DNA of 64,000 nt from Planctomycetota bacterium (lineage in GTDB: Bacteria; Planctomycetota; UBA1135; GCA-002686595). The translations under genes were made by a program, and so were the position numbers. A model generated the notes under the pieces. That model worked only from the letters and a program-made list of their open reading frames with translations. It did no database searches and was not told where the DNA came from. Shown one piece after another: positions 1 through 64,000 of this stretch; the first letter of the stretch is position 1, and every line of letters begins with the position of its first letter. The stretch spans positions 1 through 64,000 of the forward strand of contig SIAI01000005.1 of NCBI GenBank assembly GCA_009691855.1, in the 5' to 3' direction.

Positions 1-128
1 TAGCGCCAACAAGGCGCGGTGATGGATCGTCGCTGGCAAGGCGCGCCGACGACGCGTATTCGCTGCAATACTAGGGAGGAGGCGCAACGCCGCCAGCGGC
101 GATTCAGTGCGGCGGATTGTTGGCGCTA
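1..128. repeat. Candidate palindromic (MITE-like) element at the left window edge
   Basis: The first 12 bases, TAGCGCCAACAA, are repeated exactly as the reverse complement at 117-128, followed inward by weaker complementarity. There is no convincing coding frame inside. The length (about 130 bp) and terminal inverted repeat resemble the other palindromic elements in this window, but the sequence family is different. The window starts exactly on the repeat, so the true left end may lie outside. The stretch 129-211, up to the stop of the next gene, shows nothing recognisable. Confidence 0.5.
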
Positions 129-211
129 CTTCGGGGAAGGGACACTAGCCCGTCGAAAACGAAAGCGGACCCTCGCGGGCCCGCCGAGTAGCGTCGTGAA
201 CACCAGCGCGA

Positions 212-1873
212 CTACGGCGCGCCGATCTCGATTTGCAGCGCGTTGGTCAGGCGGATGTCCTCGCCCGCGGCGTGGGTCGCGTCGCGGAAGTAGCCCTGGA
301 CGAAGAGCTTCAGGTCCACCAAGCTGGACGAGTTAGGGATGTTGAGCGGGAGGATGGAGGCATTCGTCCCGTCCCAGGGAGCCAGTGGCAGGCTTGCGAG
401 CAGGTTCGACGTCGAGATCATCAGCTCGCCGTAGGGCGTCGTGGCGCCGCAGGCGGAACCGGGTGAGGCGAAGCGTTGCTGGGTCGAGAACAGCAGCCTG
501 GGCAGCGCGCCGGCGATCTGGGCATCGTCCATGGCCAGAGTCATCTGCTTGCCGATCGTGGCTTGGCCGGAAACGAGGCTCAGGGTGCCCGGGTTCGGGT
601 TGCAGCTCAGCAGCTCGAGCACGAGTCCGAAGTCGACCATCAGCACGGCCGAACCGACCACCTGCAGATCGACGCGGGCGGCCAGGAAGCGACCGTTAGG
701 GCTGATGGCGAGGGCGTTCTCGCCCTGCTCGATTCGGGTGACCAGGTTGCCCAGGACGATCGTCCTGTTGAGCTGGATGACCGGCTCGAAGTTGCGCATG
801 AACGCGTCTTCGGACGTGCTCGCGGTCTGGGCGCGCCAGAAGATGTCGCCGTTGTTCCCGAGGAGGATGGGGGCAGCGGATCCGTTGCCCAGCGGAACCG
901 CGGAGAACGCGGGCAGGATGTCGCCTGCCTGGGCGAACTTCTGCTGCCCCGCGACGTCGTCCATGTTGCCCTTGGCGATCAGGTACGTCGGATCGTTCGT
1001 GAACCTCGGCAAGAGCGCCCCGGAGTAGACGAAGCTTCCGCGGTCGTTGAGGGCGACCTTGGGTAGGCTCAGGGTGTTCCAGTCGCGGCCGGGCACAGGA
1101 GCCGGGTCGCCTTCCTGGGCCACCTTCAGGTCCGAGTTGATCATCAGCCCCGTGACGCCCTGCCCGAAGACGACCGTGAAGTAGTCCCCGCGGTCGTTGA
1201 GCGCGAGCACGTGGTCGCTGCTGCCCAACCCATTGACCGTCGTCCCGAAGGAGGGCACGTCCATGCCTTTCGTCCACAGCACCGTCGTCTCCAGGATGTT
1301 GCCCAAGTTGTCGAGGCGGTAGCGCATGAGCACGTCCTCCTTCGTGCCCGTGACCGCCGTGTTCTGGATCTCGCCCAGCACGAGCATGTCGTTCCTGGCG
1401 TTCATCTTGATCACATCCATCTTCACCCAGGTGGAGTTCGGGCCGAGGGGCGGCGCGACGACGACCTGGTCCTTCAGCGCCACGGGCAGCAGGTTCCAGA
1501 AGGCGCCGTCGAAGGTGCTGGACCCGACCTTGACCTTGAGGATCATGCCCAGGTCGCCGCGATTGGTGAGCGCGATCGAGCCCCAGTCATCCAGCGAGGA
1601 GTTCGGCGGGGAGAACAAGAGCGCGCCCTCGCGCAGGGTCACGAAGCCGTTGCGCAGGATGCAGCCGTCGGTGTTGCTGTCCGCCAGGTTGGTGTCGGTC
1701 AGCGTGATCCACATCTTGCCGTCTGTCATCGCCACGTTCGTTAGCCCTGTCACGGCCCCGATCCCGATGATGGTGTCGCCTTCTTGAACCAGCGTTGTCG
1801 GCGTCTGGGCCGAGGCGAACGAGGGGAGGAGGCCGGTGACGGCGAGGCCGAGAATCGCTTTCGCGCGAGGCAT
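212..1873 (-). CDS. Secreted protein with repeated NxxGxx-type motifs
   Basis: A 553-residue protein with an N-terminal signal peptide (AILGLAVTGLLPSFASAQ) predicted to be cleaved after ASA. Motifs such as ALTNRGDLG, ALNDRGDYF, ALNDRGSFV and LGNNGDIFW recur about every 60-80 residues. This is typical of choice-of-anchor tandem NxxGxx repeat proteins, which are common in planctomycetes and have no known biochemical role; a beta-propeller-like fold is likely. The ORF track starts at 1882, but AGGAG touches that ATG, whereas the ATG at 1873 is about 10 nt downstream of it, so 1873 is preferred. The protein is probably exported or surface bound. It is a monocistronic gene with its promoter in 1874-2078. 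Confidence 0.75.
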   Translation of the reverse strand: MPRAKAILGLAVTGLLPSFASAQTPTTLVQEGDTIIGIGAVTGLTNVAMTDGKMWITLTDTNLADSNTDGCILRNGFVTLREGALLFSPPNSSLDDWGSIALTNRGDLGMILKVKVGSSTFDGAFWNLLPVALKDQVVVAPPLGPNSTWVKMDVIKMNARNDMLVLGEIQNTAVTGTKEDVLMRYRLDNLGNILETTVLWTKGMDVPSFGTTVNGLGSSDHVLALNDRGDYFTVVFGQGVTGLMINSDLKVAQEGDPAPVPGRDWNTLSLPKVALNDRGSFVYSGALLPRFTNDPTYLIAKGNMDDVAGQQKFAQAGDILPAFSAVPLGNGSAAPILLGNNGDIFWRAQTASTSEDAFMRNFEPVIQLNRTIVLGNLVTRIEQGENALAISPNGRFLAARVDLQVVGSAVLMVDFGLVLELLSCNPNPGTLSLVSGQATIGKQMTLAMDDAQIAGALPRLLFSTQQRFASPGSACGATTPYGELMISTSNLLASLPLAPWDGTNASILPLNIPNSSSLVDLKLFVQGYFRDATHAAGEDIRLTNALQIEIGAP

Positions 1874-2078
1874 GGGGCGCATACTCCTGATCCGAGTGGA
1901 GGGGCTTTCCCCTACGAATACCCTATCGGGTCGGGCCGGATGCGGCCATCGATGGATGGTTTCCGGCTCGGCAGCGGGGTGAGGCTATGGTCCGCGGTGA
2001 TCACTAGTCCTCGCGCGCGGAAGGGGAACACCTCCCAGGGGACGAAGACACTCCTAGGGCGAACGATACCCCGCCTGG

Positions 2079-3521
2079 CTACCCCCGTGCGGAGGGACGA
2101 GCGCTGAGAACGCGCTCGGCGACGGCCAGGAGGAGGGCGAAGGCGAGGCCCATCGGCCAACTCAGGAAGCGGTTGGCCAGCACGGCGAGCAGCGTCAGCG
2201 CCACCGCCAGGGTAGAGAGCAGGCCGGCCCAGTCGATCTCGACCCGCAGCTCGTCCGGCGCCTTGGAGAGCGGCAGGCCGCGCACGCAGCGTGGGTAGAG
2301 CGCGCGCAGCAGCAGCAGCCCGAGCAGGGTGGCCGGAAGCCACAGGCGCGCGATCAACCCTCCCTGGCCAAGCGCCAGGCCGAGGATCAGCAGCCCGAGG
2401 TAGAGCGGCAGGAGCCAGCGCACGAACAGGGCCTTGATCGTCCCGCGAACCAGCGCCTCGCTCGTGCGCGGGGCAAGCCGCAGGATCCACGCCGCCTCGG
2501 GCGTCTCGCTCAGGGGAACATGGGTCAGGAGCAGCGGCAGGTAGATGCCGACCGTGAACAGGAGCAGCGCCAGCACGTCGCCGCGCCAGGCGTCGCCGGG
2601 GGCCTGCGCTCCGCTCGCGCCGAGCAGCAGGAAGGCGAGCGGGATGCCCAGCATCGGCAGCGTGCGCAGGGCGACCTCGCGCTCGCGGGGCAGGGCGGCG
2701 AAGACGAGCTCGAAGGCACCGCGCTCCTCTTCACGTACCCACAGGCGCCGCGCCAGACGCCGCAGGGGCTCGAGCGCGCGCTCGAACGCGCCGCGGCGGA
2801 CCCCGGGGCGCTGCTCGGAGGCGGGCACGGCGAGCAGGGCCCCCACGCTCGCCAGGCAGACGATAGCGGGTACGACGAGCGCTCCGCCGCCGCGCACCAC
2901 GGCGGTCGCGAACCAGGCCGGCGGCAGCCAGGCGATCGCGGCCGCATCCGGCGTGAGGCGCGCGAGCTCGGGCAGTCGGCCCAGCAAGGCCAGCAGCGCG
3001 ATCACGAGCCCCGCGAAGAGCGCCGTTTCGAACAACACGAACAGCGCCTGAGCGCGCGCCAGGAACAGCTGCTGGGCCCAGATCAGGAGCGCGGCGAGCC
3101 CGAGCCCCTGGGCCAGCGCGAGCGCGGGCAGCCCCAGGCGCGCGGCGAGGCCGAAGGCCTCCGGCGCCAGCAGCGCGAAGGGCGCACACCAGGCGCCGAC
3201 CAGGGCGGCGAGGAGCAGTCCGAGGTGCAGGACGCGCGCGAGGGTGCGCTCCGTCGCTCGCGCCGGCAGCGCGGCGAGCCATTCGAGGCCCGGATCCTGG
3301 CGCAGGATTGCGCCCAGGTCCGAGAGCAGCGGTGGGCCGAGCACCAGGGCTCCGGTCGCGAGCGCGAAGAACGCGTAGGGGAACGCGGGCAAGAGGTCGC
3401 GCACCAGGAGCGCCAGCCCCGCCGCCAGCGCGCTCAGGAACAAGAGCGCCGGGATCGGCCCGCCGCCGCGGCGCGCCATCGCCAGGCGCGCGCCGAATAG
3501 GATCCAGGTGCGGCGCAGCAC
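2079..3521 (-). CDS. Multi-span membrane protein, ABC-2-like permease paralogue
   Basis: A 480-residue, extremely leucine/alanine-rich membrane protein with roughly 10-12 predicted transmembrane segments and a charged cytoplasmic stretch near residues 250-280. It aligns along its length with the permease at 32116-33813: REEERGAFELVFAAL matches SREQRAGFEFAVALS, SEALVRGTIKALFVRW matches EAELVRGATKGLLAVW, and the C-terminal LPLSKAPDELRVEIDW region matches VPFTHPAKKNSMDN. That paralogue lies directly behind an ABC ATPase, so this protein is inferred to be an ABC transporter membrane subunit. It has no ATPase beside it; instead it follows the thioredoxin-TPR gene by 6 bp. The ATPase at 7285-8058 is a possible partner. 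Substrate unknown. Confidence 0.75.
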   Translation of the reverse strand: MLRRTWILFGARLAMARRGGGPIPALLFLSALAAGLALLVRDLLPAFPYAFFALATGALVLGPPLLSDLGAILRQDPGLEWLAALPARATERTLARVLHLGLLLAALVGAWCAPFALLAPEAFGLAARLGLPALALAQGLGLAALLIWAQQLFLARAQALFVLFETALFAGLVIALLALLGRLPELARLTPDAAAIAWLPPAWFATAVVRGGGALVVPAIVCLASVGALLAVPASEQRPGVRRGAFERALEPLRRLARRLWVREEERGAFELVFAALPREREVALRTLPMLGIPLAFLLLGASGAQAPGDAWRGDVLALLLFTVGIYLPLLLTHVPLSETPEAAWILRLAPRTSEALVRGTIKALFVRWLLPLYLGLLILGLALGQGGLIARLWLPATLLGLLLLRALYPRCVRGLPLSKAPDELRVEIDWAGLLSTLAVALTLLAVLANRFLSWPMGLAFALLLAVAERVLSARPSARG

Positions 3522-3527
3522 GGACGG

Positions 3528-4445
3528 CTAGGAGAAGAGCTCCAGCGACAGCTTGAAGCGGTACTCGTTGGCGAGCTTGTCCTCGAGCCCGAGCATGTCG
3601 AAGACCTCGAGCATGGTCTTCTTGGCCTCGACGCGCAGCTCGCCGAAGTCGGCGCGCACGACCTCAAGAAGTTGCTCCAGTCCGCGCGCGTGGTCCATGG
3701 CGGCGATGTAGGCCTTGGCGAGTTCGATGCGCGCGCCGAGGTCGCCGGGGTTCGTGCGCACGGTCTCTTCGAGGCTGGTCAGGTCGCCCGCGCCCTCGGC
3801 GAAGTCGAGCTGCGCGCGCAGGGCCTTCACGCGCTCGGCGCTGGCCGCGTCGCCCACGAGCTTTTCGAGCACTAGCCGTGCTTCGGGCCCCTTCTTGGCC
3901 TGGATCAGGAGCCCGGCCAGGGCCAGGCGCGCGCCGCTGTGCTCCGGCGCGCCGCGCAGGACCTCGCGCAGCTGTCCGATGGCCGGCTCGAGCTCGCCGT
4001 CCTCGGCCAGGGCGAGCGCGCGCTCGACGTGCTGGTCTTCGCGCGAGGGCCCCGCGCTGCCCGGCGCGACGCGCGCCAGGAAGGCATCGAGCTCTTCCGG
4101 CGCCACCGCGCCCTGGAAGCCGTCGGCCAGCCGTCCCTCGACGATCGCCAGCACCGTCGGCACCGCCTGGACGCGGAAGGCCTGGGCCAGCTCGGGGTTC
4201 TTGTCGATGTCGATCTTGGCCAGCAGGAAGCGGCCGGCACCCTCGCGCGCACGCTTCTCGAGCTCCGGCACGAGCGTCTTGCAGGGCCCGCACCAGGTCG
4301 CCCAGAAGTCGAGCAGCACGGGCAGCTTCAGAGATCGCGCGAGGACGTCGCGCTCGAAGGTGCGCGCATCGGCCTCGACGATCCACTCGTCGCCTTTCGA
4401 AGCAGGGCCTTTCGAGACGAGGTCGGGTTCGTGGGCGGGGCTCAT
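3528..4445 (-). CDS. Thioredoxin-fold protein with TPR tail (CnoX/YbbN-like)
   Basis: A 305-residue protein without a signal peptide, so cytoplasmic. Residues about 20-130 form a thioredoxin domain with the intact active site WCGPC (C52, C55) after FWAT, and the expected cis-proline segment VQAVPTVLAI. The C-terminal half (about 145-300) is helical with TPR-like repeats (EPAIGQLREVLRGAPEHSGARLALAGLL). This is the layout of the YbbN/CnoX holdase co-chaperone family; E. coli YbbN lacks a canonical CGPC, whereas this one could be redox active. The permease gene follows after 6 bp and is probably co-transcribed. A role in assembly or redox care of that membrane protein is speculation. Confidence 0.88.
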   Translation of the reverse strand: MSPAHEPDLVSKGPASKGDEWIVEADARTFERDVLARSLKLPVLLDFWATWCGPCKTLVPELEKRAREGAGRFLLAKIDIDKNPELAQAFRVQAVPTVLAIVEGRLADGFQGAVAPEELDAFLARVAPGSAGPSREDQHVERALALAEDGELEPAIGQLREVLRGAPEHSGARLALAGLLIQAKKGPEARLVLEKLVGDAASAERVKALRAQLDFAEGAGDLTSLEETVRTNPGDLGARIELAKAYIAAMDHARGLEQLLEVVRADFGELRVEAKKTMLEVFDMLGLEDKLANEYRFKLSLELFS

Positions 4446-4582
4446 GGGATTTTTCAGGCTGGTGACGAGCGCAGCATAGGTCCCGCAGGGCCGGAACGGG
4501 ACTCTGCGCGGAGGGTGATAGTCTGGGGGCGCCGAAGAGCTTTCCCCTCACCCAGCCTCCAACCCCCGCGTACTCTCGGCCC

Positions 4583-5866
4583 ATGCTGCAGCCTTCTCTT
4601 CTCTTTCTCGTGGGTCTTGTTTGGGCAGGGACGGGTCAGGAACCTGGGCCGGCACGGAACCCGCAGGGCAAGAGAGGGAAGCTCGAGCCACTCATCCAGC
4701 TCCCCGACGACTTCGTCCAGTACGCCCGTGTCCCGGACGGCGGCATCCGGCCGCAGCTGGCGCGTGAGAAGGAGCTGCTCGACGTCCTCTACTTCAAGGC
4801 GAAGCCGGCGGACAAGGAGGGCGAGGAGAAGGGCGAACCGCAGCAACCGAGCGAGGGTGCACCGGGAGACCTCTTCCTCACGCGCTCGACGGACGAGGCC
4901 AAGAACTTCTCGAAGGGCGTGCGCGTGAACCCGACGCCGGGCTCGATCACGCTGAAGGACGGGCCGCCCACGAGCGCGATCGACGTCGGGCCGGATGGCC
5001 GCGCGCACATCGCCTGGACCTCCGCCGGGGAGACGCCATCGCTGTTCTATGCCTGCGAGCCTACGCCGGGGGCGAGCGAGCTCCAGGTCGTGGAGCTGGG
5101 CTCGATGCCCGGCCAGAGCGCCGTCACCGCACTCACTGTCGAGGCTTCCGGCCAGATCCTCCTGTTCTCCATCGCCACCGGGCCGGCCGCAGACGACGGT
5201 GGCGAGTCCTGGAAGGCCGTATATGTGCGCCGGTCCGTCGACGGGAAGACCTTCTCGGCGCCCGTCGTGATCGACCGTGACAAGTTCGACGTCTCGGACC
5301 AGAGCGGCCTGTCCGCGCACGTGGATGAGATCAGCGGCGCGATCTATGTGCTCTACCGCAACCGCTTCAAGGCCCAGCCCGACAAGGCGAGCACGAACCG
5401 CGAGGTCTGCTTGCTGTGCTCCGAGGACCAAGGCCAGAGTTTCAAGAGCTCGCGCGTGGAAAACTCCAAGCTACAGGGCGATCCGCGCTCGAGCGGGGAC
5501 CTCTTCCAGGACCCCGACACGACCCTCTTGACCTGGGACACCCGCGGACGCGTCTCCTGGTGCAAGATCCGCCGGAACCTGAACAAGGTCGACTCGCTCC
5601 TGGACATCAAGGACGAGGAGCACGCCTTCTGGCGCTCCCACCCGGCGGGCGCGACCAGCGCGATCGAGGTCATCGTGGCGTGGCTCGAACAACCCGCGAA
5701 GGAGGGCAAGCTCACCGACAAGGACGCCCCGGCCACGATCGGCTGGCAGGTCTCGTACCGCGACGGACGCGCTCCCGCCGGCCGAGGGCAGGCCCCCGAG
5801 GCCGCTGGGAAGAGCCGGCCCGCGGTGTTCGCGCGCCAGGAGCGGGGCTTCACGATCCTCTACTGA
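4583..5866 (+). CDS. Secreted Asp-box/sialidase-like beta-propeller protein
   Basis: A 427-residue protein with a short signal peptide (SLLFLVGLVWAGTG). Several BNR/Asp-box-like motifs of the form SxDxGxxF are visible: STDEAKNFSKG, SVDGKTFSAP and SEDQGQSFKSS, spaced as expected for propeller blades, with DVGPDGRAHIAW between them. The overall pattern is that of exo-alpha-sialidase-like propellers, but I cannot identify the sialidase Arg triad or nucleophile Tyr with confidence, so enzymatic activity is not claimed. It is transcribed divergently from the thioredoxin gene across a 137 bp gap. Its stop codon directly abuts a dispersed repeat starting at 5867. Confidence 0.7.
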   Translation: MLQPSLLFLVGLVWAGTGQEPGPARNPQGKRGKLEPLIQLPDDFVQYARVPDGGIRPQLAREKELLDVLYFKAKPADKEGEEKGEPQQPSEGAPGDLFLTRSTDEAKNFSKGVRVNPTPGSITLKDGPPTSAIDVGPDGRAHIAWTSAGETPSLFYACEPTPGASELQVVELGSMPGQSAVTALTVEASGQILLFSIATGPAADDGGESWKAVYVRRSVDGKTFSAPVVIDRDKFDVSDQSGLSAHVDEISGAIYVLYRNRFKAQPDKASTNREVCLLCSEDQGQSFKSSRVENSKLQGDPRSSGDLFQDPDTTLLTWDTRGRVSWCKIRRNLNKVDSLLDIKDEEHAFWRSHPAGATSAIEVIVAWLEQPAKEGKLTDKDAPATIGWQVSYRDGRAPAGRGQAPEAAGKSRPAVFARQERGFTILY

Positions 5867-6190
5867 GCCGCTTACCCGCCGCAGGCGTGCCTGGTCAGGA
5901 AAGAACAGGCTGCCCAGGTCCGCTGAGCTTCTATTCGTCGGCCGCCTGCACGACGAGCAAGACTCCTGGAGTGGCGGAAAGCGCAGCGCGGAGACGCAGA
6001 GAGCGCGGAGACTCGCGGAGCAGGATTGAGCATGGGCCTCCGCGGTGCAGCCTGCTGGAATCCGACGCTCCGCAGGTCCTCCGCCCCGCTCCCCGTTCTT
6101 CCTCCGTGGCGCTCCGCGCTGTGCGCGTCTCCGCGCTGCGTTTGGGCTGCTGGCGTCGCACGCGCTGAACGACTTGTTCTTTGGAAGGCC
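5867..6190. repeat. Dispersed composite repeat, copy 1
   Basis: The 353 bp gap between stop 5866 and GTG 6221 contains no convincing gene. It is bounded by block A (5867-5910) and block B (6167-6190). Both recur at 56712-56816 in inverted overall orientation: block A matches in 42 of 44 positions and block B in about 24 of 25 (GCCTTCCAAAGAACAAG shared). The inner edges of A and B carry an imperfect inverted repeat around AAAGAACA. Copy 1 is 324 bp against 105 bp for copy 2, because it holds a nested palindrome (listed separately). No transposase is present. Confidence 0.75.
5978..6143. repeat. Nested inverted repeat (GCAGCGCGGAGACGC family)
   Basis: Left arm 5978-6010 and right arm 6111-6143 are imperfect inverted repeats of about 33 bp sharing GCAGCGCGGAGACGC and AGCGCGGAG. 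The element lies inside dispersed repeat copy 1 and is missing from copy 2 at 56712-56816. This suggests later insertion or expansion. The CTCCGCG/GAGACGC phrasing resembles a widespread short palindromic repeat that often generates spurious ORF calls, as it does here in several frames. Confidence 0.6.
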
Positions 6191-6220
6191 TTCTGCCGAG
6201 GCCGAAGTAGAGTGCGCCCC

Positions 6221-6844
6221 GTGCAGGTCGAGATCGCCGGCCCGGTCGGGAAGCTGATCGGGGAGCTCGAGGAACCCCAGGACGCGCCGCGAGGCACCGC
6301 GATCGTCTGCCACCCGCACCCGTTGCACGGCGGCACGCTGCGCAACACGATCGTCGTGCGGGTGGCGCGGGCCCTGCGCGAACTCGGCTTCGTGACCTTG
6401 CGCTTCAACTTCCGCGGGGTCGAGGGCTCCGAGGGCGAGCACGACGGAGTGCAGGAGGTCGAAGACGCGGCGGCCGCGACGGCGCTGCTGACTCGGCGTC
6501 ATCCGGAGCTGCCGCTGTGGGTGGCGGGCTATTCCTTCGGCTCGCGCGTCGTGTCCGAGCTCGCCCTGCGCGACCAGACGATCGAGCGCGTGCTCCTGAT
6601 CGCCTTCCCCTGCGCCCTGTACGACCCCGGGTTCCTGGCGCGATTGCGGCAGCCCGGGCTGATCCTCTTGGCGGGCGCGGACGGCTTCGGAACCGCGGCC
6701 GACCTAGGTCGGGGGTTGCCCGTCCTGCCGGCACGCCTCGAGCTGGTGGAGATCCCCGCGGCCGATCACTTCTTCCGCGGCAAGACGCCCCTCGTGGAGC
6801 AGGCGGTGCACCGCTACGCTGCCCAGGCCCTCGAGGCCCGATGA
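6221..6844 (+). CDS. Alpha/beta hydrolase (COG2945-like)
   Basis: A 207-residue cytoplasmic hydrolase. The sequence CHPHPLHGGTLRN near residue 33, the oxyanion-side FNFRGVEGSEGEHD, and the nucleophile elbow GYSFGS are the hallmarks of the small alpha/beta hydrolase family COG2945. The late His is in PAADHFFRGK. I take the start as GTG at 6221, because upstream sequence in the ORF track reads through a dispersed repeat and has no domain content. Its stop overlaps the ATG of the following thioesterase by 4 bp (ATGA), so the two are translationally coupled. Substrate unknown; an acyl ester or thioester is plausible given the neighbour. Confidence 0.82.
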   Translation: MQVEIAGPVGKLIGELEEPQDAPRGTAIVCHPHPLHGGTLRNTIVVRVARALRELGFVTLRFNFRGVEGSEGEHDGVQEVEDAAAATALLTRRHPELPLWVAGYSFGSRVVSELALRDQTIERVLLIAFPCALYDPGFLARLRQPGLILLAGADGFGTAADLGRGLPVLPARLELVEIPAADHFFRGKTPLVEQAVHRYAAQALEAR

Positions 6845-7272
6845 AGAAGAAGCCCAAGACCCCGCTGCATCCCGCCGAGCCGGAACACGCCTTTCCTCGC
6901 CGCCAGATCCCCTCGATCCGGCGCGTGATGATGCCGCGCGACACGAACGCCTTCGGGACGATCTTCGGCGGGGTGATCCTGTCCGAGATCGACTTGGCCG
7001 CGGCGGTGGAAGCCCATCGCCATCACCCCGGACGGCTGGTCACCGTGGCGCTCGACGGCGTGATCTTCCGTGCGCCCGTGCAGGTCGGCGACTGCGTCTC
7101 GTTCTTCACGGAGACCGTGCGCATCGGGCACACCTCGATCCGGGTGAAGATCCGCGTCTGGGCCGAGCGCCGCTTCTCCTCCGGCGCCGAGGTCTTCGTG
7201 ACTGAGGCCGAAGCCACCATGGTCGCCGTGGACGAGCGCGGCGAGAAGGTACCCATCGGGACGAAGCCCTGA
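6841..7272 (+). CDS. Acyl-CoA thioesterase, hotdog fold (YciA-like)
   Basis: A 143-residue protein carrying the YciA/BACH-type hotdog signature RDTNAFGTIFGGVILSEID at about residues 32-50, with the catalytic Asp-Asn region preserved and a conserved VALDGVIFRAPVQVGD strand-helix pattern. The family hydrolyses acyl-CoA to free acid and CoA, usually as a hexamer in the cytoplasm. The reading frame given by the ORF track starts much earlier inside the hydrolase; the ATG at 6841 overlapping that gene's TGA is the right start. It converges on the ABC ATPase gene with only 12 bp between stops. Confidence 0.9.
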   Translation: MKKKPKTPLHPAEPEHAFPRRQIPSIRRVMMPRDTNAFGTIFGGVILSEIDLAAAVEAHRHHPGRLVTVALDGVIFRAPVQVGDCVSFFTETVRIGHTSIRVKIRVWAERRFSSGAEVFVTEAEATMVAVDERGEKVPIGTKP

Positions 7273-7284
7273 CGGGCCTGGCGG

Positions 7285-8058
7285 TCAAGAGCCCAGGATC
7301 CGGGCGGCAACTTGACGCGGATCCTCGGAATGAGTCAACACCCGGAAGACCTCTTCGAGGGAGCTTCCTCCGCCGGCCTGAGAGCGCAGCTCCTGCATGC
7401 TTCCCAGCGCGAGCAGCCGCCCCTGGTGCAGGATCGCCATGCGATCGCAGACGCGCTCCACCACCTCCAGGAGGTGCGAGGTCACGATCACCCCGCCACC
7501 TCGATCGGCCCAGCCGCGCATCAGCGCCTGGATGACCATCGCGGTTGATGTATCGAGCCCGGTCAGCGGCTCGTCGAGCACCAGCAGCGGGGGCCGGGGC
7601 AGCAAGGCGCAGGCGATGGCGACCTTCTGGCGCATGCCGCGCGAGAAGCCGCTCACGGGATCGTCCAGGCGCCCTGCGAGCTCGAGCGCGCCCATCAGCC
7701 GCTCGCCCTCCAAAGTGATCCGCCGGTCATCGAGGCCGTGCAGGCGGCCGACGAGGTCGAGGTGCTCTCTTGGGGTCAAATTGGAGTACAAAGGAGCCCC
7801 ATCTGGTACGTAACCAAGATTCCTGCGCGCCTCGATGGGGGCCCGATGGACGTCCGCTCCGGCGATCTCCACACGGCCCGCGTCGGGTTCGAGGAGCCCG
7901 CACAGGATCCTCAGCGCGGTGGTCTTCCCGGCGCCGTTCGTGCCCAGGAGCCCGACGACTTCTCCCGCGGAGACCTGCAGCGTGAATTCGGCGAGCGCCA
8001 AACGCTCGCCGTACCGCTTGCCGACTCCAGAGAACGAGGCGAGGACCGCGCTCGTCAC
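7285..8058 (-). CDS. ABC transporter ATP-binding protein
   Basis: A 257-residue nucleotide-binding subunit with Walker A GTNGAGKT (about 38-45), Q-loop region YVPDGAPLYSNLT, signature SRGMRQK, Walker B LLVLDEP and H-loop VTSH. The sequence class (ABC-2 type, CcmA-like, C-terminal GSSLEEVFRVLT) matches exporters whose permease lies on a separate chain. No permease is adjacent: upstream by 5 bp is the radical-SAM-like gene 8064-8777 on the same strand. It resembles the ATPase at 31337-32116 in having GMRQK and LEEVF/LERIF-type tails. The orphan permease at 2079-3521 is a plausible partner. Confidence 0.92.
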   Translation of the reverse strand: MTSAVLASFSGVGKRYGERLALAEFTLQVSAGEVVGLLGTNGAGKTTALRILCGLLEPDAGRVEIAGADVHRAPIEARRNLGYVPDGAPLYSNLTPREHLDLVGRLHGLDDRRITLEGERLMGALELAGRLDDPVSGFSRGMRQKVAIACALLPRPPLLVLDEPLTGLDTSTAMVIQALMRGWADRGGGVIVTSHLLEVVERVCDRMAILHQGRLLALGSMQELRSQAGGGSSLEEVFRVLTHSEDPRQVAARILGS

Positions 8059-8063
8059 TCGCG

Positions 8064-8777
8064 CTAGCCCGCCGCCAGGACCTCGACCGGGATGCCCGTC
8101 TTGGTCGTCACGAGCTCGGCGATCTGGCTCATGCGGCTCTTGGAGATCGGCATCTCCTTCTTGCCCTTGGCTTTGGCCGGGGTGCTGATGTGCACTCCGG
8201 CGGGGCGGATCTCGGTCAGCTTGGTGATCCAGGCCTTCACCTCGGTCTCGTTGCTGTTGTCCACTTCACCGCGCACGAAGCGCGTCTGGACGATCAGTCG
8301 CTCGGCGCCGAGGCGCCCGAGGCTCTCCACCACGCCCTTGAACTGCTTGGGGTTGGAGCCGGTGAGGGCTGCCCAGGTCTTCTGCGTACCGGCGTCAAGG
8401 CGCAGGATAGTCTGATCGAAGAAGGTCAGCGCGTGGCGCAGGTTGGGAGAGTCCAGCGGGGTCGCATCCGCCACCAGACACATCAGCGCCTTCGGGAAGT
8501 GCTTGTCCAGGAGCTGGCGCACGTTCTCGCAGATCTGGTGGAACTCCGGGTGCTTTGTGGGGCCTTCGTTGCCCGCTTCTACCACCAGGGCCTGGATCTT
8601 GTCGGCGGCACGAACGAGCTCGATGAGCTTGCGCGCCACGGCCGTCACCACGATCGCCTGACTCGGGAAGCGATTCGCCCGCAGGGTCCCGATCGTCGGG
8701 CGGACGATCACAGCGCGTCCGAGGCGGACGTAATCAATAGGGCCGAGGACGATCTCCTCTTGGAGACGTGAGATCAT
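8064..8777 (-). CDS. Radical-SAM-like protein lacking the CxxxCxxC cluster motif
   Basis: A 237-residue protein. Its start LGPIDYVRLGRAV parallels the FGPVPSRRLGxSLG opening of a well-known radical SAM family, and the barrel landmarks follow in order: VEAGNEGPTKHPEF (for the GxGEPT motif), a LVADATPLDSPNLR strand (for LLTNGTLL), ILRLDAGTQKTW, a VQTRFVRG strand and PAGVHIST. The segment that should hold CxxxCxxC is RPTIGTLRANRFPSQAI, with no cysteine; only two Cys exist in the whole protein. It is therefore read as a non-catalytic barrel relative. The ORF track starts at TTG 8837; ATG 8777 starts the homologous region and is preferred. Co-transcribed with the ABC ATPase (5 bp gap). Confidence 0.7.
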   Translation of the reverse strand: MISRLQEEIVLGPIDYVRLGRAVIVRPTIGTLRANRFPSQAIVVTAVARKLIELVRAADKIQALVVEAGNEGPTKHPEFHQICENVRQLLDKHFPKALMCLVADATPLDSPNLRHALTFFDQTILRLDAGTQKTWAALTGSNPKQFKGVVESLGRLGAERLIVQTRFVRGEVDNSNETEVKAWITKLTEIRPAGVHISTPAKAKGKKEMPISKSRMSQIAELVTTKTGIPVEVLAAG

Positions 8778-8905
8778 TGGGAGGCGAAGGGAGCCAAAGT
8801 GAAAAGGGCGGGGAACCGCCCCAGGGGGCCTGGTCAATTGCAGCCCACAATGCCAGGCCTCCTATCCTAGCTTCAAACCCCTCCAACAACGAGCCGTTCT
8901 ACCCT

Positions 8906-9130
8906 CTACTGGCTGTTCGAGTCCGGTGGGTAGTTCCGTGCTGGGCGTAGGGCCCAGGCGAGGAGCGCGAGGGCGAGTCCCGTGCGCAGGGGGTGCTGGG
9001 CGGCGGTCCGCGCCCAGCGCAGGGGCAAGGGCTCGGCCGAGGCCGCGGGGTGGGAGTCGTTCCAGGCGAGGAGCGCTCCGACCAGCAGGGCGCAGGCGAT
9101 TCCGATGCAGGTGGTGGCGGACGGTTTCAT
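8906..9130 (-). CDS. Small two-span membrane protein, unknown
   Basis: A 74-residue ORF with two hydrophobic segments (CIGIACALLVGALLAW and TGLALALLAWAL) separated by a polar loop, ending in a short polar tail. The composition and ATG start are compatible with a genuine small inner-membrane protein, but I recognise no family. It sits upstream of, and on the opposite strand to, nuoA; the 191 bp between them (9131-9321) must hold any divergent promoters, though I could not identify convincing -35/-10 boxes. Could also be a chance ORF in GC-rich DNA. Confidence 0.45.
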   Translation of the reverse strand: MKPSATTCIGIACALLVGALLAWNDSHPAASAEPLPLRWARTAAQHPLRTGLALALLAWALRPARNYPPDSNSQ

Positions 9131-9321
9131 GCGCCTAGGACCGCCCGCCTCGACCCGCGGTCACACGTGAGGGTGGGATTCGCTTGCTTGGCCGCTATCC
9201 TATCGCCCCCTGAACTCGAAGGCCGCGCGCGCCGAACACGGCGAGTCTTCGCTCCCCAACGCCACGCTTCACTCACGCCCCTCCTGGCGCTGAAATCCTC
9301 CCGCCTACCCCTGCGGACCGG

Positions 9322-9855
9322 ATGTACTTCGACTACCTGAACGCCCTCGTCTTCGCCGCGGTCGGGTTCGTTTTCGTCTTCGCGAACCTCATCCTGGCCT
9401 CGGTCCTGCGCCCCAAGCGCAAGACCGACGTGGGGCTCGAGACCTACGAGTGCGGCGAGGAGACGATCGGCGACGCCTGGATCCAGTTCGACATCCGCTA
9501 CTACACGGTGGCGCTGGTCTACGTCATCTTCGCCGTCGAGATCGCGTTCCTGTTCCCGTGGGCGCTGGTTCTGGGCGACGCGGTGGCGAACCAGGGCGCG
9601 GCCAAGGGTGCCGGGATCGGGGCCTTCGTGCTGCTCGAGGGCGTGCTGTTCATCGTGATCCTGTTCCTCGGCCTCGCCTACGTCTGGGCCAAGGGCGATC
9701 TCGACTGGGTGCTCTCCTACCGCCACTCGACCTACCAGCCCCCGGAGCTGCGCGCGAAGATCAACCTGCCGCAGGTCAAGGAGATCGAGGCCGCGCAGGA
9801 GGCCCAGAAGGCCGCCGAGCCCAAACCCGCCCCGGACACCGAAGAGGCCGCCTGA
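9322..9855 (+). CDS. nuoA: NADH-quinone oxidoreductase subunit A
   Basis: A 177-residue membrane subunit of complex I with three transmembrane helices and the conserved loop [23 protein letters not shown], whose Cys and acidic residues lie near the quinone cavity. The core ends at about residue 135. A tail of some 40 residues rich in Ala, Lys, Glu and Pro follows and is not part of the usual 115-145-residue subunit. First gene of the operon; its TGA overlaps the nuoB ATG. Confidence 0.96.
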
Positions 9856-10355
9856 TGGGACTGCTCGAGCGTCAGTTCGAAGAGAACGTGCTGACCACGA
9901 AGGTGGACTGGCTCCTGAACTGGTGCCGCATGTCCAGCATCTGGCCGATGACGTTCGGTCTGGCCTGCTGCGCGATCGAGATGATGGCGGTCGGCTGCGC
10001 GCACCACGACATCGACCGCTTCGGTGCCGGCGCCTTCCGCGCCTCGCCGCGCCAGTCGGATCTGATGATCGTGGCGGGTACGGTCAACTTCAAGATGGCC
10101 GAGCGCATCAAGCGCCTCTACGACCAGATGCCCGGGCCGAAGTACGTGATCGCGATGGGCGCGTGCGCCACCGGCGGCGGGCCCTATTACAAGTACGGCT
10201 ACACGGTCGTGAAGGGCGTCGACCGCGTCGTGCCGGTGGACGTGTACGTGGCCGGCTGTCCGCCGCGCCCCGAGGCCCTGCTCGAGGGCCTGATGAAGCT
10301 GCAGCAGAAGATCCAGCAGTCCTCCGTCGTCCGCCGCCCGGCGCGCACGGCATAG
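9855..10355 (+). CDS. nuoB: NADH-quinone oxidoreductase subunit B (N2 cluster)
   Basis: A 166-residue peripheral-arm subunit. It carries all ligands of the terminal [4Fe-4S] cluster N2: the tandem Cys pair in [10 protein letters not shown], Cys in MGACATGGG and Cys in [11 protein letters not shown]2 hands electrons to quinone at the interface with NuoD. The length is normal. The gene overlaps nuoA by the ATGA junction and is followed by nuoC after 4 bp. Confidence 0.97.
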
Positions 10356-10359
10356 CAGC

Positions 10360-10878
10360 ATGGAGTTCCGGGGGATCCTCGACCGCTTGCGCGCCATCGG
10401 TGCGCCGGGCTTGCTCGGCCACGACGAGCCGCGCGGAGCCGATCCGGCGGACAAGAAGGACAAGGGCCGCGCGGGCGATCCGTTCGTGCTCGTGGACCCG
10501 CAGCGCTTGCCGGCGTTCCTCGAGGTCTGTCGCGACGACGAGCGCCTGGCGTTCGACATCCTGATCGACCTCACCGCCGCCGACCCGTCCAAGGACGATC
10601 CGAACCTGTGGGTGCTGGTGCACCTGCTCTCGCTGGCCTACCGCCAGCGCCTGACGGTGAAGTGCGCCCTGTCCAAAGCTGCGGCGACGATGCCCACCAG
10701 CGTCACCGTCCACCGCGGCGCGCAGTGGCACGAGCGCGAGTGTGGCGAGATGTTCGGCATCACCTTCGCCGGACACCCCGATCCGCGCCACATCCTGCTG
10801 CCCGAGGACTGGCTCGGCTTCCCGCTGCGCAAGGACTACGTCTTCCCCGACGAGTACCACGGGATCTCCTGCAAGTAG
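10360..10878 (+). CDS. nuoC: NADH-quinone oxidoreductase subunit C
   Basis: A 172-residue 30-kDa-type subunit of the peripheral arm. The signature GAQWHERECGEMFGITFAGHPD followed by HILLPEDWLGFPLRKDY is diagnostic. A linker rich in charged residues (about 25-45, ADKKDKGRAGD) precedes the core. NuoC and NuoD are separate genes here, unlike the NuoCD fusion of enterobacteria. Two bases separate it from nuoD. Confidence 0.96.
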   Translation: MEFRGILDRLRAIGAPGLLGHDEPRGADPADKKDKGRAGDPFVLVDPQRLPAFLEVCRDDERLAFDILIDLTAADPSKDDPNLWVLVHLLSLAYRQRLTVKCALSKAAATMPTSVTVHRGAQWHERECGEMFGITFAGHPDPRHILLPEDWLGFPLRKDYVFPDEYHGISCK

Positions 10879-10880
10879 CC

Positions 10881-12068
10881 ATGTCCCAGAGCACCACCCT
10901 GCCGACGGCCGCCGCGGGAACGGGCGAACGCGAGTTCATGCTCGACGTGCGCACGCAGGACATGGAGGTCAACATGGGCCCGCAGCACCCCGCCACGCAC
11001 GGGGTGATGCGCATCCTGATTCGCGCCGACGGCGAGATCTGCACCGGCGCCCAGCCGCACCTCGGCTACCTGCATCGCTGCGCCGAGAAGATCGGCGAGA
11101 ACGTCGAGTGGCTGCAGTACCTGCCGTACACCGACCGCTATGACTACCTGGCGGCGATGAACAACAACTTGGGCTACTCGATGGCGGTCGAGAAGCTCAT
11201 GGGGATCGAGATCCCGCGGCGCGCGCTGATGATCCGCACGATCTGTGCCGAGCTGAATCGCATCGGCTCGCACCTGGTCGCCTTCGGCACCTACGGGCTC
11301 GACCTCGGCGCCATCACGCCCTTCCTGTACATGTTCCGGGAGCGCGAGTGGATGATGGCGCTCTTCGAGAAGATCTGCGGCGCGCGCCTGACCTACAGCT
11401 ACATCCGCATCGGCGGCGTGTTCAACGACGCGCCCCCGGGCTGGCTGAGCGAGGTCGAGCGCTTCTGCGACACCTTCGAGGAGAAGTGGCAGGAGTACGT
11501 CGACCTCCTGATGGTCAACCACATCTTCGTGCAGCGCACCGCCAACATCGGCGTGATCCCGAAGGCCATGGCGCTCGATTTCGGCCTCACCGGTCCGATG
11601 TTGCGCGGCAGCGGCGTCGACTGGGACCTGCGCCGCGACATGCCCTACGAGCTCTACGCCGAGATCTGGAAGTCCGGTTGCTTCCAGATCCCGCTCGGCA
11701 AGGGCGAGCGCGGCACGCTGGGCGATTGCTGGGACCGCGCCTACGTGCGCGTGATGGAGATGATCGAGTCGATCAAGATCGTGCGCTGGTGCCTGGACTC
11801 GATCGCGCCCGGCCCGGTCATCGCCGAGATCCCCAAGACCCTGCGCGTGCCGGCCGGCGAAGCCTACGTGGGCATCGAGAACCCGCGCGGCGAGCTCGGC
11901 CACTACGTCGTCTCCGACGGTGGCAAGGTCGCCGTGCGCTGCCGCGTGCGCGGGCCCTCGTTCACCAACCTGGCCGTGCTGGAGGAGCTCCTGCCCGGCG
12001 CGCTGATCGCCGACTCGATCGCCATCATCGGCTCGACCGACATCGTGGTGGGGGAGACGGATCGCTGA
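10881..12068 (+). CDS. nuoD: NADH-quinone oxidoreductase subunit D
   Basis: A 395-residue 49-kDa-type subunit forming the quinone-binding site with NuoB. The conserved NMGPQHPATHGVMR loop (His and Asp/Tyr contacts to quinone) is intact, as are the family motifs HRCAEK, YTDRYDYLA and LDFGLTGPMLRGSG and the C-terminal DSIAIIGSTDIVVGETDR end. I start it at ATG 10881; the longer ORF in the track reads through nuoC. Its TGA overlaps the ATG of nuoH, so nuoE, nuoF and nuoG are skipped altogether at this locus. Confidence 0.97.
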   Translation: MSQSTTLPTAAAGTGEREFMLDVRTQDMEVNMGPQHPATHGVMRILIRADGEICTGAQPHLGYLHRCAEKIGENVEWLQYLPYTDRYDYLAAMNNNLGYSMAVEKLMGIEIPRRALMIRTICAELNRIGSHLVAFGTYGLDLGAITPFLYMFREREWMMALFEKICGARLTYSYIRIGGVFNDAPPGWLSEVERFCDTFEEKWQEYVDLLMVNHIFVQRTANIGVIPKAMALDFGLTGPMLRGSGVDWDLRRDMPYELYAEIWKSGCFQIPLGKGERGTLGDCWDRAYVRVMEMIESIKIVRWCLDSIAPGPVIAEIPKTLRVPAGEAYVGIENPRGELGHYVVSDGGKVAVRCRVRGPSFTNLAVLEELLPGALIADSIAIIGSTDIVVGETDR

Positions 12069-13252
12069 TGCTCGCCGCCGTGCTGTTCGCGGGCGCGCCC
12101 CAGTCGGGCACGAACCCGATCCAGGGGCTGCTGGAGCAAGTCGCGCCCGCGGCCGTACCGGCCTGGGCCGTGGTCGCGGCGACGATCGGCATCGGCGTGG
12201 GCATCACCGTCGCGATCGTCTCGGTCATCGCCATGTTCGGCACCTGGATGGAGCGCAAGGTCTCGGGCCACATCCAGTGCCGCTACGGTCCGATGCGCGC
12301 GGGCTGGCACGGCTGGCTGCAGCCGCTGGCGGACGGCGTGAAGCTCTTGCTCAAGGAAGATCTGGTGCCCAAGGGCGCCGACCGCGTGCTGTACGTGATC
12401 GCGCCGGCGATCGTGCTGGCCAGCGTGCTGGCGGCGATGGCGGTCTTCCCGCTCGCGCCGAACTTCTACTTCGCCGACATCGACCTGGGGATCTTCTTCA
12501 TCCTGGCGATGACCTCGACCACCACCATCGGCGTGGTCATGGCCGGCTGGAGCTCGAACTCGAAGTGGTCGCTGTACGGCTCGATGCGCGAGGCCGCGCA
12601 GGTGATCGCCTACGAGATCCCGCTCGGCATCTCGCTGCTCGTGCCGATCATGGTCGCCGGCTCGTTCAACCTGATCGAGGTGAGCAACGACCAGGCCGGT
12701 TGGATGGGCATGAACTGGTACATCTGGCCCTGGGTCAACCCGTTCATGCTGCCGGCCTTCGTGCTGTTCTTCATCGCCATCCTGGCCGAGACCAAGCGCG
12801 CGCCCTTCGACCTGCCCGAAGCCGAGTCCGAGCTCGTGGCCGGCTTCATGACCGAATACTCGGGCATCCGCTGGAGCTTCTTCTTCATGGAGGAGTACGC
12901 GGCGATGTTCCTGTACTCCGCCGTGGGCGCGTTCTTCTTCTTCGGCGGCTTCGAGAGCCCGCTGACCTGGCTGGTGCGCCACCAGTTCGGTCTGACCGTC
13001 GGCGTGCAGGCCGAGGCCTGGTCGCTCGGCGCGATCCTGCTCACGCTGACCTCGGCCTTGACCATCGTCGTCAAGGGCTTCGCCGGCGTGTTCCTGATGA
13101 TGTGGTTGCGCTGGACGCTGCCGCGCGTGCGCATCGACCAGGTCATGACGCTCGGCTACAAGTACCTGACCCCGTTGGCCCTGGTGTGCGTGCTCGGCGC
13201 CGGCCTGTGGGAAGTATTCGTCAAGGGCTTCTTGCCCTGGAGGAACGGATGA
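12068..13252 (+). CDS. nuoH: NADH-quinone oxidoreductase subunit H
   Basis: A 394-residue membrane subunit with about eight to nine helices at the junction of the peripheral and membrane arms. Family motifs present: WMERKVSGHIQCRYGPMRAGWHGWLQPLADGVKLLLKED, then AETKRAPFDLPEAESELVAGFMTEYSG, which holds the Glu cluster of the E-channel linking quinone chemistry to proton pumping. The N-terminal extension of about 35 residues (MLAAVLFAGAPQSGTNP) contains an extra hydrophobic stretch. The TGA overlaps the start of nuoI by 4 bp. Confidence 0.97.
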   Translation: MLAAVLFAGAPQSGTNPIQGLLEQVAPAAVPAWAVVAATIGIGVGITVAIVSVIAMFGTWMERKVSGHIQCRYGPMRAGWHGWLQPLADGVKLLLKEDLVPKGADRVLYVIAPAIVLASVLAAMAVFPLAPNFYFADIDLGIFFILAMTSTTTIGVVMAGWSSNSKWSLYGSMREAAQVIAYEIPLGISLLVPIMVAGSFNLIEVSNDQAGWMGMNWYIWPWVNPFMLPAFVLFFIAILAETKRAPFDLPEAESELVAGFMTEYSGIRWSFFFMEEYAAMFLYSAVGAFFFFGGFESPLTWLVRHQFGLTVGVQAEAWSLGAILLTLTSALTIVVKGFAGVFLMMWLRWTLPRVRIDQVMTLGYKYLTPLALVCVLGAGLWEVFVKGFLPWRNG

Positions 13253-13803
13253 CCGCCACGACGAAGTACTTCAGGAACGTCTACGACACGCTCAAGACCA
13301 CTCTGGTGGGCATGCGCATCACCGGGAAGTACCTGCTGCAGAAGCCGATCACGGTGCAGTACCCGGACGAGCGCCTGCCGATCCCCAACCGCTATCGCGG
13401 GATCCACTACCTCGAGCAGGAGAAGTGCATCGAGTGCCTGGCCTGCGCGCGCGCCTGCCCGATCGACTGCATCGAGATGGACGCGGTGCGGCACGGCAAG
13501 GAGCTCGAGTGGATCACGTTCACGCTCGACTACCAGAAGTGCATGTTCTGCGAGCTGTGCGTGTACCCGTGCCCCAAGGACTGCATCCACATGGGCACCG
13601 AGTTCGCGTTCGTCAGCTACGACCGCAGCGAGTTCGTGCACGACCTGCTCTCCTACCGCGGCATGTCGCGCGACGCCAAGACGCGCATGCTCGAGGCCGA
13701 GCAGAAGAAGAAGGCCAAGGAAGAGGCCAAGAAGGCCAAGGAAGCCGCCAAGGCCGCGCTGAAGGCCGAGGCCGAGGGCAAGGAAGCCGCGGGCCAGAAC
13801 TGA
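13249..13803 (+). CDS. nuoI: NADH-quinone oxidoreductase subunit I (two 4Fe-4S)
   Basis: A 184-residue ferredoxin-like subunit with both [4Fe-4S] motifs: CIECLACARACP and CMFCELCVYPCPKDC, ligating clusters N6a and N6b. After the core, a C-terminal tail of about 40 residues (QKKKAKEEAKKAKEAAKAALK and on) is a highly charged, probably helical Lys/Glu/Ala run absent from the usual subunit; it resembles the extra tail on NuoA. The stop is followed within 3 bp by a palindromic repeat that separates it from nuoJ. Confidence 0.96.
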   Translation: MTATTKYFRNVYDTLKTTLVGMRITGKYLLQKPITVQYPDERLPIPNRYRGIHYLEQEKCIECLACARACPIDCIEMDAVRHGKELEWITFTLDYQKCMFCELCVYPCPKDCIHMGTEFAFVSYDRSEFVHDLLSYRGMSRDAKTRMLEAEQKKKAKEEAKKAKEAAKAALKAEAEGKEAAGQN

Positions 13804-13806
13804 GTC

Positions 13807-13968
13807 CATGGGCCCGTCCAAGAATCAGTTCGCAGTTGCGCCGGCCCTCGTCGTCGCTGGCTGCGTTGCGGCTCCTCGGAAACCATGCAGGTTGCCTGCG
13901 TCGCCGCGCCTTGCCATCGGCGATGATGGCTCGCCGAAACTGCGAACTCATTCTTGGACGAGCCCATG
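13807..13968. repeat. Palindromic MITE-like element inside the nuo operon
   Basis: A 162 bp element with 34 bp terminal inverted repeats: 13807-13840 matches the reverse complement of 13935-13968 in 31 of 34 positions (CATGGGC..CGTCCAAGAAT core). It begins 3 bp after the nuoI stop and its last three bases are the ATG of nuoJ. CATG at both ends may be a 4 bp target duplication rather than part of the repeat. In the mRNA the arms would form a long stem between nuoI and nuoJ. No ORF inside is credible. Confidence 0.85.
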
Positions 13969-14619
13969 AAAGAGCCGGCCCTGCAGCGGATCTTCTACGG
14001 CGCGCTGGCCCTGCTGGGGCTGTGCGCGCTGGGTGTCGGTCTGGCCAAGGCCGGCTGGAGCGGCGTGGCCTTCGCGCTGTTCGCGTTCATGACTCTCGGC
14101 GGAGCGGTGATGTGCATCTGGGAGCGCTCGGTCGTGCGCAGCGCCTTCGCGCTGATGGCGACCTTCACCGGCGTCGCCGGGCTGTTCGTGCTGCTCGAGG
14201 CCGACTTCCTGGCCATGGCGCAGATCCTGATCTACGTCGGCGGGATCCTGGCGCTGCTGCTGTTCGCGGTCATGCTCACGCCGCCCGACCTGAACGAGCG
14301 CAAGCTCTCGCGCCTGGCGGCGGGCGCGCTGTTCGTCGGCGCGGGCGCGCTGTACCTGGGCCTGAAAATCACCGACACGGCCCACTGGTTCGTGCGCGGT
14401 GCGCCGCTCGACGGCAACGTCGCCGCCAGCGGCTCGGCCGAGCGCATCGGCGTGGGCTTCCTGGCTGCCGGTCCCTACCAGACCAGCGCCGGCACCGAGC
14501 TCGGCTACGTGGTGGCCTTCGAGCTCGCCGCCATCGTCCTGACCGTGGCGCTGGTCGCGGCGGTCTACATCGCGCGTCGCAAGCCCTCCGACCTGCAACC
14601 CGAAGAGAAGGCCGGCTGA
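13966..14619 (+). CDS. nuoJ: NADH-quinone oxidoreductase subunit J
   Basis: A 217-residue membrane subunit with five predicted helices. The helix ADFLAMAQILIYVGGILALLLFAVML carries the conserved pi-bulge/Glu-Tyr region of NuoJ. The track starts at TTG 13954, which lies inside the repeat; ATG 13966 gives the family-like N-terminus MKEPALQRI. No Shine-Dalgarno sequence is seen, because the upstream bases belong to the palindrome arm, so translation may depend on coupling or a leaderless-like mode. TGA overlaps the nuoK ATG. Confidence 0.95.
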   Translation: MKEPALQRIFYGALALLGLCALGVGLAKAGWSGVAFALFAFMTLGGAVMCIWERSVVRSAFALMATFTGVAGLFVLLEADFLAMAQILIYVGGILALLLFAVMLTPPDLNERKLSRLAAGALFVGAGALYLGLKITDTAHWFVRGAPLDGNVAASGSAERIGVGFLAAGPYQTSAGTELGYVVAFELAAIVLTVALVAAVYIARRKPSDLQPEEKAG

Positions 14620-14921
14620 TGGGACTGGGAGCCTACGTGGCGGTCTCGGGCGCGCTCTTCGCGCTCGGCCTGATCGCGATCCTCGTGCGCCGCAACGTCA
14701 TCTACATCCTGATGGGGATCGAGATGATCCTGAACGCCGCGAACATCAACTTCGTGGCCTTCAACCGCTTCGGCTCGATGAAGCTCGACGGGCAGATGTT
14801 CGCGATCTTCACGATCATCCTGGCCGCGGCCGAGGCCGCCGTGGCGCTGGCCATCGTGCTCAACGTCTTCTACCTCTTCGACTCGATCAAACCGAGCGAA
14901 GCCGACCTCCTGCGCGAGTGA
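14619..14921 (+). CDS. nuoK: NADH-quinone oxidoreductase subunit K
   Basis: A 100-residue, three-helix subunit of exactly the usual length. It carries the two essential intramembrane glutamates in the contexts LMGIEMILNAANINFVAF and LAAAEAAVALAIVL, which form part of the central hydrophilic axis for proton transfer. Overlaps nuoJ and nuoL by 1 bp each, in line with tight translational coupling through the distal operon. Confidence 0.97.
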   Translation: MGLGAYVAVSGALFALGLIAILVRRNVIYILMGIEMILNAANINFVAFNRFGSMKLDGQMFAIFTIILAAAEAAVALAIVLNVFYLFDSIKPSEADLLRE

Positions 14922-17395
14922 TGATGTCTCTCGCCTTCGATCCCGCCACCGACTTCAAGCTGCTGCTGGCCGTCCCGGCGATCCCGCTGGTCGGCTACGT
15001 GCTGCAGATCTTCCTGCGCAAGCGCCTGCCCCACGGGGACAAGCTGCTGACGCTGGGCATGTTCGTGGTGATGTGCCTGACGGTGTACCTGGGCGCGAAG
15101 GGCCTGCACGCCGCCTATGCGGGCGAGCGCTTCTTCCACCACTCCTCCGAGGCCGGGCTCGAGTTCGGCTGGCTGTACAGCACGGGCACCGTGCCCGCCG
15201 CCCAGAACCTGGTCATGGGCGTGCTCTACGACCCGCTGGGCGCGGCCATGCTGGCTGTGGTCGGGATCGTGTCCTTCTGCGTGCACCTCTTCTCGATCGG
15301 GTACGTGCACGGCGACAAGCGCTACTCGATCTTCTTCGCGAACATCAGCCTGTTCACGTTCGCGATGCTCGGTCTGGTGCTGGCGGACAACCTGCTGGTG
15401 TTGTTCATCTTCTGGGAGCTGATGGGTGCGATGAGCTACCTGCTCATCGGCCACTTCTCCCACGACCCGGGCCAGCCGTTCTTCCACCGCTGGGCGACGT
15501 GGGCCTGCAAGAAGGCCTTCCTGACCACGCGCGTCGGCGACGTGCTGCTGTTCGTGGGCATCTTCATCCTGTGGGACAAGTTCCACACCCTGCGCTTCAC
15601 CGAGCTGTGGGCGGCCGCCAAGGAGACGGTCGCGGCCAACGGCGGCGAGTTCCCGACCTGGCTCACCTGGGCCGGCCTGTGCGTCTTCGGCGGGACGGTC
15701 GGCAAGTCGGCGCAGTTCCCGCTGCACATCTGGCTGCCGGACGCGATGGCCGGCCCGACGCCCGTGTCGGCCATGATCCACGCGGCGACGATGGTCGCGG
15801 CCGGCGTGTTCCTGCTCGGGCGTATGTATCCGCTGCTCTCGCCGACGGTGCTGAGCGTGGTCACGGTGGTCGGGGCGACGACGGCGCTGTTCGCGGCGAC
15901 GATCGGCACGACCTGCTACGACCTCAAGGCGGTGCTGGCCTACTCGACCATCTCGCAGCTCGGCTTCATGGTCGCCGCCGTCGGCCTGGGCGGCGTCGTG
16001 GCGGGCATGTTCCACATGACCACGCACGCCTTCTTCAAGGCCTGCCTGTTCCTCTCGGCCGGCTCGGTGATCCACGGCTGCCACCACGTGCAGGACATGC
16101 GCCTGATGGGCGGGCTGCGCAAGAAGATGCCGATCACCTTCGCGTGCATGCTGATCTGCACGCTGGCGATCGCGGGCGTGCCGTACTTCGCCGGGTTCTT
16201 CTCGAAGGACGAGGTCATCAAGGCCGGCTTCCTGAAGATCCTCGACCGCCGGACCTTCGATGGCTGGTCGCTGTACGCGCTGCTCGCGCTCTCGCTTGCG
16301 GCGGCGCTGACGGCCTTCTACATGTTCCGCCTGATCTTCCTGACCTTCTACGGGGAGTATCGCGGCAACCAGAAGCAGCACCGCTTCTCGGCCATGCTCG
16401 CCGCGGAGGGCGTCGAGGGCCCGGATCCGAACGAGCACGCGGCCCACGACGACCACGGCGCGGCTCACGGCGCTCACGACGATCACGGCCACGCTCACGC
16501 GCAGGACCACGGGCACGCCCACGGCGACGAGCACGGCCACGCGGCGCACGGCCACGCGGCGCACGGACACGCGGCGCACGGACACGCGGCGCACGGACAC
16601 GCGGCGCACGGACACGCCAAGCACGCTCCGGCGCCCAAGGTGGCGCATGTCGTGCACGCGGAGAAGCACGACGAGCACGGCGGCCACGCTGAGCACCACG
16701 CGCACGAGCCCCACGAGTCCCCGCTGGTCATGACCGTCGCGCTGATGATCCTCGGCCTGCTGGGGATCTTCGGCGGTCACTTCTGGCTGACCGAGCCGCA
16801 GAACGTCTTCAACGCGCACCCGTGGTTCGAGAAGCTCGTCACGCCGACCACCCTCTATGGCGAGGAGATCGCCAGCTGGTGCGCGCCCGAGCCCGTGGGC
16901 GAGGCGGCGGTGGAGCACTTCGAGCACCTCGAGCACGCCGCGCACCTGGACGCGCTGATCGTGTCCAGCATCGTCGCGGGCACGGGCATCCTCCTGGCGA
17001 TCCTCTTCTACCTCGTGTGGCCCGGGATTCCCGGCCGCATCGTCGCCTTCCTCGGCCAGGCCTACACCGCCGTGCGCCGCAAGTACTACATCGACGAGCT
17101 CGTCGATGCGACCGTGCTGAAGCTCACCTGGAAGCTGACCTACTTCCAGAAGTGGATCGACGAGAACGTCATCGACGGCCTGGTCAAGACCGTCGGCGCG
17201 CTGAACAAGTTCCTCGGCGTCTTCGCGGCTCTGTTCGACAAGATCGTGATCGACGGCGCGGTCAACGCCGTGGCCCTGGCCTCGCAGGTCTTCGGCGCCG
17301 CCTTCCGCCTCGTGCAGACCGGCCGCATCCAGCAGTACGCCGCCTTCGCCGTGGGTGGCGCGGTCCTGACCGCCGCCTGGCTCATCCTCGCCTGA
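14921..17395 (+). CDS. nuoL: NADH-quinone oxidoreductase subunit L with His-rich insertion
   Basis: An 824-residue antiporter-like subunit (usual length 610-680). The Mrp-type core is intact, with FWELMGAMSYLLIGH (the key Glu), the KSAQFPLHIWLPDAMAGPTPVSA lysine region and the C-terminal lateral helix YYIDELVDATVLKLTWK. Between FYGEYRGNQ and the conserved HESPLVMTVALM lies a loop of about 120 residues, of which one 94-residue stretch holds 33 histidines, mostly as GHAAH repeats. Start codons GTG 14918, ATG 14921 and ATG 14924 are all possible; 14921 overlaps the nuoK stop. The insertion is inferred to be a metal- or proton-interacting soluble loop. Confidence 0.95.
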   Translation: MMSLAFDPATDFKLLLAVPAIPLVGYVLQIFLRKRLPHGDKLLTLGMFVVMCLTVYLGAKGLHAAYAGERFFHHSSEAGLEFGWLYSTGTVPAAQNLVMGVLYDPLGAAMLAVVGIVSFCVHLFSIGYVHGDKRYSIFFANISLFTFAMLGLVLADNLLVLFIFWELMGAMSYLLIGHFSHDPGQPFFHRWATWACKKAFLTTRVGDVLLFVGIFILWDKFHTLRFTELWAAAKETVAANGGEFPTWLTWAGLCVFGGTVGKSAQFPLHIWLPDAMAGPTPVSAMIHAATMVAAGVFLLGRMYPLLSPTVLSVVTVVGATTALFAATIGTTCYDLKAVLAYSTISQLGFMVAAVGLGGVVAGMFHMTTHAFFKACLFLSAGSVIHGCHHVQDMRLMGGLRKKMPITFACMLICTLAIAGVPYFAGFFSKDEVIKAGFLKILDRRTFDGWSLYALLALSLAAALTAFYMFRLIFLTFYGEYRGNQKQHRFSAMLAAEGVEGPDPNEHAAHDDHGAAHGAHDDHGHAHAQDHGHAHGDEHGHAAHGHAAHGHAAHGHAAHGHAAHGHAKHAPAPKVAHVVHAEKHDEHGGHAEHHAHEPHESPLVMTVALMILGLLGIFGGHFWLTEPQNVFNAHPWFEKLVTPTTLYGEEIASWCAPEPVGEAAVEHFEHLEHAAHLDALIVSSIVAGTGILLAILFYLVWPGIPGRIVAFLGQAYTAVRRKYYIDELVDATVLKLTWKLTYFQKWIDENVIDGLVKTVGALNKFLGVFAALFDKIVIDGAVNAVALASQVFGAAFRLVQTGRIQQYAAFAVGGAVLTAAWLILA
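16535..16624 (+). repeat. 15 bp tandem repeat encoding GHAAH in nuoL
   Basis: Six consecutive 15 bp units, GGMCACGCGGCGCAC, encode GHAAH; the sixth is altered to GHAKH. The first two units carry GGC and the next four GGA as the Gly codon, so units were amplified after that change. Slipped-strand copy-number change would be in frame and would lengthen or shorten the His-rich loop. Confidence 0.92.
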
Positions 17396-17414
17396 AGCAA
17401 CGCTCACCCCTGCC

Positions 17415-18956
17415 ATGACCGAGCACCTCCTCTCGTGGATCACCTTCCTCCCGCTCATCGGGATGGGGCTGATCTTCTTCGTGCCCAGCACGAACACCGC
17501 CCTGGTGAAGACGATCGCGCTGATCGCCACGGGCATCCCGTTCCTGCTGGCCACATGGCTCTACTTCGGGCTGTTCAGCAAGACCACCGGCGAGCTGCAG
17601 TTCGTCGAGCGCGTGGACTGGATCTCGGGCATCCAAGCGCAGTACTACATCGGCATCGACGGGCTCTCGCTGCCGCTGGTGTGGCTGTCCACGCTGCTGC
17701 TCTTCATCGGTGTGCCGGCCAGCTTCGGCATCGAGAAGTCGCAGAAGGCCTACTACGCGCTGCTCATGCTGCTCGAGGTCGGCATCAACGGGGTGTTCGT
17801 CTCGCAGGACTACTTCCTCTTCTACGTGTTCTGGGAAGTGATGCTGCTGCCGATGTACTTCCTCATCGGCATCTGGGGCGGCCCGCGGCGCGAGTACGCG
17901 GCGATCAAGTTCTTCCTCTACACCCTGGCCGGCTCGGTGCTGATGCTGGTCGCGGTCGTCGCCCTGCGCATCGACATGGGCGGCATCGAGGGCATGCAGG
18001 CGCCGTTCTCGATCCCCGAGATGATGGCCAAGGCCAAGGCCGGGCTGCTCACCGGCGCGCACCTGCCCTTCGGCGGCACGCTGCTGGGGATGCAGTTCAC
18101 GACCTGGGTCTTCTGGTTCCTGTTCATCGGCTTCGCGATCAAGGTCCCGATCGTGCCCTTCCACACCTGGCTGCCCGACGCCCACGTCGAGGCGCCCACG
18201 CCGATCTCGGTGATCCTGGCCGGCATCCTCTTGAAGCTCGGCGGCTACGGAATGATCCGGGCCTGCTTCCCGATCGTGCCGAGCGCGTTCCACGAGTTCG
18301 CCTACGTCCTGGGCGTGATCGGGGTCGTCTCGATCGTCTACGGTGCCTTCGTCGCGCTCGGTCAGACCGACTTCAAGCGCATGGTCGCCTACAGCTCGGT
18401 GAGCCACATGGGCTACGTGCTGCTCGGCCTCGCGGCCATGACCACCTGGGGCACGACCGGCGCCGCGCTGCAGATGTTCAACCACGGCACCTCCGCCGCC
18501 GTGCTGTTCCTCGTGGTCGGCGTGATCTACGACCGCGCGCACCACCGCGACCTGAACGGCTTCGGCGGCCTCTCCCAGATCATGCCCAAGTACTGGGCGC
18601 TGACCACGCTGGGCTTCTTCGCCGCGCTCGGGCTCCCGGGGCTCGCGGGGTTCGTGGCCGAGGCCATGACCCTGCTCGGCGCCTACGAGTCGGCGCTGCC
18701 GGGCATGAAGACGCTGGTGCTGATCTCGGTGATCGGCATCGTCATCACGGCCGCCTTCCTGCTCTACGCGATGCAGCGCGTGTTCCTGGGCAAGCTGAAT
18801 CCGAAGTACGCCGGCTACAAGGACATGACCCCGCGCGAGCTCCTGTGTCAGGCACCGTTCCTGTTCCTGTGCGTGGCGCTGGGCATCTTCCCGTTCTTCC
18901 TGACGGACGTCATGCGCGCCTCGATCGACCAGTGGATGGCCACGATGGGCGGCTGA
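17415..18956 (+). CDS. nuoM: NADH-quinone oxidoreductase subunit M
   Basis: A 513-residue antiporter-like subunit with about 14 helices. Diagnostic features are YYIGIDGLSLPLVWLSTLL, the key glutamate in FYVFWEVMLLPMYFLIG, and IKVPIVPFHTWLPDAHVEAPTPISVILAGILLKLGGYG with the broken-helix lysines. Length and order are normal. It follows nuoL by 19 bp and precedes nuoN by 1 bp. Confidence 0.97.
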   Translation: MTEHLLSWITFLPLIGMGLIFFVPSTNTALVKTIALIATGIPFLLATWLYFGLFSKTTGELQFVERVDWISGIQAQYYIGIDGLSLPLVWLSTLLLFIGVPASFGIEKSQKAYYALLMLLEVGINGVFVSQDYFLFYVFWEVMLLPMYFLIGIWGGPRREYAAIKFFLYTLAGSVLMLVAVVALRIDMGGIEGMQAPFSIPEMMAKAKAGLLTGAHLPFGGTLLGMQFTTWVFWFLFIGFAIKVPIVPFHTWLPDAHVEAPTPISVILAGILLKLGGYGMIRACFPIVPSAFHEFAYVLGVIGVVSIVYGAFVALGQTDFKRMVAYSSVSHMGYVLLGLAAMTTWGTTGAALQMFNHGTSAAVLFLVVGVIYDRAHHRDLNGFGGLSQIMPKYWALTTLGFFAALGLPGLAGFVAEAMTLLGAYESALPGMKTLVLISVIGIVITAAFLLYAMQRVFLGKLNPKYAGYKDMTPRELLCQAPFLFLCVALGIFPFFLTDVMRASIDQWMATMGG

Positions 18957-18957
18957 C

Positions 18958-20475
18958 GTGAGCGAACTCAGCCCCTATCTCGCCGACCTGCCGCGCCTCG
19001 CGCCCGAGCTCCTGCTCACCGCGCTGGCGCTGATCGTGCTCGTGTGGGACCTGGTCCTGCGCGGCCGCGACTCGCGCAAGCTCGGCTATCTCACCTTGTT
19101 CGGCCTGGTGGGCACGGGCTGGCTGCTGGTGCAGCAGTGGCACGCGCCGACCTCGACCGCCTTCGGCATGGTCGTGATCGACCGCTTCGGCACGTTCTTC
19201 AAGCTCTTCACCGTGGGCGCGCTGGCGGTCGTGACGCTGTTCGTGCTCTCCGACCGGCGCGAGAAGAAGCACGGCGTGGGCGAGTACTTCTTCCTCCTGA
19301 TCGGCGCGGCGATCGGCATCTTCTTCATGGTCAGCACGAACAACCTCGTGCTGCTCATGCTCGGGCTCGAGCTCCTCTCGCTGGCCAGCTACGCGCTGGC
19401 CGGCTTCCACAAGGGTTCGAAGCGCTCGGCCGAGGCCGCGCTGAAGTACATCGTCTTCGGCGGCTTGTCCGCGGGCGTGATGCTGTACGGCATCTCGCTG
19501 CTCTACGGCCTGACCGGCACGATCGACCTCGCGGCGATGGGCCGGAACGCCGCCGATGGCTCGAGCATCAGCCTCGCCGCGCAGTTCACCGCCAGCCCGG
19601 TGCCGGTCGCGATCGCGGTGGTGCTCGTCCTGGCGGGCTTCGCCTACAAGATCTCGGTCGTCCCGTTCCACTTCTGGACGCCGGACGTGTACGAGGGCGC
19701 GCCCACGCCGGTCACGACCTTCCTGGCGGTCGCCTCCAAGGCCGCCGGCTTCGCCGCTCTGCTGCGCTTCATCGGCGCGCTGTTCATGGCCGAGGGCGTC
19801 GAGGTGGCGGTCTCGGCCTACGCGCAGCGCATCGGGCTGCTCCTGGCGCTGCTCGCCGCGATCACGATGACGCTGGGCAACCTCAGCGCGCTGCGCCAGA
19901 CGAACCTGAAGCGCCTGCTGGCCTACTCCTCGATCGCGCACGCCGGCTACGCGCTGATGGGCGTGGCGGTGATGACGAGCGCCGGCTTCTCGGCCTCGAT
20001 CTTCTACCTCGCCGCCTACTACCTCATGAACCTCGGGGCCTTCGGGTTCCTGCTGTTCTTCGAGGGCGTGACCGGCTCGGAGGACGTGGACAGCTTGAAG
20101 GGCCTCGGCTGGCGCTACCCGCTGGTCTCGTGCGCGATGGTGGTGATGCTGGTGAGCCTCACCGGTCTGCCGCCCACGGTCGGCTTCTACGGCAAGTACC
20201 TGCTCTTCTACGAGAGCGTGGACGCCGGCTACGCCTGGCTCGCGGTGGTCGCGGCGCTCAACAGCGTCGTCTCGCTCTTCTACTACTTCCGCGTGGCCAA
20301 GGCGTTGTTCCTTACGACAGTCGAGGACAAGCCTCGCGTGCTGCAGCCCGTGCTGACGGGCATCATCGCCGTCCTGGCCGTGTTCACGATCGTCACCGGG
20401 CTCTTCAACCGCCCGCTGCAGGAATGGGCGAACGCCGGGCCGGCGAGCCTGCACATCCCCGCTGCGCAGAAGTAG
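18958..20475 (+). CDS. nuoN: NADH-quinone oxidoreductase subunit N
   Basis: A 505-residue antiporter-like subunit, last gene of the complex I run. Features: MLGLELLSLASYALAGFHKGSKRSAEAALKYIVFGGLSAGVMLYG with the essential Glu and Lys, then KISVVPFHFWTPDVYEGAPTPVTTFLAVASKAAGFA. The start is GTG at 18958, one base after the nuoM stop; no ATG gives a better N-terminus. The 85 bp after its stop shows no obvious hairpin-plus-T-run terminator. Confidence 0.97.
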   Translation: MSELSPYLADLPRLAPELLLTALALIVLVWDLVLRGRDSRKLGYLTLFGLVGTGWLLVQQWHAPTSTAFGMVVIDRFGTFFKLFTVGALAVVTLFVLSDRREKKHGVGEYFFLLIGAAIGIFFMVSTNNLVLLMLGLELLSLASYALAGFHKGSKRSAEAALKYIVFGGLSAGVMLYGISLLYGLTGTIDLAAMGRNAADGSSISLAAQFTASPVPVAIAVVLVLAGFAYKISVVPFHFWTPDVYEGAPTPVTTFLAVASKAAGFAALLRFIGALFMAEGVEVAVSAYAQRIGLLLALLAAITMTLGNLSALRQTNLKRLLAYSSIAHAGYALMGVAVMTSAGFSASIFYLAAYYLMNLGAFGFLLFFEGVTGSEDVDSLKGLGWRYPLVSCAMVVMLVSLTGLPPTVGFYGKYLLFYESVDAGYAWLAVVAALNSVVSLFYYFRVAKALFLTTVEDKPRVLQPVLTGIIAVLAVFTIVTGLFNRPLQEWANAGPASLHIPAAQK

Positions 20476-20560
20476 CTACCTGCGGACTTCGGCGTAGCCC
20501 AGGGCGCGCGAGTGCGCAGCAGGCTCGCGAACGCGCGCGAACTCCGGGTATCGTTCGCGC

Positions 20561-21886
20561 ATGGACCTCGGCTTCGAAACGATAGGCAACGCGTGTCTGA
20601 TCTGCCACGACGGCGGCCCGGTGCTGGCCACCGACCCGTGGATCAAGGGCTCGGCCTACTTCGGGAGCTGGACGACCTCGCACGAGATCCCGCCCGAGCA
20701 GCTCGCGCACGTGAAGGCCTGCAAGTTCCTGTGGATCTCGCACGGCCATCCCGATCACCTAAGCCAGGAGTCGCTGGCCGAGCTCAAGGACAAGGAGATC
20801 CTGCTGCCGGACCACTTCGGCGTGCACGGTGGGGGGCGCATCGCGCGCGAGCTGCGCGAGATGGGCTACAAGGTGCGCGTGCTGAAGGACGGCGTGTGGA
20901 CCGCGCTCTCGCCGCGCATCAGGGTCCTCTCGCTGGGCGACTACAACCAGGACGCCACGCTGCTGGTCGACCTCGGCGGACGCCTGCTGGTCGACTCGAA
21001 CGATGCCAGCGACAACGGCGGCGGCGAGTTCGTGCGCTCGATCGTGCGCCAGTACAAGGACAGCTACCTGTTGGCGCTGACCGGCTACGGCGACGCCGAC
21101 ATGGTCCACTTCTACGACGAGCAGGGCCGGCGCCTGCCGCCGCCGGCGATGAAGCACGAGCCGTTCCTGGACGGGCTCGAGCTCGTGCTGCAGACCTTCG
21201 GCATCCGCGGTTACGTGCCGTTCTCGTCGCAGCACCGCTACCAGCGCACCGACAGCGCCTGGGCCAACGAGTGCGCCACGCCGCCCGAGGTCTACAAGAC
21301 GCGCTTCCAGACCCCGGGCCTCGAGCTCCTGCCGATCTTCTGTCGCTACGACTTCAAGCGCGACGAGGTGCGCTCGATCGACCCGCCCGCGCGGCCGAAC
21401 CTGCTGGTGCCGCCCGAGCAATTCGGCGACAACTGGGCGGACGAGCTCCAGCCCGCCGATGTCGAGAAGATCCAGAAGTACTTCGCGCGCTTCGAGCACC
21501 TGAAGAGCTTCCTGGGCTGGATCACCTTCCGCGTGGGCGGCAAGGACCACCGCATCGAGATCGAGCGCGCTCATCCGCTCGGCCTGACCTTTGCCACGCC
21601 GCGCGCCTCGCTGATGACCTGCGTCGAGTACGAGATTTTCGACGACCTGATGATCGGCAACTTCACCAAGACCACCGTGCACGGACCGTGGGGCCGCGAG
21701 GGCACGCAGGCGCTGTATCCCGACTTCATCCCCTTCGTGACCAAGTTCGGCGACAACGGCGGCGCGCACACGCGGGACGAGCTCGTCGTCTACTTCAACG
21801 AGTACAAGCGCCGCGGCTTCTTCGGCTTCCCCGAGCACGTCATGGGGCAGCTGACCAAGCGCACGATCACGCCGTACCTGGTCTGA
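20561..21886 (+). CDS. MBL-fold metallo-hydrolase (UlaG/CMAH-like)
   Basis: A 441-residue cytoplasmic protein. The metal-binding motif HGHPDH lies at residues 61-66 after the hydrophobic strand CKFLWIS, and further beta-lactamase-fold elements follow (RLLVDSNDAS). The N-terminal LATDPWIKGSAYFGSW segment resembles the opening of the MBL domain of CMP-Neu5Ac hydroxylase-like and UlaG-like proteins. There is no Rieske domain. The C-terminal 200 residues (LELLPIFCRYDFKRDEVR and on) look like a family-specific extension. Same strand as nuoN, 85 bp downstream, but functional linkage is not evident. Substrate unknown. Confidence 0.8.
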   Translation: MDLGFETIGNACLICHDGGPVLATDPWIKGSAYFGSWTTSHEIPPEQLAHVKACKFLWISHGHPDHLSQESLAELKDKEILLPDHFGVHGGGRIARELREMGYKVRVLKDGVWTALSPRIRVLSLGDYNQDATLLVDLGGRLLVDSNDASDNGGGEFVRSIVRQYKDSYLLALTGYGDADMVHFYDEQGRRLPPPAMKHEPFLDGLELVLQTFGIRGYVPFSSQHRYQRTDSAWANECATPPEVYKTRFQTPGLELLPIFCRYDFKRDEVRSIDPPARPNLLVPPEQFGDNWADELQPADVEKIQKYFARFEHLKSFLGWITFRVGGKDHRIEIERAHPLGLTFATPRASLMTCVEYEIFDDLMIGNFTKTTVHGPWGREGTQALYPDFIPFVTKFGDNGGAHTRDELVVYFNEYKRRGFFGFPEHVMGQLTKRTITPYLV

Positions 21887-21887
21887 G

Positions 21888-23096
21888 TCACTCGCCGCGC
21901 ACGGGCTGCGTCCAGGCGCGCTCGGCGTCGCCGACGGCGGCCGGGTTGGGCTGCGCGCGCGAAGACGTGACCGTGGCGCGCACGTAGCCCTCGCGGCCGC
22001 TGAGCGGGTAGCGCGCCGGGTCGGCGTCCGTCTCGAGGAACAGCACGCCGCTCTGCACCGCGCCGTCGAGCAGCTCGCAGCCGATGAAGCGCGTCTGGTA
22101 GCTCACGCCGGGCTCCTGCGCGATGTCCACCGTCAGCGTCTTGCCGTCGAAGTGCACGTCGGCGAGCTCGACCCCGCTCGAGGCGTAGAACTCGCCCGCG
22201 CGCATGGCCTCGATCAGCGCTCCGGCGGACAGCTCGCCCGCGCGCACCTGGATCCAGCCGCGGCCGCGGTTGCTCTTGGTCGGACCGTCCACGTGGTGAT
22301 CGTGGGCGTCGTCGGTGGCGAGCGCGTACAAGAGCGGCAGGTCGAGCTCGTACACCCGGCGCGCGTTGGCGCGGTCCCACAGCTCCTCGTTGCCCGGGTG
22401 CGTCGCGTCGCCGTGGCCGTTCGTGCCCGGGTGGCCGTTGTAGACCTCGAAGAAGCGCTCGCTGCGCAGCTCGGCCACGTCGTCGGGGGTGAGCGCCCAG
22501 CGGAAGTTCGGGTGGTTCAGGTGGCCGAGCACGGGGCGCTGCAGGCGTTCACCCTGGGCCACGATCGCCGCCAGATCGCGCTCGGCCATCTCGCGCGCGC
22601 TGGCACCGCCCTGCGGCGGGATCGATTCGGCGAGGTTGAGGCCGTTGACGTGCACCGGACGCGTGGGCGGACCGTCGCTGATCTCCTCGCCGGGGATCAG
22701 CAGGAACTCCTGCGGCTTCTCGAAGCGCGCGCGCAGCTGGTCCAGCGTCCACAGGCGCATCTCCTGCTGGCCCTCGCGCTCGCGCACGCTCACGGCGTCG
22801 TCCCCGAAGCGCGCGCGCAGCTCGGCCACGTGCGCGCTCGTCAGGCGCGGGTCGTCCGCCGCGTCGATCGCGAACCAGGTCTCGCCCGTCTGCATCACGT
22901 TGTGGTCGGAGAGCACCAGGAACTGGTAGCCGTGCTGGCGATACCAGTCGGTGACGAGCTCCGGCGCGCCGTCGGCGTCGCTCCACAGCGTGTGCACGTG
23001 CGTGCAGCCCCGGTACCAGCGCGGCTCCGCGCTGCGCAGCGAAGCGGCGCCGGCCACGAGAGCGAGGGCGAACGCGACGAGCAGGCTGGAGCGCAT
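21888..23096 (-). CDS. Secreted PHP-domain metal-dependent hydrolase-like protein
   Basis: A 402-residue protein with a signal peptide (LLVAFALALVAGAASLRS) and a PHP (polymerase and histidinol phosphatase) fold. First metal motif THVHTLWSDADGAP at about residue 35; LVLSDHN supplies the second; LGHLNHPNF and ATDDAHDHH supply later His/Asp ligands. PHP proteins are phosphoesterases or nucleases; exported versions are common in planctomycetes and poorly characterised. The track start at 23333 runs through the neighbouring membrane gene; ATG 23096 gives the signal peptide. Its stop is 2 bp from the convergent MBL gene. Confidence 0.82.
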   Translation of the reverse strand: MRSSLLVAFALALVAGAASLRSAEPRWYRGCTHVHTLWSDADGAPELVTDWYRQHGYQFLVLSDHNVMQTGETWFAIDAADDPRLTSAHVAELRARFGDDAVSVREREGQQEMRLWTLDQLRARFEKPQEFLLIPGEEISDGPPTRPVHVNGLNLAESIPPQGGASAREMAERDLAAIVAQGERLQRPVLGHLNHPNFRWALTPDDVAELRSERFFEVYNGHPGTNGHGDATHPGNEELWDRANARRVYELDLPLLYALATDDAHDHHVDGPTKSNRGRGWIQVRAGELSAGALIEAMRAGEFYASSGVELADVHFDGKTLTVDIAQEPGVSYQTRFIGCELLDGAVQSGVLFLETDADPARYPLSGREGYVRATVTSSRAQPNPAAVGDAERAWTQPVRGE

Positions 23097-23101
23097 CGCG
23101 C

Positions 23102-23458
23102 TCAAGTGTAGCGCTGCACGAACTCGAGCAACGAACGCGCGAACACCGCCACCGTCAGCAGCGCGAGGCCCAGGCGGATCCACGGCTTCACCTTGCGGTT
23201 CTGGTTCAGCGCCGCGATGAACAGCACCGCCGAACCGAGTCCGAGGCCCAGCGCCCAGCCGTGCAGGAAGCGATTCTCGCTCCAGATCCAGGTGTGGTGC
23301 GACCACAGCGCCAGCGCCCCGAACACGAGCCACGCCACCAGCGTCCAGGCCAGCACCGGGATCGCGCGCTTGTTCAACAGGCCGACCACGCCCAGCGTCG
23401 GCAGCAAGAGCAGCGACACGAAGCCGCTGGCGAGTTCGGGCAACGCTCCGAGGTCCAT
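23102..23458 (-). CDS. Small membrane protein, three to four spans
   Basis: A 118-residue hydrophobic protein (ELASGFVSLLLLPTLGVVGLL, VLAWTLVAWLVFGALALW, GWALGLGLGSAVLFIAAL, LGLALLTVAVFARSLL) with a basic loop NQNRKVKPWIR. It ends 6 bp upstream of the PHP protein start on the same strand, so the two are probably one transcript. I recognise no family. Its coherent membrane topology is also the reason for rejecting the longer start of the PHP gene. Confidence 0.7.
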   Translation of the reverse strand: MDLGALPELASGFVSLLLLPTLGVVGLLNKRAIPVLAWTLVAWLVFGALALWSHHTWIWSENRFLHGWALGLGLGSAVLFIAALNQNRKVKPWIRLGLALLTVAVFARSLLEFVQRYT

Positions 23459-23521
23459 CGAGCGCAGGAGGATAACGAGCGCGGCGCGCGGAAGAAGAGC
23501 CGCGTCGCTCGCGCGCTCAGC

Positions 23522-25450
23522 TCACGGCTTGCGCACGAGTTCGACCACGTGCTCCGTCACCACGCCCTTCGTGAGCGTCACCTCGACCGCGGGCACGGGT
23601 TCGTAGCCGGGGACCACAGGGACCTCGAGCCGGTAGCGGCCGGCCTCCTTCTTGTGCAGCGTGATCGTGCCACCGCCGCTGCTCGAAGAGCGGAAGTCTG
23701 GCTGACCCTCGAGAGGCTCGAGCTCGGGAAAGGCGCCGTCGGCCCAGGGGATCTCGGTCGTGCCGTCGCGCAGGACGACGCGCAGCCCGGTCGGACGCGC
23801 GAGGCGCAGCTCGACCTCGTTCGTGCCCGCTCGCGCCTGGACGGTCTCGGAAGCGTGCGCATAGGTGCTCCCGTACACGCCGACGACGACCTCGCCCTGC
23901 GGCGCGCGGATGCGCCAGCGCCGCAGGGCCTCGTCCCACTCCGCCCTCTCGTGCGACCAGCCGTACAGACCCTCGGGCATGGCGCAGTACCAGCTCACGC
24001 TCTCGCTCGTCACCTCGACACCGGTGTCGTCCTCGATGCAACGCACGAGCACCTCGCACGGCGGCGGCACGACCACGCGCGCGTCGCGCAAGCCCGCGTC
24101 GCCGACGGTGAGCACGGCGTGAAAGGCGAGCTCGTCGAGCTCCACCTCGTAGCGACCCGGCTGCACCGCCGGCGCCGACCAGCGATAGGCCGCGGGCGGA
24201 TCGCCCTCCGGCTCCATCGCCGAGCTGGCGAGCGAGAAGCGTCCGTCGCCGCCGTCGAGTGGCGTGTCCAGGAGCTCGAAAGCCAGCTCGAACTCGCCGA
24301 GCTCCCAGGCGGCGGGCAACACGAGCGTGCCCTCGAACGGCACCTTGCGGCGCGGCTCCAGCTCCTTCAGGGTCAGGCTCACGCGCGCGCGTCCACCGGC
24401 CACGACCTCCGCCTCGGCTTCGGCCAGCACCAGCGGATCGCGCCAGTAGTCGCCGATCTCGGCCTTGACGCGGTACGGGCCGACGGGGAGCGCCTCGACG
24501 AGGACCCGGCCGGCGGCGTGCACCTCCGCCTCGAACGCCGGCGCGTGCTCGCTGCCGAAGAGGCGCAGCCTCGTGCCCGCAGCGCCGACGGTACCGAGCA
24601 GCTCGACCTCGAGCTCGCCCGCGCGCTCCAGCAGCAGGATGCGCTCGCCGCCGCGCTGCTCGTCGATCTCGATGCGGCCCCAGGCGTAGCCCGGGCTGCG
24701 CGCGTAACAGGTGCGCGTGCCGAGCGACGAATCGCCGGGCGGCAGCGTCACCGGCGACGGCCCGAGGTCGCGCTCGCTCGCGGCCGCCGGCCCCGGATGT
24801 CCGCACTGCGATTCCGGCCAGCCGCTGACCTCGGTGAGGAACACCGGGGCGAGCTCGCGCCCGCTCTCGCGATCGCGGACGGAGAGCAGTGATGCGCTCG
24901 GCCAGCGCGCCGAGAGCGCGAGCCAGCCGTCCTCCGGCAGCGCGATGCGCTCCGAGGTGTCCTCGCCGCACACGGCCCGTCGTCCGCCGAGCTCCACGTC
25001 CGTCACGCCGAGAGCCTGGACCGTGGGCTCGCGCGGGAGTGCAGTGCTCCAGGCGCCACCGTGAACCTCGACCTCGTGCCACGAGCCCGAGTCCCCGGTC
25101 CACAGCACGAAGGAAAAGCTGCCGTCCTCGGCGCGATGCTCCGCGCCTTGCTCGTCGAGCACGACGATCGTGCCCGCGAGCGGCAGCGTCTCGGCCCCGC
25201 CACTCGCGGCCGTCGGCTCGGACTCCGGCAGCACCCGCGGCGTCACCACGGCGGGCTCGGTCGCGAGCACGCGCGTCTCGATCTGCTGCGCTGCTGCCGG
25301 CGCGAGCTCGGCCGGCGGGTCTTCGCGCACGCTCGGCGCGCTCTCGGGAGCGGCCGCGTTGGCGCCGCGCCGCCCGCCGTCGAGCCGCAGCAAGAACGCC
25401 GCCAGGACGACGAGCGCGAGCAGACCGAAGGCGAGCGCGACCCTCCTCAT
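23522..25450 (-). CDS. Membrane-anchored Ig-like repeat protein, tandem paralogue A
   Basis: A 642-residue protein: one N-terminal membrane anchor (ALAFGLLALVVLAAFLLRL), a Pro/Ala/Glu linker to about residue 80, then several beta-rich domains of the carboxypeptidase-regulatory-like type. Landmarks shared with its two neighbours are GPSPVTLPPG, YARSPGYAWGRIEID, VPPPCEV.VRC and GTNEVELRL; it ends in ELVRKP like paralogue B. It is inferred to be exposed outside the cytoplasmic membrane. No catalytic motif is visible. Start 25450 is chosen because the longer frame has no anchor at its N-terminus. First-named of three tandem genes that point the same way. Confidence 0.75.
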   Translation of the reverse strand: MRRVALAFGLLALVVLAAFLLRLDGGRRGANAAAPESAPSVREDPPAELAPAAAQQIETRVLATEPAVVTPRVLPESEPTAASGGAETLPLAGTIVVLDEQGAEHRAEDGSFSFVLWTGDSGSWHEVEVHGGAWSTALPREPTVQALGVTDVELGGRRAVCGEDTSERIALPEDGWLALSARWPSASLLSVRDRESGRELAPVFLTEVSGWPESQCGHPGPAAASERDLGPSPVTLPPGDSSLGTRTCYARSPGYAWGRIEIDEQRGGERILLLERAGELEVELLGTVGAAGTRLRLFGSEHAPAFEAEVHAAGRVLVEALPVGPYRVKAEIGDYWRDPLVLAEAEAEVVAGGRARVSLTLKELEPRRKVPFEGTLVLPAAWELGEFELAFELLDTPLDGGDGRFSLASSAMEPEGDPPAAYRWSAPAVQPGRYEVELDELAFHAVLTVGDAGLRDARVVVPPPCEVLVRCIEDDTGVEVTSESVSWYCAMPEGLYGWSHERAEWDEALRRWRIRAPQGEVVVGVYGSTYAHASETVQARAGTNEVELRLARPTGLRVVLRDGTTEIPWADGAFPELEPLEGQPDFRSSSSGGGTITLHKKEAGRYRLEVPVVPGYEPVPAVEVTLTKGVVTEHVVELVRKP

Positions 25451-25512
25451 CAGCGCCGATTCTACCCGGGTCCCGTCCGCGCGCCGCCGCGCAGCGGGCG
25501 AGACGAGCTCGT

Positions 25513-27411
25513 TCAGGGCTTGCGCACGAGCGCCACGTCGATGGCCCCGTCGCGCTCGATGCGCAGGGTGCGCGGCGGCACCGGCTCGTAGCCGGGCTGA
25601 TTGGGGACGACGAGCACGTAATCCCCCGGCGCGGTGACGCAGAGCTCGAGCTCGCCGTAGCCCGCCTCCTGGCCATCGAGCGTCTCGAGCCTCGCGAGGC
25701 GCGACGGCCGCCACGCGACGAGCTCCGCGCCGTCGCGCAGGGTGAGGACGAGGCGCAGGTAGCGGTTCATCCGCAGCGTGAACTCGTTCGTGCCCGGGCG
25801 GAGCTCGACGCGTTGCGTGGCGAACTCGTGGTCTCGGTCGTGGGCCTGGAGCTGGGTCCAGCCGCGCGGCGCACGGAGCAGCCAGGCGTCCTGCGCCTCG
25901 TCGAACGAGCCCTCTGTTCCGTAGCTCAGGGGCTTCCAGGACCAGCGCACCTTCGCGGCGCGCACGACGGAGCCATCGTGCGCGTCCACGCAGCGCACGC
26001 GCACCTCGCACGGCGGCGGCACGACGACGAGCGCTTCGCGCGTGCCGGTCGGACCGGTGTCGACCAACGCTACGAAGCCGAGCTCGAACAGGCTCACGCG
26101 ATAGCGACCGGGCGGCACGTCCGGGAATCGCCAGCGGAAGCGGTCGGGCGCGCCGAGCTCGGGCGTGAGCTCGGAATCCCCCAGCCGGCGCGCCTTACCC
26201 GTGCCTTCGCGCTCGAAGGACAGGGTGAAGCGCGCGAGGTCCCAGTCCGCCGGCAGGACGAGCGTGCCCTCGAGCGGCACGCGAGCTGCACTCGGCGGCG
26301 GCGCGAGCTCGAGCACGGCCTCGGCGCGCCGTCCCGCGACGATCTCGACGCGCGTCGCGCCGAGGAGGACCGACGATTCGCGCCCGAGGCGCGCCTCGGC
26401 GACGTACGCGCCGGGCGGCAGGTCCTGCACGCGGAACGAGCTCGCCTCGTCGAGCCGCTCGTCGAGGTAGTCGTCTGGCCGGTCGGAGTCGGGATGCTCG
26501 CCTGCCTGGAACAGGCGCACGCGCGTCGCGGGATCGCGCGCGGCGGCCACGATGGTGAGCGTGAGCTCGCTCGCGCGCTCGAGCACGAGCTCGACCTCGC
26601 CGCCCGCGAGCGGCAGGAGCTCGACGCGCCCCCAGGCGTAGCCCGGACTGCGCGCGTAGAAGACGCGCGCGAACCGCCAGGCGCGCTCCGCGGCGGCGAT
26701 GTGCACGGGCGACGGGCCGACTTCGCTGCCTTCCTCCTCGCCGATCGCACCCGGGTGGAAGCGGCCGGATGCGTAGCGCGCCTGCGATTCGTAGAGGAAG
26801 ACGGCCTCGAGCTCGCGCCCCGTGTCGCGCGCGCGCACGTGCAGCAGGAGCTCGGGCAGCCAGCGCACCTCGAGCGCGAGCGAGCCGCTCGCGGGGAACG
26901 GGAGCTCGTCCGCGAACTCGGCCAGCGGCTCCGCGGCGCGCCCGCCGAGCGTGCAGCTCAAGATCTCCAGCGTCCCGTCCAGCCGCCCGAAGCGCGAGCC
27001 GGACAACTCGAGCGCCCAGCGCCCTTCGCGCACCTCGAGCGGATACGTGCCGCCGCCGCCGCCGAGGACCTCCACGCGCAGCTCGAGCTCGCCGCTCTCG
27101 AACCCGCGCGCGACGCCGGCCGGATCGTGCGCCACCACGGTGCCCTGGATCACGAAGGGCGGCGGCGCGGGTTCGGGAACGAAATCGGCCGCCACCGAGG
27201 AGGTGCTGGCCGATTCGCGCGCGCCGACACCCACCATGGGCGGCGCGGCGAGCGCGGCCTCGCCGGCGCCCTCGTCCGGCGCGCGCTCTCCGCCGCGCGC
27301 GCGCGCCCCGGAGCGCGGCCGCTCGACGAGCAGCAGCGCCAGGCCGCCGAGCAGCAGCACCCCGAGCGCGAGCACGAGCGCCGGCCGGCTCCGTGCAGGC
27401 TCCGCGCTCAC
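25513..27411 (-). CDS. Membrane-anchored Ig-like repeat protein, tandem paralogue B
   Basis: A 632-residue protein with an anchor near residues 10-27 (ALVLALGVLLLGGLALLLV), a low-complexity linker and the same domain order as paralogue A: GPSPVHIAAAERA, YARSPGYAWGRVELLP, VPPPCEVRVRC, GTNEFTLRM, terminal LVRKP. I prefer the GTG at 27411 (GGAGGGAG lies about 8 nt upstream) over the ATG at 27480 in the track, whose extra 23 residues are polar and would precede the anchor. Function unknown; 62 bp separate it from paralogue A. Confidence 0.72.
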   Translation of the reverse strand: MSAEPARSRPALVLALGVLLLGGLALLLVERPRSGARARGGERAPDEGAGEAALAAPPMVGVGARESASTSSVAADFVPEPAPPPFVIQGTVVAHDPAGVARGFESGELELRVEVLGGGGGTYPLEVREGRWALELSGSRFGRLDGTLEILSCTLGGRAAEPLAEFADELPFPASGSLALEVRWLPELLLHVRARDTGRELEAVFLYESQARYASGRFHPGAIGEEEGSEVGPSPVHIAAAERAWRFARVFYARSPGYAWGRVELLPLAGGEVELVLERASELTLTIVAAARDPATRVRLFQAGEHPDSDRPDDYLDERLDEASSFRVQDLPPGAYVAEARLGRESSVLLGATRVEIVAGRRAEAVLELAPPPSAARVPLEGTLVLPADWDLARFTLSFEREGTGKARRLGDSELTPELGAPDRFRWRFPDVPPGRYRVSLFELGFVALVDTGPTGTREALVVVPPPCEVRVRCVDAHDGSVVRAAKVRWSWKPLSYGTEGSFDEAQDAWLLRAPRGWTQLQAHDRDHEFATQRVELRPGTNEFTLRMNRYLRLVLTLRDGAELVAWRPSRLARLETLDGQEAGYGELELCVTAPGDYVLVVPNQPGYEPVPPRTLRIERDGAIDVALVRKP

Positions 27412-27585
27412 GCGCTCGCTCCCTCCGCCGTCACCAGCGACCCGAGGCACGCAGCGTCCCGGCGCACGGACGCCAACCACGCGAGTGAAGCCTCCCTCAT
27501 GCGGCGCCGATTCTAGTCGCTCCCTCGCCCGCCGGCGTCGTCACCGGTCCACCGCCGCTCAGCGCGCCTCCAGGGGCGCGGGTTC

Positions 27586-29241
27586 CTAGCGAGCGCGCAG
27601 GTAGAACACGACTTCGTTGGTGCCCGGGCCCACGTCGAGCACACGGACCGCTTGCTCGTACAGATTCGCTCGGGTGAAGAGCAGCGTCGGGCCCTGGTGG
27701 ACCTCGAAGCGCTGGGGATTGGAGTACCGACCTTGGTATCCGGCGCAGTACCACGACCCGAAGTTGCGCGGAGTGAGGGACGCGAACCCGATGCCTTCGC
27801 TCGTGACCTCGCTCCCCTGCTCGTCCACGCACCGCACAGCGACCTGGTCAAGCCCTGGTACGGAGATGAGGGCGGTTCGCGTGCCATCGGGGCCAGTGTC
27901 GAGGTCAGTGGTGAATTGGAACCGGAGCAGATCGACGCGGTATCGACCGGGGCGCACTGCCGGAGCCGCCCAGTGAAGCCGGCGAGCTCCTTCCTCCGAC
28001 ACCATCTCCGAGCGCAGGATCCGGAACGAGCTCGATATTGAGAAACTTGCTCCGTTGTTTCTGCGGTCCGTCAGCCCGAAGGCGAGCCCGGCCGTGTCCC
28101 TGTCTCCCACCTCGTTCCACTCCTCAGGCAGCTCCAGGATTCCTTCGAGGGGCACGAGTCGAGTCGACGGAAGCCCCACCTCCAGGATCGCAGTGACGCG
28201 CTCACCCGCGAGGACCTCGACATCGATGGATCCGAGAGGCCAACCCTGGCTACGCGCCTGCGCCGTATAGCGTCCGGCGGGTAGGTCCTGGAGCACGAGG
28301 GTCTCCCTCTCGCCGAGCGTCACGTAGCGGTAGCTCCGCCCGTCTCGTTGCGCGGCCGACACGAGCTCGATCTGCGCCCAGCGCTTCTCCGGTTCCCCCT
28401 GGACCACGAGCTCCAGCTCGCCCGCCGGATCCAGCAGCAACGTGGGCTCCGCCTCCTCCTCATCGATCAATATTCGTCCCCACGCATGGCCCTCGCCACG
28501 CGCGAACAGGACGCGTGGCGCGAGCGGATCGCGTGATTCCTCGAGCTGCACCGGCGACGGCCCCACGGCGTGCGCCGTGAGCAGCAGCTCCGCACCCGGG
28601 CGCTCCCCGTCCTCCGCCGAGCCCAGCGCGACCGCTGGCAGCTCGCACAAGAACACCTCCTCGAGCTCGCGGCCCGTGTCGCGCGCGCGCACGTGCAGCC
28701 GCGGCGCCGGGAGCCAGCGCAGGCGCAAATCGACGCGGCCGTCGGCGGGAACGGCGAGCGCGGCGCGCGGCTCGGGCACAGCCCTCCGTCCGCCGAGCAC
28801 GCAAACGCCGGCGCGCAGCATCTCGACCTCCGCGTCGGGCGCCGCGCGTGCGCCCGCGGCGCTCCACTGCCCGTCTTGGACCACGATCTCGTGGTGGCTG
28901 CGCGACTCTCCGCTCTGGAGCGTGAAGGCGAGGAAGCCGCTCTCGTGCGCGTGCTCCACCTCGGACGCGTCGATGACCACGATCCGGCCACCGAGCTCGA
29001 GTGCGCGCGCCGGTGGCTCGACGCTCGGCGCCTCGCTCGCACGCGGCTGCCTCGCCGCGACCTTCGCGAGCTCACCCGCCGACCCCGGCACGTCGAGCGC
29101 GCGCCGCCCGGGCGGTGCGACCGGCTCGACCACCTGCGGCGCGCCAGGCACTGCCTCCTTCCGCGAGTTGCGCGCAAGCCAGAGCACGAGAGCTCCCAGA
29201 GCGCATCCCAGGAGCACGATCAGCAGCACGACCTTCCTCAT
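27586..29241 (-). CDS. Membrane-anchored Ig-like repeat protein, tandem paralogue C, short C-terminus
   Basis: A 551-residue protein with an N-terminal anchor (VVLLIVLLGCALGALVLWLA) and the shared landmarks GPSPVQLEES, GEGHAWGRILID, VRCVDEQGSEVTSEG and GTNEVVFYL. It stops right after this last motif, about 75-80 residues before the point where A and B end, so the final domain is missing. The bases after the stop do not encode a similar domain in any frame I checked, so this is loss rather than a simple recent frameshift. Upstream-most of the tandem trio on this strand. Confidence 0.75.
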   Translation of the reverse strand: MRKVVLLIVLLGCALGALVLWLARNSRKEAVPGAPQVVEPVAPPGRRALDVPGSAGELAKVAARQPRASEAPSVEPPARALELGGRIVVIDASEVEHAHESGFLAFTLQSGESRSHHEIVVQDGQWSAAGARAAPDAEVEMLRAGVCVLGGRRAVPEPRAALAVPADGRVDLRLRWLPAPRLHVRARDTGRELEEVFLCELPAVALGSAEDGERPGAELLLTAHAVGPSPVQLEESRDPLAPRVLFARGEGHAWGRILIDEEEAEPTLLLDPAGELELVVQGEPEKRWAQIELVSAAQRDGRSYRYVTLGERETLVLQDLPAGRYTAQARSQGWPLGSIDVEVLAGERVTAILEVGLPSTRLVPLEGILELPEEWNEVGDRDTAGLAFGLTDRRNNGASFSISSSFRILRSEMVSEEGARRLHWAAPAVRPGRYRVDLLRFQFTTDLDTGPDGTRTALISVPGLDQVAVRCVDEQGSEVTSEGIGFASLTPRNFGSWYCAGYQGRYSNPQRFEVHQGPTLLFTRANLYEQAVRVLDVGPGTNEVVFYLRAR

Positions 29242-29264
29242 GGGCCGTACGCGATCCTACCGCC

Positions 29265-30194
29265 TCACCCCGCGAAGCAGCGGTCCATCCGCGCGCTCAC
29301 GTCCTTCAGGCGCACCGCATCACCGCCGTCGACCTCGGCGATGCCCCAGCCGTCGTAACCGACCTCGTCGAGCGCGCGCATGATCGCGGGCCAGTCGTTG
29401 TCGCCCTCGCCGAGCTCGACGTCGAAGCCCTTCCAGCGGCCGAGGTCGTCCATCTTCTTGCGGCTGAACTCCTTGATGTGGAGCTTCTGGATGCGCGGGC
29501 CGAGGATGCGCACCCACTGTTCGGGCCAGCCGTAGATGAGCAGGTTGCCGAGGTCGAGGTGCCAGCCGACGACGTCGCTGGCGATCCCGTCGCTGGTGAT
29601 CTCGTCGAGGTAGCGGTTCGCCTCGGTCGGGGTGAGGATGAAGTTGTTCCACACGTTCTCGATGGCGATCTTCACGCCCAGCTCGCGCGCCAGCGGCGCG
29701 GTGGCGCGGATCTCGGCGATCGAGTGCGTCCAGGCGACGTCGTAGCTGCGATTCTTGTCCACCACGGCGGGCACGAGCAGCACGCTCGACGCACCGTAAG
29801 CATGCGCGTCGCGCAGCGCGGCCTCGAGGCCGGCGCGGCCCTTGGCGCGCTCGGCGGGATCCGGATCGCCGAGGCTGTGGGACCAGTGCTCGGAGTCCAC
29901 CACGCTGGGGATCGCGAGGCCGCTGGCGTCGCGCGCGGCGAGCACGTCCTCGAGCTTGTTCCCCGACGGTCCGTCCATCTCGACGCCGGCGAAGCCGCAG
30001 TCGCGCGCCAGCAGGAACTTGTCGCGCAGCGTCTCGCCCGCCCCGATCATGCCGATGCCCAGCGCCTTGCGCAGCTTGCGCTTCTTCGCGGGACGCGCGG
30101 CGGCGGAGCCGGGCGCGCTCTGGCAGGCGAGCGCGGCGCCAGCGAGGGCCGCGGTGGAGAGCGTGAGGAGCGCGCGGCGGTCGAGGGCGGGCAT
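29265..30194 (-). CDS. Exported sugar phosphate isomerase/epimerase-like TIM barrel
   Basis: A 309-residue protein. The N-terminus DRRALLTLSTAALAGAALAC combines a twin-arginine-like RR motif with a possible lipobox (LACQ), indicating Tat export and perhaps lipidation. The rest is an AP-endonuclease-2/xylose-isomerase-like TIM barrel: GFAGVEMDG, IAIENVWNNF (metal Glu), GWHLDLGNLL, KLHIKEF and a terminal GWGIAEVDGGD. Planctomycetes encode many exported members of this family, thought to act in carbohydrate breakdown, with few assigned substrates. Gene faces the same way as the Ig-like trio. Confidence 0.87.
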   Translation of the reverse strand: MPALDRRALLTLSTAALAGAALACQSAPGSAAARPAKKRKLRKALGIGMIGAGETLRDKFLLARDCGFAGVEMDGPSGNKLEDVLAARDASGLAIPSVVDSEHWSHSLGDPDPAERAKGRAGLEAALRDAHAYGASSVLLVPAVVDKNRSYDVAWTHSIAEIRATAPLARELGVKIAIENVWNNFILTPTEANRYLDEITSDGIASDVVGWHLDLGNLLIYGWPEQWVRILGPRIQKLHIKEFSRKKMDDLGRWKGFDVELGEGDNDWPAIMRALDEVGYDGWGIAEVDGGDAVRLKDVSARMDRCFAG

Positions 30195-30262
30195 GCGGGG
30201 TCTCCGGGCAGGGAGTGGACGAGGCGAGTCGGGAGTCTACCGACGAGCGCTCGCGACCGCGC

Positions 30263-31255
30263 TCACTTCGAAGCGGGTAGGACGTTGGCGACGATCTGCT
30301 CGAGTGCCTCGGTGCTCTTCGTCCTTCCGTCCAGCCGCTCGCGCCAGAAGCCGCGCACGAGCTCGGCGTTGGGACCCATGCGCGCATAGAGCTTGGCGAC
30401 CTCGCCGTAGTCCTGGTGCGCGGGATCGATCACGCGGCGGATGGACTCGGCTGACTGCACGAACATGAGCGTGTGCGGCAGATCGCGCAGCAGCTTGTCG
30501 TTCTGGCCGACGCCGTTCGCCAGCAACAGGAAGCGCAGCTCGCCCAGCGCAGAGTCGTTGCCCGAGGCGACGTCGAGCGCGTGCGTGGCCTCGTGCAGGA
30601 TCGTCTCGAAGAGCTGCGAGCCCGGCGCGTTGCCCACGGCCACGAAGCACACGCCCTTGCCGTCCGCCCCGAGGTGCGTGACCGCGCCGGGGAAGGGTGC
30701 CTCGAGCACCAGCGTCACCGGGATCGAGAGGTGCGGATCGGGCATGGCCAGCGCGTGCAGGTGGAACTCGAGCAGCTCGCGCTCCTTCGGCGCGACGCTT
30801 GTGTCCCAGCGCGCGCGCGCCTCCTGGATGCGCGGCTCGCGGCGCTTCCACGGCTCCTGGAAGGCCGGTTCGGCCGCGACCAACGCCGCGGCGAGCTTCA
30901 GCGCGCCCTCGCGCAGCGGCACGCTGGTGCCGGGACGGAGCTCGAGCGTGAGCGGCGCGCTGGCGAACGCCTCCTGGATGTCGCTCGCGCTCTGGCAGCC
31001 GGGCAGGAGGCTCTCGAGCGGACCCCACGCCAGGAACGAGCCGCCCAGAATCTTGTCGAGCTCGCGCGCCGCGTCCACCGCCGCGGAGAACGTCGCGACC
31101 GTCGTCTTGCCGCCCGAGGCGGCCACGCTGCGGATGTGGAAGTAGAGGTCGATCGCCGGGCTGGCGGCGAGCGCGAGGTGTGTCGGAGCGGAGGATGCGG
31201 CCTGCGGCGCGGGGGCCTGGAGCGCGAGCATGAACGCAGCGAGGAGCGCGAGCAT
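30263..31255 (-). CDS. Secreted putative zinc metalloprotease (HEATH motif)
   Basis: A 330-residue protein with a signal peptide (LALLAAFMLALQAPAPQAAS). An HExxH zincin motif occurs as ETILHEATHALDVASGND at about residues 220-237, in a helical context correct for a catalytic zinc site, with Glu residues downstream (ALGELRFLL) as candidate third ligand. The remainder is helical and not recognisable. It resembles proteins annotated as DUF with putative metallopeptidase fold rather than any named family. Divergent from the ABC ATPase at 31337, with an 81 bp shared upstream region. Confidence 0.65.
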   Translation of the reverse strand: MLALLAAFMLALQAPAPQAASSAPTHLALAASPAIDLYFHIRSVAASGGKTTVATFSAAVDAARELDKILGGSFLAWGPLESLLPGCQSASDIQEAFASAPLTLELRPGTSVPLREGALKLAAALVAAEPAFQEPWKRREPRIQEARARWDTSVAPKERELLEFHLHALAMPDPHLSIPVTLVLEAPFPGAVTHLGADGKGVCFVAVGNAPGSQLFETILHEATHALDVASGNDSALGELRFLLLANGVGQNDKLLRDLPHTLMFVQSAESIRRVIDPAHQDYGEVAKLYARMGPNAELVRGFWRERLDGRTKSTEALEQIVANVLPASK

Positions 31256-31336
31256 GGCAGGATTGCAGCCGGAAGCGCGCTTCCTGGCAAGGCCCGTGGC
31301 CGCGCTTCACGCCGATTCCCGCTATCCTGACGCGCG

Positions 31337-32116
31337 ATGGGGGAACTCGCGCTCGAACTGAAGGGGCTGCGCAAGAGCTACGGCTCGCGCGTGGTGCTGG
31401 ACGGCATCGACCTCGCCGTCGAGCGCGGCACGATCCTCGGCTACATCGGCCCGAACGGCGCCGGCAAGTCGACCACGGTCAAGATCCTGTGCGGTCTGTT
31501 GCCGGACTTCGAGGGCGACGTGCGCGTGCTCGGCCTCGACCCGCGCGCCGACGCCTTGGCGGTCAAGCGCAAGATCGGCTACGTGCCCGAGAACGCGATC
31601 CTGTTCGAGCAGCTCACCGTGGCCGAGTTCCTGCTCCTGGTTGGGCGCCTGCACGCGCTCGACGACGGGTTGACGAAGCGCCGCTCCGAGCGCTTCCTCG
31701 AGCTGTTCGAGCTCAGCGAGCGCCTGGGCGCGCGCATCGCCACGCTCTCGAAGGGCATGCGCCAGAAGGTGCTGCTGACCTCGGCCCTGCTGCACGATCC
31801 CGAGCTGGTGGTGCTCGACGAGCCGCTCTCCGGCCTCGACGTCAACGCCACGATCCTGGTCAAGGAACTGATCCACGCCCTGGCGCAGAGCGGCAAGACG
31901 GTCTTTTACTGCTCGCACGTGATGGACGTGGTCGAGCGCGTGTGCGATCGCATCGCGATCCTCGACGGCGGCAAGCTGGTGGCGCTGGGCACCTTCGAGG
32001 AGCTGCAGCAGGCCCAGGGCGGCGGCTCGCTCGAACGCATCTTCGCGCAGCTCACCAGCGAGGGCGGCCAGGCCGAGAAGGCGCAGGCGCTGCTCGAGGC
32101 GCTGCGCACGAGCTGA
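31337..32116 (+). CDS. ABC transporter ATP-binding protein
   Basis: A 259-residue nucleotide-binding subunit: Walker A GPNGAGKST (about 43-51), Q-loop YVPENAILFEQLT, signature LSKGMRQKV, Walker B LVVLDEP, D-loop SGLD and H-loop YCSH. ABC-2/CcmA class. Its TGA overlaps the ATG of the permease gene (ATGA), so the two form a transporter. Similar to the ATPase at 7285-8058. Substrate not predictable from sequence. Confidence 0.94.
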   Translation: MGELALELKGLRKSYGSRVVLDGIDLAVERGTILGYIGPNGAGKSTTVKILCGLLPDFEGDVRVLGLDPRADALAVKRKIGYVPENAILFEQLTVAEFLLLVGRLHALDDGLTKRRSERFLELFELSERLGARIATLSKGMRQKVLLTSALLHDPELVVLDEPLSGLDVNATILVKELIHALAQSGKTVFYCSHVMDVVERVCDRIAILDGGKLVALGTFEELQQAQGGGSLERIFAQLTSEGGQAEKAQALLEALRTS

Positions 32117-33813
32117 TGGCGAAGTTGCCTGCCGATCCGTGGCGCACGAAGGAGGAGGGCGGGCTCTTCCTGGGGCTCATCCTGCGCCTCGTCGATCAGC
32201 TGCAGCGACCGCTGCGCGCCTTCGGCGTGGACTACCCGATCTTCCGCGAGCTCCTGCGCGCGCGCGTGGTGATGGACCTGCGCCCGAGCGGCGAGAGCAC
32301 CAGCGGCTGGGGCGTGGCCGGGATCGTGGTCGTGCTGCTCGTCACCTGGCTGATCGGGATGGGCACCGGCGTGATGGCGCTGGCGCAGGACGATCGAGCG
32401 CTGTGGCTGGTCGGCTCGCAGTCGGCGCTGTTCTTCCTGCTGCTCTTCTATCTGGTGCAGGCGCTGGCGGGGATGCTCGTCGATCCGACCGACGTGCGCG
32501 TGCTCGCCCCGCACCCGGTGCCGGACCGCACGCTGTTCGCCGTGCGCCTGGTGCAGGTGTTCGCGTACCTGTTCGTGCTGGCGGCGAGCTTCACGCTCGG
32601 CAACGTGATGCTGGCCGTGTTCCGTCAGCCGGTGCTGGCGACGCTGTTCGTCTTTCCGCTGCTGTCGCTGGCCTGCACGCTCACGGCGCTGGGCGGGGTC
32701 ACGCTTTTCCTGGCCGTGCTGCTGCGCGTCGTCGGGCCGGCGCACTTCCAGCGCGTCTCGTTGTGGGCCCAGATCGGCAGCGCGGTCGTGCTCATGGGCG
32801 GCCTCCAGGTGGCGCCGCGGCTCGTGCCCGAGCACCTGTGGCAGCGCCTGGGCGAGAACGAGTTCCTGCGCGCCTGCTGGCCGCCGCTGCAGTTCGCGCG
32901 CGTCTACGAGCTCACGACCGGCGTCGTCGATCGAGTGCACTGGATCGCGCTCGCCTTCACCGTGGCGCTGCCCGCGCTGGCGCTGCTCGCCACGCTGCGG
33001 CTCGCCTCGCGCTCCTACATCGCCGGCCTGGACGGCAGCCTGGAGTTCACGCGCAAGCACCCGCGCACCTGGCCGCAAGGGCTCGTCACGCGGCTCGCCG
33101 CGCGCCTGACGCGCTCGCGCGAGCAACGCGCCGGCTTCGAGTTCGCCGTGGCGCTCTCGTTCCGCGAGGCCCACGTCTTGCGCGCGACACTGCCGCAGTT
33201 CGTCAGCTTCCAGGCCATGTGGATCGGCCTGGGTGTCAGTCTCCAGCGCGGGCTCGACAGTCCGAGCCTGTACCTGTGCATGTCGAGCGGCATGGTCGCG
33301 CTGGTGCTCCCCAACCTGCTGGAGATGTGCCAGGGCTCGCCCACGCCCGAGGCGCGCTGGATCTTCGTGGCCAGCCCGCTGGAGAGCGAGGCCGAGCTCG
33401 TGCGCGGCGCCACGAAGGGCCTGCTCGCCGTGTGGTACGGCGCGAGCCTCTTGTCCGTCCTCGCCGTGCAGCTCTGCTTCGTGGGCCCGGGCGCGATCCT
33501 GAGCGTGCTGCTGGCGGCCGAGCTCTCGGCGCTGATCGCGCTCGGCTACGCGCGCGTCTGGTCGCTGGGCGTGCCCTTCACGCACCCGGCGAAGAAGAAC
33601 TCGATGGACAACGTCGGACTGGTGCTGACGATGTTCCTGGCTTTGGGCGCGCTCGGGCTGCTGCACTGGGCGCTGTCGCAGCACGTGCTGCTGCTGGCCG
33701 GCGGCGTGCTCGCCGGAGCCTTCGGGGTGCGCTTCCTGTGGCGCGCGCTCGAGCGCATGCCCGTGTCGAAGTCGCGCCGCCTGGACGCGGCGCAGGCGCA
33801 GTCGGCAACGTGA
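32116..33813 (+). CDS. ABC transporter permease, large
   Basis: A 565-residue membrane protein with about 12 predicted helices, coupled by a 4 bp overlap to the ATPase gene. A first helical half (GWGVAGIVVVLLVTWLIGM to LASRSYIAGL) is followed by a cytoplasmic Arg-rich stretch (RLAARLTRSREQRAGFEF) and a second half. It is full-length homologous to the permease at 2079-3521 (matching motifs given there). The track start at 31489 runs over the ATPase gene and is a shadow. The family resembles uncharacterised ABC-2 type exporters in which both halves lie on one chain. Confidence 0.85.
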   Translation: MAKLPADPWRTKEEGGLFLGLILRLVDQLQRPLRAFGVDYPIFRELLRARVVMDLRPSGESTSGWGVAGIVVVLLVTWLIGMGTGVMALAQDDRALWLVGSQSALFFLLLFYLVQALAGMLVDPTDVRVLAPHPVPDRTLFAVRLVQVFAYLFVLAASFTLGNVMLAVFRQPVLATLFVFPLLSLACTLTALGGVTLFLAVLLRVVGPAHFQRVSLWAQIGSAVVLMGGLQVAPRLVPEHLWQRLGENEFLRACWPPLQFARVYELTTGVVDRVHWIALAFTVALPALALLATLRLASRSYIAGLDGSLEFTRKHPRTWPQGLVTRLAARLTRSREQRAGFEFAVALSFREAHVLRATLPQFVSFQAMWIGLGVSLQRGLDSPSLYLCMSSGMVALVLPNLLEMCQGSPTPEARWIFVASPLESEAELVRGATKGLLAVWYGASLLSVLAVQLCFVGPGAILSVLLAAELSALIALGYARVWSLGVPFTHPAKKNSMDNVGLVLTMFLALGALGLLHWALSQHVLLLAGGVLAGAFGVRFLWRALERMPVSKSRRLDAAQAQSAT

Positions 33814-33930
33814 GCGCGTCCGTCACCGCCGCGGCGTCAGCACGAGCTCGAGCTCACCAGAGTTCGGACGCACGTCCGCGTGCTGGAGTTGCCGCACCGC
33901 AGACGAGCCGCGCCACGGCCCTCTACGCGC

Positions 33931-34368
33931 TCAGCCCTTCTTGTCCGCCGCCATCGCCGCGATGCGCTTGCGCCACAGCTTCATGCGCTCCTGCGCCACC
34001 GGGCTCTTCTTGACCAGCCACTCGGAGTTTTTGAAGGCCGTCGGCGAGAACTGCTTGCGGAAGGCCCTCAGGTGCGGCTCGATCTTGGCGTACAGGAACA
34101 GGCCCTCGCCCGCATTCTCGACCAGGAAGTCGGCCGGCACGATGCCGTGGCGCGCGAAGCCGTAGGCCATCTCGAAGTAGCTCGACACCTGGCGCCAGGC
34201 CGCGTTCTTCGGGTCGTCGCCCTTGGTGATCGCGACCACGTCGGCGAAGTCCTTCGGGAACCAGGCGCCGATGGTCTTGCGCGACTCACGCATGACCGCC
34301 TCGCGGCGCAGGTCGTAGAGCTCGAGGATCAGGTGGGCGTCGGCGTGGGAGGGATTCTTCTTGGCCAT
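33931..34368 (-). CDS. Conserved small soluble protein, unknown function
   Basis: A 145-residue hydrophilic, mostly helical protein with no signal peptide: SHADAHLILELYDLRREAVMRESR, a GAWFPKDFADVV segment and a C-terminal KKSPVAQERMKLWRKRIAAMA. The regular helical pattern and clean ATG at 34368 support it as a real gene; I do not recognise the family with certainty. The track start at 34650 is an artificial extension over the GIY-YIG gene. Convergent with the permease gene over a 117 bp gap (33814-33930) in which I see no clear terminator. Confidence 0.7.
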   Translation of the reverse strand: MAKKNPSHADAHLILELYDLRREAVMRESRKTIGAWFPKDFADVVAITKGDDPKNAAWRQVSSYFEMAYGFARHGIVPADFLVENAGEGLFLYAKIEPHLRAFRKQFSPTAFKNSEWLVKKSPVAQERMKLWRKRIAAMAADKKG

Positions 34369-34446
34369 GGCTCGGTGGATTCGGTGGGAGGAGAGGGCGC
34401 GGAGTCTAGCAAGGAAGTGTGCAGGCCCGCGCGCTACGCTCCGCGC

Positions 34447-34701
34447 GTGTCCTGGACTGTCTATGTGCTGCATTCGAGGCGCGCCGCGCGCACCTACGTT
34501 GGCATCGCGCTCGACCTCGCCCTTCGCCTGAAGCAGCACAACGGGAAGCTTCCCCGCGGCGCGCGCTCGACGCGCGCGGGCCGTCCGTGGCGCGTGAGGA
34601 AGACCTACGGCCCGTACAAGACGCGCTCCGAGGCGCAGCGGGTCGAGCACGCGGTCAAGAAGCTGCGCGGGAAGCTGCGCTATGCCTGGCGCGCGGAGTG
34701 A
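34447..34701 (+). CDS. GIY-YIG nuclease-superfamily protein
   Basis: An 84-residue stand-alone GIY-YIG domain of the YhbQ/UPF0213 size class. The signature appears as WTVYVLHSRRAARTYVGIALDLALRLKQHN, with YVL and YVG replacing GIY and YIG, the catalytic Arg in LALRLKQHN, and a C-terminal SEAQRVEHAVKKLRGKLR with the conserved Glu. It starts at GTG 34447; the track's longer frame has no domain content. Divergent from 33931-34368 with 78 bp between. Stand-alone members are poorly characterised; DNA cleavage is not demonstrated for all of them. Confidence 0.85.
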   Translation: MSWTVYVLHSRRAARTYVGIALDLALRLKQHNGKLPRGARSTRAGRPWRVRKTYGPYKTRSEAQRVEHAVKKLRGKLRYAWRAE

Positions 34702-34707
34702 GCGCGC

Positions 34708-35952
34708 TCACGGCCGCCGCCCGAGGATCACGCGCGCTCCGCGCTGGCGCGTCAGGTACAGCCAGGCCCACTCGAACAGCACCACGAAGCGGTTGCGGAA
34801 ACCGATCAGATAGAAGATGTGCACGAAGACCCACAGCACCCAGGCCACGAAGCCGGTGCAGCGCAGCTTGCCCAGCACGGCCACGGCCGAGGAGCGGCCG
34901 ATGGTCGAGAGCTGGCCCTTGTCGCGGTAGACGAAGGGCAGCGCGTTCGCGCCGCCCAAGGCGCGCAAGAGGTTGAGCGCCGCGTGGCGCCCCATCTGCA
35001 TCGCGCCGGGGCACATGCCGGGAACCATGCCATCACGCCAAGGCACGGCGGCCGCGTCGCCGATGACCTGGATCTCGGGATGGCCCGGGACGGTGAGGTC
35101 GGCAGCGACCAGCACGCGTCCCGCGTGGTCGAGCGGCGCGCCGAGCGATGGCGTGAGCGGCGAGGCGCGCACGCCCGCGGCCCACAACACGGTCGCCGAG
35201 GGGATGCGCTCGCTCCCCAGCTCGACGCCGCGTTCGTCGATGCGCGTGACCACGCTGCCGACGCGCGTCACGACGCCCATGCGCGCGAGCGTGGCCGTGG
35301 CACTCTCGGAGAGCTTCTCCGGCAGCGCCGCCAGCACGCGCGGCCCCGCCTCGACGAGCACGATGCGCGCCGAGCCCGGGGCGAAGCGGCGGAAGTCCTT
35401 GGCCAGCGTCACGCGCGCGATCTCGGCCAGCGCCCCGGCGAGCTCGACGCCCGTCGGTCCACCGCCGATGACCACGAAGGTCAAGAGGCGCGCGCGCTCG
35501 GCCTCGTCCGTCGTGCGTTCGGCCGCCTCGAAGGCGAGCAGGATGCGGCTGCGGATCTCGAGCGCGTCGCGGCTGTCCTTCAGCGCCAGCGCGTGCTGCG
35601 CCCACTCGTCGTGCCCGAACCACGTCGCGACCGCGCCGGTCGCCAGCACCAGCCGATCGTAGGCGAGCTCGCCGTCCGCCAGCACGACCACGCGTCGCGC
35701 CACGTCGATCGACTGCACCTGCGCCATCAGCACGGTGGTGTTCGCCTGCTTGCGCACGATGTGCCGCAGCGGCACGGCGATGTCCGTGATGGCGAGCCCG
35801 GCGGTCGCCACTTGATAGAGCAGCGGTTGGAACAGGTGGTGGTTGTTCTGATCCACCAGCGTCACGCGTACCCGTGCATGCGCCAGGCCGAGCGCGACCT
35901 GCAGCCCGCCGAAGCCGCCGCCGAGGATGACGACGTGGGGGAGCGCGCTCAT
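34708..35952 (-). CDS. ndh: Type II NADH dehydrogenase (NDH-2)
   Basis: A 414-residue FAD-dependent NAD(P)H-quinone oxidoreductase. The first dinucleotide-binding motif VILGGGFGGLQVA is at residues 8-20 (FAD), the second, VVIGGGPTGVELAGAL, at about 163-178 (NADH). The quinone-side segment NHHLFQPLLYQVATAGL is the NDH-2 signature, and IQVIGDAAAV is the late FAD contact. A C-terminal hydrophobic stretch (FVAWVLWVFVHIFYLIGF) serves as membrane anchor. It oxidises NADH without pumping protons and could balance the complex I variant encoded in this window. Confidence 0.93.
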   Translation of the reverse strand: MSALPHVVILGGGFGGLQVALGLAHARVRVTLVDQNNHHLFQPLLYQVATAGLAITDIAVPLRHIVRKQANTTVLMAQVQSIDVARRVVVLADGELAYDRLVLATGAVATWFGHDEWAQHALALKDSRDALEIRSRILLAFEAAERTTDEAERARLLTFVVIGGGPTGVELAGALAEIARVTLAKDFRRFAPGSARIVLVEAGPRVLAALPEKLSESATATLARMGVVTRVGSVVTRIDERGVELGSERIPSATVLWAAGVRASPLTPSLGAPLDHAGRVLVAADLTVPGHPEIQVIGDAAAVPWRDGMVPGMCPGAMQMGRHAALNLLRALGGANALPFVYRDKGQLSTIGRSSAVAVLGKLRCTGFVAWVLWVFVHIFYLIGFRNRFVVLFEWAWLYLTRQRGARVILGRRP

Positions 35953-36020
35953 CTCGCGTCACATCATCGCTCACAGACTCGACGAGATGCCAGGCGCTTC
36001 GCACGGCCTCCGCGGAGGAA

Positions 36021-36205
36021 CGGCTAGCAGCCCGTTGAAAAAGTCCCGTCGCGAGGCACAGCGCCTTTCGTCAGGGCTAGGAACGCGACAGAGAGGCGGC
36101 GGAAGCGGCCTTCCTGGCCGCTGAGCACGACTCGACGAGCGTGACGACGCCATGGCGAAAGGCGCGAAGCCGCAGCAGGGACCTTTTTCAACGGGCTGCT
36201 AGCCG
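36021..36205. repeat. MITE-like element with TTGAAAAAG terminal inverted repeats
   Basis: Within the 645 bp gene-free gap 35953-36597. Left arm 36021-36047 and right arm 36178-36205 are inverted copies that differ by a single inserted base (CTAGCAGCCCGTTGAAAAA core). CTAG lies at both outer ends, which may be a target duplication. The 185 bp element has no gene. A similar CAGCCCGTTGAAAAA terminal repeat is, to my knowledge, seen in several unrelated bacterial genomes. 36206-36406 between this and the next element shows no gene. Confidence 0.9.
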
Positions 36206-36406
36206 CTGGCCGTCCGAAAGAGCTGCTGCGGCTTCGCGCTTCGCAGTCGTGGTGCTCGCCGGGACTCCTTCGACGGCCTGCGAGCTGGCGGGGAGACGGG
36301 GCGGTCGAGCGCAGCACGAGGCGCGTACCAGGCGAGGGATTTCGTGCGCGCTGCGGCGGGAGGGTTGGCGCTCGGCGAGTGCAGGCGCTAGCGTACGAGG
36401 CGTCTG

Positions 36407-36584
36407 GCCCGGATCATTCATGAGCCCTCGGCTGCAACGTCGCGACTGGCTGCATCTGCAGCGCTTCGCTCGCTGCGGGTCCTCAACGACCTGCAAAGAG
36501 GTCGTCTCCGGGCCCTCGCTCGCTCATCGCTGCACCTGCAGCCATTCGCGACGTTTCGCTCGAGGCCTCATGAATGACCCGGGC
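36407..36584. repeat. MITE-like element with CCCGGxTCATTCATGAG terminal inverted repeats
   Basis: Left arm 36407-36461 and right arm 36530-36584 are inverted repeats matching in about 46 of 55 positions. The 178 bp element is unrelated in sequence to the one at 36021-36205. Its right end lies 13 bp upstream of the histidine-kinase ATG, and the track's start codon at 36574 falls inside its right arm. Any transcript of the kinase that begins upstream passes through a long stem-loop. Confidence 0.88.
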
Positions 36585-36597
36585 TAGGGAGGGACCC

Positions 36598-38490
36598 ATG
36601 TGCATCGCTTCTCCAGCCGAGACCAGCCAGCTCGCCAGCGCCCTGTACGCGGTTCACGCCGTCGCCGCCGTCGTGATGGCGTTGGTCCTCCTGGGGCTGC
36701 AGCGCGTGTATCGCCGCGAGTTCCTGGCCCACTGGGCGCTGTCGTGGCTCGCGATGGCGCTGCAGACCGGCGCAGTCCTGCTCGCCTCGCAGAGCGGCGC
36801 GGGTCCGCTGCGCGAGCTGGCTTCCGCCACGGCCCTGTTCGCCCTGTGCGTCCAGCCGATCCTCTTGCTCAGCGGCTCCTGGATCCTCGCCTCTGGCCGC
36901 AGCTGGGCGCGCCGCCAGCGACTCGCCTTCGGCGCGTTCGTGCTCGCCTGCGGCGGCCTGGCGGTGCTCGCGCTGCTCCCGCTTCCCGCGGCGACGGCCT
37001 TCCACGCGCGCGAGTGGCTGCGCGGGCCGCTGCTCGGCCTGGTGTTCCTCGGCGCCGCCGTGGTCGTGGGGCGCGCGGCTCGCCAGGAGCTGGCGCTCGC
37101 GCGCTGGTCGGTGGCGGCGTTGCTGGCGCTGGTGGGAGCCGTGCGCGTCGGCGCCTACCTCGCGGTCGGTCCCGCGGAGCAGCTCGCGGGCGTCGCCCAC
37201 CTGAGCGCCGTGGCGGTGCCGCGCGCGGCCGACCTGTTCCTGCAGCTCCTGCTCGCGCTCGGGCTCCTGTTCTGGTTCTTCGAGGACGAGCGGCGCATGC
37301 TCAAGCGCATGGCCGCGGCTCTGACGGAGAGCGAGCGCCAGCGTCAGCAAGGCCTGCACATGGAAGCCGTGGGGCGCCTGGCGGGCGGCGTGGCCCACGA
37401 CTTCAACAATCTGCTGACGGCGATCAGCGGCCACACCGAGATGCTGCTGCAGAGCAAGGACGAGGGGCATCCCGAGCGCGAGGACCTGGTGCCGATCGCG
37501 CGCGCCGCGGCGCGGGCGGCCGAGCTGGTGCGCGACCTGTTGACCTTCTCGGGTCGCCAGGCGCAGCGTCCGCGGCACTTCGTGCTCGACGAGCACCTGG
37601 CCGACCTGTACCGCCTGCTGGCACGCCTGGCGGGCGAGAACGTGCGCCTGGAGCTCTTGCCCGGCGCACCCGCGGCCGTGCTGCACGCCGATCCGGCGCA
37701 GGTCGAGCTGGCCGTGCTCAACCTGGTCGCGAACGCGCGCGACGCGATCGCGGGCAGCGGCGTGCTCACCCTACGCACGCGCGTGGCGCGCCTCGCGGCG
37801 GGGGAATCGAGCTGGCTGCCGGCGGGGGGCTTCGTCCTGCTGGAGGTCGCCGACACCGGCTGCGGCATCGCGCCCGAGGCCCTCGGGCGGATCTTCGAGC
37901 CGTACTACACCACCAAGCCGCAGGGCAACGGCCTGGGGCTCTCCTCCGTCTACGGCATCGTCAAGCAGAACGGCGGCGAGATCCGCGTGGAGAGCGAGCT
38001 CGGTCGCGGCACGACCTTCCATCTCGCCCTACCGCTGGCCGAGGGCGTGCCCGAGCGCGTCGAGGAGCTGTCGCCCCAGCGCGCGCCGCGCGGCGGCGAC
38101 GAGACGATCCTGCTGCTCGAGGACGAGCCGCAGGTGCGCGTGCTCGCCCAGCGCCTGCTCACGCGCGCCGGCTATCGCGTGGTCGCCGCCGGTTCCGCGA
38201 ACGAGGCCGCCGAGTGCCTGCGCGCGGCGCCGCAGGGCTTCCAGCTGGTGCTGAGCGACGTGGTCATGCCCGGGCGCTCGGTGCGCGACTTCCTCGACGA
38301 CCTCGCGCTCCAGCATCCGCAGCTCCCCGTGCTGCTCATGTCCGGCTACGCCGAGGCGGTGATGGGCCACCACGGCGTCGAGGTCGGCCGCTACCGCCTG
38401 CTGGCCAAGCCCTTCACGCTGCGCGCCTTGCTCGAGGCCGTGCGCACGACCCTGGACGAGCCGGTGCGGCGCCGCGTGGGCAGCTCGTAG
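36598..38490 (+). CDS. Membrane hybrid histidine kinase with receiver domain
   Basis: A 630-residue sensor. Residues 1-230 hold about seven membrane spans; then HisKA with H-box GGVAHDFNNLL (His267), an HATPase_c domain (N-box NLVANARDAI, G-boxes ADTGCGIAPE and GNGLGLSSVYG), and a C-terminal receiver (ETILLLEDEP, phospho-acceptor Asp in LVLSDVVMPG, Lys in LLAKPFT). The start at 36598 is favoured over 36574, because GGGAGGG lies 4 nt upstream of it and the earlier ATG is in the repeat. No response regulator gene is adjacent. The ligand or signal is unknown. Confidence 0.93.
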   Translation: MCIASPAETSQLASALYAVHAVAAVVMALVLLGLQRVYRREFLAHWALSWLAMALQTGAVLLASQSGAGPLRELASATALFALCVQPILLLSGSWILASGRSWARRQRLAFGAFVLACGGLAVLALLPLPAATAFHAREWLRGPLLGLVFLGAAVVVGRAARQELALARWSVAALLALVGAVRVGAYLAVGPAEQLAGVAHLSAVAVPRAADLFLQLLLALGLLFWFFEDERRMLKRMAAALTESERQRQQGLHMEAVGRLAGGVAHDFNNLLTAISGHTEMLLQSKDEGHPEREDLVPIARAAARAAELVRDLLTFSGRQAQRPRHFVLDEHLADLYRLLARLAGENVRLELLPGAPAAVLHADPAQVELAVLNLVANARDAIAGSGVLTLRTRVARLAAGESSWLPAGGFVLLEVADTGCGIAPEALGRIFEPYYTTKPQGNGLGLSSVYGIVKQNGGEIRVESELGRGTTFHLALPLAEGVPERVEELSPQRAPRGGDETILLLEDEPQVRVLAQRLLTRAGYRVVAAGSANEAAECLRAAPQGFQLVLSDVVMPGRSVRDFLDDLALQHPQLPVLLMSGYAEAVMGHHGVEVGRYRLLAKPFTLRALLEAVRTTLDEPVRRRVGSS

Positions 38491-38507
38491 CGCTGCCCAG
38501 GCTGGCG

Positions 38508-39209
38508 CTACAGCGCCGCCGCCAGCGCGCGGGCGATGCCGCGCTGAAGCTCGCGCCAGCGCGCCGGTTCGCCGCGCGCGTAGCGCTGGTTGACCTCGAA
38601 CTCGACGCCCAGGTAGCGGTTCTTCGGGAACTCCGCGCGCAGCGTGGTGGTCAAGCCGTCGGACACGCCCGAGTAGGGCTCGTTCATGTCGATGCGCAGC
38701 TCGGGGAACTCGCCCTGCAGCGCCGCGCGCAGGGCCCGACAGAAGCGCGCCTCCGCCGGGCGTGCCGGATCGAAGAGGAGTCCGATGTCGGTGCGGCGCG
38801 TCTCGCTGCGCAGCTTGGGCGTGAAGCTGTGCACGCTGAAGTGCAGCACGCGTCCGCCGCCGGCGAGCTCTTCCTCCAGGCAATGACGCACGGCGTGGCG
38901 ATAGGGCTGCCAGTAGCGCGCCAGCAACACCAGACGCTCCTTCTCCTCCAGCCGCAGCGCGTACTCCGAGAACAGCGTCGGCGATTGCAGCGAGCGGTTC
39001 AGGTCCACCAGGAGCCGCGTGACCACGCCGCGGAACAGCGGGCGGCCGAGCTGCCGCGCCAGCGCGCGCGCGAGCTCCAGCGCGCCCGGATCCCAGCCGC
39101 GGTGCGAGTCCAGCAGGGCCGTGCGGCGCGCGAACAGCCGGCGATAGCGCAGCGGCACGCGCTTGGACGCGTGCTCGCACGCGAAGACGACTGCGTCGAT
39201 CTTGGGCAT
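38508..39209 (-). CDS. N-formylglutamate amidohydrolase-like protein
   Basis: A 233-residue cytoplasmic protein of the NFGAH (HutG/N-formylglutamate deformylase-like) family: FACEHASKRVP near residue 9 (metal Glu/His), DSHRGWDPGALELA, VDLNRS, and the later His in HFSVHSFTP. Members hydrolyse amide bonds of N-acylated acidic amino acids or related peptides. No histidine-degradation genes are near. It is the last gene of the amidoligase run, 214 bp after the GCS2 ligase on the same strand. It converges with the kinase gene, 17 bp between stops. Confidence 0.85.
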   Translation of the reverse strand: MPKIDAVVFACEHASKRVPLRYRRLFARRTALLDSHRGWDPGALELARALARQLGRPLFRGVVTRLLVDLNRSLQSPTLFSEYALRLEEKERLVLLARYWQPYRHAVRHCLEEELAGGGRVLHFSVHSFTPKLRSETRRTDIGLLFDPARPAEARFCRALRAALQGEFPELRIDMNEPYSGVSDGLTTTLRAEFPKNRYLGVEFEVNQRYARGEPARWRELQRGIARALAAAL

Positions 39210-39423
39210 GCCCAGGAGCCTGGAAAAGAAACCCGAGGTCGTCGAGGGCCCGCCGCGCCGGGCGCGCCTCCGGGGGGGAGCCGGGCGAGTCGAAAGCGCG
39301 AAACCACGCCCCGGAAGGCCGACGCGCGCGCGCGTCGCGCCGCCGGCGAGAAGGTGCGGCGCAGGCTGGGTCCGTCCCCGCGTCAGCCGCGTCGGGCGGG
39401 GCCACGTGGCCCGTGCGCGCCGC

Positions 39424-40666
<1,243 letters not shown>

Positions 40667-40674
<8 letters not shown>

Positions 40675-42136
40675 GCCCGCCGCCGTTCTTGAGCGCGAGC
40701 ACGCGCTGCCACAGGCCCTGCATGATGCGTCGGTACAGCTCGTCGCCCAGCACCGCGTCCTCGTAGCTGCGGTCGATGTTGGGGTTGTCGTTGACCTCCA
40801 TGACGAAGGTCTGGCGCCCGATGCGCTTCAGGTCCACGCCGTACAGGCCGTGGCCCACGCAGCGCGCCGCGCGCAACGCCGTACGCACCACGCCGCTGGG
40901 CACGAGGTCCAGCGGCACGGGCTCGATCTTGCCGTACTCGGCGTTCTGCCCGTGGTGGCGCACGATCTGCCAGTGCTTGTCCACCATGTGGTAGCGGCAG
41001 GCGTACAGCGGCTCGTCCTCGAATACGCCCACGCGCCAGTCGAACTCGGTGGGCATGAACTCCTGGGCCACGAACAGGTCCGAGGCCTCCAGGATGCCGC
41101 TGGCCTTCTCCGTCATTTCCTCCTCGCTGGCGCACTTGTGCACGCCCTGCGAGAAGGCGCTGTCAGGGTACTTGAGCACGCACGGCAGGCCGACCTCCTT
41201 CACGATCTCGGCCAGGTTGAAGCGGTTGCCCACGACCGTGCGCGGGGTCGGGATCTCGGCCTGCACCATGGCCTCGGCCAGGTACACCTTGTTGCCGCAG
41301 CGGATGATCGACTGCGGATCGTCGATCACCGCCAGGCCCTCGGCCTGCGCGCGCTGCGCGAAGCGGAAGGTGTAGTGGTTGACGTTGGTGGTGGTGCGGA
41401 TGAACAGCGCGTCGAACTCGGGCAGGCGGCTGAAGTCGTCGCGCCCGATGGTCTCGACGCCGAAGCCGACCTTCTCGGCCGCGCGCGTGAAACGCCCCAG
41501 CGCGCCCGGGTTGGAGGGCGGGAAGGGCTCCTTGGGGTCGGTCAGCATGGCCAGGTGGAAGCGCGCCGGCCGCCGCCGGCGCACCTGGTAGCGCGGGCGC
41601 GCGAAGTAACGCTCGGCCGCGGCGCGCACGAAGGCGAGGTGCGCGTCGGGAATGGCGCGCGCGGGGATGGGCTCGATGCGCTGCAGGCGCCAGCGCCCCT
41701 GCGTGCGCGCGAAGGTCGCGCGCAGGAGCGGGGCCGGGAACATGTTGAACAGCCGCTGCGCCAGCGGCGCGTAGCGCTTGGCCAGGTTCTCGCCGAAGTA
41801 GATCGAGAGCACGAACTCGTCCGACTGGATCTTCTTCAGCGTGCGCTGGATCGACTCCTCGAGCTCGTCGTCCACCGCGCGCACCATCGTGCGCGAGCGC
41901 ATCTCCAGCAGCGTGGTCAGGTTGGGGATGGCCGTGTGACGCCGCGCCATGGCCAGCAGCGACACGTAGTAGCCCTCGCTCTGGTAGCGGTAGCGCCGGC
42001 ACAGGTTGAACACGCGCACGCCCTCGAGCTCGCTCCAGCGCGGCAGCGAGAGGTAGTCCTTGGCCAGCACGACCTCCACCCCGGGCACGTCGAGCGCCCA
42101 GTCGGAGAGACCGCTGACCGCCACGACCGTCGTCAT
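40667..42136 (-). CDS. RimK-family ATP-grasp amidoligase with RLAN N-terminal domain
   Basis: A 489-residue protein. Residues 1-180 match the RimK-like ATP-grasp N-terminal (RLAN) type (VFNLCRRYRYQSEGYYVSLLAMARRH). Residues about 200-480 form an ATP-grasp fold: IDDPQSIIRCGNKVYLAEAM, PCVLKYPDSAFSQGVHK (ATP-binding Lys and glycine-rich loop) and the Mg-binding EVNDNPNID. RimK-type enzymes add amino acids (classically glutamate) to a carboxylate. The ATG at 42136 overlaps the end of the C39-like peptidase gene by 4 bp; the long N-terminal frame in the track is a shadow. Acceptor unknown. Confidence 0.9.
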
Positions 42137-42852
42137 CGCGAACTCTCCCGCCGCGCGCGCGGCTCGATCACCAGGAACGAAGCGTCGTAGGTCAGGACGC
42201 CGAGCAGGATCGAGCCCACCACGCGCACGATGGGCACGGAGTAGCGCGTCGAGCCGGTGTGCGGGTGCTCCAGCGGATCGGCCACCGTCACCGCGCGCTG
42301 GGCCCCGTCGTAGCCGCACAGCACCACGAAGTGTCCGACCGGGTCGCCGCGCAGGTCGTCTTCCACGTTGGTCTCGGGCAGCTCGCGCATCGAGCGGTAC
42401 AGGTACGTGGCCGAGAGCCCGGTCAGGACCGGCAGCTGGCGTTTGAGCGGCGCGCGCAGCGTGGAGGCCGTCAGGTCGCCGAAGCGGATGCGTCCGCCGA
42501 GGTGCAGGAAGTCCAGGTAGCCGCGCGAGGCCAGGCGGATCTTGGGGTGCTTGCGCAGCCGCAGCTGCGACTCGAGGCGCTCGGCCAGCGAGTGGCGATC
42601 GTTGAACCAGGTCGGATCGAAGACGCGCAGGTTGAAGGTGTGCAGCGTGGCGCGGTAGCCGCGGCGCAGGGCGTGGATGCCCAGCATGACCTCCAGCGTG
42701 CCGCCGCCCTCGTCGAGCATCGGGATCTCGGCCACCAGGCGCTCCAGCGGCAGCTCCTCGCCGAAGTAGCGATACACCGCGTGCAGACAGGTCGGGCCGC
42801 AGGTCTCGTCGTCCGGCTGGCGCTGGATCTCGAAGTGCTTCAGGTCTCGCAT
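42133..42852 (-). CDS. C39-like papain-fold cysteine peptidase
   Basis: A 239-residue protein without signal peptide or membrane segment. QRQPDDETCGPTCLHAVYRYFG near residues 10-31 has the oxyanion Gln and nucleophile Cys18, DPVGHFVVLCGYD provides the catalytic His, and VADPLEHP the Asp. This is the C39/bacteriocin-processing peptidase pattern, but without the ABC transporter domains usually fused to it. First gene of the amidoligase operon (4 bp overlap with the ATP-grasp gene), which suggests it trims or matures the acceptor peptide. Start 42852 chosen; the track's extension has no domain. Confidence 0.85.
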   Translation of the reverse strand: MRDLKHFEIQRQPDDETCGPTCLHAVYRYFGEELPLERLVAEIPMLDEGGGTLEVMLGIHALRRGYRATLHTFNLRVFDPTWFNDRHSLAERLESQLRLRKHPKIRLASRGYLDFLHLGGRIRFGDLTASTLRAPLKRQLPVLTGLSATYLYRSMRELPETNVEDDLRGDPVGHFVVLCGYDGAQRAVTVADPLEHPHTGSTRYSVPIVRVVGSILLGVLTYDASFLVIEPRARRESSR

Positions 42853-43089
42853 GGCGCCCCGGCCGCGCGGGGGGGCCGAGAAGATCAGGCAAGCGAGCGC
42901 GTCTAGGCAAGCAGTTGCCGCCCAAACTTGCCGGTTCCTCGGAATGGCGCCGAAGGACGGGCCCGGCGGCGGATTTTTTTGGCTTTCACCCAGGGCGTTT
43001 CCGACCGACCCGTTCTTCTCGGCGTGAGTAGGAAGCCCATGTCGAGCGAGGTCGCCCCGCGCCAAGGCAGCACGCACCGAGGCCGCGCC

Positions 43090-43842
43090 ATGCCGAGGTA
43101 TCTTGCCTCCGTGTCCACCGCGCGCAGGTCCACGCCTCGGAGTCGAACGATCCGAACCGTGAGCGTGCTCGCGCTGTGCCTCGTCGCCATCCTCGGCTGC
43201 GCGCGGGTCGGCGCACACTCCGATTTCGGCTTCCAGGCGAGCTGCGCGTCGCCCCAGACTCCCCCCGACGACTACCCAGACCTCGACATCGACCACTCGC
43301 GCGACTGGAGCGCCGGCCCCCACGCGCGCTTCGGCGAGCTCGACCTGTCGCGCCTCGCGCTCGAATCGCTGGCCTGGTTCCAGCAGTCGCCCGACGCTGG
43401 CGAGTGGCGCGACAACCCGACTGCGAGCCTCGAGCTGCATTTCGCGAGCGACCACATGCTCGTCGACGCGTGCTGGGCCGCGAAGGGCGGATCCTCGTGG
43501 GAGCAGCAGCTACGAGCCTGGTTCGAGTGCTTTCCTCCGCAGGACGCGGAGGACGCCGAGCCGGGCACGGAGTTCTACTCCTGGAGTCTCCATTTCGGAG
43601 AGAACGGTCACGTCCATGGCGTCGCGGAGTCCGACACCGCCGCGCTCGAGCGCCTGCGCGCACGGCTCGCGTGCGTGGAACGCGTGCCGATCTTCCCGCG
43701 CCCGTCGTGCTCGCTGTCTTGCGCGGTGCGGCGCTGCGCGCACGTCTCGCACTCCTACGGGTCGGATCCCGTCGACCCGGACGAGCTCGACGAGCTGCCG
43801 CGCCTCGTGCGCGAGAAGCGCACGGAGTACGAGCAGCGCTGA
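43090..43842 (+). CDS. Putative lipoprotein, unknown function
   Basis: A 250-residue protein with an Arg-rich n-region, hydrophobic VSVLALCLVAILGC and lipobox ending in Cys, indicating membrane lipidation. The mature part has an acidic region (DDYPDLDIDHSRDWS), a SLELHFASDHMLVDACW core, and Cys-rich CVERVPIFPRPSCSLSCAVRRCAH near the C-terminus. No family recognised. Start codon uncertain among ATG 43039, ATG 43090 and GTG 43114; 43090 gives the most typical lipoprotein leader. Divergent from the amidoligase run, with 237 bp (42853-43089) between starts, in which I see no gene. Confidence 0.6.
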   Translation: MPRYLASVSTARRSTPRSRTIRTVSVLALCLVAILGCARVGAHSDFGFQASCASPQTPPDDYPDLDIDHSRDWSAGPHARFGELDLSRLALESLAWFQQSPDAGEWRDNPTASLELHFASDHMLVDACWAAKGGSSWEQQLRAWFECFPPQDAEDAEPGTEFYSWSLHFGENGHVHGVAESDTAALERLRARLACVERVPIFPRPSCSLSCAVRRCAHVSHSYGSDPVDPDELDELPRLVREKRTEYEQR

Positions 43843-44019
43843 ATCCGAGCGCGGAGCTCACCGCGCTGCATGAATGACGCCGGGCCGCGACATGCACCTG
43901 GATGGTGTGCGGAGTTGAGCAAGAAGGGCGGCGGGAGTGCGCACGCCGCTCTAACTCGCTCGAGCGCGGATGTCCTGCGCTCCGCGTTGCTGCCCGCGGT
44001 GGGTAGAGTGCACCGAGTC

Positions 44020-45933
44020 ATGCGGCGCTGGCTGGTCCTGATCGGGGGGTGCGGCGCGCTGCTCGCCCTCCTGTGGCTGGTGGGCGGGCGGCGGGGGGAC
44101 CCGCGCGGCAGCGGCGCCGTCGAGCCGGCGGCTCGCGGGAGCTCGGCCCCGAGCGCGCTCGCCGCGGCCGGAGCGCTGGACGCACCGGCGGACGACGGAC
44201 GGCTCCCCGCCGAGGCCGCGCGCGCGCGACTCCCGGCGGCGGCGCCCGCGACCCTCGGCGTCGCGGCGCGCGAGCTCCAGTACGACTTCGAGCTCGAGGT
44301 GGCGGTCCGCGACGAGGGCCAGCGGCCGAGCCCGGGCGCGCGCGTCCTCCTGGCTCCGCGCGGCGGCGAGCTGCGGCGCGCGGGCACGACCGACACGCAG
44401 GGTCGAGTGCACGTCGCGCTGCGCGGGCGGACTGCGCAGCTCGCGCTGGAGTTCGCGGCCGAGGCGGAGGGCGAGTGGAGCGGGCTGTGGTCGCTGGCGC
44501 TCACGGCGGGCGTGCCGCTGGAGGTCGCACTCACGCTGGGCCCGCGCTGGCGCCGCTCCGGAGAGGCGCCGACGGCTGGCGACCGCGCTCCGTCGTGGCT
44601 GGGGAACGCACACGGCCTGGCCGAGGACGCGCGCGACCAGGGCTTCTTCGAGGAGCGCGCCGCGGTGCTCCGTTGCCCGCGCGCGAACGGCCTGGTCAGC
44701 TACGAGGACGACGGTCGTGCCTTCTCCGTCGCGGCGTCGGGCGTGCGCATCGAGTCGGGTTCGTTCTTCGGCTCCAGCTCGGGCATCGGCTTCGTTTCGC
44801 GACGTTCATTCGCCGTGCAGAGCGCGCCGCCTCCCTGCTTCGTCAGCGGCCGCGTGCTCGACGCGCGCGGACGGCCCGTGAGCGCAGCGCTCGTGAGCGC
44901 GCGCTCCGCCGACCACGCGCAGACGCAGGAGCTCTCCGCCGAGGACGGACGCTTTCGGCTCGGGCCGCTGGCGGCAGGGACGTTCGAACTCCGCGCCGAG
45001 GACGCGGACGGGGCGCGCGACACGACCACGCTCGAGTTGGTCGCTGGCGATGCGCTCGAGTGGCACGCGCACCTCGCGCTGATGCCGCGCTTCGGCGGAC
45101 GCCTGGTCGACGTCGGCGGGGCGGCGCTCTTCCACTGGACGGTCGAGCTGTTCGAGGCGGATGCGAGCCAGGCTCTCAGCGACGTGGTGACGACCGATGC
45201 GAATGGCGCGTTCGCGTTCGAGCGCTGGCCCGCGGGACCCTTCGCGCTGCTCTTGCACCGCGGCGGCGCCGCCGACCTCCCGCTGCGCGTCGTGCCCCAG
45301 CGCTGGGCGGGGGAGCTGGGCGAGCTCGTGCTCGGCGCGCGCGAGCTCGCGACCGCCTCGCTCGCGCTGGCGGTGCTCGATCCCGAGGGCACGCCGCTCG
45401 CCGACGCCGAGCCGCGCCTGTGGCAGCTCACCTCGGGCCGCGGCGCGGGGCTCGACTTCACGGCGGGCGACGGGCGCTATCACGCCGGCGGCCTCGCGCC
45501 GGGGAGCTATCGCCTCGAGCTCGCGACGCGCTACGGCGTGCAGGCGCTCGGGCCCTTGGAGCTCGAGCCGGGCACCGCTACGGAGCTCGGCGAGGTGCGC
45601 TTCGCGCCGCCCGCCCTGCTCGCCCTGCGCGGCGCGCAGCGCGTCGAGATGACACTGTGGCACGTGTTGCCCGAGGCCGTCACGCGCGTGTGGGTCGGCG
45701 CCGACGACGTCGTCTTTGCGCTGGCGCCCGGCGCCTACCGCCTCAGCGCGCGCGCCGGCGAGGGCGTTCGCGAACTCGCGCTGGCGAGCGGCGAGCGTGC
45801 CGCGCTGTCGCTCGGGCGGAGCGGCGACGAGCTCGCGTTCCACGACGGGGCCGCGAGAGTCCGCGCGCCGAGCTTCGACCGCGCGGGCGCCATCGACACC
45901 TACGGCAACGTCTGCCTGCAGTGCCACGAGTGA
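44020..45933 (+). CDS. Membrane-anchored Ig-like repeat protein ending in CxxCH
   Basis: A 637-residue protein: N-terminal anchor (WLVLIGGCGALLALLWLVGG), a Pro/Ala-rich linker, then at least four beta-rich carboxypeptidase-regulatory-like domains (CFVSGRVLDARGRPVSAALVS, GGRLVDVGGAALFHW, LALAVLDPEGTPLADAEP). It has the same general plan as the tandem trio at 23.5-29.2 kb. The final twelve residues, DTYGNVCLQCHE, contain a c-type haem attachment motif CxxCH placed at the very end. The ATG at 44020 is chosen because the anchor starts there; the track's start at 43870 adds polar residues. Function unknown. Confidence 0.75.
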   Translation: MRRWLVLIGGCGALLALLWLVGGRRGDPRGSGAVEPAARGSSAPSALAAAGALDAPADDGRLPAEAARARLPAAAPATLGVAARELQYDFELEVAVRDEGQRPSPGARVLLAPRGGELRRAGTTDTQGRVHVALRGRTAQLALEFAAEAEGEWSGLWSLALTAGVPLEVALTLGPRWRRSGEAPTAGDRAPSWLGNAHGLAEDARDQGFFEERAAVLRCPRANGLVSYEDDGRAFSVAASGVRIESGSFFGSSSGIGFVSRRSFAVQSAPPPCFVSGRVLDARGRPVSAALVSARSADHAQTQELSAEDGRFRLGPLAAGTFELRAEDADGARDTTTLELVAGDALEWHAHLALMPRFGGRLVDVGGAALFHWTVELFEADASQALSDVVTTDANGAFAFERWPAGPFALLLHRGGAADLPLRVVPQRWAGELGELVLGARELATASLALAVLDPEGTPLADAEPRLWQLTSGRGAGLDFTAGDGRYHAGGLAPGSYRLELATRYGVQALGPLELEPGTATELGEVRFAPPALLALRGAQRVEMTLWHVLPEAVTRVWVGADDVVFALAPGAYRLSARAGEGVRELALASGERAALSLGRSGDELAFHDGAARVRAPSFDRAGAIDTYGNVCLQCHE

Positions 45934-45946
45934 GCGCGCGGCGCGC

Positions 45947-47038
45947 TCACGGCGCGCGCTCGAAGAAGAGCAGGAAGATGTCGAGGATGAACAGCAGGAT
46001 GATGATCCACTCCAGGAACTCCGCACGCCGCCGCGCCGACTGGTCCGAGAGCTTGGCGTAGATGCTCTCCAGCGTGCCCAGCTTGCGCTCGATGGCCGCG
46101 TCCCAGGCGCCGAAGTGGAAGCGTTCGGAGGCGATCTCGTAGAGCCGCGCGAGGTAGTCGTCGCCGAGGAGCTTCAGCGCGTTGTCGAAGTTCTCGTGCA
46201 GGATCGCGCTGTCGGCCTGGAAGCGCGCCAGGCGCTCGATCTCCTGCTTGCGCAGCGCGAAGGCGAAGCGCGCGCGGCGCGCGTCGCGCAACAGGCCGTA
46301 GGCTTCCTCCAGGCGCCGCTCGAGGCGCCCGTCGAGGAAGCGCAGCTCGACCAGCTCGACCGTGGTCAGCTCCAGCACGCGGCGCTCGTCCTCCATGTCC
46401 GCGCCGATCAAGAGCGCCGCGAACCAGTCCACCAGCACCAGCTCGTCGGGCCCGTAGGCCGTGCGCCCGTCGAGCGCGTTCTCGACCTCGTGCAGCGACA
46501 GCGCCCCGCGTTCGGCGCGCAGCACGCGCGCCAGCAGCTCGCGCTGCTCGTTCTCCAGCTCGGCCGCCGCGCCGTCCGGCGCCTGCAGGCCGTAGACGAC
46601 GTAGTCCTCGACCTCTTCGGCCAGCAACGGCTCGCGCACCGCGTCGCCCAGGTGCTCGAGCAGCGCGCGCGCCTGGCCGCGGCCGTGCTCGAGCAGCGCG
46701 GCGTTGTCGTACAAGAGCTCGCTGGTCGCGACCAGGGTCTCGAGCTCCTGCTCCAGCGCCAGGGAGTACGTCAGGCACACCGCGCCGAAGGTGTACAGCG
46801 AGATCTCCAGCTCCTCGGCCGGCCTGCGCCCGTCGAGCGCCGGCGGTTGCACGCGCGTCGTCAGGCGCAGCGGCCTACCGAAGGTCGCCGCCTCCGGGCG
46901 CGGCGCGCCCTTGTGCTTGAACGAGCCCGCGCGCGCGCCGGCACCCAGGCGCTGCTCGGCCTTGGCCAGGTCGATCTCGAAGCCGAGGTCGAAGGCCAGC
47001 AGGACGTGGGCGGTTCCGCGGACGAGCATTGCGCGCAA
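45947..47038 (-). CDS. RMD1/YagE family (DUF155) protein
   Basis: A 363-residue protein with the C-terminal DUF155 pattern: RLARFQADSAILHENFDNALKLLGDDYLARLYEIASERF, ERKLGTLESIYAKLSDQS and a terminal membrane helix FLEWIIILLFILDIFLLFF. In fungi, Rmd1 and relatives are mitochondrial or vacuolar membrane-associated proteins of unclear biochemical role; bacterial members are uncharacterised. The helical middle region is probably coiled coil. Tail-anchored by the last helix. Divergent from the MATE gene (74 bp gap), convergent with the Ig-like protein gene. Confidence 0.85.
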   Translation of the reverse strand: MRAMLVRGTAHVLLAFDLGFEIDLAKAEQRLGAGARAGSFKHKGAPRPEAATFGRPLRLTTRVQPPALDGRRPAEELEISLYTFGAVCLTYSLALEQELETLVATSELLYDNAALLEHGRGQARALLEHLGDAVREPLLAEEVEDYVVYGLQAPDGAAAELENEQRELLARVLRAERGALSLHEVENALDGRTAYGPDELVLVDWFAALLIGADMEDERRVLELTTVELVELRFLDGRLERRLEEAYGLLRDARRARFAFALRKQEIERLARFQADSAILHENFDNALKLLGDDYLARLYEIASERFHFGAWDAAIERKLGTLESIYAKLSDQSARRRAEFLEWIIILLFILDIFLLFFERAP

Positions 47039-47112
47039 TTGTCCGGCCCGCGCGCCGCGCGAACAAGCGCGGCGGCATCGTTCCGCGCGCCGCGCTCGAC
47101 TACGCTCTCTGG

Positions 47113-48474
47113 ATGAGCGCCGAACCGCACCCGCTGCGCCCCGAGCTCCGCGCCCAGCTGCGCCTCGCCGGGCCGATGGTGCTTGTGCAGCTCGGCCTGT
47201 ACGCGATGGGCGCGGTGGATGCGGCCTTCATGGGGCGCGTGTCCGCGCTCGAGTTCGGCGCCGTGGCGCTCGGGCACTCGCTGTCGTTCGCCGTGCTGGG
47301 CATCGCCATGGGCACCCTGACCGCGCTCGACCCGATCGTCTCGCAGGCCCACGGCGCGGGCGAGGACGAGGCCGTGGCGCGCGCGCTGCAGCGCGGGGTG
47401 GTGCTCGCGCTCGTGCTCTCGGCCGTGGTCGGGGCGCTGCTGCTGTTCATCGAGCCGCTGCTGCGCGCGCTGCACCAGCCCGAGGCCGTGATCCCGCTGG
47501 CCGCGCGCTTCGTGCACATCTCGATCCTGGGCGTGCCGGGGTTTCTGCTGTTCGTGGCGCAGCGCCAGACGCTGCAGGCCACGCACCGCCTGCGCGCGCT
47601 GGTGTTCGTGATCCTGTTCGCGAACGGGCTCAACGCGTTCCTCGACTGGATGCTGATCCGCGGCCACCTGGGCGCGCCGGCCCTGGGCTCGGCCGGCTGC
47701 GCGTGGGCCACGGTGATCGCGCGCTGGACGCTGGCGCTCGCGCTGCCGCTGCTGGCGGGTGAGGTGCACTTCGCGCGCCTGTGGCCGCTGCGGCGCGGCT
47801 TGTGGAGCGCGAGCGCCTTCGCACGCATGCTGCACGTGGGCGTCCCGATCGGACTCTCGTTCGGCCTGGAGATCGGCGCCTTCAGCTGCGTGGCGGTCTT
47901 CATGGGGCAGCTCGGCGCGCGCGAGCTGGCCGCAAATCAAGTCGTGATGTCCCTGGTTTCGGCCTCGTTCATGATCCCGCTCGCGCTCTCGATGGCGGCC
48001 TCGGTGCGCGTGGGCAACGCCATCGGCCGCGGCGAGCCTGCGGCGGCGAAACGCGCGGCGCAGGCGGCGCTCACGCTGGGCGCCTCCGTGATGCTGCTCA
48101 GCGCCGCGGCCTTCACGCTCGCGCCGATGACGCTGGCGCGCATCTTCACGGACATCCAGGGCGTGCTCGTGGTCGCCGTGACGCTGCTGCCGATCGCCGC
48201 GCTGTTCCAGGTCTTCGACGGCGTGCAGGGCGTGGCCATGGGCTGTCTGCGCGGCATGGCCGACACGCGCGTGCCGCTGCTCGTGCACGTCGTCGGCTTC
48301 TGGGGCGTGGCGATCCCGGTGAGCGCCTGGCTCGGCCTGCGCCTCGGCTGGGGCGCGCGCGGCCTGTGGTGGGGGCTCGCGCTCGGTCTCGCCGTGGTCG
48401 CGCTCGTGCAGGTCGCCCGCGTGCGCGCGCGCTTCCGCGCCGGCGTGACGCGCTTCGCGGCCGAAGGACACTAG
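47113..48474 (+). CDS. MATE-family multidrug/cation exporter
   Basis: A 453-residue membrane protein with twelve predicted helices and two homologous halves. MATE landmarks: QLGLYAMGAVDAAFMGRVSALEFGAVALG in helix 1-2, a PGFLLFVAQRQTLQATHRLR loop, and GVPIGLSFGLEIGAFSC opening the second half. NorM/DinF-like transporters expel organic cations in exchange for Na+ or H+. The ATG at 47113 starts the first helix region properly; the track start is upstream of any homology. Its stop codon TAG (48472-48474) lies inside the terminal repeat of the adjacent palindromic element. Confidence 0.93.
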   Translation: MSAEPHPLRPELRAQLRLAGPMVLVQLGLYAMGAVDAAFMGRVSALEFGAVALGHSLSFAVLGIAMGTLTALDPIVSQAHGAGEDEAVARALQRGVVLALVLSAVVGALLLFIEPLLRALHQPEAVIPLAARFVHISILGVPGFLLFVAQRQTLQATHRLRALVFVILFANGLNAFLDWMLIRGHLGAPALGSAGCAWATVIARWTLALALPLLAGEVHFARLWPLRRGLWSASAFARMLHVGVPIGLSFGLEIGAFSCVAVFMGQLGARELAANQVVMSLVSASFMIPLALSMAASVRVGNAIGRGEPAAAKRAAQAALTLGASVMLLSAAAFTLAPMTLARIFTDIQGVLVVAVTLLPIAALFQVFDGVQGVAMGCLRGMADTRVPLLVHVVGFWGVAIPVSAWLGLRLGWGARGLWWGLALGLAVVALVQVARVRARFRAGVTRFAAEGH

Positions 48475-48636
48475 TGCTGTGATTCACGCACAGAGGCCTC
48501 TATCCCGGGCCGCCTGCGCCCGCCGCGGCGTTGCGCCTTCTCCGAGACTTGCACCGAAGTCGCGTCGGCGGCGCGCCTTGCGGCGAACACAGGCGACCTC
48601 GGGATAAAGGCCTCTGTGCGTGAATCACACCACTAG
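48471..48636. repeat. MITE-like palindrome between convergent genes, supplying both stop codons
   Basis: A 166 bp element with 39 bp terminal inverted repeats (48471-48509 against 48598-48636, 36 of 39 identical; core TGATTCACGCACAGAGGCC). It begins and ends with CTAG, perhaps a target duplication. The TAG within the left CTAG ends the MATE gene, and the reverse-complement TAG of the right CTAG ends the convergent PQQ gene. The long stem would act as a bidirectional terminator or mRNA 3' end. Different sequence family from the other elements here. Confidence 0.92.
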
Positions 48637-50573
48637 CGCGGGCCCGCCGTGCGCTCCGCCAGCAGCGCCGGCACCTTCTCGCCGCGCGCGAAGGTCGTCT
48701 GCGGAGGCGCGGTGAAGTCCACCGTGCCGATCTTGAAGAGCTCCTCGATGCCGCCATCGGGGCGGAAGACGCGCTGGTAGGTCGGCAGCAGGAGCCCGTC
48801 GAACGAGCGGTAGTTGCGGTAGATCGCCAGCGCCTCGTTCTCGGCCTCGCGCCCGGCGAGCAGGCCTGTGGCGACGTCGAAGTACAGCGTGCGCGCGCCG
48901 CCGGAGCGCAGCGTGGCCGTCACGCGCCAGCACGGACGCTCGTCGAACTCGACGCGTGCGTCGGTCGTGAGCTCGGCGTAGAGCGCGTTCCAGTCCGCGA
49001 GCGCCGTCAGGCGCGCGGCCGCGCCCTCTTCGCGCTCCTCACCGGGCGTGTAGAGCTTGTCGCCGCGGTAGGCGTTCAGCTCGAAGGTCGCCGAACCGTC
49101 GTGGACGCGCGAGATGTGCCCCGGCACGCCGTCCTTGGCGAACATCTCGTCGAGCGGCGGCGGGAGCTGGATGTCCACGCGGCGCTTGTCGGGCGCGGCG
49201 TACCAGAGCTCGTAGGGCGCGGGCACGAAGCCGACCGAGCGTTGCTCGTAGGTGCCCTGCACGTGGAGCGTCGGGTGCTTCGCGAGCGCTTCGGCGCCGC
49301 CGAGCGCGGCGAGGTGCGCGGCGACGAGCGTGGAGGCCTCGGGGAGCTCCGCGACGGTCGCCTGGGCGCTCGCCGGCGCGCTCGCCTTGCCGCCGCCGCG
49401 GTGATCACGGCACACCAGCGTCCCGCGGTTGTTGCGCGCCAGGATCCGTCCGCCAGCGATAGTGGGCGGCGTCCAGCACACGCCCTCCTCGAACAGCGCG
49501 CTGCGCGACAGCTCCTGGAACGCGTCCACGCTCGCCTTCGCCACGACGAGCTCGCCGCCCGAGCTGAGGATCGCGAGCTTGCCGTCGCCGCCCGAAATCG
49601 CGCCGCTGCCGAGGCCGCGCAGGCGCCAGCGCTCCTGGCCCTCGAGGTCCAGGCACTTCAGCACCGACTCGTCGAAGCCGAAGAGGCCGCCCTCGAGCTG
49701 CACGCAGCCGGCCATCTTGTTGCGCATGAGCTTGTTCTCCCACAGCGCGTGCGCCGGCCCGCTGGTGAAGTCGACCAGCGCGCAGCCGTGCTCGTAGGCG
49801 CTGGAGAGGAACAAGTGCTTGCCGACCACGACCGGCGTGGCCGCGTTCACCAGACGCTCGTCCTTGTGGAACGGGAACGAGCCGCGCGGCGCGCCGTCGG
49901 CGCGCGCGAACAGATCGAGCCCGCGCTGGCCGAACACCGCCACGGCCGGCTCGCCGGCGAGCTCGAAGCGCGCGGGCGTCGAGTACAGCGCCTCGCCAGG
50001 CTCGCTCTTCCACGCGAGCGCGCCGCTCTCTGCGTCGAACGCCAGCGTGCGATCGCAGCTCACGAACACGCGCCCGTCCACGAGCAGCGGTGAGCCCGCG
50101 AAGCCGTAGTAGCCGGGATCAAGCTCGTGCTCGGCGGCGAGGTCGTGCTTCCAGACGAGCGTGCCGTCGCTCAGTCGATGACACAGCAGGGTGCCCGAGC
50201 TCGTGCTCGTGTAGACGTTCTCGCCCGCGATCGCCGGCGTCGAGAGCGTCCCGCCCTCGTGCTGGTTCGCGCGCAGCTCGCCGGGCCACTCCTGCTTCCA
50301 CAGCTCCTTGCCCGTCTCGAGCTCGAACGCGCGTAGAACGTCGAGCGAGCGCTGCGCGTCGAAGCCGAACGCCACCACGCGCCCGCCACTCACCGAGGCT
50401 GCCGAGTACCCCAGACCGATCTCCGCCGTCCAGCGCGTCGTGCCCTCGGGCGCCCAGGCGACACCGTGCGAGAGTCCGTCGCCATCGGCGCCACGCCACT
50501 GCGGCCAATCGCCGGGTCCGGAGGAGGGAGCGGCGAGCGGCACGAGCACGGACGCGAGGGCGACGGAGAACAT
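48633..50573 (-). CDS. PQQ-like beta-propeller fused to LolA-like C-terminal domain
   Basis: A 646-residue secreted protein. A signal peptide is followed by the WPQWRG motif (about residue 23) that opens many planctomycete PQQ-binding-like propellers; blade repeats follow with GKELWKQEWPG, DGTLVWKHDL, SGALAWKSEP and QERWRLRG. After about residue 410 comes a second domain (ALGGAEALAKHPTLHVQGTYEQ, YAAPDKRRVDI, LYFDVATGLLAGREAE, YRNYRSFDGLLLPTYQRV) resembling the outer-membrane-lipoprotein-sorting (LolA/LolB-like) fold. Whether PQQ is bound is uncertain. The stop codon is donated by the palindromic element. Confidence 0.85.
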   Translation of the reverse strand: MFSVALASVLVPLAAPSSGPGDWPQWRGADGDGLSHGVAWAPEGTTRWTAEIGLGYSAASVSGGRVVAFGFDAQRSLDVLRAFELETGKELWKQEWPGELRANQHEGGTLSTPAIAGENVYTSTSSGTLLCHRLSDGTLVWKHDLAAEHELDPGYYGFAGSPLLVDGRVFVSCDRTLAFDAESGALAWKSEPGEALYSTPARFELAGEPAVAVFGQRGLDLFARADGAPRGSFPFHKDERLVNAATPVVVGKHLFLSSAYEHGCALVDFTSGPAHALWENKLMRNKMAGCVQLEGGLFGFDESVLKCLDLEGQERWRLRGLGSGAISGGDGKLAILSSGGELVVAKASVDAFQELSRSALFEEGVCWTPPTIAGGRILARNNRGTLVCRDHRGGGKASAPASAQATVAELPEASTLVAAHLAALGGAEALAKHPTLHVQGTYEQRSVGFVPAPYELWYAAPDKRRVDIQLPPPLDEMFAKDGVPGHISRVHDGSATFELNAYRGDKLYTPGEEREEGAAARLTALADWNALYAELTTDARVEFDERPCWRVTATLRSGGARTLYFDVATGLLAGREAENEALAIYRNYRSFDGLLLPTYQRVFRPDGGIEELFKIGTVDFTAPPQTTFARGEKVPALLAERTAGPR

Positions 50574-50676
50574 TGCGAGATGTTAGCGGCGTTCGTGCGG
50601 AGCCGTCCTAGCGCGCGGTCGGGGTTGGGTAAGGGAAGTTGCGGCGCGCGGTGGTATCGTCGTCGAGGAGAGCGAG

Positions 50677-52590
50677 ATGCGAGCGAGGGTCTGGATCGTG
50701 TGCGGTGTCGTGCTGCTAGCGCTTGCTGCTTGGTGGCGGCTCGATCGGACTCGACCGGGCGAGCGTGGTGAGCCCAGCTCGCAGCCGCAAACGAGTGCAC
50801 CGGAGGTGGAGCCCGAGCTCTGGCTGCAAGACGGAGGCGCGATGCAGGCTCGCTCGCCCGTCGCGACGGCTGCAAACCCCGAGCTGGCCTCGCCCAAGGT
50901 CGAGGCGTCTGCTCGGCCGGGGGCGACGATCTCTGGCATCGTCTTCGGTCCAGACCAGCTGCCGCGCCGCGGCGCGTACTTGAAGTTCGTCTGGAACGAT
51001 CGCGGGCGCATGCGCGATGCACACGGAACGACCGGGCGCGACGGGCGCTTCGAGCTCGCCATCGGCGATCCGCGCGTGCGCGGCGACCTGCTCGCGTACG
51101 TGTATCGACACGACGTGTCACCGAGCGCGCTGGTCGGAGTCGAGGCGGGGGCGCACGGGCTCGAACTCGAGCTCGGCCCGCCGAGCGACCTCGCGCTGGA
51201 GGTCCGCGACCAGAACGAACAGCCGGTCGTGTTGGGTCAGGCAACCTTCTACTGGCAGCTCGCAGGCTTCCAGGTGCAGGACTACCCGGGCGGCGTCGCG
51301 GGTGGAGACCACACTCGCTGGGTGCGCTCGCCCGTGCCCTTCTTCGTCGCGCTCAGTCCGTACGGATACGAGGCCGCGACCTTCGGCCCCTTCGATCCTG
51401 CGCAGGTAGGCGATGACCTGGTGTTGCCTGTGCACGCGTTCGCGCGCGTCGCCGGCATGGTCGTGCACGACGGCGTGCCGATCGCCGGGGCGTCGGTCGT
51501 GCTGGACGCGGAGGGCGACAAACGGAACGGCTACGGCTTCGGCGCTTCGAGTGATGCCGACGGCAAGTTCGAGCTGCGCTATCGCCAGGCCGGCCGCTAC
51601 GTGTTGCGCGCCTTCGTGGTGCCGCAGGGCGAAGGACGAATCGGAGGGCTGCAGCTGGACGGCGAGCAGGACGTGGAGAACTTGCGCATCGAACTCACCA
51701 CGCCGCCGGGCAGGATCGAAGGGCGCGTCCAGCTCCCGAACGGACACGTACCGGAGGAGATCTGGCTGTCAGCCAGCGGAGCTCCGGGAGAACGCACGCT
51801 GAGAAGCGATGGCTCCTTCAGCCTGCCCGATCTCCCCCCGGGGGCGTGTCGCATCACCGTCGCCCAGAGCGTCAGCTTCGGTTCGGGTCCGCACGACTCG
51901 AGCGAGCGCTGGGTTTCAATCGCCGACGGTCCGAGCGGCGGTCCGGAGTGGCTCGGATACGAGCACGTGTGGCATGTCGACGTGCTCCCCGGGCAGACAC
52001 AGCGCCTGGAGATCGATCTCACGCAGGCTCCCGCATGTCTCCTGGAAGGCTGGATCCGGCTGGACGGAATCGCGCCCGCACTGCGCCCGCCGCCCTTCGG
52101 CTACCACGGGGGTCGAGACCTGCGGGTATTCCTCGACCACGGCAACGAATCGGAGTTCGACTCCGCCGCGGAGATCGATTCCGCGGGCACCTTTCGCCTC
52201 GGTGTTTCCGAGGCGGGGGAGTTCCGCCTGCGGCTCGAGCTTCCGCTGAGTAGCTCCAAGGACGAGGAGTGGCTGGTCGTCGATCGCGTCGCGCTCCTAC
52301 GGGAGCATCAAGCCTGGAAGCTCGACGCGCCGACCGGCTCGCTGTTGCTGCTGCCGCGGGATGAGGAACAGCCGCTGTGGTTCGAGGGCCCGTCGCTGCG
52401 CTGGGAGGGCGCGGGCGACCTCCGCATCGAGGTGAACTATCCGGAGCTCGACGAAGCGCGCGGCTCGCGCTTGTATCGCCATGTACCCGCGGGCAAGGTG
52501 CGCTTCGAGGTCGGCAGAGGAGCCGACGCGCGCGAACTCGAATGCGAGATCCGCGCCGGCGAGACGACCGAGGTGCGCTGGCCTCAGTGA
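50677..52590 (+). CDS. Membrane-anchored carboxypeptidase-regulatory-like repeat protein
   Basis: A 637-residue protein with an N-terminal anchor (VWIVCGVVLLALAAWW), a polar linker and several Ig-like/CarboxypepD_reg-type domains (ISGIVFGPDQLPRRGAYLKF, VAGMVVHDGVPIAGASVVLDAEG, IEGRVQLPNGHVPEEIWL, LLEGWIRLDGIAPAL). Each begins with the typical G.V.D..G.P...A pattern. Same general design as 44020-45933 and the tandem trio. Inferred surface-exposed scaffold or adhesion protein. The last 7 bp overlap the convergent DUF4198 gene. SD-like GAGGAGAG occurs 11 nt upstream of the ATG. Confidence 0.75.
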   Translation: MRARVWIVCGVVLLALAAWWRLDRTRPGERGEPSSQPQTSAPEVEPELWLQDGGAMQARSPVATAANPELASPKVEASARPGATISGIVFGPDQLPRRGAYLKFVWNDRGRMRDAHGTTGRDGRFELAIGDPRVRGDLLAYVYRHDVSPSALVGVEAGAHGLELELGPPSDLALEVRDQNEQPVVLGQATFYWQLAGFQVQDYPGGVAGGDHTRWVRSPVPFFVALSPYGYEAATFGPFDPAQVGDDLVLPVHAFARVAGMVVHDGVPIAGASVVLDAEGDKRNGYGFGASSDADGKFELRYRQAGRYVLRAFVVPQGEGRIGGLQLDGEQDVENLRIELTTPPGRIEGRVQLPNGHVPEEIWLSASGAPGERTLRSDGSFSLPDLPPGACRITVAQSVSFGSGPHDSSERWVSIADGPSGGPEWLGYEHVWHVDVLPGQTQRLEIDLTQAPACLLEGWIRLDGIAPALRPPPFGYHGGRDLRVFLDHGNESEFDSAAEIDSAGTFRLGVSEAGEFRLRLELPLSSSKDEEWLVVDRVALLREHQAWKLDAPTGSLLLLPRDEEQPLWFEGPSLRWEGAGDLRIEVNYPELDEARGSRLYRHVPAGKVRFEVGRGADARELECEIRAGETTEVRWPQ

Positions 52591-53408
52591 GCGACGACCG
52601 GCGCGCTCGCGCCGAGCTCGAACGACAGCGAGGCCCACAGGCCTTCCCAGTCGCCCTCGAGCTTCTGTTCCGGGGTGGCGCGGCGCTGGTGCACGGTCGA
52701 GGCGACCCAGCCGCCGCCGAGTTCGGGCGTGAAGCGCGCGCGGCCCCGCTCGTCGGTGCGTGCGAGCAGGATCGTGAACGGGGCGGCGAGGCGCATGAGC
52801 TTGACCTGCTGGCCGGCGCGCGGCTTTCCGTCGAGCTCGAGGCGCAGCACGAGTTCTTGCTGGCGCTCCCAGGTGAACGGGTTGGTCTCGGCCACGAGCT
52901 CGATCGGCAGGCCGAGCGCGCGCTCGAAGCCGTCGGTGGCGACGTCGCCGATGCACAGCAGCGCCTTGTCGAAGCGCGCGTAGCTGTCGCGGCCGGGGAG
53001 CGCGTTCTCGCCGCGCTGCTCGCGCTCATGAAGGACCTCCTCGAGGCCCTCGTCCTTCAGGTACTGCGCGTACTTCTCGGGCGCGATCTCCACGAAGGCG
53101 TGGTCGGACTGGTAGGTGATCCAGTACAGGCCCGCGTCGGCGGGGCGGAAGATCCCGGCCGGCGACTTGCCGTCCACGCCGGGCACGGGCTTGGCGCCCT
53201 TCGGTCCGACGCTCTCGAAGCGCACGCTGCGGCGCGGGTCGCGGATCTGCAGCTCGTACTGGCTCGGATGGCCGACGCACAGGGTGAGGTCGAGGCGCTC
53301 GCCGGGCGCGCCGCGGAAGTGCGTGGGCGCGAGCCAGTGGTCGTGGGCGGAGAGCGGGAGCGCGCTCGCGAACAGCGCGAGCAGCACGGCGGCGGGGGAG
53401 ATCTTCAT
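52584..53408 (-). CDS. Periplasmic DUF4198-domain protein
   Basis: A 274-residue protein with a signal peptide (LLALFASALPLSAHDHW). The mature protein begins AHDHWLAPTHF and continues as a beta-rich DUF4198 fold (PADAGLYWITYQSDHAFVEI, LELDGKPRAGQQVKLMRLA, TDERGRARFTPELGGGW). The family often occurs near TonB-type metal uptake genes, and the HDHW N-terminus could bind metal, which is inference. Last gene of the DUF4331-lipoprotein-DUF4198 run (65 bp after the lipoprotein), so possibly under the same control. Confidence 0.85.
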   Translation of the reverse strand: MKISPAAVLLALFASALPLSAHDHWLAPTHFRGAPGERLDLTLCVGHPSQYELQIRDPRRSVRFESVGPKGAKPVPGVDGKSPAGIFRPADAGLYWITYQSDHAFVEIAPEKYAQYLKDEGLEEVLHEREQRGENALPGRDSYARFDKALLCIGDVATDGFERALGLPIELVAETNPFTWERQQELVLRLELDGKPRAGQQVKLMRLAAPFTILLARTDERGRARFTPELGGGWVASTVHQRRATPEQKLEGDWEGLWASLSFELGASAPVVAH

Positions 53409-53472
53409 GGGAGCTCTGAGAGGGGAGTCGTCTCCGCGGCCGAGCGTGCTCGACCGCGGAGACGGGGGGGGC

Positions 53473-53730
53473 TCAATCGACCACGGCGCCGGTGTCGGGC
53501 GGCAGGACGTCGTCGAAGGCCGTGTCGGCGGTCGGGAACACGAAGGTCTTGCCCTCGGTCTCGACCGGCGCGCCGGTCTCGGTCGTTTGGTCCTGGATCA
53601 GGTTCGTGACCAGCGGGTCGAAGCCGGTGTTGCCGCTGCTGTCGCCGTTGTTGCACGCGGCGAGGCAGAGCGGCGCCAGGAGCAGCGCGCCGCGCAGGAG
53701 TCGGGAAGCTCGCATGGAAGACTCCTTCAC
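53473..53730 (-). CDS. Small acidic lipoprotein
   Basis: An 85-residue protein with a lipoprotein signal ending LAAC, predicted to be lipidated at Cys25. The mature peptide is Asp/Thr-rich (NNGDSSGNTGFDPLVTNLIQ, TADTAFDDVLPPDTG). Its ATG overlaps the TGA of the DUF4331 gene by 4 bp, so it is made with it and may be its membrane-bound partner. No family recognised. An internal start (MRASRL) would give a more typical leader. Confidence 0.72.
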   Translation of the reverse strand: MKESSMRASRLLRGALLLAPLCLAACNNGDSSGNTGFDPLVTNLIQDQTTETGAPVETEGKTFVFPTADTAFDDVLPPDTGAVVD

Positions 53731-55199
53731 TTGGCGGCGGCCACGGGTTCGAGGTTGGGCGAGCCCGCCAGCGGCGTCCTGAGGTAGGGGAACGTGTCGT
53801 CGAAGAACGAGTCGTCGAGGAACGCGCCGTCGGTGTAGGGCAGCTGGCCGCTCGGCGCATCCGCCGGCGAGAGCAGCACGCCCATGGCCACGCGCAAGAC
53901 CGCGTCGACCACGTCGTCGCCCGGGCGCCGCCCGTTGGGGAAGCCCGCCAAGTCATTGGCCAGCACCCCCAGGCGATCCTGGGCGCCCTTGGCGCGCGGC
54001 AGGATGGTGGTGTTCAGACGCAGCATCTCGCCCGTGCCACCATCGACGTTCAGCCCGTCCACGCCGGTCAGGAAGGCTTGCACCAGGTCGGTGCGCGGGA
54101 AGAGCGTCGGCGCGGTGACGCCGAACAGCGCTTCCAGCAGCGCCGGCACGGTCGGGTTCGTGACGTAGGTCAGGAACTGCGTGTCGTCCTTGGGCTCGCT
54201 GGCGTTGAAGCGGTCCTTGTCGGGCAGACCGATGACGAGCTCGTTCACGAGCGGCGAGCCGAGGCGCGAGACCTGGCTCCAGGCGCCGCCCTCGACCGAG
54301 GCCGAGTCGTGGCCGGAAGGATGGGGATTCAGCACGCGCGCCTGGCGCAGGCTGGCCGAGGTCCAGCCACCGATCACGGAGCTATCCACGACCACGCCGG
54401 CGATCGGCAGCTCGAGGATCAGCGAGGTCACGTTGGCATCGCTGAGCACGTCCGCCTTCGCGTCGGGGGCGCCGACCGGGTCCAGGTTCACGAGGTCGAA
54501 CACCTCGCCCAGGTTGACCACGAACGGATCCTTGCGCTGGCCGACGAACACGCGCCCCTGGCCGACGCCGGGGATGTCGATGTCGTACACGAACTGACCC
54601 GCGTAGGCGGCGTAGTCGGCGATGGTCTTGTTGCCGGCGTTGTCGAGCGGCTTGGTGAAGCTCGTCGCGCCGTCGGCGTGGTTCGTCACCGGCAGCGCGG
54701 TGCCCGTGCGACGATCGCCGGAGACGACCGTGAGCGAGTAGCTCTCGCGCAGGTTCAGCTCGGCGTCCGTGGCCGAGCTCACCGGACCGACGGCGAGCAG
54801 CGGCACGGGCACGGTCTTGGTGTTGCCCTTGGGCCCGATCTCGAGCGTGGCCTGCTGGAACTGGTTCTGGAAGCGGAACTGGAAGGTCAGGTCCTCGAGC
54901 GCGTCGCCGTTCGTGTCCAGGTGGATCTCGTACAGCGCCTCGGGATCCATGAAGAAGTAGTTCGGGCCGCCATAGGGCGACTGCAGCGGCTGGTAGTTCG
55001 CGATCGCGGTGACGAAGCCCTGGCGGCCGGACTCGTAGCTGCGGAAGAGATAGAAGTCGGTCGCGTCCACCTTGGGGTGTTCGGTGACGAAGGGCGCCTC
55101 GCGGTGGCTCGAGACAGGCGGGAGCGCCGGGCCGCTGGGCAACAGCGCGAGCCCGAGGGCCGCGAGGCAGGAGAGCTGGAGGGTGAGTTGTGCGTTCAT
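53727..55199 (-). CDS. Secreted DUF4331-family protein
   Basis: A 490-residue protein with a signal peptide (SCLAALGLALLPSGPALPP) and the diagnostic DUF4331 start SSHREAPFVTEHPKVDATDFYLFRSY. Further family features are YFFMDPEALYEIHLDTNGDALEDLTFQFRFQ, RVFVGQRKDPFVVNLGEVFDLVN and LVNELVIGLPDKDRFN. The biochemical role of the family is unknown. First gene of its run; divergent from the ECF sigma factor gene over 160 bp, which makes it a likely target of that sigma factor. Confidence 0.9.
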   Translation of the reverse strand: MNAQLTLQLSCLAALGLALLPSGPALPPVSSHREAPFVTEHPKVDATDFYLFRSYESGRQGFVTAIANYQPLQSPYGGPNYFFMDPEALYEIHLDTNGDALEDLTFQFRFQNQFQQATLEIGPKGNTKTVPVPLLAVGPVSSATDAELNLRESYSLTVVSGDRRTGTALPVTNHADGATSFTKPLDNAGNKTIADYAAYAGQFVYDIDIPGVGQGRVFVGQRKDPFVVNLGEVFDLVNLDPVGAPDAKADVLSDANVTSLILELPIAGVVVDSSVIGGWTSASLRQARVLNPHPSGHDSASVEGGAWSQVSRLGSPLVNELVIGLPDKDRFNASEPKDDTQFLTYVTNPTVPALLEALFGVTAPTLFPRTDLVQAFLTGVDGLNVDGGTGEMLRLNTTILPRAKGAQDRLGVLANDLAGFPNGRRPGDDVVDAVLRVAMGVLLSPADAPSGQLPYTDGAFLDDSFFDDTFPYLRTPLAGSPNLEPVAAAK

Positions 55200-55293
55200 G
55201 GATGGATGCGGTGGGAAGCGGAGGAGAGTGCGTTCCGTGTGCGAGCTACGGCCCGCCGCCCGCAGCGGATTCGCCGGAGTGGACGATTCCCGC

Positions 55294-55326
55294 GCGGATT
55301 GTTTTTCTGCACTCCGCGCAATCCGC
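55294..55326. promoter_or_regulatory. Inverted repeat in the DUF4331/ECF sigma intergenic region
   Basis: GCGGATTG at 55294-55301 is repeated as its exact reverse complement CAATCCGC at 55319-55326, separated by a 17 nt spacer that starts with the only T-run nearby (TTTTT). A further GCGGATT copy lies upstream at about 55264-55270. The repeat sits between divergent genes, 34 bp upstream of the sigma-factor ATG. It could be an operator or a pair of promoter elements; no standard ECF -35/-10 assignment can be made with confidence. Confidence 0.4.
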
Positions 55327-55359
55327 TCGGCGCCTTCGTGTCATAGTCACAGCGCAGTC

Positions 55360-55950
55360 ATGCTCTCTCCGTCCACCCGGCTGGCCCCCTCGGAGGGCCA
55401 CCTGATCGGCCTCGTGCGGCGCGCCGCAGGCGGCAGCGAGGCGGCGCTCGAGGAGCTCTACCGCGCCTTCGAGGAGCCGGTCTACGGCCTCGCGCAGCGC
55501 ATCCTGCGCGACGAGAAGGCGGCCGAGGAGGCCACGGTGGAGCTTTTCCAGCGCCTGTGGACGCGCGCCGCGACCTTCGACCCCGAGCGCGGAAAAGTCC
55601 TGGCCTGGGTCCTGACCATGACGCGCAGCACGGCGCTCGAACACCTGCGCACGCGCCGGCGCGAGGAGGTGCGCCGCGTGCCGCTCGACGACGCCGTCGA
55701 GTTCGCGCTCGACGCGCCGGGTCCGCTGACGAGCGCCGCCAGCGGCGAGACCGCGGCCAAGGTCGATGCCGCCTTGCGCGCCTTGCCGCGCGAGCAGGAG
55801 CGCCTCTTGCGCGCCGCCTTCTTCGGCGGTCAGTCCTACAGCGAGGTGGCCGAGGTCTTCGGCCAGCCCCTCGGCACGGTCAAGACGCGCATCCGCGCCG
55901 GGCTCGCCGCCCTGCGTCACGCGCTGGCTCCGGAAGGAGAATTCGCATGA
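55360..55950 (+). CDS. ECF-type RNA polymerase sigma factor
   Basis: A 196-residue sigma-70-family protein of the extracytoplasmic-function class. Sigma region 2 spans about 20-95 (LYRAFEEPVYGLAQRILRD, EEATVELFQRLWTRAATFDPERGKVLAWVLTMTRSTALEHLR) and region 4 about 125-190 (ALPREQERLLRAAFFGGQSYSEVAEVFGQPLGTVKTRIRAGLAALR). The ATG at 55360 starts the conserved part; the track's upstream start is in the regulatory gap. The ChrR-like anti-sigma gene overlaps its stop by 4 bp. It probably autoregulates and drives the divergent DUF4331 operon. Confidence 0.93.
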   Translation: MLSPSTRLAPSEGHLIGLVRRAAGGSEAALEELYRAFEEPVYGLAQRILRDEKAAEEATVELFQRLWTRAATFDPERGKVLAWVLTMTRSTALEHLRTRRREEVRRVPLDDAVEFALDAPGPLTSAASGETAAKVDAALRALPREQERLLRAAFFGGQSYSEVAEVFGQPLGTVKTRIRAGLAALRHALAPEGEFA

Positions 55951-56603
55951 GCACCGCTCCGCGGCCGCTTGCGGGCCGAGAACGACTCGATCAGGACGCG
56001 CTCGAGCTGGCCGCGCTGTATGCGCTCTCGGCCCTCGGCGCGCCCGAGATGGAAGCGCTCGAGCGCGAGCACCGCGGCGACCTCGCCTTCTGGGCCGAGG
56101 TGCGCTCGCTGCGCGAGGCCGCCGCCGGCCTGGCCGAGACCGGCCCGCGCGCCAAGCCCAAGCGCGACCTGTGGCCCGCGATCCGCGCGCGCGTGAGCAC
56201 GCCCTCCAGCGCTCCACCGCCGAGCGCAAGCAGCGCGCAACCCTGGAAGCGCTGGCAGGCCGATCCCGCCGTCACCGCCTGCGTGGTCAACGGCGACGAC
56301 TCCGCCTTCGAGCCCACCGACATCCCCGGCATCCGTGTGCGGCGCCTGTTCGTGGACGAACCCGCCGATCGCGTGACGATGCTGGTGCGCATGGACGCCG
56401 GCGCGAGCTACCCCGCGCACCGCCACGGCGGCGTCGAGGAGTGCTTCGTGATCCAGGGCGACCTGAGCGTCGGCGACGCGACCCAACTGCACGCCGGTGA
56501 CTACCAACGCATGGACAAGGACTCCGACCACGCCGTGCAGTCCACGCGTGGCGGGTGCGTGCTGTTGATCACAAGTTCGCAGCACGACGAGCTGCTCGGG
56601 TAA
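55947..56603 (+). CDS. ChrR-like cupin anti-sigma factor
   Basis: A 218-residue protein. Residues 1-75 are a helical anti-sigma-type domain (DALELAALYALSALGAPEMEALEREH); residues 110-218 form a cupin with metal motif HRHGGVEECFVIQGDL and a late HAVQST His. This is the ChrR-like layout that in Rhodobacter binds zinc and releases the sigma factor on singlet-oxygen stress. The classical N-terminal zinc-binding (ZAS) His-Cys-Cys set is not evident, so sensing may rest on the cupin. Coupled to the ECF sigma gene by a 4 bp overlap. Confidence 0.85.
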   Translation: MSTAPRPLAGRERLDQDALELAALYALSALGAPEMEALEREHRGDLAFWAEVRSLREAAAGLAETGPRAKPKRDLWPAIRARVSTPSSAPPPSASSAQPWKRWQADPAVTACVVNGDDSAFEPTDIPGIRVRRLFVDEPADRVTMLVRMDAGASYPAHRHGGVEECFVIQGDLSVGDATQLHAGDYQRMDKDSDHAVQSTRGGCVLLITSSQHDELLG

Positions 56604-56711
56604 CTGCGGGCGCGAGCGCGCGGCTCGCTCCGGTTGCGCAGGGCCGACACTTGCACAGCGTCGAACCAGAGTGCTGGAGGGAAGCGCCTGGAGCGAGCAG
56701 GGCGGAGCGAT

Positions 56712-56816
56712 GCCTTCCAAAGAACAAGCCGTTCAGAAAGCCTCGTCCGACTCGTGCCGTTGACGAGCCGGTGCCTGTTCTTTCCTGACCAGGCCCGCCT
56801 GCGGCGGGTAAGCGCC
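56712..56816. repeat. Dispersed composite repeat, copy 2 (short form)
   Basis: Block B (56712-56735) and block A (56773-56816) of the repeat at 5867-6190, in inverted overall orientation, with only 37 bp between them. The AAAGAACA/TGTTCTTT inner edges can pair to form a hairpin. The preceding 108 bp after the anti-sigma stop show no gene. Its right end coincides with the point at which the following reading frame opens. Confidence 0.75.
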
Positions 56817-57504
56817 TCAGCTCCAGCCGCTCGTCCTGCGCTATTCGGTCCCTGTGCTGCAGGCCAGCGGGTACATCCTGGACATCGACAACCAGGAGGA
56901 GTTCACGATCCACGCCCGCGACGAGAACGAAGTAGACGTCGCCGCGCCGCTCGTGCTCACCCCGAGCAGCGGCTCGGGCGGCAACGGGGATGCTTCGTTC
57001 TGGGCCTTCGACGTCGGTCAGCCGATCCACTCCATCCGCATCGACTTCACCGGCGGCGGCTCATCCAAAGGCATCGCCTTCGACCAGTTTTCGCCCGCCT
57101 CGGCCTGTCCAGGGCAGGTCCTCCATCACGGCAACGGGATTCCCGGCTCGGGTGGGCGCGTGCCCGCGATCTCGATCTCCTGCCCCGCCGTCGGCAGCGC
57201 TGGGACGGTCGAGCTCTTCAACGGAGCCTCGGGCGTCCACGGTTACTTGCTGCTGAGCCTCACGGGCGCTGTCCAGCCCTATCGCTGCGCCAGCACCGTG
57301 CTCTCCAATCCGAGCGTGGTCCTCGCGCACCGACTCTCCGGTTCCGGCGGCGTTCCGGGACAAGGCCAGAAGTCGATCCCCTTCGGGCCCGTGCCCGCGA
57401 GCATGGCGGGGGTGAAGGTCCACCTCCAGGCCGGCTACTGCGATCCCGGCGCGCCGTGCGGAGAGCTGGCGACGACGGAGGTCCTCGAGGTCACGGTGCG
57501 CTGA
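56812..57504 (+). pseudogene. 5'-truncated gene for a secreted planctomycete-type protein
   Basis: A 230-codon open frame that begins directly after an in-frame TAA located in the dispersed repeat. It lacks any signal peptide: the first residues (QPLVLRYSVPVLQASGYILDI) look like the middle of a beta-rich domain, followed by FTIHARDENEVDVAAPLVLT and a C-terminal CPGQVLHHGNGIPGSGG and CPAVGSAGTVELF module typical of secreted planctomycete proteins with two Cys pairs. A GTG at 56854 could start a short version (216 residues), but an exported protein without leader is unlikely to work. Interpreted as the 3' remnant of a gene cut by the repeat. Confidence 0.6.
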
Positions 57505-57574
57505 GGCGCACGACGAGCTCCCGGCGAGTACGACCTCACCGGGAGCCTATCCCGGGGGGCACGAGCCGGCTCCG

Positions 57575-59329
57575 TCAAGCGCGCGCGTGCGGGCGGAAGT
57601 CGAGCAGCTCGACCTCCAGCGCCGTCTTGCCGCGGAAGGTGTTCCACTTGGGCGTGAACACGGCGTCGAGCGGTGCCCCGAGGACGAGCTCGTCCATCCG
57701 TGAGGCCGCGCCGAAGGCCAGCGCCTTCAGCACGTGGTTCCCCTTGCGCAGCTGCAGCAAGAGGTGCGTCTTCTCGCTGCCGATCGCGCGCGCCGGCTCG
57801 GCCAGGTACACCTCGCGCGCCAGGAACACGGGCGCCTCGTTGTGCGCGCCGAAGGGCGCCAGGCGGTCGAGCTCCTTCATCTGCCAGCTCGTCATGTGCT
57901 CGAAGGCGAGCTCGCAGTCGATCTCCAGCACGCTGTCGGGGTGCGCCGCGCCGGCCAGCATCTCTCGCGCGCGCGCGCAGATGGCGGCGCGCGCGGCGCC
58001 CACGTTCTCGGCACGGATCTCGAGGCCCGCGGCCTGCTCGTGGCCGCCGAAGCGCTCGAGGTGCGCGGCCGCGCCGGCGATCGCGTCGAGCACGTTGAAG
58101 TTCCCGACCGTGCGCGCGCTGCCGCGTCCGCTGGCGCCGTCGAGGCCGATCACCACCGCGGGCCTGGCGAACTCCTCGGTCAGGCGCGCGGCCACGATCC
58201 CGACCACGCCCTGGTGCCAGCCCTGGCCGGCCAGCACGAGCACGGGATGCTCGTCGGGATCGGCGAGCTCGCGCGCCGCGGCGCGTGCCTCGAGCAGCAC
58301 GCGTCCCTCGATCTCCTTGCGCTGCTGATTCAAGCCGTCGAGCTCGAGCGCGTAGCGCTTCGCGCTGACGGCGTCGGTCGCCAGCAGCAGCTCGACCGCG
58401 CGCTCGGCGCTGCCCAGACGCCCGCTGGCGTTCAGGCGCGGTCCGATCTGGAAGCCGACGTCCTCGGCCGTGAGCGTGCGCCCGGACAGACCCGCGATCT
58501 CGAGCAGCGCGGCGAGGCCCGGGTTCTTGGTGCTCTCCAGCGCCTTGAGTCCGAAGCGCGCGAAGACGCGGTTCTCGTCCACCAGCGGCACCACGTCGCA
58601 CACCGTGGCGATGGCCACGTAGGTCGTGGCCTCCTCGAGGAAGAGCTTGAGCTCGGCCGAGACCTTGCGCGTGCCGAAGAGGTGCTGGCACAAGCCCCAG
58701 GCGAGCTTGAAGGCGACCGCGCCGCCGCACAGCTCGCGCATCGGGTACAGCGAGCCGGGGAGCTTCGGGTTGACGATCGCGGTGGCGTCGGGCAGCGGCC
58801 CCTCCGGCGCTTCGTGGTGGTCGGTGACGATCGTGTCCACGCCGCGCTCCTTGAGCGCCGCGATCACTGCGTGGGCCGAGGTGCCGTTGTCCACGCTGAT
58901 CACGACCTTGGCGTTCTCGGCCGCGGCGCGCTCCAGTGAGTGCGCGCCGAAGGAGTAGCCGTGGACCAGGCGGTTGGGGATGTGCCACACCGCGCGCGCG
59001 TCGAGCAACCGGAACAGGCGCATCAACAGCGCCGTGCCGGTGACGCCGTCCACGTCGTAGTCGCCGTGCACCAGGATCGTCTCACGCCGCTCGAGCGCCA
59101 GCGCGATGCGCTCGGTCGCCGCGGCCATGCCGGGCAGCAGCAGCGGATCGTGCAGGCCCATCGGGCTGGCGCGCAGATGCGCCTCGGCGCGCGCCGGGTC
59201 GGTGTGGCCGCGCGCGACCAGCAGCGTCGCGATCAGGCGCGAGAAGCCGCGGCCCTCGAGCGCGCGCACGGCCTCGGCCGGCGGGGTCTTCAGGCGCCAG
59301 TTCGGCGCGAGTCGGGTTGCGAGGGCCAC
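57575..59329 (-). CDS. recJ: Single-stranded-DNA-specific exonuclease RecJ
   Basis: A 584-residue DHH-family nuclease of normal length. Motifs: HGDYDVDGVTGTALL (residues 89-103), VISVDNGTSAHAV, IVTDHHEAPEG (the DHH signature), NPKLPGSLYPMRELCGGAVAFKL, and the C-terminal DHHA1 region FGGHEQAAGLEI. RecJ degrades single-stranded DNA 5' to 3' in recombination and mismatch repair, with Mn or Mg. It is monocistronic; stop lies 70 bp from the convergent truncated gene. Confidence 0.95.
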   Translation of the reverse strand: MALATRLAPNWRLKTPPAEAVRALEGRGFSRLIATLLVARGHTDPARAEAHLRASPMGLHDPLLLPGMAAATERIALALERRETILVHGDYDVDGVTGTALLMRLFRLLDARAVWHIPNRLVHGYSFGAHSLERAAAENAKVVISVDNGTSAHAVIAALKERGVDTIVTDHHEAPEGPLPDATAIVNPKLPGSLYPMRELCGGAVAFKLAWGLCQHLFGTRKVSAELKLFLEEATTYVAIATVCDVVPLVDENRVFARFGLKALESTKNPGLAALLEIAGLSGRTLTAEDVGFQIGPRLNASGRLGSAERAVELLLATDAVSAKRYALELDGLNQQRKEIEGRVLLEARAAARELADPDEHPVLVLAGQGWHQGVVGIVAARLTEEFARPAVVIGLDGASGRGSARTVGNFNVLDAIAGAAAHLERFGGHEQAAGLEIRAENVGAARAAICARAREMLAGAAHPDSVLEIDCELAFEHMTSWQMKELDRLAPFGAHNEAPVFLAREVYLAEPARAIGSEKTHLLLQLRKGNHVLKALAFGAASRMDELVLGAPLDAVFTPKWNTFRGKTALEVELLDFRPHARA

Positions 59330-59397
59330 GGGTGCGCGCAGAGGATACGCGCGCGAGCTCCGTCGCGCATCGACCCGCTGGCTCGGCCCAGCTGGGC

Positions 59398-60978
59398 TCA
59401 GCGCGCCGGCGCCACGCCGCGGCGCAGCTCGAGGGCGTCGATCGTGAGCGCGCTGGCTAGCGCGCGTGGCCGCAGCAGGGTTTCGAAGGGCGAGCCCACG
59501 AAGGGCAGGCGCACCACCGCGCTGGACTCACCCGTTGCGAGCGCCAGGCTGACGCTGTCGCGCGTCAGGAACTGCGCGCTCCCCGCGCTGCGGACGAACA
59601 CATCTACATCGGTGGGGACCGCGCACGTTGCGGCCAGGCGCAGCAGCACGGGCGCGTCCACCGTCGCTTCCAGTGCCGGCAGGAGCAGCCCGTCGCGCGG
59701 GCCGTGGCGCGCGAGCTGGAGCCGCCCGTCGCGGCGCTCGAGCGTCGTCCCGCCCAGGCCCTGCGCGGGCGGGAACGAGCCGTCCGCGGCCTCGCGCCAC
59801 AGGACGTCCTTCGAGCCCTCGAATTGCGTCACCCAGACGGACACGCCGGACTGGATGGGCATGTAGGGCTCCTGGAAGGCCAAAGTGCGCTCGACGTAGG
59901 TCTCGAGCACCAGGTCGGGCTTGGCCGCGTCCACGTCATCGAGCAAGAGCAGCTGGCTCCAATGGGAATGAACGAAGGCGAAGCTCTCGCACACGAGTGG
60001 CTGGAGATAGGGGCCGAAGGAGTCGTGCACCCACAAGAGGCGTGGCGCGTTGCCCTCCTTCTGCGTGACCACGCGCGCACCGTCGGTGCGCGAAGAGCGC
60101 GCGAGCTCCCGGTATTGCTTGCCCGCGGCCGGGTGGAGCGAATAGACGTGCTCGTGCACGAGGTCGTCGATGTACAGCTGGCTCGCGATCCCGTCCCCTC
60201 GGCCCTTGGACTCGATGCGCTCGCAGTCCTCACGCCGCACCGGCGTCAGCGCGGGAAAGGCCGGCTGCAGGCGCGCGATGAGCGCGGCATAGGCGGCATA
60301 GGTGCCACGCCCGTTCCAGTGCGTGCCGAGCGGGGGGTAGAGCCAGTCACCCGGCCGATCCTCCTCCTTCGCCTCCAGCAGCGCCGGGCGCAAGTCGAGG
60401 AACGGCAGGTCGCCCTCGCGTTCGAGGCGCTGCACGAGTTGCTCCATGCGCGTCGGCCCGAGCGGCGCCCAGCTGGGCGACACGAATTCAGGATAGATCG
60501 TCTCCTTGTTCGGACAGATCACGAACAGGTAGCGCACTCCGCGCCGAGCGAGGAGGTCACGGCGTTCGCGCAGGCGCTTGACCCAGCCATCCAGCTCGGC
60601 CGTGCTGAACGGCTTCAAGCCGCGGTGCACAGCGCGTGAGTCGCCGCCCCCGTAGAAGCACCAGCCCTCGCGACCCGCCTCCCAGTTGCTCGCGGTCAAG
60701 ACCTCGCAGCCGAGCCATTTCTCGATGCCATTCCAGCGCAGCAGCACGTCGCGCAGGCCGAAGGTATCCAGGTAGTGGCTCTCGTAGCGGCGCGGGAAGC
60801 TCGCGACCTCCGCGAGGCGCGCGGGGAAGGACGGACGCGGCTCGGGGGTGCGCAGCTCGTGCTCCTCGCAGTCGCGCTCCTTGTCCGGCCGCAGGCACTG
60901 GTCCGCCGCCGGCGCCAGCAGCGCCAGCGCGAACAGCACGATCGTGGCCGAGTCGAGGAAGGAGCGCGGCGCGGGCAT
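59398..60978 (-). CDS. AlgX/AlgJ-like SGNH acetyltransferase-family protein
   Basis: A 526-residue exported protein with an N-terminal hydrophobic leader (ATIVLFALALLAPAA). The AlgJ/AlgX-like pattern is clear: YLDTFGLRDVLLRWNG (about 70), VICPNKETIYPEFV, PLGTHWNGRGTYAAYAAL (catalytic His/Asp region) and the Ser in WVHDSFGPYLQPLV. These proteins O-acetylate exported polysaccharides and normally work with an MBOAT membrane partner (AlgI-like). No MBOAT gene is adjacent. A C-terminal beta-rich domain (about 410-526) is additional to the catalytic core and may bind carbohydrate. Confidence 0.85.
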   Translation of the reverse strand: MPAPRSFLDSATIVLFALALLAPAADQCLRPDKERDCEEHELRTPEPRPSFPARLAEVASFPRRYESHYLDTFGLRDVLLRWNGIEKWLGCEVLTASNWEAGREGWCFYGGGDSRAVHRGLKPFSTAELDGWVKRLRERRDLLARRGVRYLFVICPNKETIYPEFVSPSWAPLGPTRMEQLVQRLEREGDLPFLDLRPALLEAKEEDRPGDWLYPPLGTHWNGRGTYAAYAALIARLQPAFPALTPVRREDCERIESKGRGDGIASQLYIDDLVHEHVYSLHPAAGKQYRELARSSRTDGARVVTQKEGNAPRLLWVHDSFGPYLQPLVCESFAFVHSHWSQLLLLDDVDAAKPDLVLETYVERTLAFQEPYMPIQSGVSVWVTQFEGSKDVLWREAADGSFPPAQGLGGTTLERRDGRLQLARHGPRDGLLLPALEATVDAPVLLRLAATCAVPTDVDVFVRSAGSAQFLTRDSVSLALATGESSAVVRLPFVGSPFETLLRPRALASALTIDALELRRGVAPAR

Positions 60979-61232
60979 GCTCTCAGCCCACCGGATGCAT
61001 GGAGGTCTCGAGCGAGACCGCGCGAATGGCCTCGGATGAAGGCCCCTTCTCGTCCAGGCCCACGCAGTCCGCGTGCGGCCGGAAGCAGAAGACGAAGAGC
61101 GCCGAGCGGAACAGCATGCGGGAGCGCGAGGAGTGTACTGCGCGGCGCCGTGGCGGTGGGGTAGGAACGACGTGGGTAGGAACAGACGACGAGGCCGTGG
61201 CGTCCGGGGCGCGCGCTGGCGAGACTGTGCGC
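60979..61232. other. Divergent intergenic region between AlgX-like gene and selA
   Basis: 254 bp with no recognised RNA or site. A minus-strand frame 60983-61117 (44 codons, MLFRSALFVFCFRPHADCVGL) ends 4 bp before the AlgX-like ATG and could be a leader peptide or a chance ORF; I do not call it a gene. I searched the sequence by eye for a selC-type tRNA, given the adjacent selA, and saw none. Confidence 0.5.
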
Positions 61233-62648
61233 ATGAAGAAGGAAGCCGCGAATCCCTACCGGCTGCTGCCCGCGGTGGAGGAGGTGCTGAGCTCGCCGGC
61301 GGTGCGCGAGCTCGCGCAGCGCACGCCGCGCGGCCTGTTGGTGGGCTTCGTGGGCGAGCTCTTGGCGCGCTGGCGCGCCGAGATCGCGGCCGGCGCGCTG
61401 GACGCCGCCGGGCTCGAGCAGCGTTTGGCGCGCGGCGAGCTCGCGCTCGCCCTGGCCGCGCGCGTGATGGAAGAGCAGCGCGCCGGCCTGGTGCGCGTGA
61501 TCAACGCCACCGGCGTCGTGCTGCACACGGGACTCGGGCGCGCCAGCGTGCACCCGGAGGCGGCCGCGGCGATGCAGCGCGCGGCCCAGGGCTACTGCAA
61601 CCTCGAGGTCGACCGTCTGAGCGGCGAGCGCAACCAGCGCGACGAGCGTCTGGGGCTGCAGCTCGCGCGCCTCACCGGAAGCGAAGCGGGCATCGCGGTC
61701 AACAACAACGCCGCGGCCACGCTCCTGATCCTGAACACCTTCGGCGCGCGCCGGGAGACGATCCTCTCGCGCGGCGAGCTGGTCGAGATCGGCGGCTCGT
61801 TCCGCATGCCCGACGTGATGGAGCGCGCCAACACCCAGCTGGTCGAGGTGGGTACGACCAACCGCACGCGCCTCGCCGACTACGAGCAGGCCTGCGGCGC
61901 GGCGACTGGCCTCTTGATCAAGGTGCACACCTCGAACTACCGCCTGGTGGGCTTCACCGAGGAGGTCGGCGCCGCCGCGCTGGCCGCGCTCGGTGCGCGG
62001 CGCGGCATCCCCAGCGCCTACGACCTCGGCTCGGGACGCATCGAGCGCGAGGGCACGCCGCCGCTCGACATGCTGGGCGACGAACCCGAGGTGCGCGCGG
62101 CGGTGGCGAGCGGCATGGACGTGGTGTGCTTCTCGGGCGACAAGCTGCTGGGCGGCCCGCAGGCCGGGCTGATCGTGGGCCAGCAGGCGCGCATCGCCGC
62201 GCTGCGCAAGAACCCGCTGTACCGTGCGCTGCGCCTCGACAAGGTCACCATCGCGGGGCTCGAGGCCACGCTGGCGCTGTACCTCGCCGGGCGCGCGCAC
62301 GAGCTTCCCGCGCGGCGCATGCTGTGCCTGCAGGCGAGCGCGCTGCGGCCCGTGGCCGAGCAACTCGCGCGCGAGCTCGGGGCGCTGGCCGGCTTGACGG
62401 CCGAGGTCGTGCCCGAGCACTCGCAGCCCGGCAGCGGCAGCGCTCCGGGGATCTTCCTCGACAGCTTTGCCGTCCGGGTGCGTTCGCGCACGCACTCGGC
62501 CGGCGAGCTGGCGGCCGCGCTACGCGCCGGCGAGCCGTGCGTCTTCGCGCGCGTGCACGACGACGCGCTGCTGCTCGATCCGCGCACGTTGCACCCGGGC
62601 GAGGAGCGCGAGCTGGTGGCGGCCTTCGCCGCCCTGGCGCGACGATGA
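61233..62648 (+). CDS. selA: L-seryl-tRNA(Sec) selenium transferase SelA
   Basis: A 471-residue PLP-dependent enzyme that converts Ser-tRNA(Sec) to Sec-tRNA(Sec) with selenophosphate. Landmarks: VINATGVVLHTGLGRA, ERNQRDERLGLQLARLTGSEAGIAVNNNAAATLLIL, and the PLP lysine in FSGDKLLGGPQAGLI. N-terminal helical domain for tRNA binding is present (NPYRLLPAVEEVLSSPAV). The ATG at 61233 is preferred to the track's earlier start. selB is not next to it, which is unusual; an SGNH hydrolase gene overlaps its stop by 4 bp instead. Confidence 0.95.
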   Translation: MKKEAANPYRLLPAVEEVLSSPAVRELAQRTPRGLLVGFVGELLARWRAEIAAGALDAAGLEQRLARGELALALAARVMEEQRAGLVRVINATGVVLHTGLGRASVHPEAAAAMQRAAQGYCNLEVDRLSGERNQRDERLGLQLARLTGSEAGIAVNNNAAATLLILNTFGARRETILSRGELVEIGGSFRMPDVMERANTQLVEVGTTNRTRLADYEQACGAATGLLIKVHTSNYRLVGFTEEVGAAALAALGARRGIPSAYDLGSGRIEREGTPPLDMLGDEPEVRAAVASGMDVVCFSGDKLLGGPQAGLIVGQQARIAALRKNPLYRALRLDKVTIAGLEATLALYLAGRAHELPARRMLCLQASALRPVAEQLARELGALAGLTAEVVPEHSQPGSGSAPGIFLDSFAVRVRSRTHSAGELAAALRAGEPCVFARVHDDALLLDPRTLHPGEERELVAAFAALARR

Positions 62649-63829
62649 GCGTGCGCAGGCGGGTGCTCGTGCCGCTGGCCTGCGTGCTGGGCGTCCTGCT
62701 GGCGGCCGAGCTGGGGCTGCGCGTCTTCGCCGCGCGCTTCTTGTGGCGCCCGCTGCCGCCCTTCGGCGAAGCGAGCGAGCAGCGCGAATGGCTGGAGCGC
62801 AGCGAACGCGAACTCGCGGCGGGCACGCCGCCGCTGGGCTACAGTCGCTTCGACTCGGTGCTGGGCTGGAGCACCGCGCCCGGCTACGTCTCGCCCGACG
62901 GGCGCGTGCACATCAACGCGCAGGGCCTGCGCGGGACGCGCGAGTACGAGGCCGTGCCGCCGCCCGGTGTGGAGCGCGTGATCGTCTGCGGCGAGTCCTT
63001 CACCTTCGCCGAGGAGGTGGCCGATGGCGAGGCCTGGCCGGCGCAGCTCGAAGCGCTGGTGCCGTCGCTGGAGGTGCTCAACTACGGCGTGGGCGGCTAC
63101 GGCACGGATCAGGCGCTGCTGCGCGTGTCGCGCGAGGCCCACGGGCCGGCGGACGCGTTGATCGTGGGCCTGATGCTCGAGAACATCGGGCGCAACGTGA
63201 ACCGCTATCGGCCGCTGTGGTATCCGCGCTCGCAGCCGGCGGCCAAGCCGCGCTACGTGCTGGGCGCCGATGGCCTCGAGTTCGTGGCCCAACCCTTCGC
63301 CACGCGCGAGGAGTTCGTGGGCGCGGTGCGCGCGGGCACGGTGCGGGCGCGGCTCGCCGAGCACGAGCGCTGGGCCGATGCGTACGTGCCGGCCCGGCTG
63401 CGCTGGTCGCTGCTGGCGCGCCTGGCAGGCGCGCAGCGCGCCTACGCCGAGCGCGATCCGGAGCGGCTGTGGCGCGACATCGAGGGCGAGCCCTTCCGCA
63501 CCACGCTGGCGTTGCTGGAAGCGTTTCGCGGCGTGGCTCAGGGGCTGCGCGCGGAGCAGCTCGTGGTGCTCGTGTTCCCCTCGGGTGGCGACCTCGCCGG
63601 TTTCGTGGAGCGCGACGAGCGCTACTGGTCGTCGCTGCTCGACGCGCTCGCGGCGCGCCACCTCGCCGTGCTCGACCTGACGCCGCCGCTGGCCGTGGCC
63701 GCGCGCGAGGCCGGTGGCGTGGACGCGCTCTACCTCGACAGCCACCTCAGCCCGCGCGGCAACCAGATCGTGGCCCAGGCCTTGGCCGCCTGGCTGGCGC
63801 AGGGCAGGAAGCCGCCCGGGTCGAAGTAG
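62645..63829 (+). CDS. Membrane-anchored SGNH/GDSL-like hydrolase
   Basis: A 394-residue protein with an N-terminal signal anchor (VLVPLACVLGVLLAAELGL). SGNH block I appears as VIVCGESFTFAEEV (Ser nucleophile), a block-II-like Gly is in NYGVGGYGTDQ, block III Asn in LMLENIGRNVNRY, and block V LYLDSHLSPRGN with Asp and His. Likely a periplasmic esterase or O-deacetylase/acetyltransferase of exported glycans. Overlaps selA by 4 bp; no functional tie to selenium is evident. A second SGNH-type gene lies on the other side of selA. Confidence 0.82.
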   Translation: MSVRRRVLVPLACVLGVLLAAELGLRVFAARFLWRPLPPFGEASEQREWLERSERELAAGTPPLGYSRFDSVLGWSTAPGYVSPDGRVHINAQGLRGTREYEAVPPPGVERVIVCGESFTFAEEVADGEAWPAQLEALVPSLEVLNYGVGGYGTDQALLRVSREAHGPADALIVGLMLENIGRNVNRYRPLWYPRSQPAAKPRYVLGADGLEFVAQPFATREEFVGAVRAGTVRARLAEHERWADAYVPARLRWSLLARLAGAQRAYAERDPERLWRDIEGEPFRTTLALLEAFRGVAQGLRAEQLVVLVFPSGGDLAGFVERDERYWSSLLDALAARHLAVLDLTPPLAVAAREAGGVDALYLDSHLSPRGNQIVAQALAAWLAQGRKPPGSK

Positions 63830-63868
63830 GCCACGGGCAGCGAGCGCGGTGCGCCGGCCCGCGCGGGC

Positions 63869-64000
63869 TCACTGCACCAGCACGCGCGCGGGCAGCGAGA
63901 ACAGCGTCGCCAGGTTGCTGCCCGGCGCGCGGATCCGGGCGCGGAACTCGTACACGCCCGGGCTAGTGGCCGTGAAGCTCGCGCTCGGGGGCGCGCCGCT
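63869..64000 (-). CDS. C-terminal end of a secreted beta-rich protein (cut by window edge)
   Basis: The minus strand reads open from the window edge to a TGA at 63869-63871, giving 43 residues: SGAPPSASFTATSPGVYEFR and onward to ARVLVQ. SPGVYEFRARIRAP is a typical Ig-like/CarboxypepD-type strand pattern; the polypeptide is probably the end of an exported protein like others in this window. It is not in the ORF track because no start codon lies within the window. It converges with the SGNH gene over 39 bp. Confidence 0.5.
   Translation of the reverse strand, partial: SGAPPSASFTATSPGVYEFRARIRAPGSNLATLFSLPARVLVQ

Follow-up and report, generated by a model that had tools for sequence, protein, structure and literature searches.

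Mobile palindromes near gene ends are known from YPAL/RU-2, from REPINs and from MITEs that duplicate CTAG, and the element described here works like them. In the available part of each source, YPAL/RU-2 of Yersinia is a mobile palindrome of about 168 bp with target duplications and with empty as well as filled sites (PMC2229807); REPINs, accompanied by RAYT, are mobile symmetrical hairpins present in many copies, with compensatory changes in their arms and no gene of their own (PMC3116915); and MITEPsy1 and other CTAG/YTAA MITEs are small inverted-repeat elements with duplication of CTAG, MITEPsy1 itself being 100 nt long and having a terminal repeat of 18 nt that is similar to one in an IS (PMC3189936). 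The present family shares these features, and it also departs from each system. Compared by description, YPAL has internal inverted repeats, duplications of 3-26 bp and termini without TA, unlike our element (PMC2229807). REPINs, as far as that account goes, keep both ends and vary in between, whereas here a central head is kept and the stem varies, an inverted layout (PMC3116915); the ends are CTAG and not GTAG, no conserved REP with a GTAG-like tag occupies both ends, and no cognate RAYT gene was found adjoining. Relative to MITEPsy1, no such IS was found, the palindrome spans the full length and the head is conserved. Finally, CTAG is a recognised tetramer for four-base overlaps of convergent genes, in a work whose available part does not treat insertion elements (PMC2174442).

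A palindrome between two convergent genes and its relatives

The element lies in a window of 64,000 nucleotides (the whole stretch of DNA analysed, positions 1 to 64,000 of contig SIAI01000005.1 of a Planctomycetota bacterium), with the following features:

48471..48636, no strand assigned: palindromic mobile element of type A, 166 bp (sequence, arms, self-match, fold)
48471..48474, plus strand: left CTAG, whose TAG (48472-48474) ends the MATE gene (sequence, frame end)
48633..48636, minus strand: right CTAG, whose minus-strand TAG at 48635-48633 is the stop of the PQQ gene (sequence, frame end)
48471..48507, plus strand: left arm of the inverted repeat
48600..48636, minus strand: right arm of the inverted repeat
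48512..48594, plus strand: head conserved in the family (match to covariance model R1, 99 bits)
47029..48474, plus strand: MATE exporter gene, PF01554 (start uncertain; the TTG at 47029 is only the first possible start)
48633..50573, minus strand: PQQ beta-propeller protein gene, PF13360
1..148, minus strand: copy of sister type C, truncated at the start of the contig
13807..13968, plus strand: third-type copy sharing this head, with CATG ends

The preliminary description had presented a palindromic element of 166 bp with both convergent genes stopping in its terminal CTAGs, and this can be read directly from the sequence and the two frames, which end in ...GGA CAC TAG (MATE) and, on the minus strand, ...CCG CGC TAG (PQQ). 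The inverted repeats are likewise present, with an ungapped length of 37 nt at 95% complementarity in place of the 39 given before, and the whole 166 bp, a near-perfect palindrome, agrees with its own reverse complement at 77%. Folded as RNA, the element reaches -118.6 kcal/mol (z = -13.0), and none of 200 shuffles folded as well. The minus-strand product, P0002, had been called PQQ/LolA-like; it has Pfam matches of PQQ/BamB type, while LolA has no Pfam match in it at E <= 0.001. At the third-type copy, the right CATG end gives the in-frame ATG of the next gene.

The A-type sequence occurs at 38 places in the window's genome (G000; 4.28 Mb, 91 contigs), 24 of them full length at 89-100% identity; the others include places cut by contig ends, places with an insertion and hybrids. 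The sister type C (168 bp) carries the head of A on a different stem and occupies at least 40 places in this genome and 12 in a congener, and at three loci A and C form hybrids joined in the head (L029, L030, L212). The 166-bp query found a match in 16 of 61 genomes, its own counted, including single weak matches in G028, in G041 and at one locus of G022 that on inspection were not elements. Relatives are present in at least ten other genera of the same Planctomycetota family. With one genome per species, the head pattern recurs in at least 103 stretches, and the records among the matches listed are Planctomycetota MAGs, the cultured Pla163 (Rohdeia mirabilis) and the "bacterium" MAG Bpl_4. 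With a covariance model of the head, 78 copies are detected in genome G017 and 12 in Pla163. The virus and plasmid collections gave no match to the element, and a limited literature search (planctomycete repeats, Rohdeia and a general query) yielded no description of a head-conserved palindrome family.

Some further observations concern the spread of these copies. C elements are 98% identical between the two congeneric genomes (L181, L183 and L185 against the C copies of G000), while the MATE proteins of the same genomes reach 73% identity in the compared part, a difference that points to recent activity or transfer. The 9-Mb assembly of Bpl_4 (G002) holds 180 exact A-type ends, many at contig ends, and the element itself probably breaks this assembly. 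Another insertion, starting GGGGATATCCCC, occupies the same point of the head in both A and C elements (L207, L208, L210, L216; twice on contig C86 of G000 and once each on C62 and C28); its letters seem to resemble the start of an IS1595-type transposase.

Insertion at CTAG and the origin of the two stops

The insertion site is seen in a second repeat of the window's genome, B, which starts TGAGCTACTAGGTTCGAG. Uninterrupted B has a single tetranucleotide at the site in 21 distinct copies, CTAG in 17 and CTAC, CTGG, TTAG or CTCG in the other four; in seven B copies an A element is present there, and where both halves of B flank it (L002, L005, L010, L011) a CTAG stands on each side. This comparison drops L151, L153, L155 and weak matches, as well as L163 and L171, which repeat the same short stretch. 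C and A elements may also abut with one common tetranucleotide (L012, L013, L016 and L020, CTCG in the last). CTAG is thus the insertion site, as had been supposed, and ends up once on each side of the element. Instead of a duplication, the right CTAG could belong to the element and the left one to the target, an arrangement under which filled and empty sites look alike. Repeat B, about 190-400 bp long, has an association with stop codons of its own, stronger than that of the A element: it opens with TGA in 23 of 23 uninterrupted copies (L150-L179 and L515-L517, G000), in 19 of the 23 a strongly coding frame ends at this TGA, and nearly every copy listed has a C just before it.

What such a target implies for the two genes differs from the earlier proposal that the element "donates" their stops and "defines" their C-termini. 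A CTAG with an in-frame TAG is itself a stop, so that, if the element entered an existing CTAG, the stops predate it; insertion into such a site leaves a TAG on each side, as had been anticipated, and since the target has a stop on each strand and is duplicated, both proteins stay unchanged. When the flanks of the window copy are joined over one CTAG, both proteins are indeed unchanged and the genes overlap tail to tail, a configuration that matches the four-base convergent overlap, in the available account, and would be the empty site here (PMC2174442). A 461-kb sample of the same genome holds 52 convergent pairs, and a single one overlaps in this way over an unoccupied CTAG (L432).

The homologues point in the same direction. 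For MATE, 11 of 12 were usable (L089, with an internal stop, was left out); they end 0 to about 20 residues, in one case about 46, past the last aligned residue, and the window tail lies inside their spread. All seven PQQ homologues were usable and end in the same C-terminal zone, again with the window tail within the spread. The comparison proposed at the outset as decisive against donated stops, that of homologues without this copy, therefore gives the same C-terminal zone for both proteins, exact position aside. That the element brought the stops, by inserting into one or both genes and truncating them so that the ends now serve as stop codons, fits the bare fact that both genes stop in the terminal tetranucleotides; we consider it very improbable, for entry into a CTAG with an in-frame TAG cannot shorten that frame, the homologues finish in the same zone, and 25 of the 27 gene ends that reach an element do so in the TAG frame (p = 2e-10 if that frame had a chance of 1/3).

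Taken as a whole, the explanation we favour, and hold to be probable, is that of a CTAG-inserting mobile palindrome whose target supplied both stops. The element would be a non-autonomous member of the family found across Planctomycetota genera, inserting at CTAG with one CTAG on each side afterwards; the target here would have been an existing CTAG, the shared tail of the two convergent genes with a TAG stop per strand, and its duplication would have let each gene keep its own TAG while moving the pair 162 bp further apart. Most likely, then, the target CTAG already held both stops, the ancestral overlap at this exact locus being one that we infer for a species represented by one genome.

Gene ends facing the copies were classified with a coding score trained on the window, leaving out nine ends too near a contig end and ten duplicates. 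Among 121 distinct element ends of the window's genome and its congener, 53 face the 3' end of a gene, 26 the 5' part of a gene and 42 neither. The 53 gene 3' ends comprise 25 that stop at the TAG of CTAG, two beyond the CTAG and 26 before the element, of which seven stop at the TGA opening B and 19 elsewhere, 4-46 bp before. Stops at the element TAG were also found in other samples: 7/13 in G017, 7/9 in Pla163 and 17/38 in a sample that is mostly Bpl_4 with loci of other named genomes added, five of them Pla163 loci that are in the separate Pla163 sample too. YPALs reportedly lie just after stop codons.

This placement follows largely from the target. CTAG is scarce (170 in 461 kb of the window's genome, against 1204 expected from base composition and 488 under a second-order model), and of the 140 CTAGs outside elements 25 are stop codons, 68 are intergenic and 47 lie inside called genes; CTAG targeting therefore leads to gene ends. 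A gene stops in the element's own CTAG at 19 of 48 copies scored on both sides versus those 25 of 140 (p = 0.003), an enrichment that is no longer significant once intragenic cases are set aside (19/47 versus 25/93, p = 0.12). Only one of the 48 copies interrupts a gene, against 47 of 140 available CTAGs that are intragenic (p = 2e-6). CTAG targeting together with the loss of intragenic insertions thus accounts for most of the pattern, and the counts do not show a separate pull to stops. The earlier extension to convergent genes is weak: gene 3' ends flank both sides of 6/48 copies, and a TAG is used on both sides by the window copy only. The one clear intragenic A insertion (L023, about 1501-1666) sits in a gene, perhaps one of defence type, that encodes AAA_12, MTES_1575 nuclease and DUF3320 domains.

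Given so many copies at gene 3' ends and the strong hairpin, the palindrome might instead be immobile and retained at gene ends for a host function, as an RNA or as a bidirectional terminator. The 26 element ends facing gene 5' parts speak against this, as does the distribution of stops over the two arms (15 versus 10, no clear bias). The region 48401-48720 yielded no terminator-like site (a GC-rich hairpin followed by a T run), the sole Rfam match of the window copy has an E-value of 0.84, and across ten element loci the only Rfam matches at gathering score are tRNA genes.

A conserved head on a covarying stem

Eighteen elements were chosen by hand, one or more per genus and type, and aligned; locus L042 of G017 was omitted for its poor end call. 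About 60 bases of the head are conserved across these 18 relatives (consensus GTTGCGCCTCCTCCGAG ... CGTCGTCGGCGCGCCTTG), while the long stem changes freely with its pairing kept. In the 58-pair structure, 50 pairs have changed on both sides. Pairing holds in 90.5% of cells and drops to 30-39% when the partner is slid, with covariation scores of 0.746 and 0.096-0.119 respectively. Some of this excess is built in, as the ends of the chosen elements had been located by their arm complementarity. Past CTAGTG the stem differs between types that have the head in common, and beyond CTA the ends themselves vary between types.

A conserved head with heavy covariation would suit a functional RNA as well, and it is in the detail of the stem that this reading fares worst. 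In 863 stem cells there are 21 G-T pairs and 43 A-C, a balance unlike that expected if pairing in RNA were under selection. Moreover, in 24 A copies, one of which comes from the congener, 103 cells are unpaired (a single fixed mismatch contributes 20) and 12 have changed on both sides; since unpaired cells so outnumber double changes, A copies are not repaired where they sit, and their pairs decay uncompensated. Together with the evidence from gene ends, this makes a host RNA or terminator highly unlikely in our judgement. Free change of the stem under maintained pairing, combined with the lack of repair after landing, leads us to a different view, in which pairing seems to belong to the process of movement and not to serve the individual loci.

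A mobile palindrome would then spread as a DNA hairpin, probably recognised at the conserved head and at the ends by an enzyme whose gene lies elsewhere. A more specific version, which we put forward as no better than doubtful, is that of mobile DNA recognised by structure, in which head and end tetranucleotide are fixed while each fresh stem arises on the two arms together, for instance with one arm acting as snap-back template for the other as the element moves. If true, writing on both arms would explain the unrelated stems of A, C and other types under the same head, the near-constant length of 164-170 bp across genera, and the unfavoured G-T pairs and uncompensated decay after landing.

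Candidate enzymes and place among mobile palindromes

The mobilising enzyme was not found among the Y1_Tnp and DDE_Tnp_1 candidates examined. No autonomous partner appeared through end patterns in the window's genome and in a set of five genomes, among the singletons read, or through DDE_Tnp_1 in three genomes; the ends inspected were paired at short distance, degraded or cut, and those of the 28 exact ends in Pla163 that were checked are parts of short elements.

One tentative sub-model, which we rate below an even chance, has a Y1 transposase (IS200/IS605-like, RAYT-type) moving a single-stranded hairpin, with CTAG as the cleavage tetranucleotide. Conservation of pairing but not of stem sequence agrees with it, and so does the presence of Y1_Tnp in 12/14 element-positive versus 8/23 element-negative genomes of the family (p = 0.006, or 0.014 without G028, whose match is not an element). 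Genome G001, by contrast, has 12 C copies and no Y1 match, in an assembly that is 77% complete, and the replication-strand bias is inconsistent, with about 46 of 78 G017 copies in one sense and the smaller Pla163 set leaning the opposite way. The RAYT-like genes examined in the window's genome also adjoin other palindromes: A and C are absent at L218-L220, L222 and L223, and one A copy lies about 4 kb off in L221. Those at L219-L222 stand near long palindromes of their own, with arms of up to 78-91 nt (L219, L221, L222), unrelated to types A or C. This recalls TIRtrons, described, in the part of the source available, as Y1-type transposase genes beside long inverted repeats (PMC3733652).

The other sub-model, an IS5-kind DDE transposase with targets such as CTAG or YTAA moving an ordinary MITE, appears to us unlikely, if still worth weighing. 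A four-base palindromic site on both sides is what it would produce, types with TAA-like ends exist (G019d, G013), and MITEPsy1, in the available description, inserts at CTAG or YTAA with duplication (PMC3189936). Yet the DDE_Tnp_1 profile, which covers that family only, matches nothing in G000 or in Pla163, whose genome is complete, and the terminal inverted repeats past CTAGTG differ between A and C although the head is common to them.

The element does share with MITEs a short, non-coding body (166 bp), terminal inverted repeats, many copies (24 full length) and, in the B repeats, a target site duplication, which a Y1-type tetranucleotide would also fit; terminal repeats common with an autonomous transposon were not found. 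The most fitting description is that of a MITE-like hairpin family of Planctomycetota with a conserved head.

Two consequences follow for such elements. As a rule, one that targets a palindromic stop tetramer (CTAG, or generally YTAR) can enter a tail-to-tail gene overlap and leave both proteins unchanged. The family itself, with its conserved head and covarying stem, offers a tractable case for the movement of hairpin elements without a transposase.
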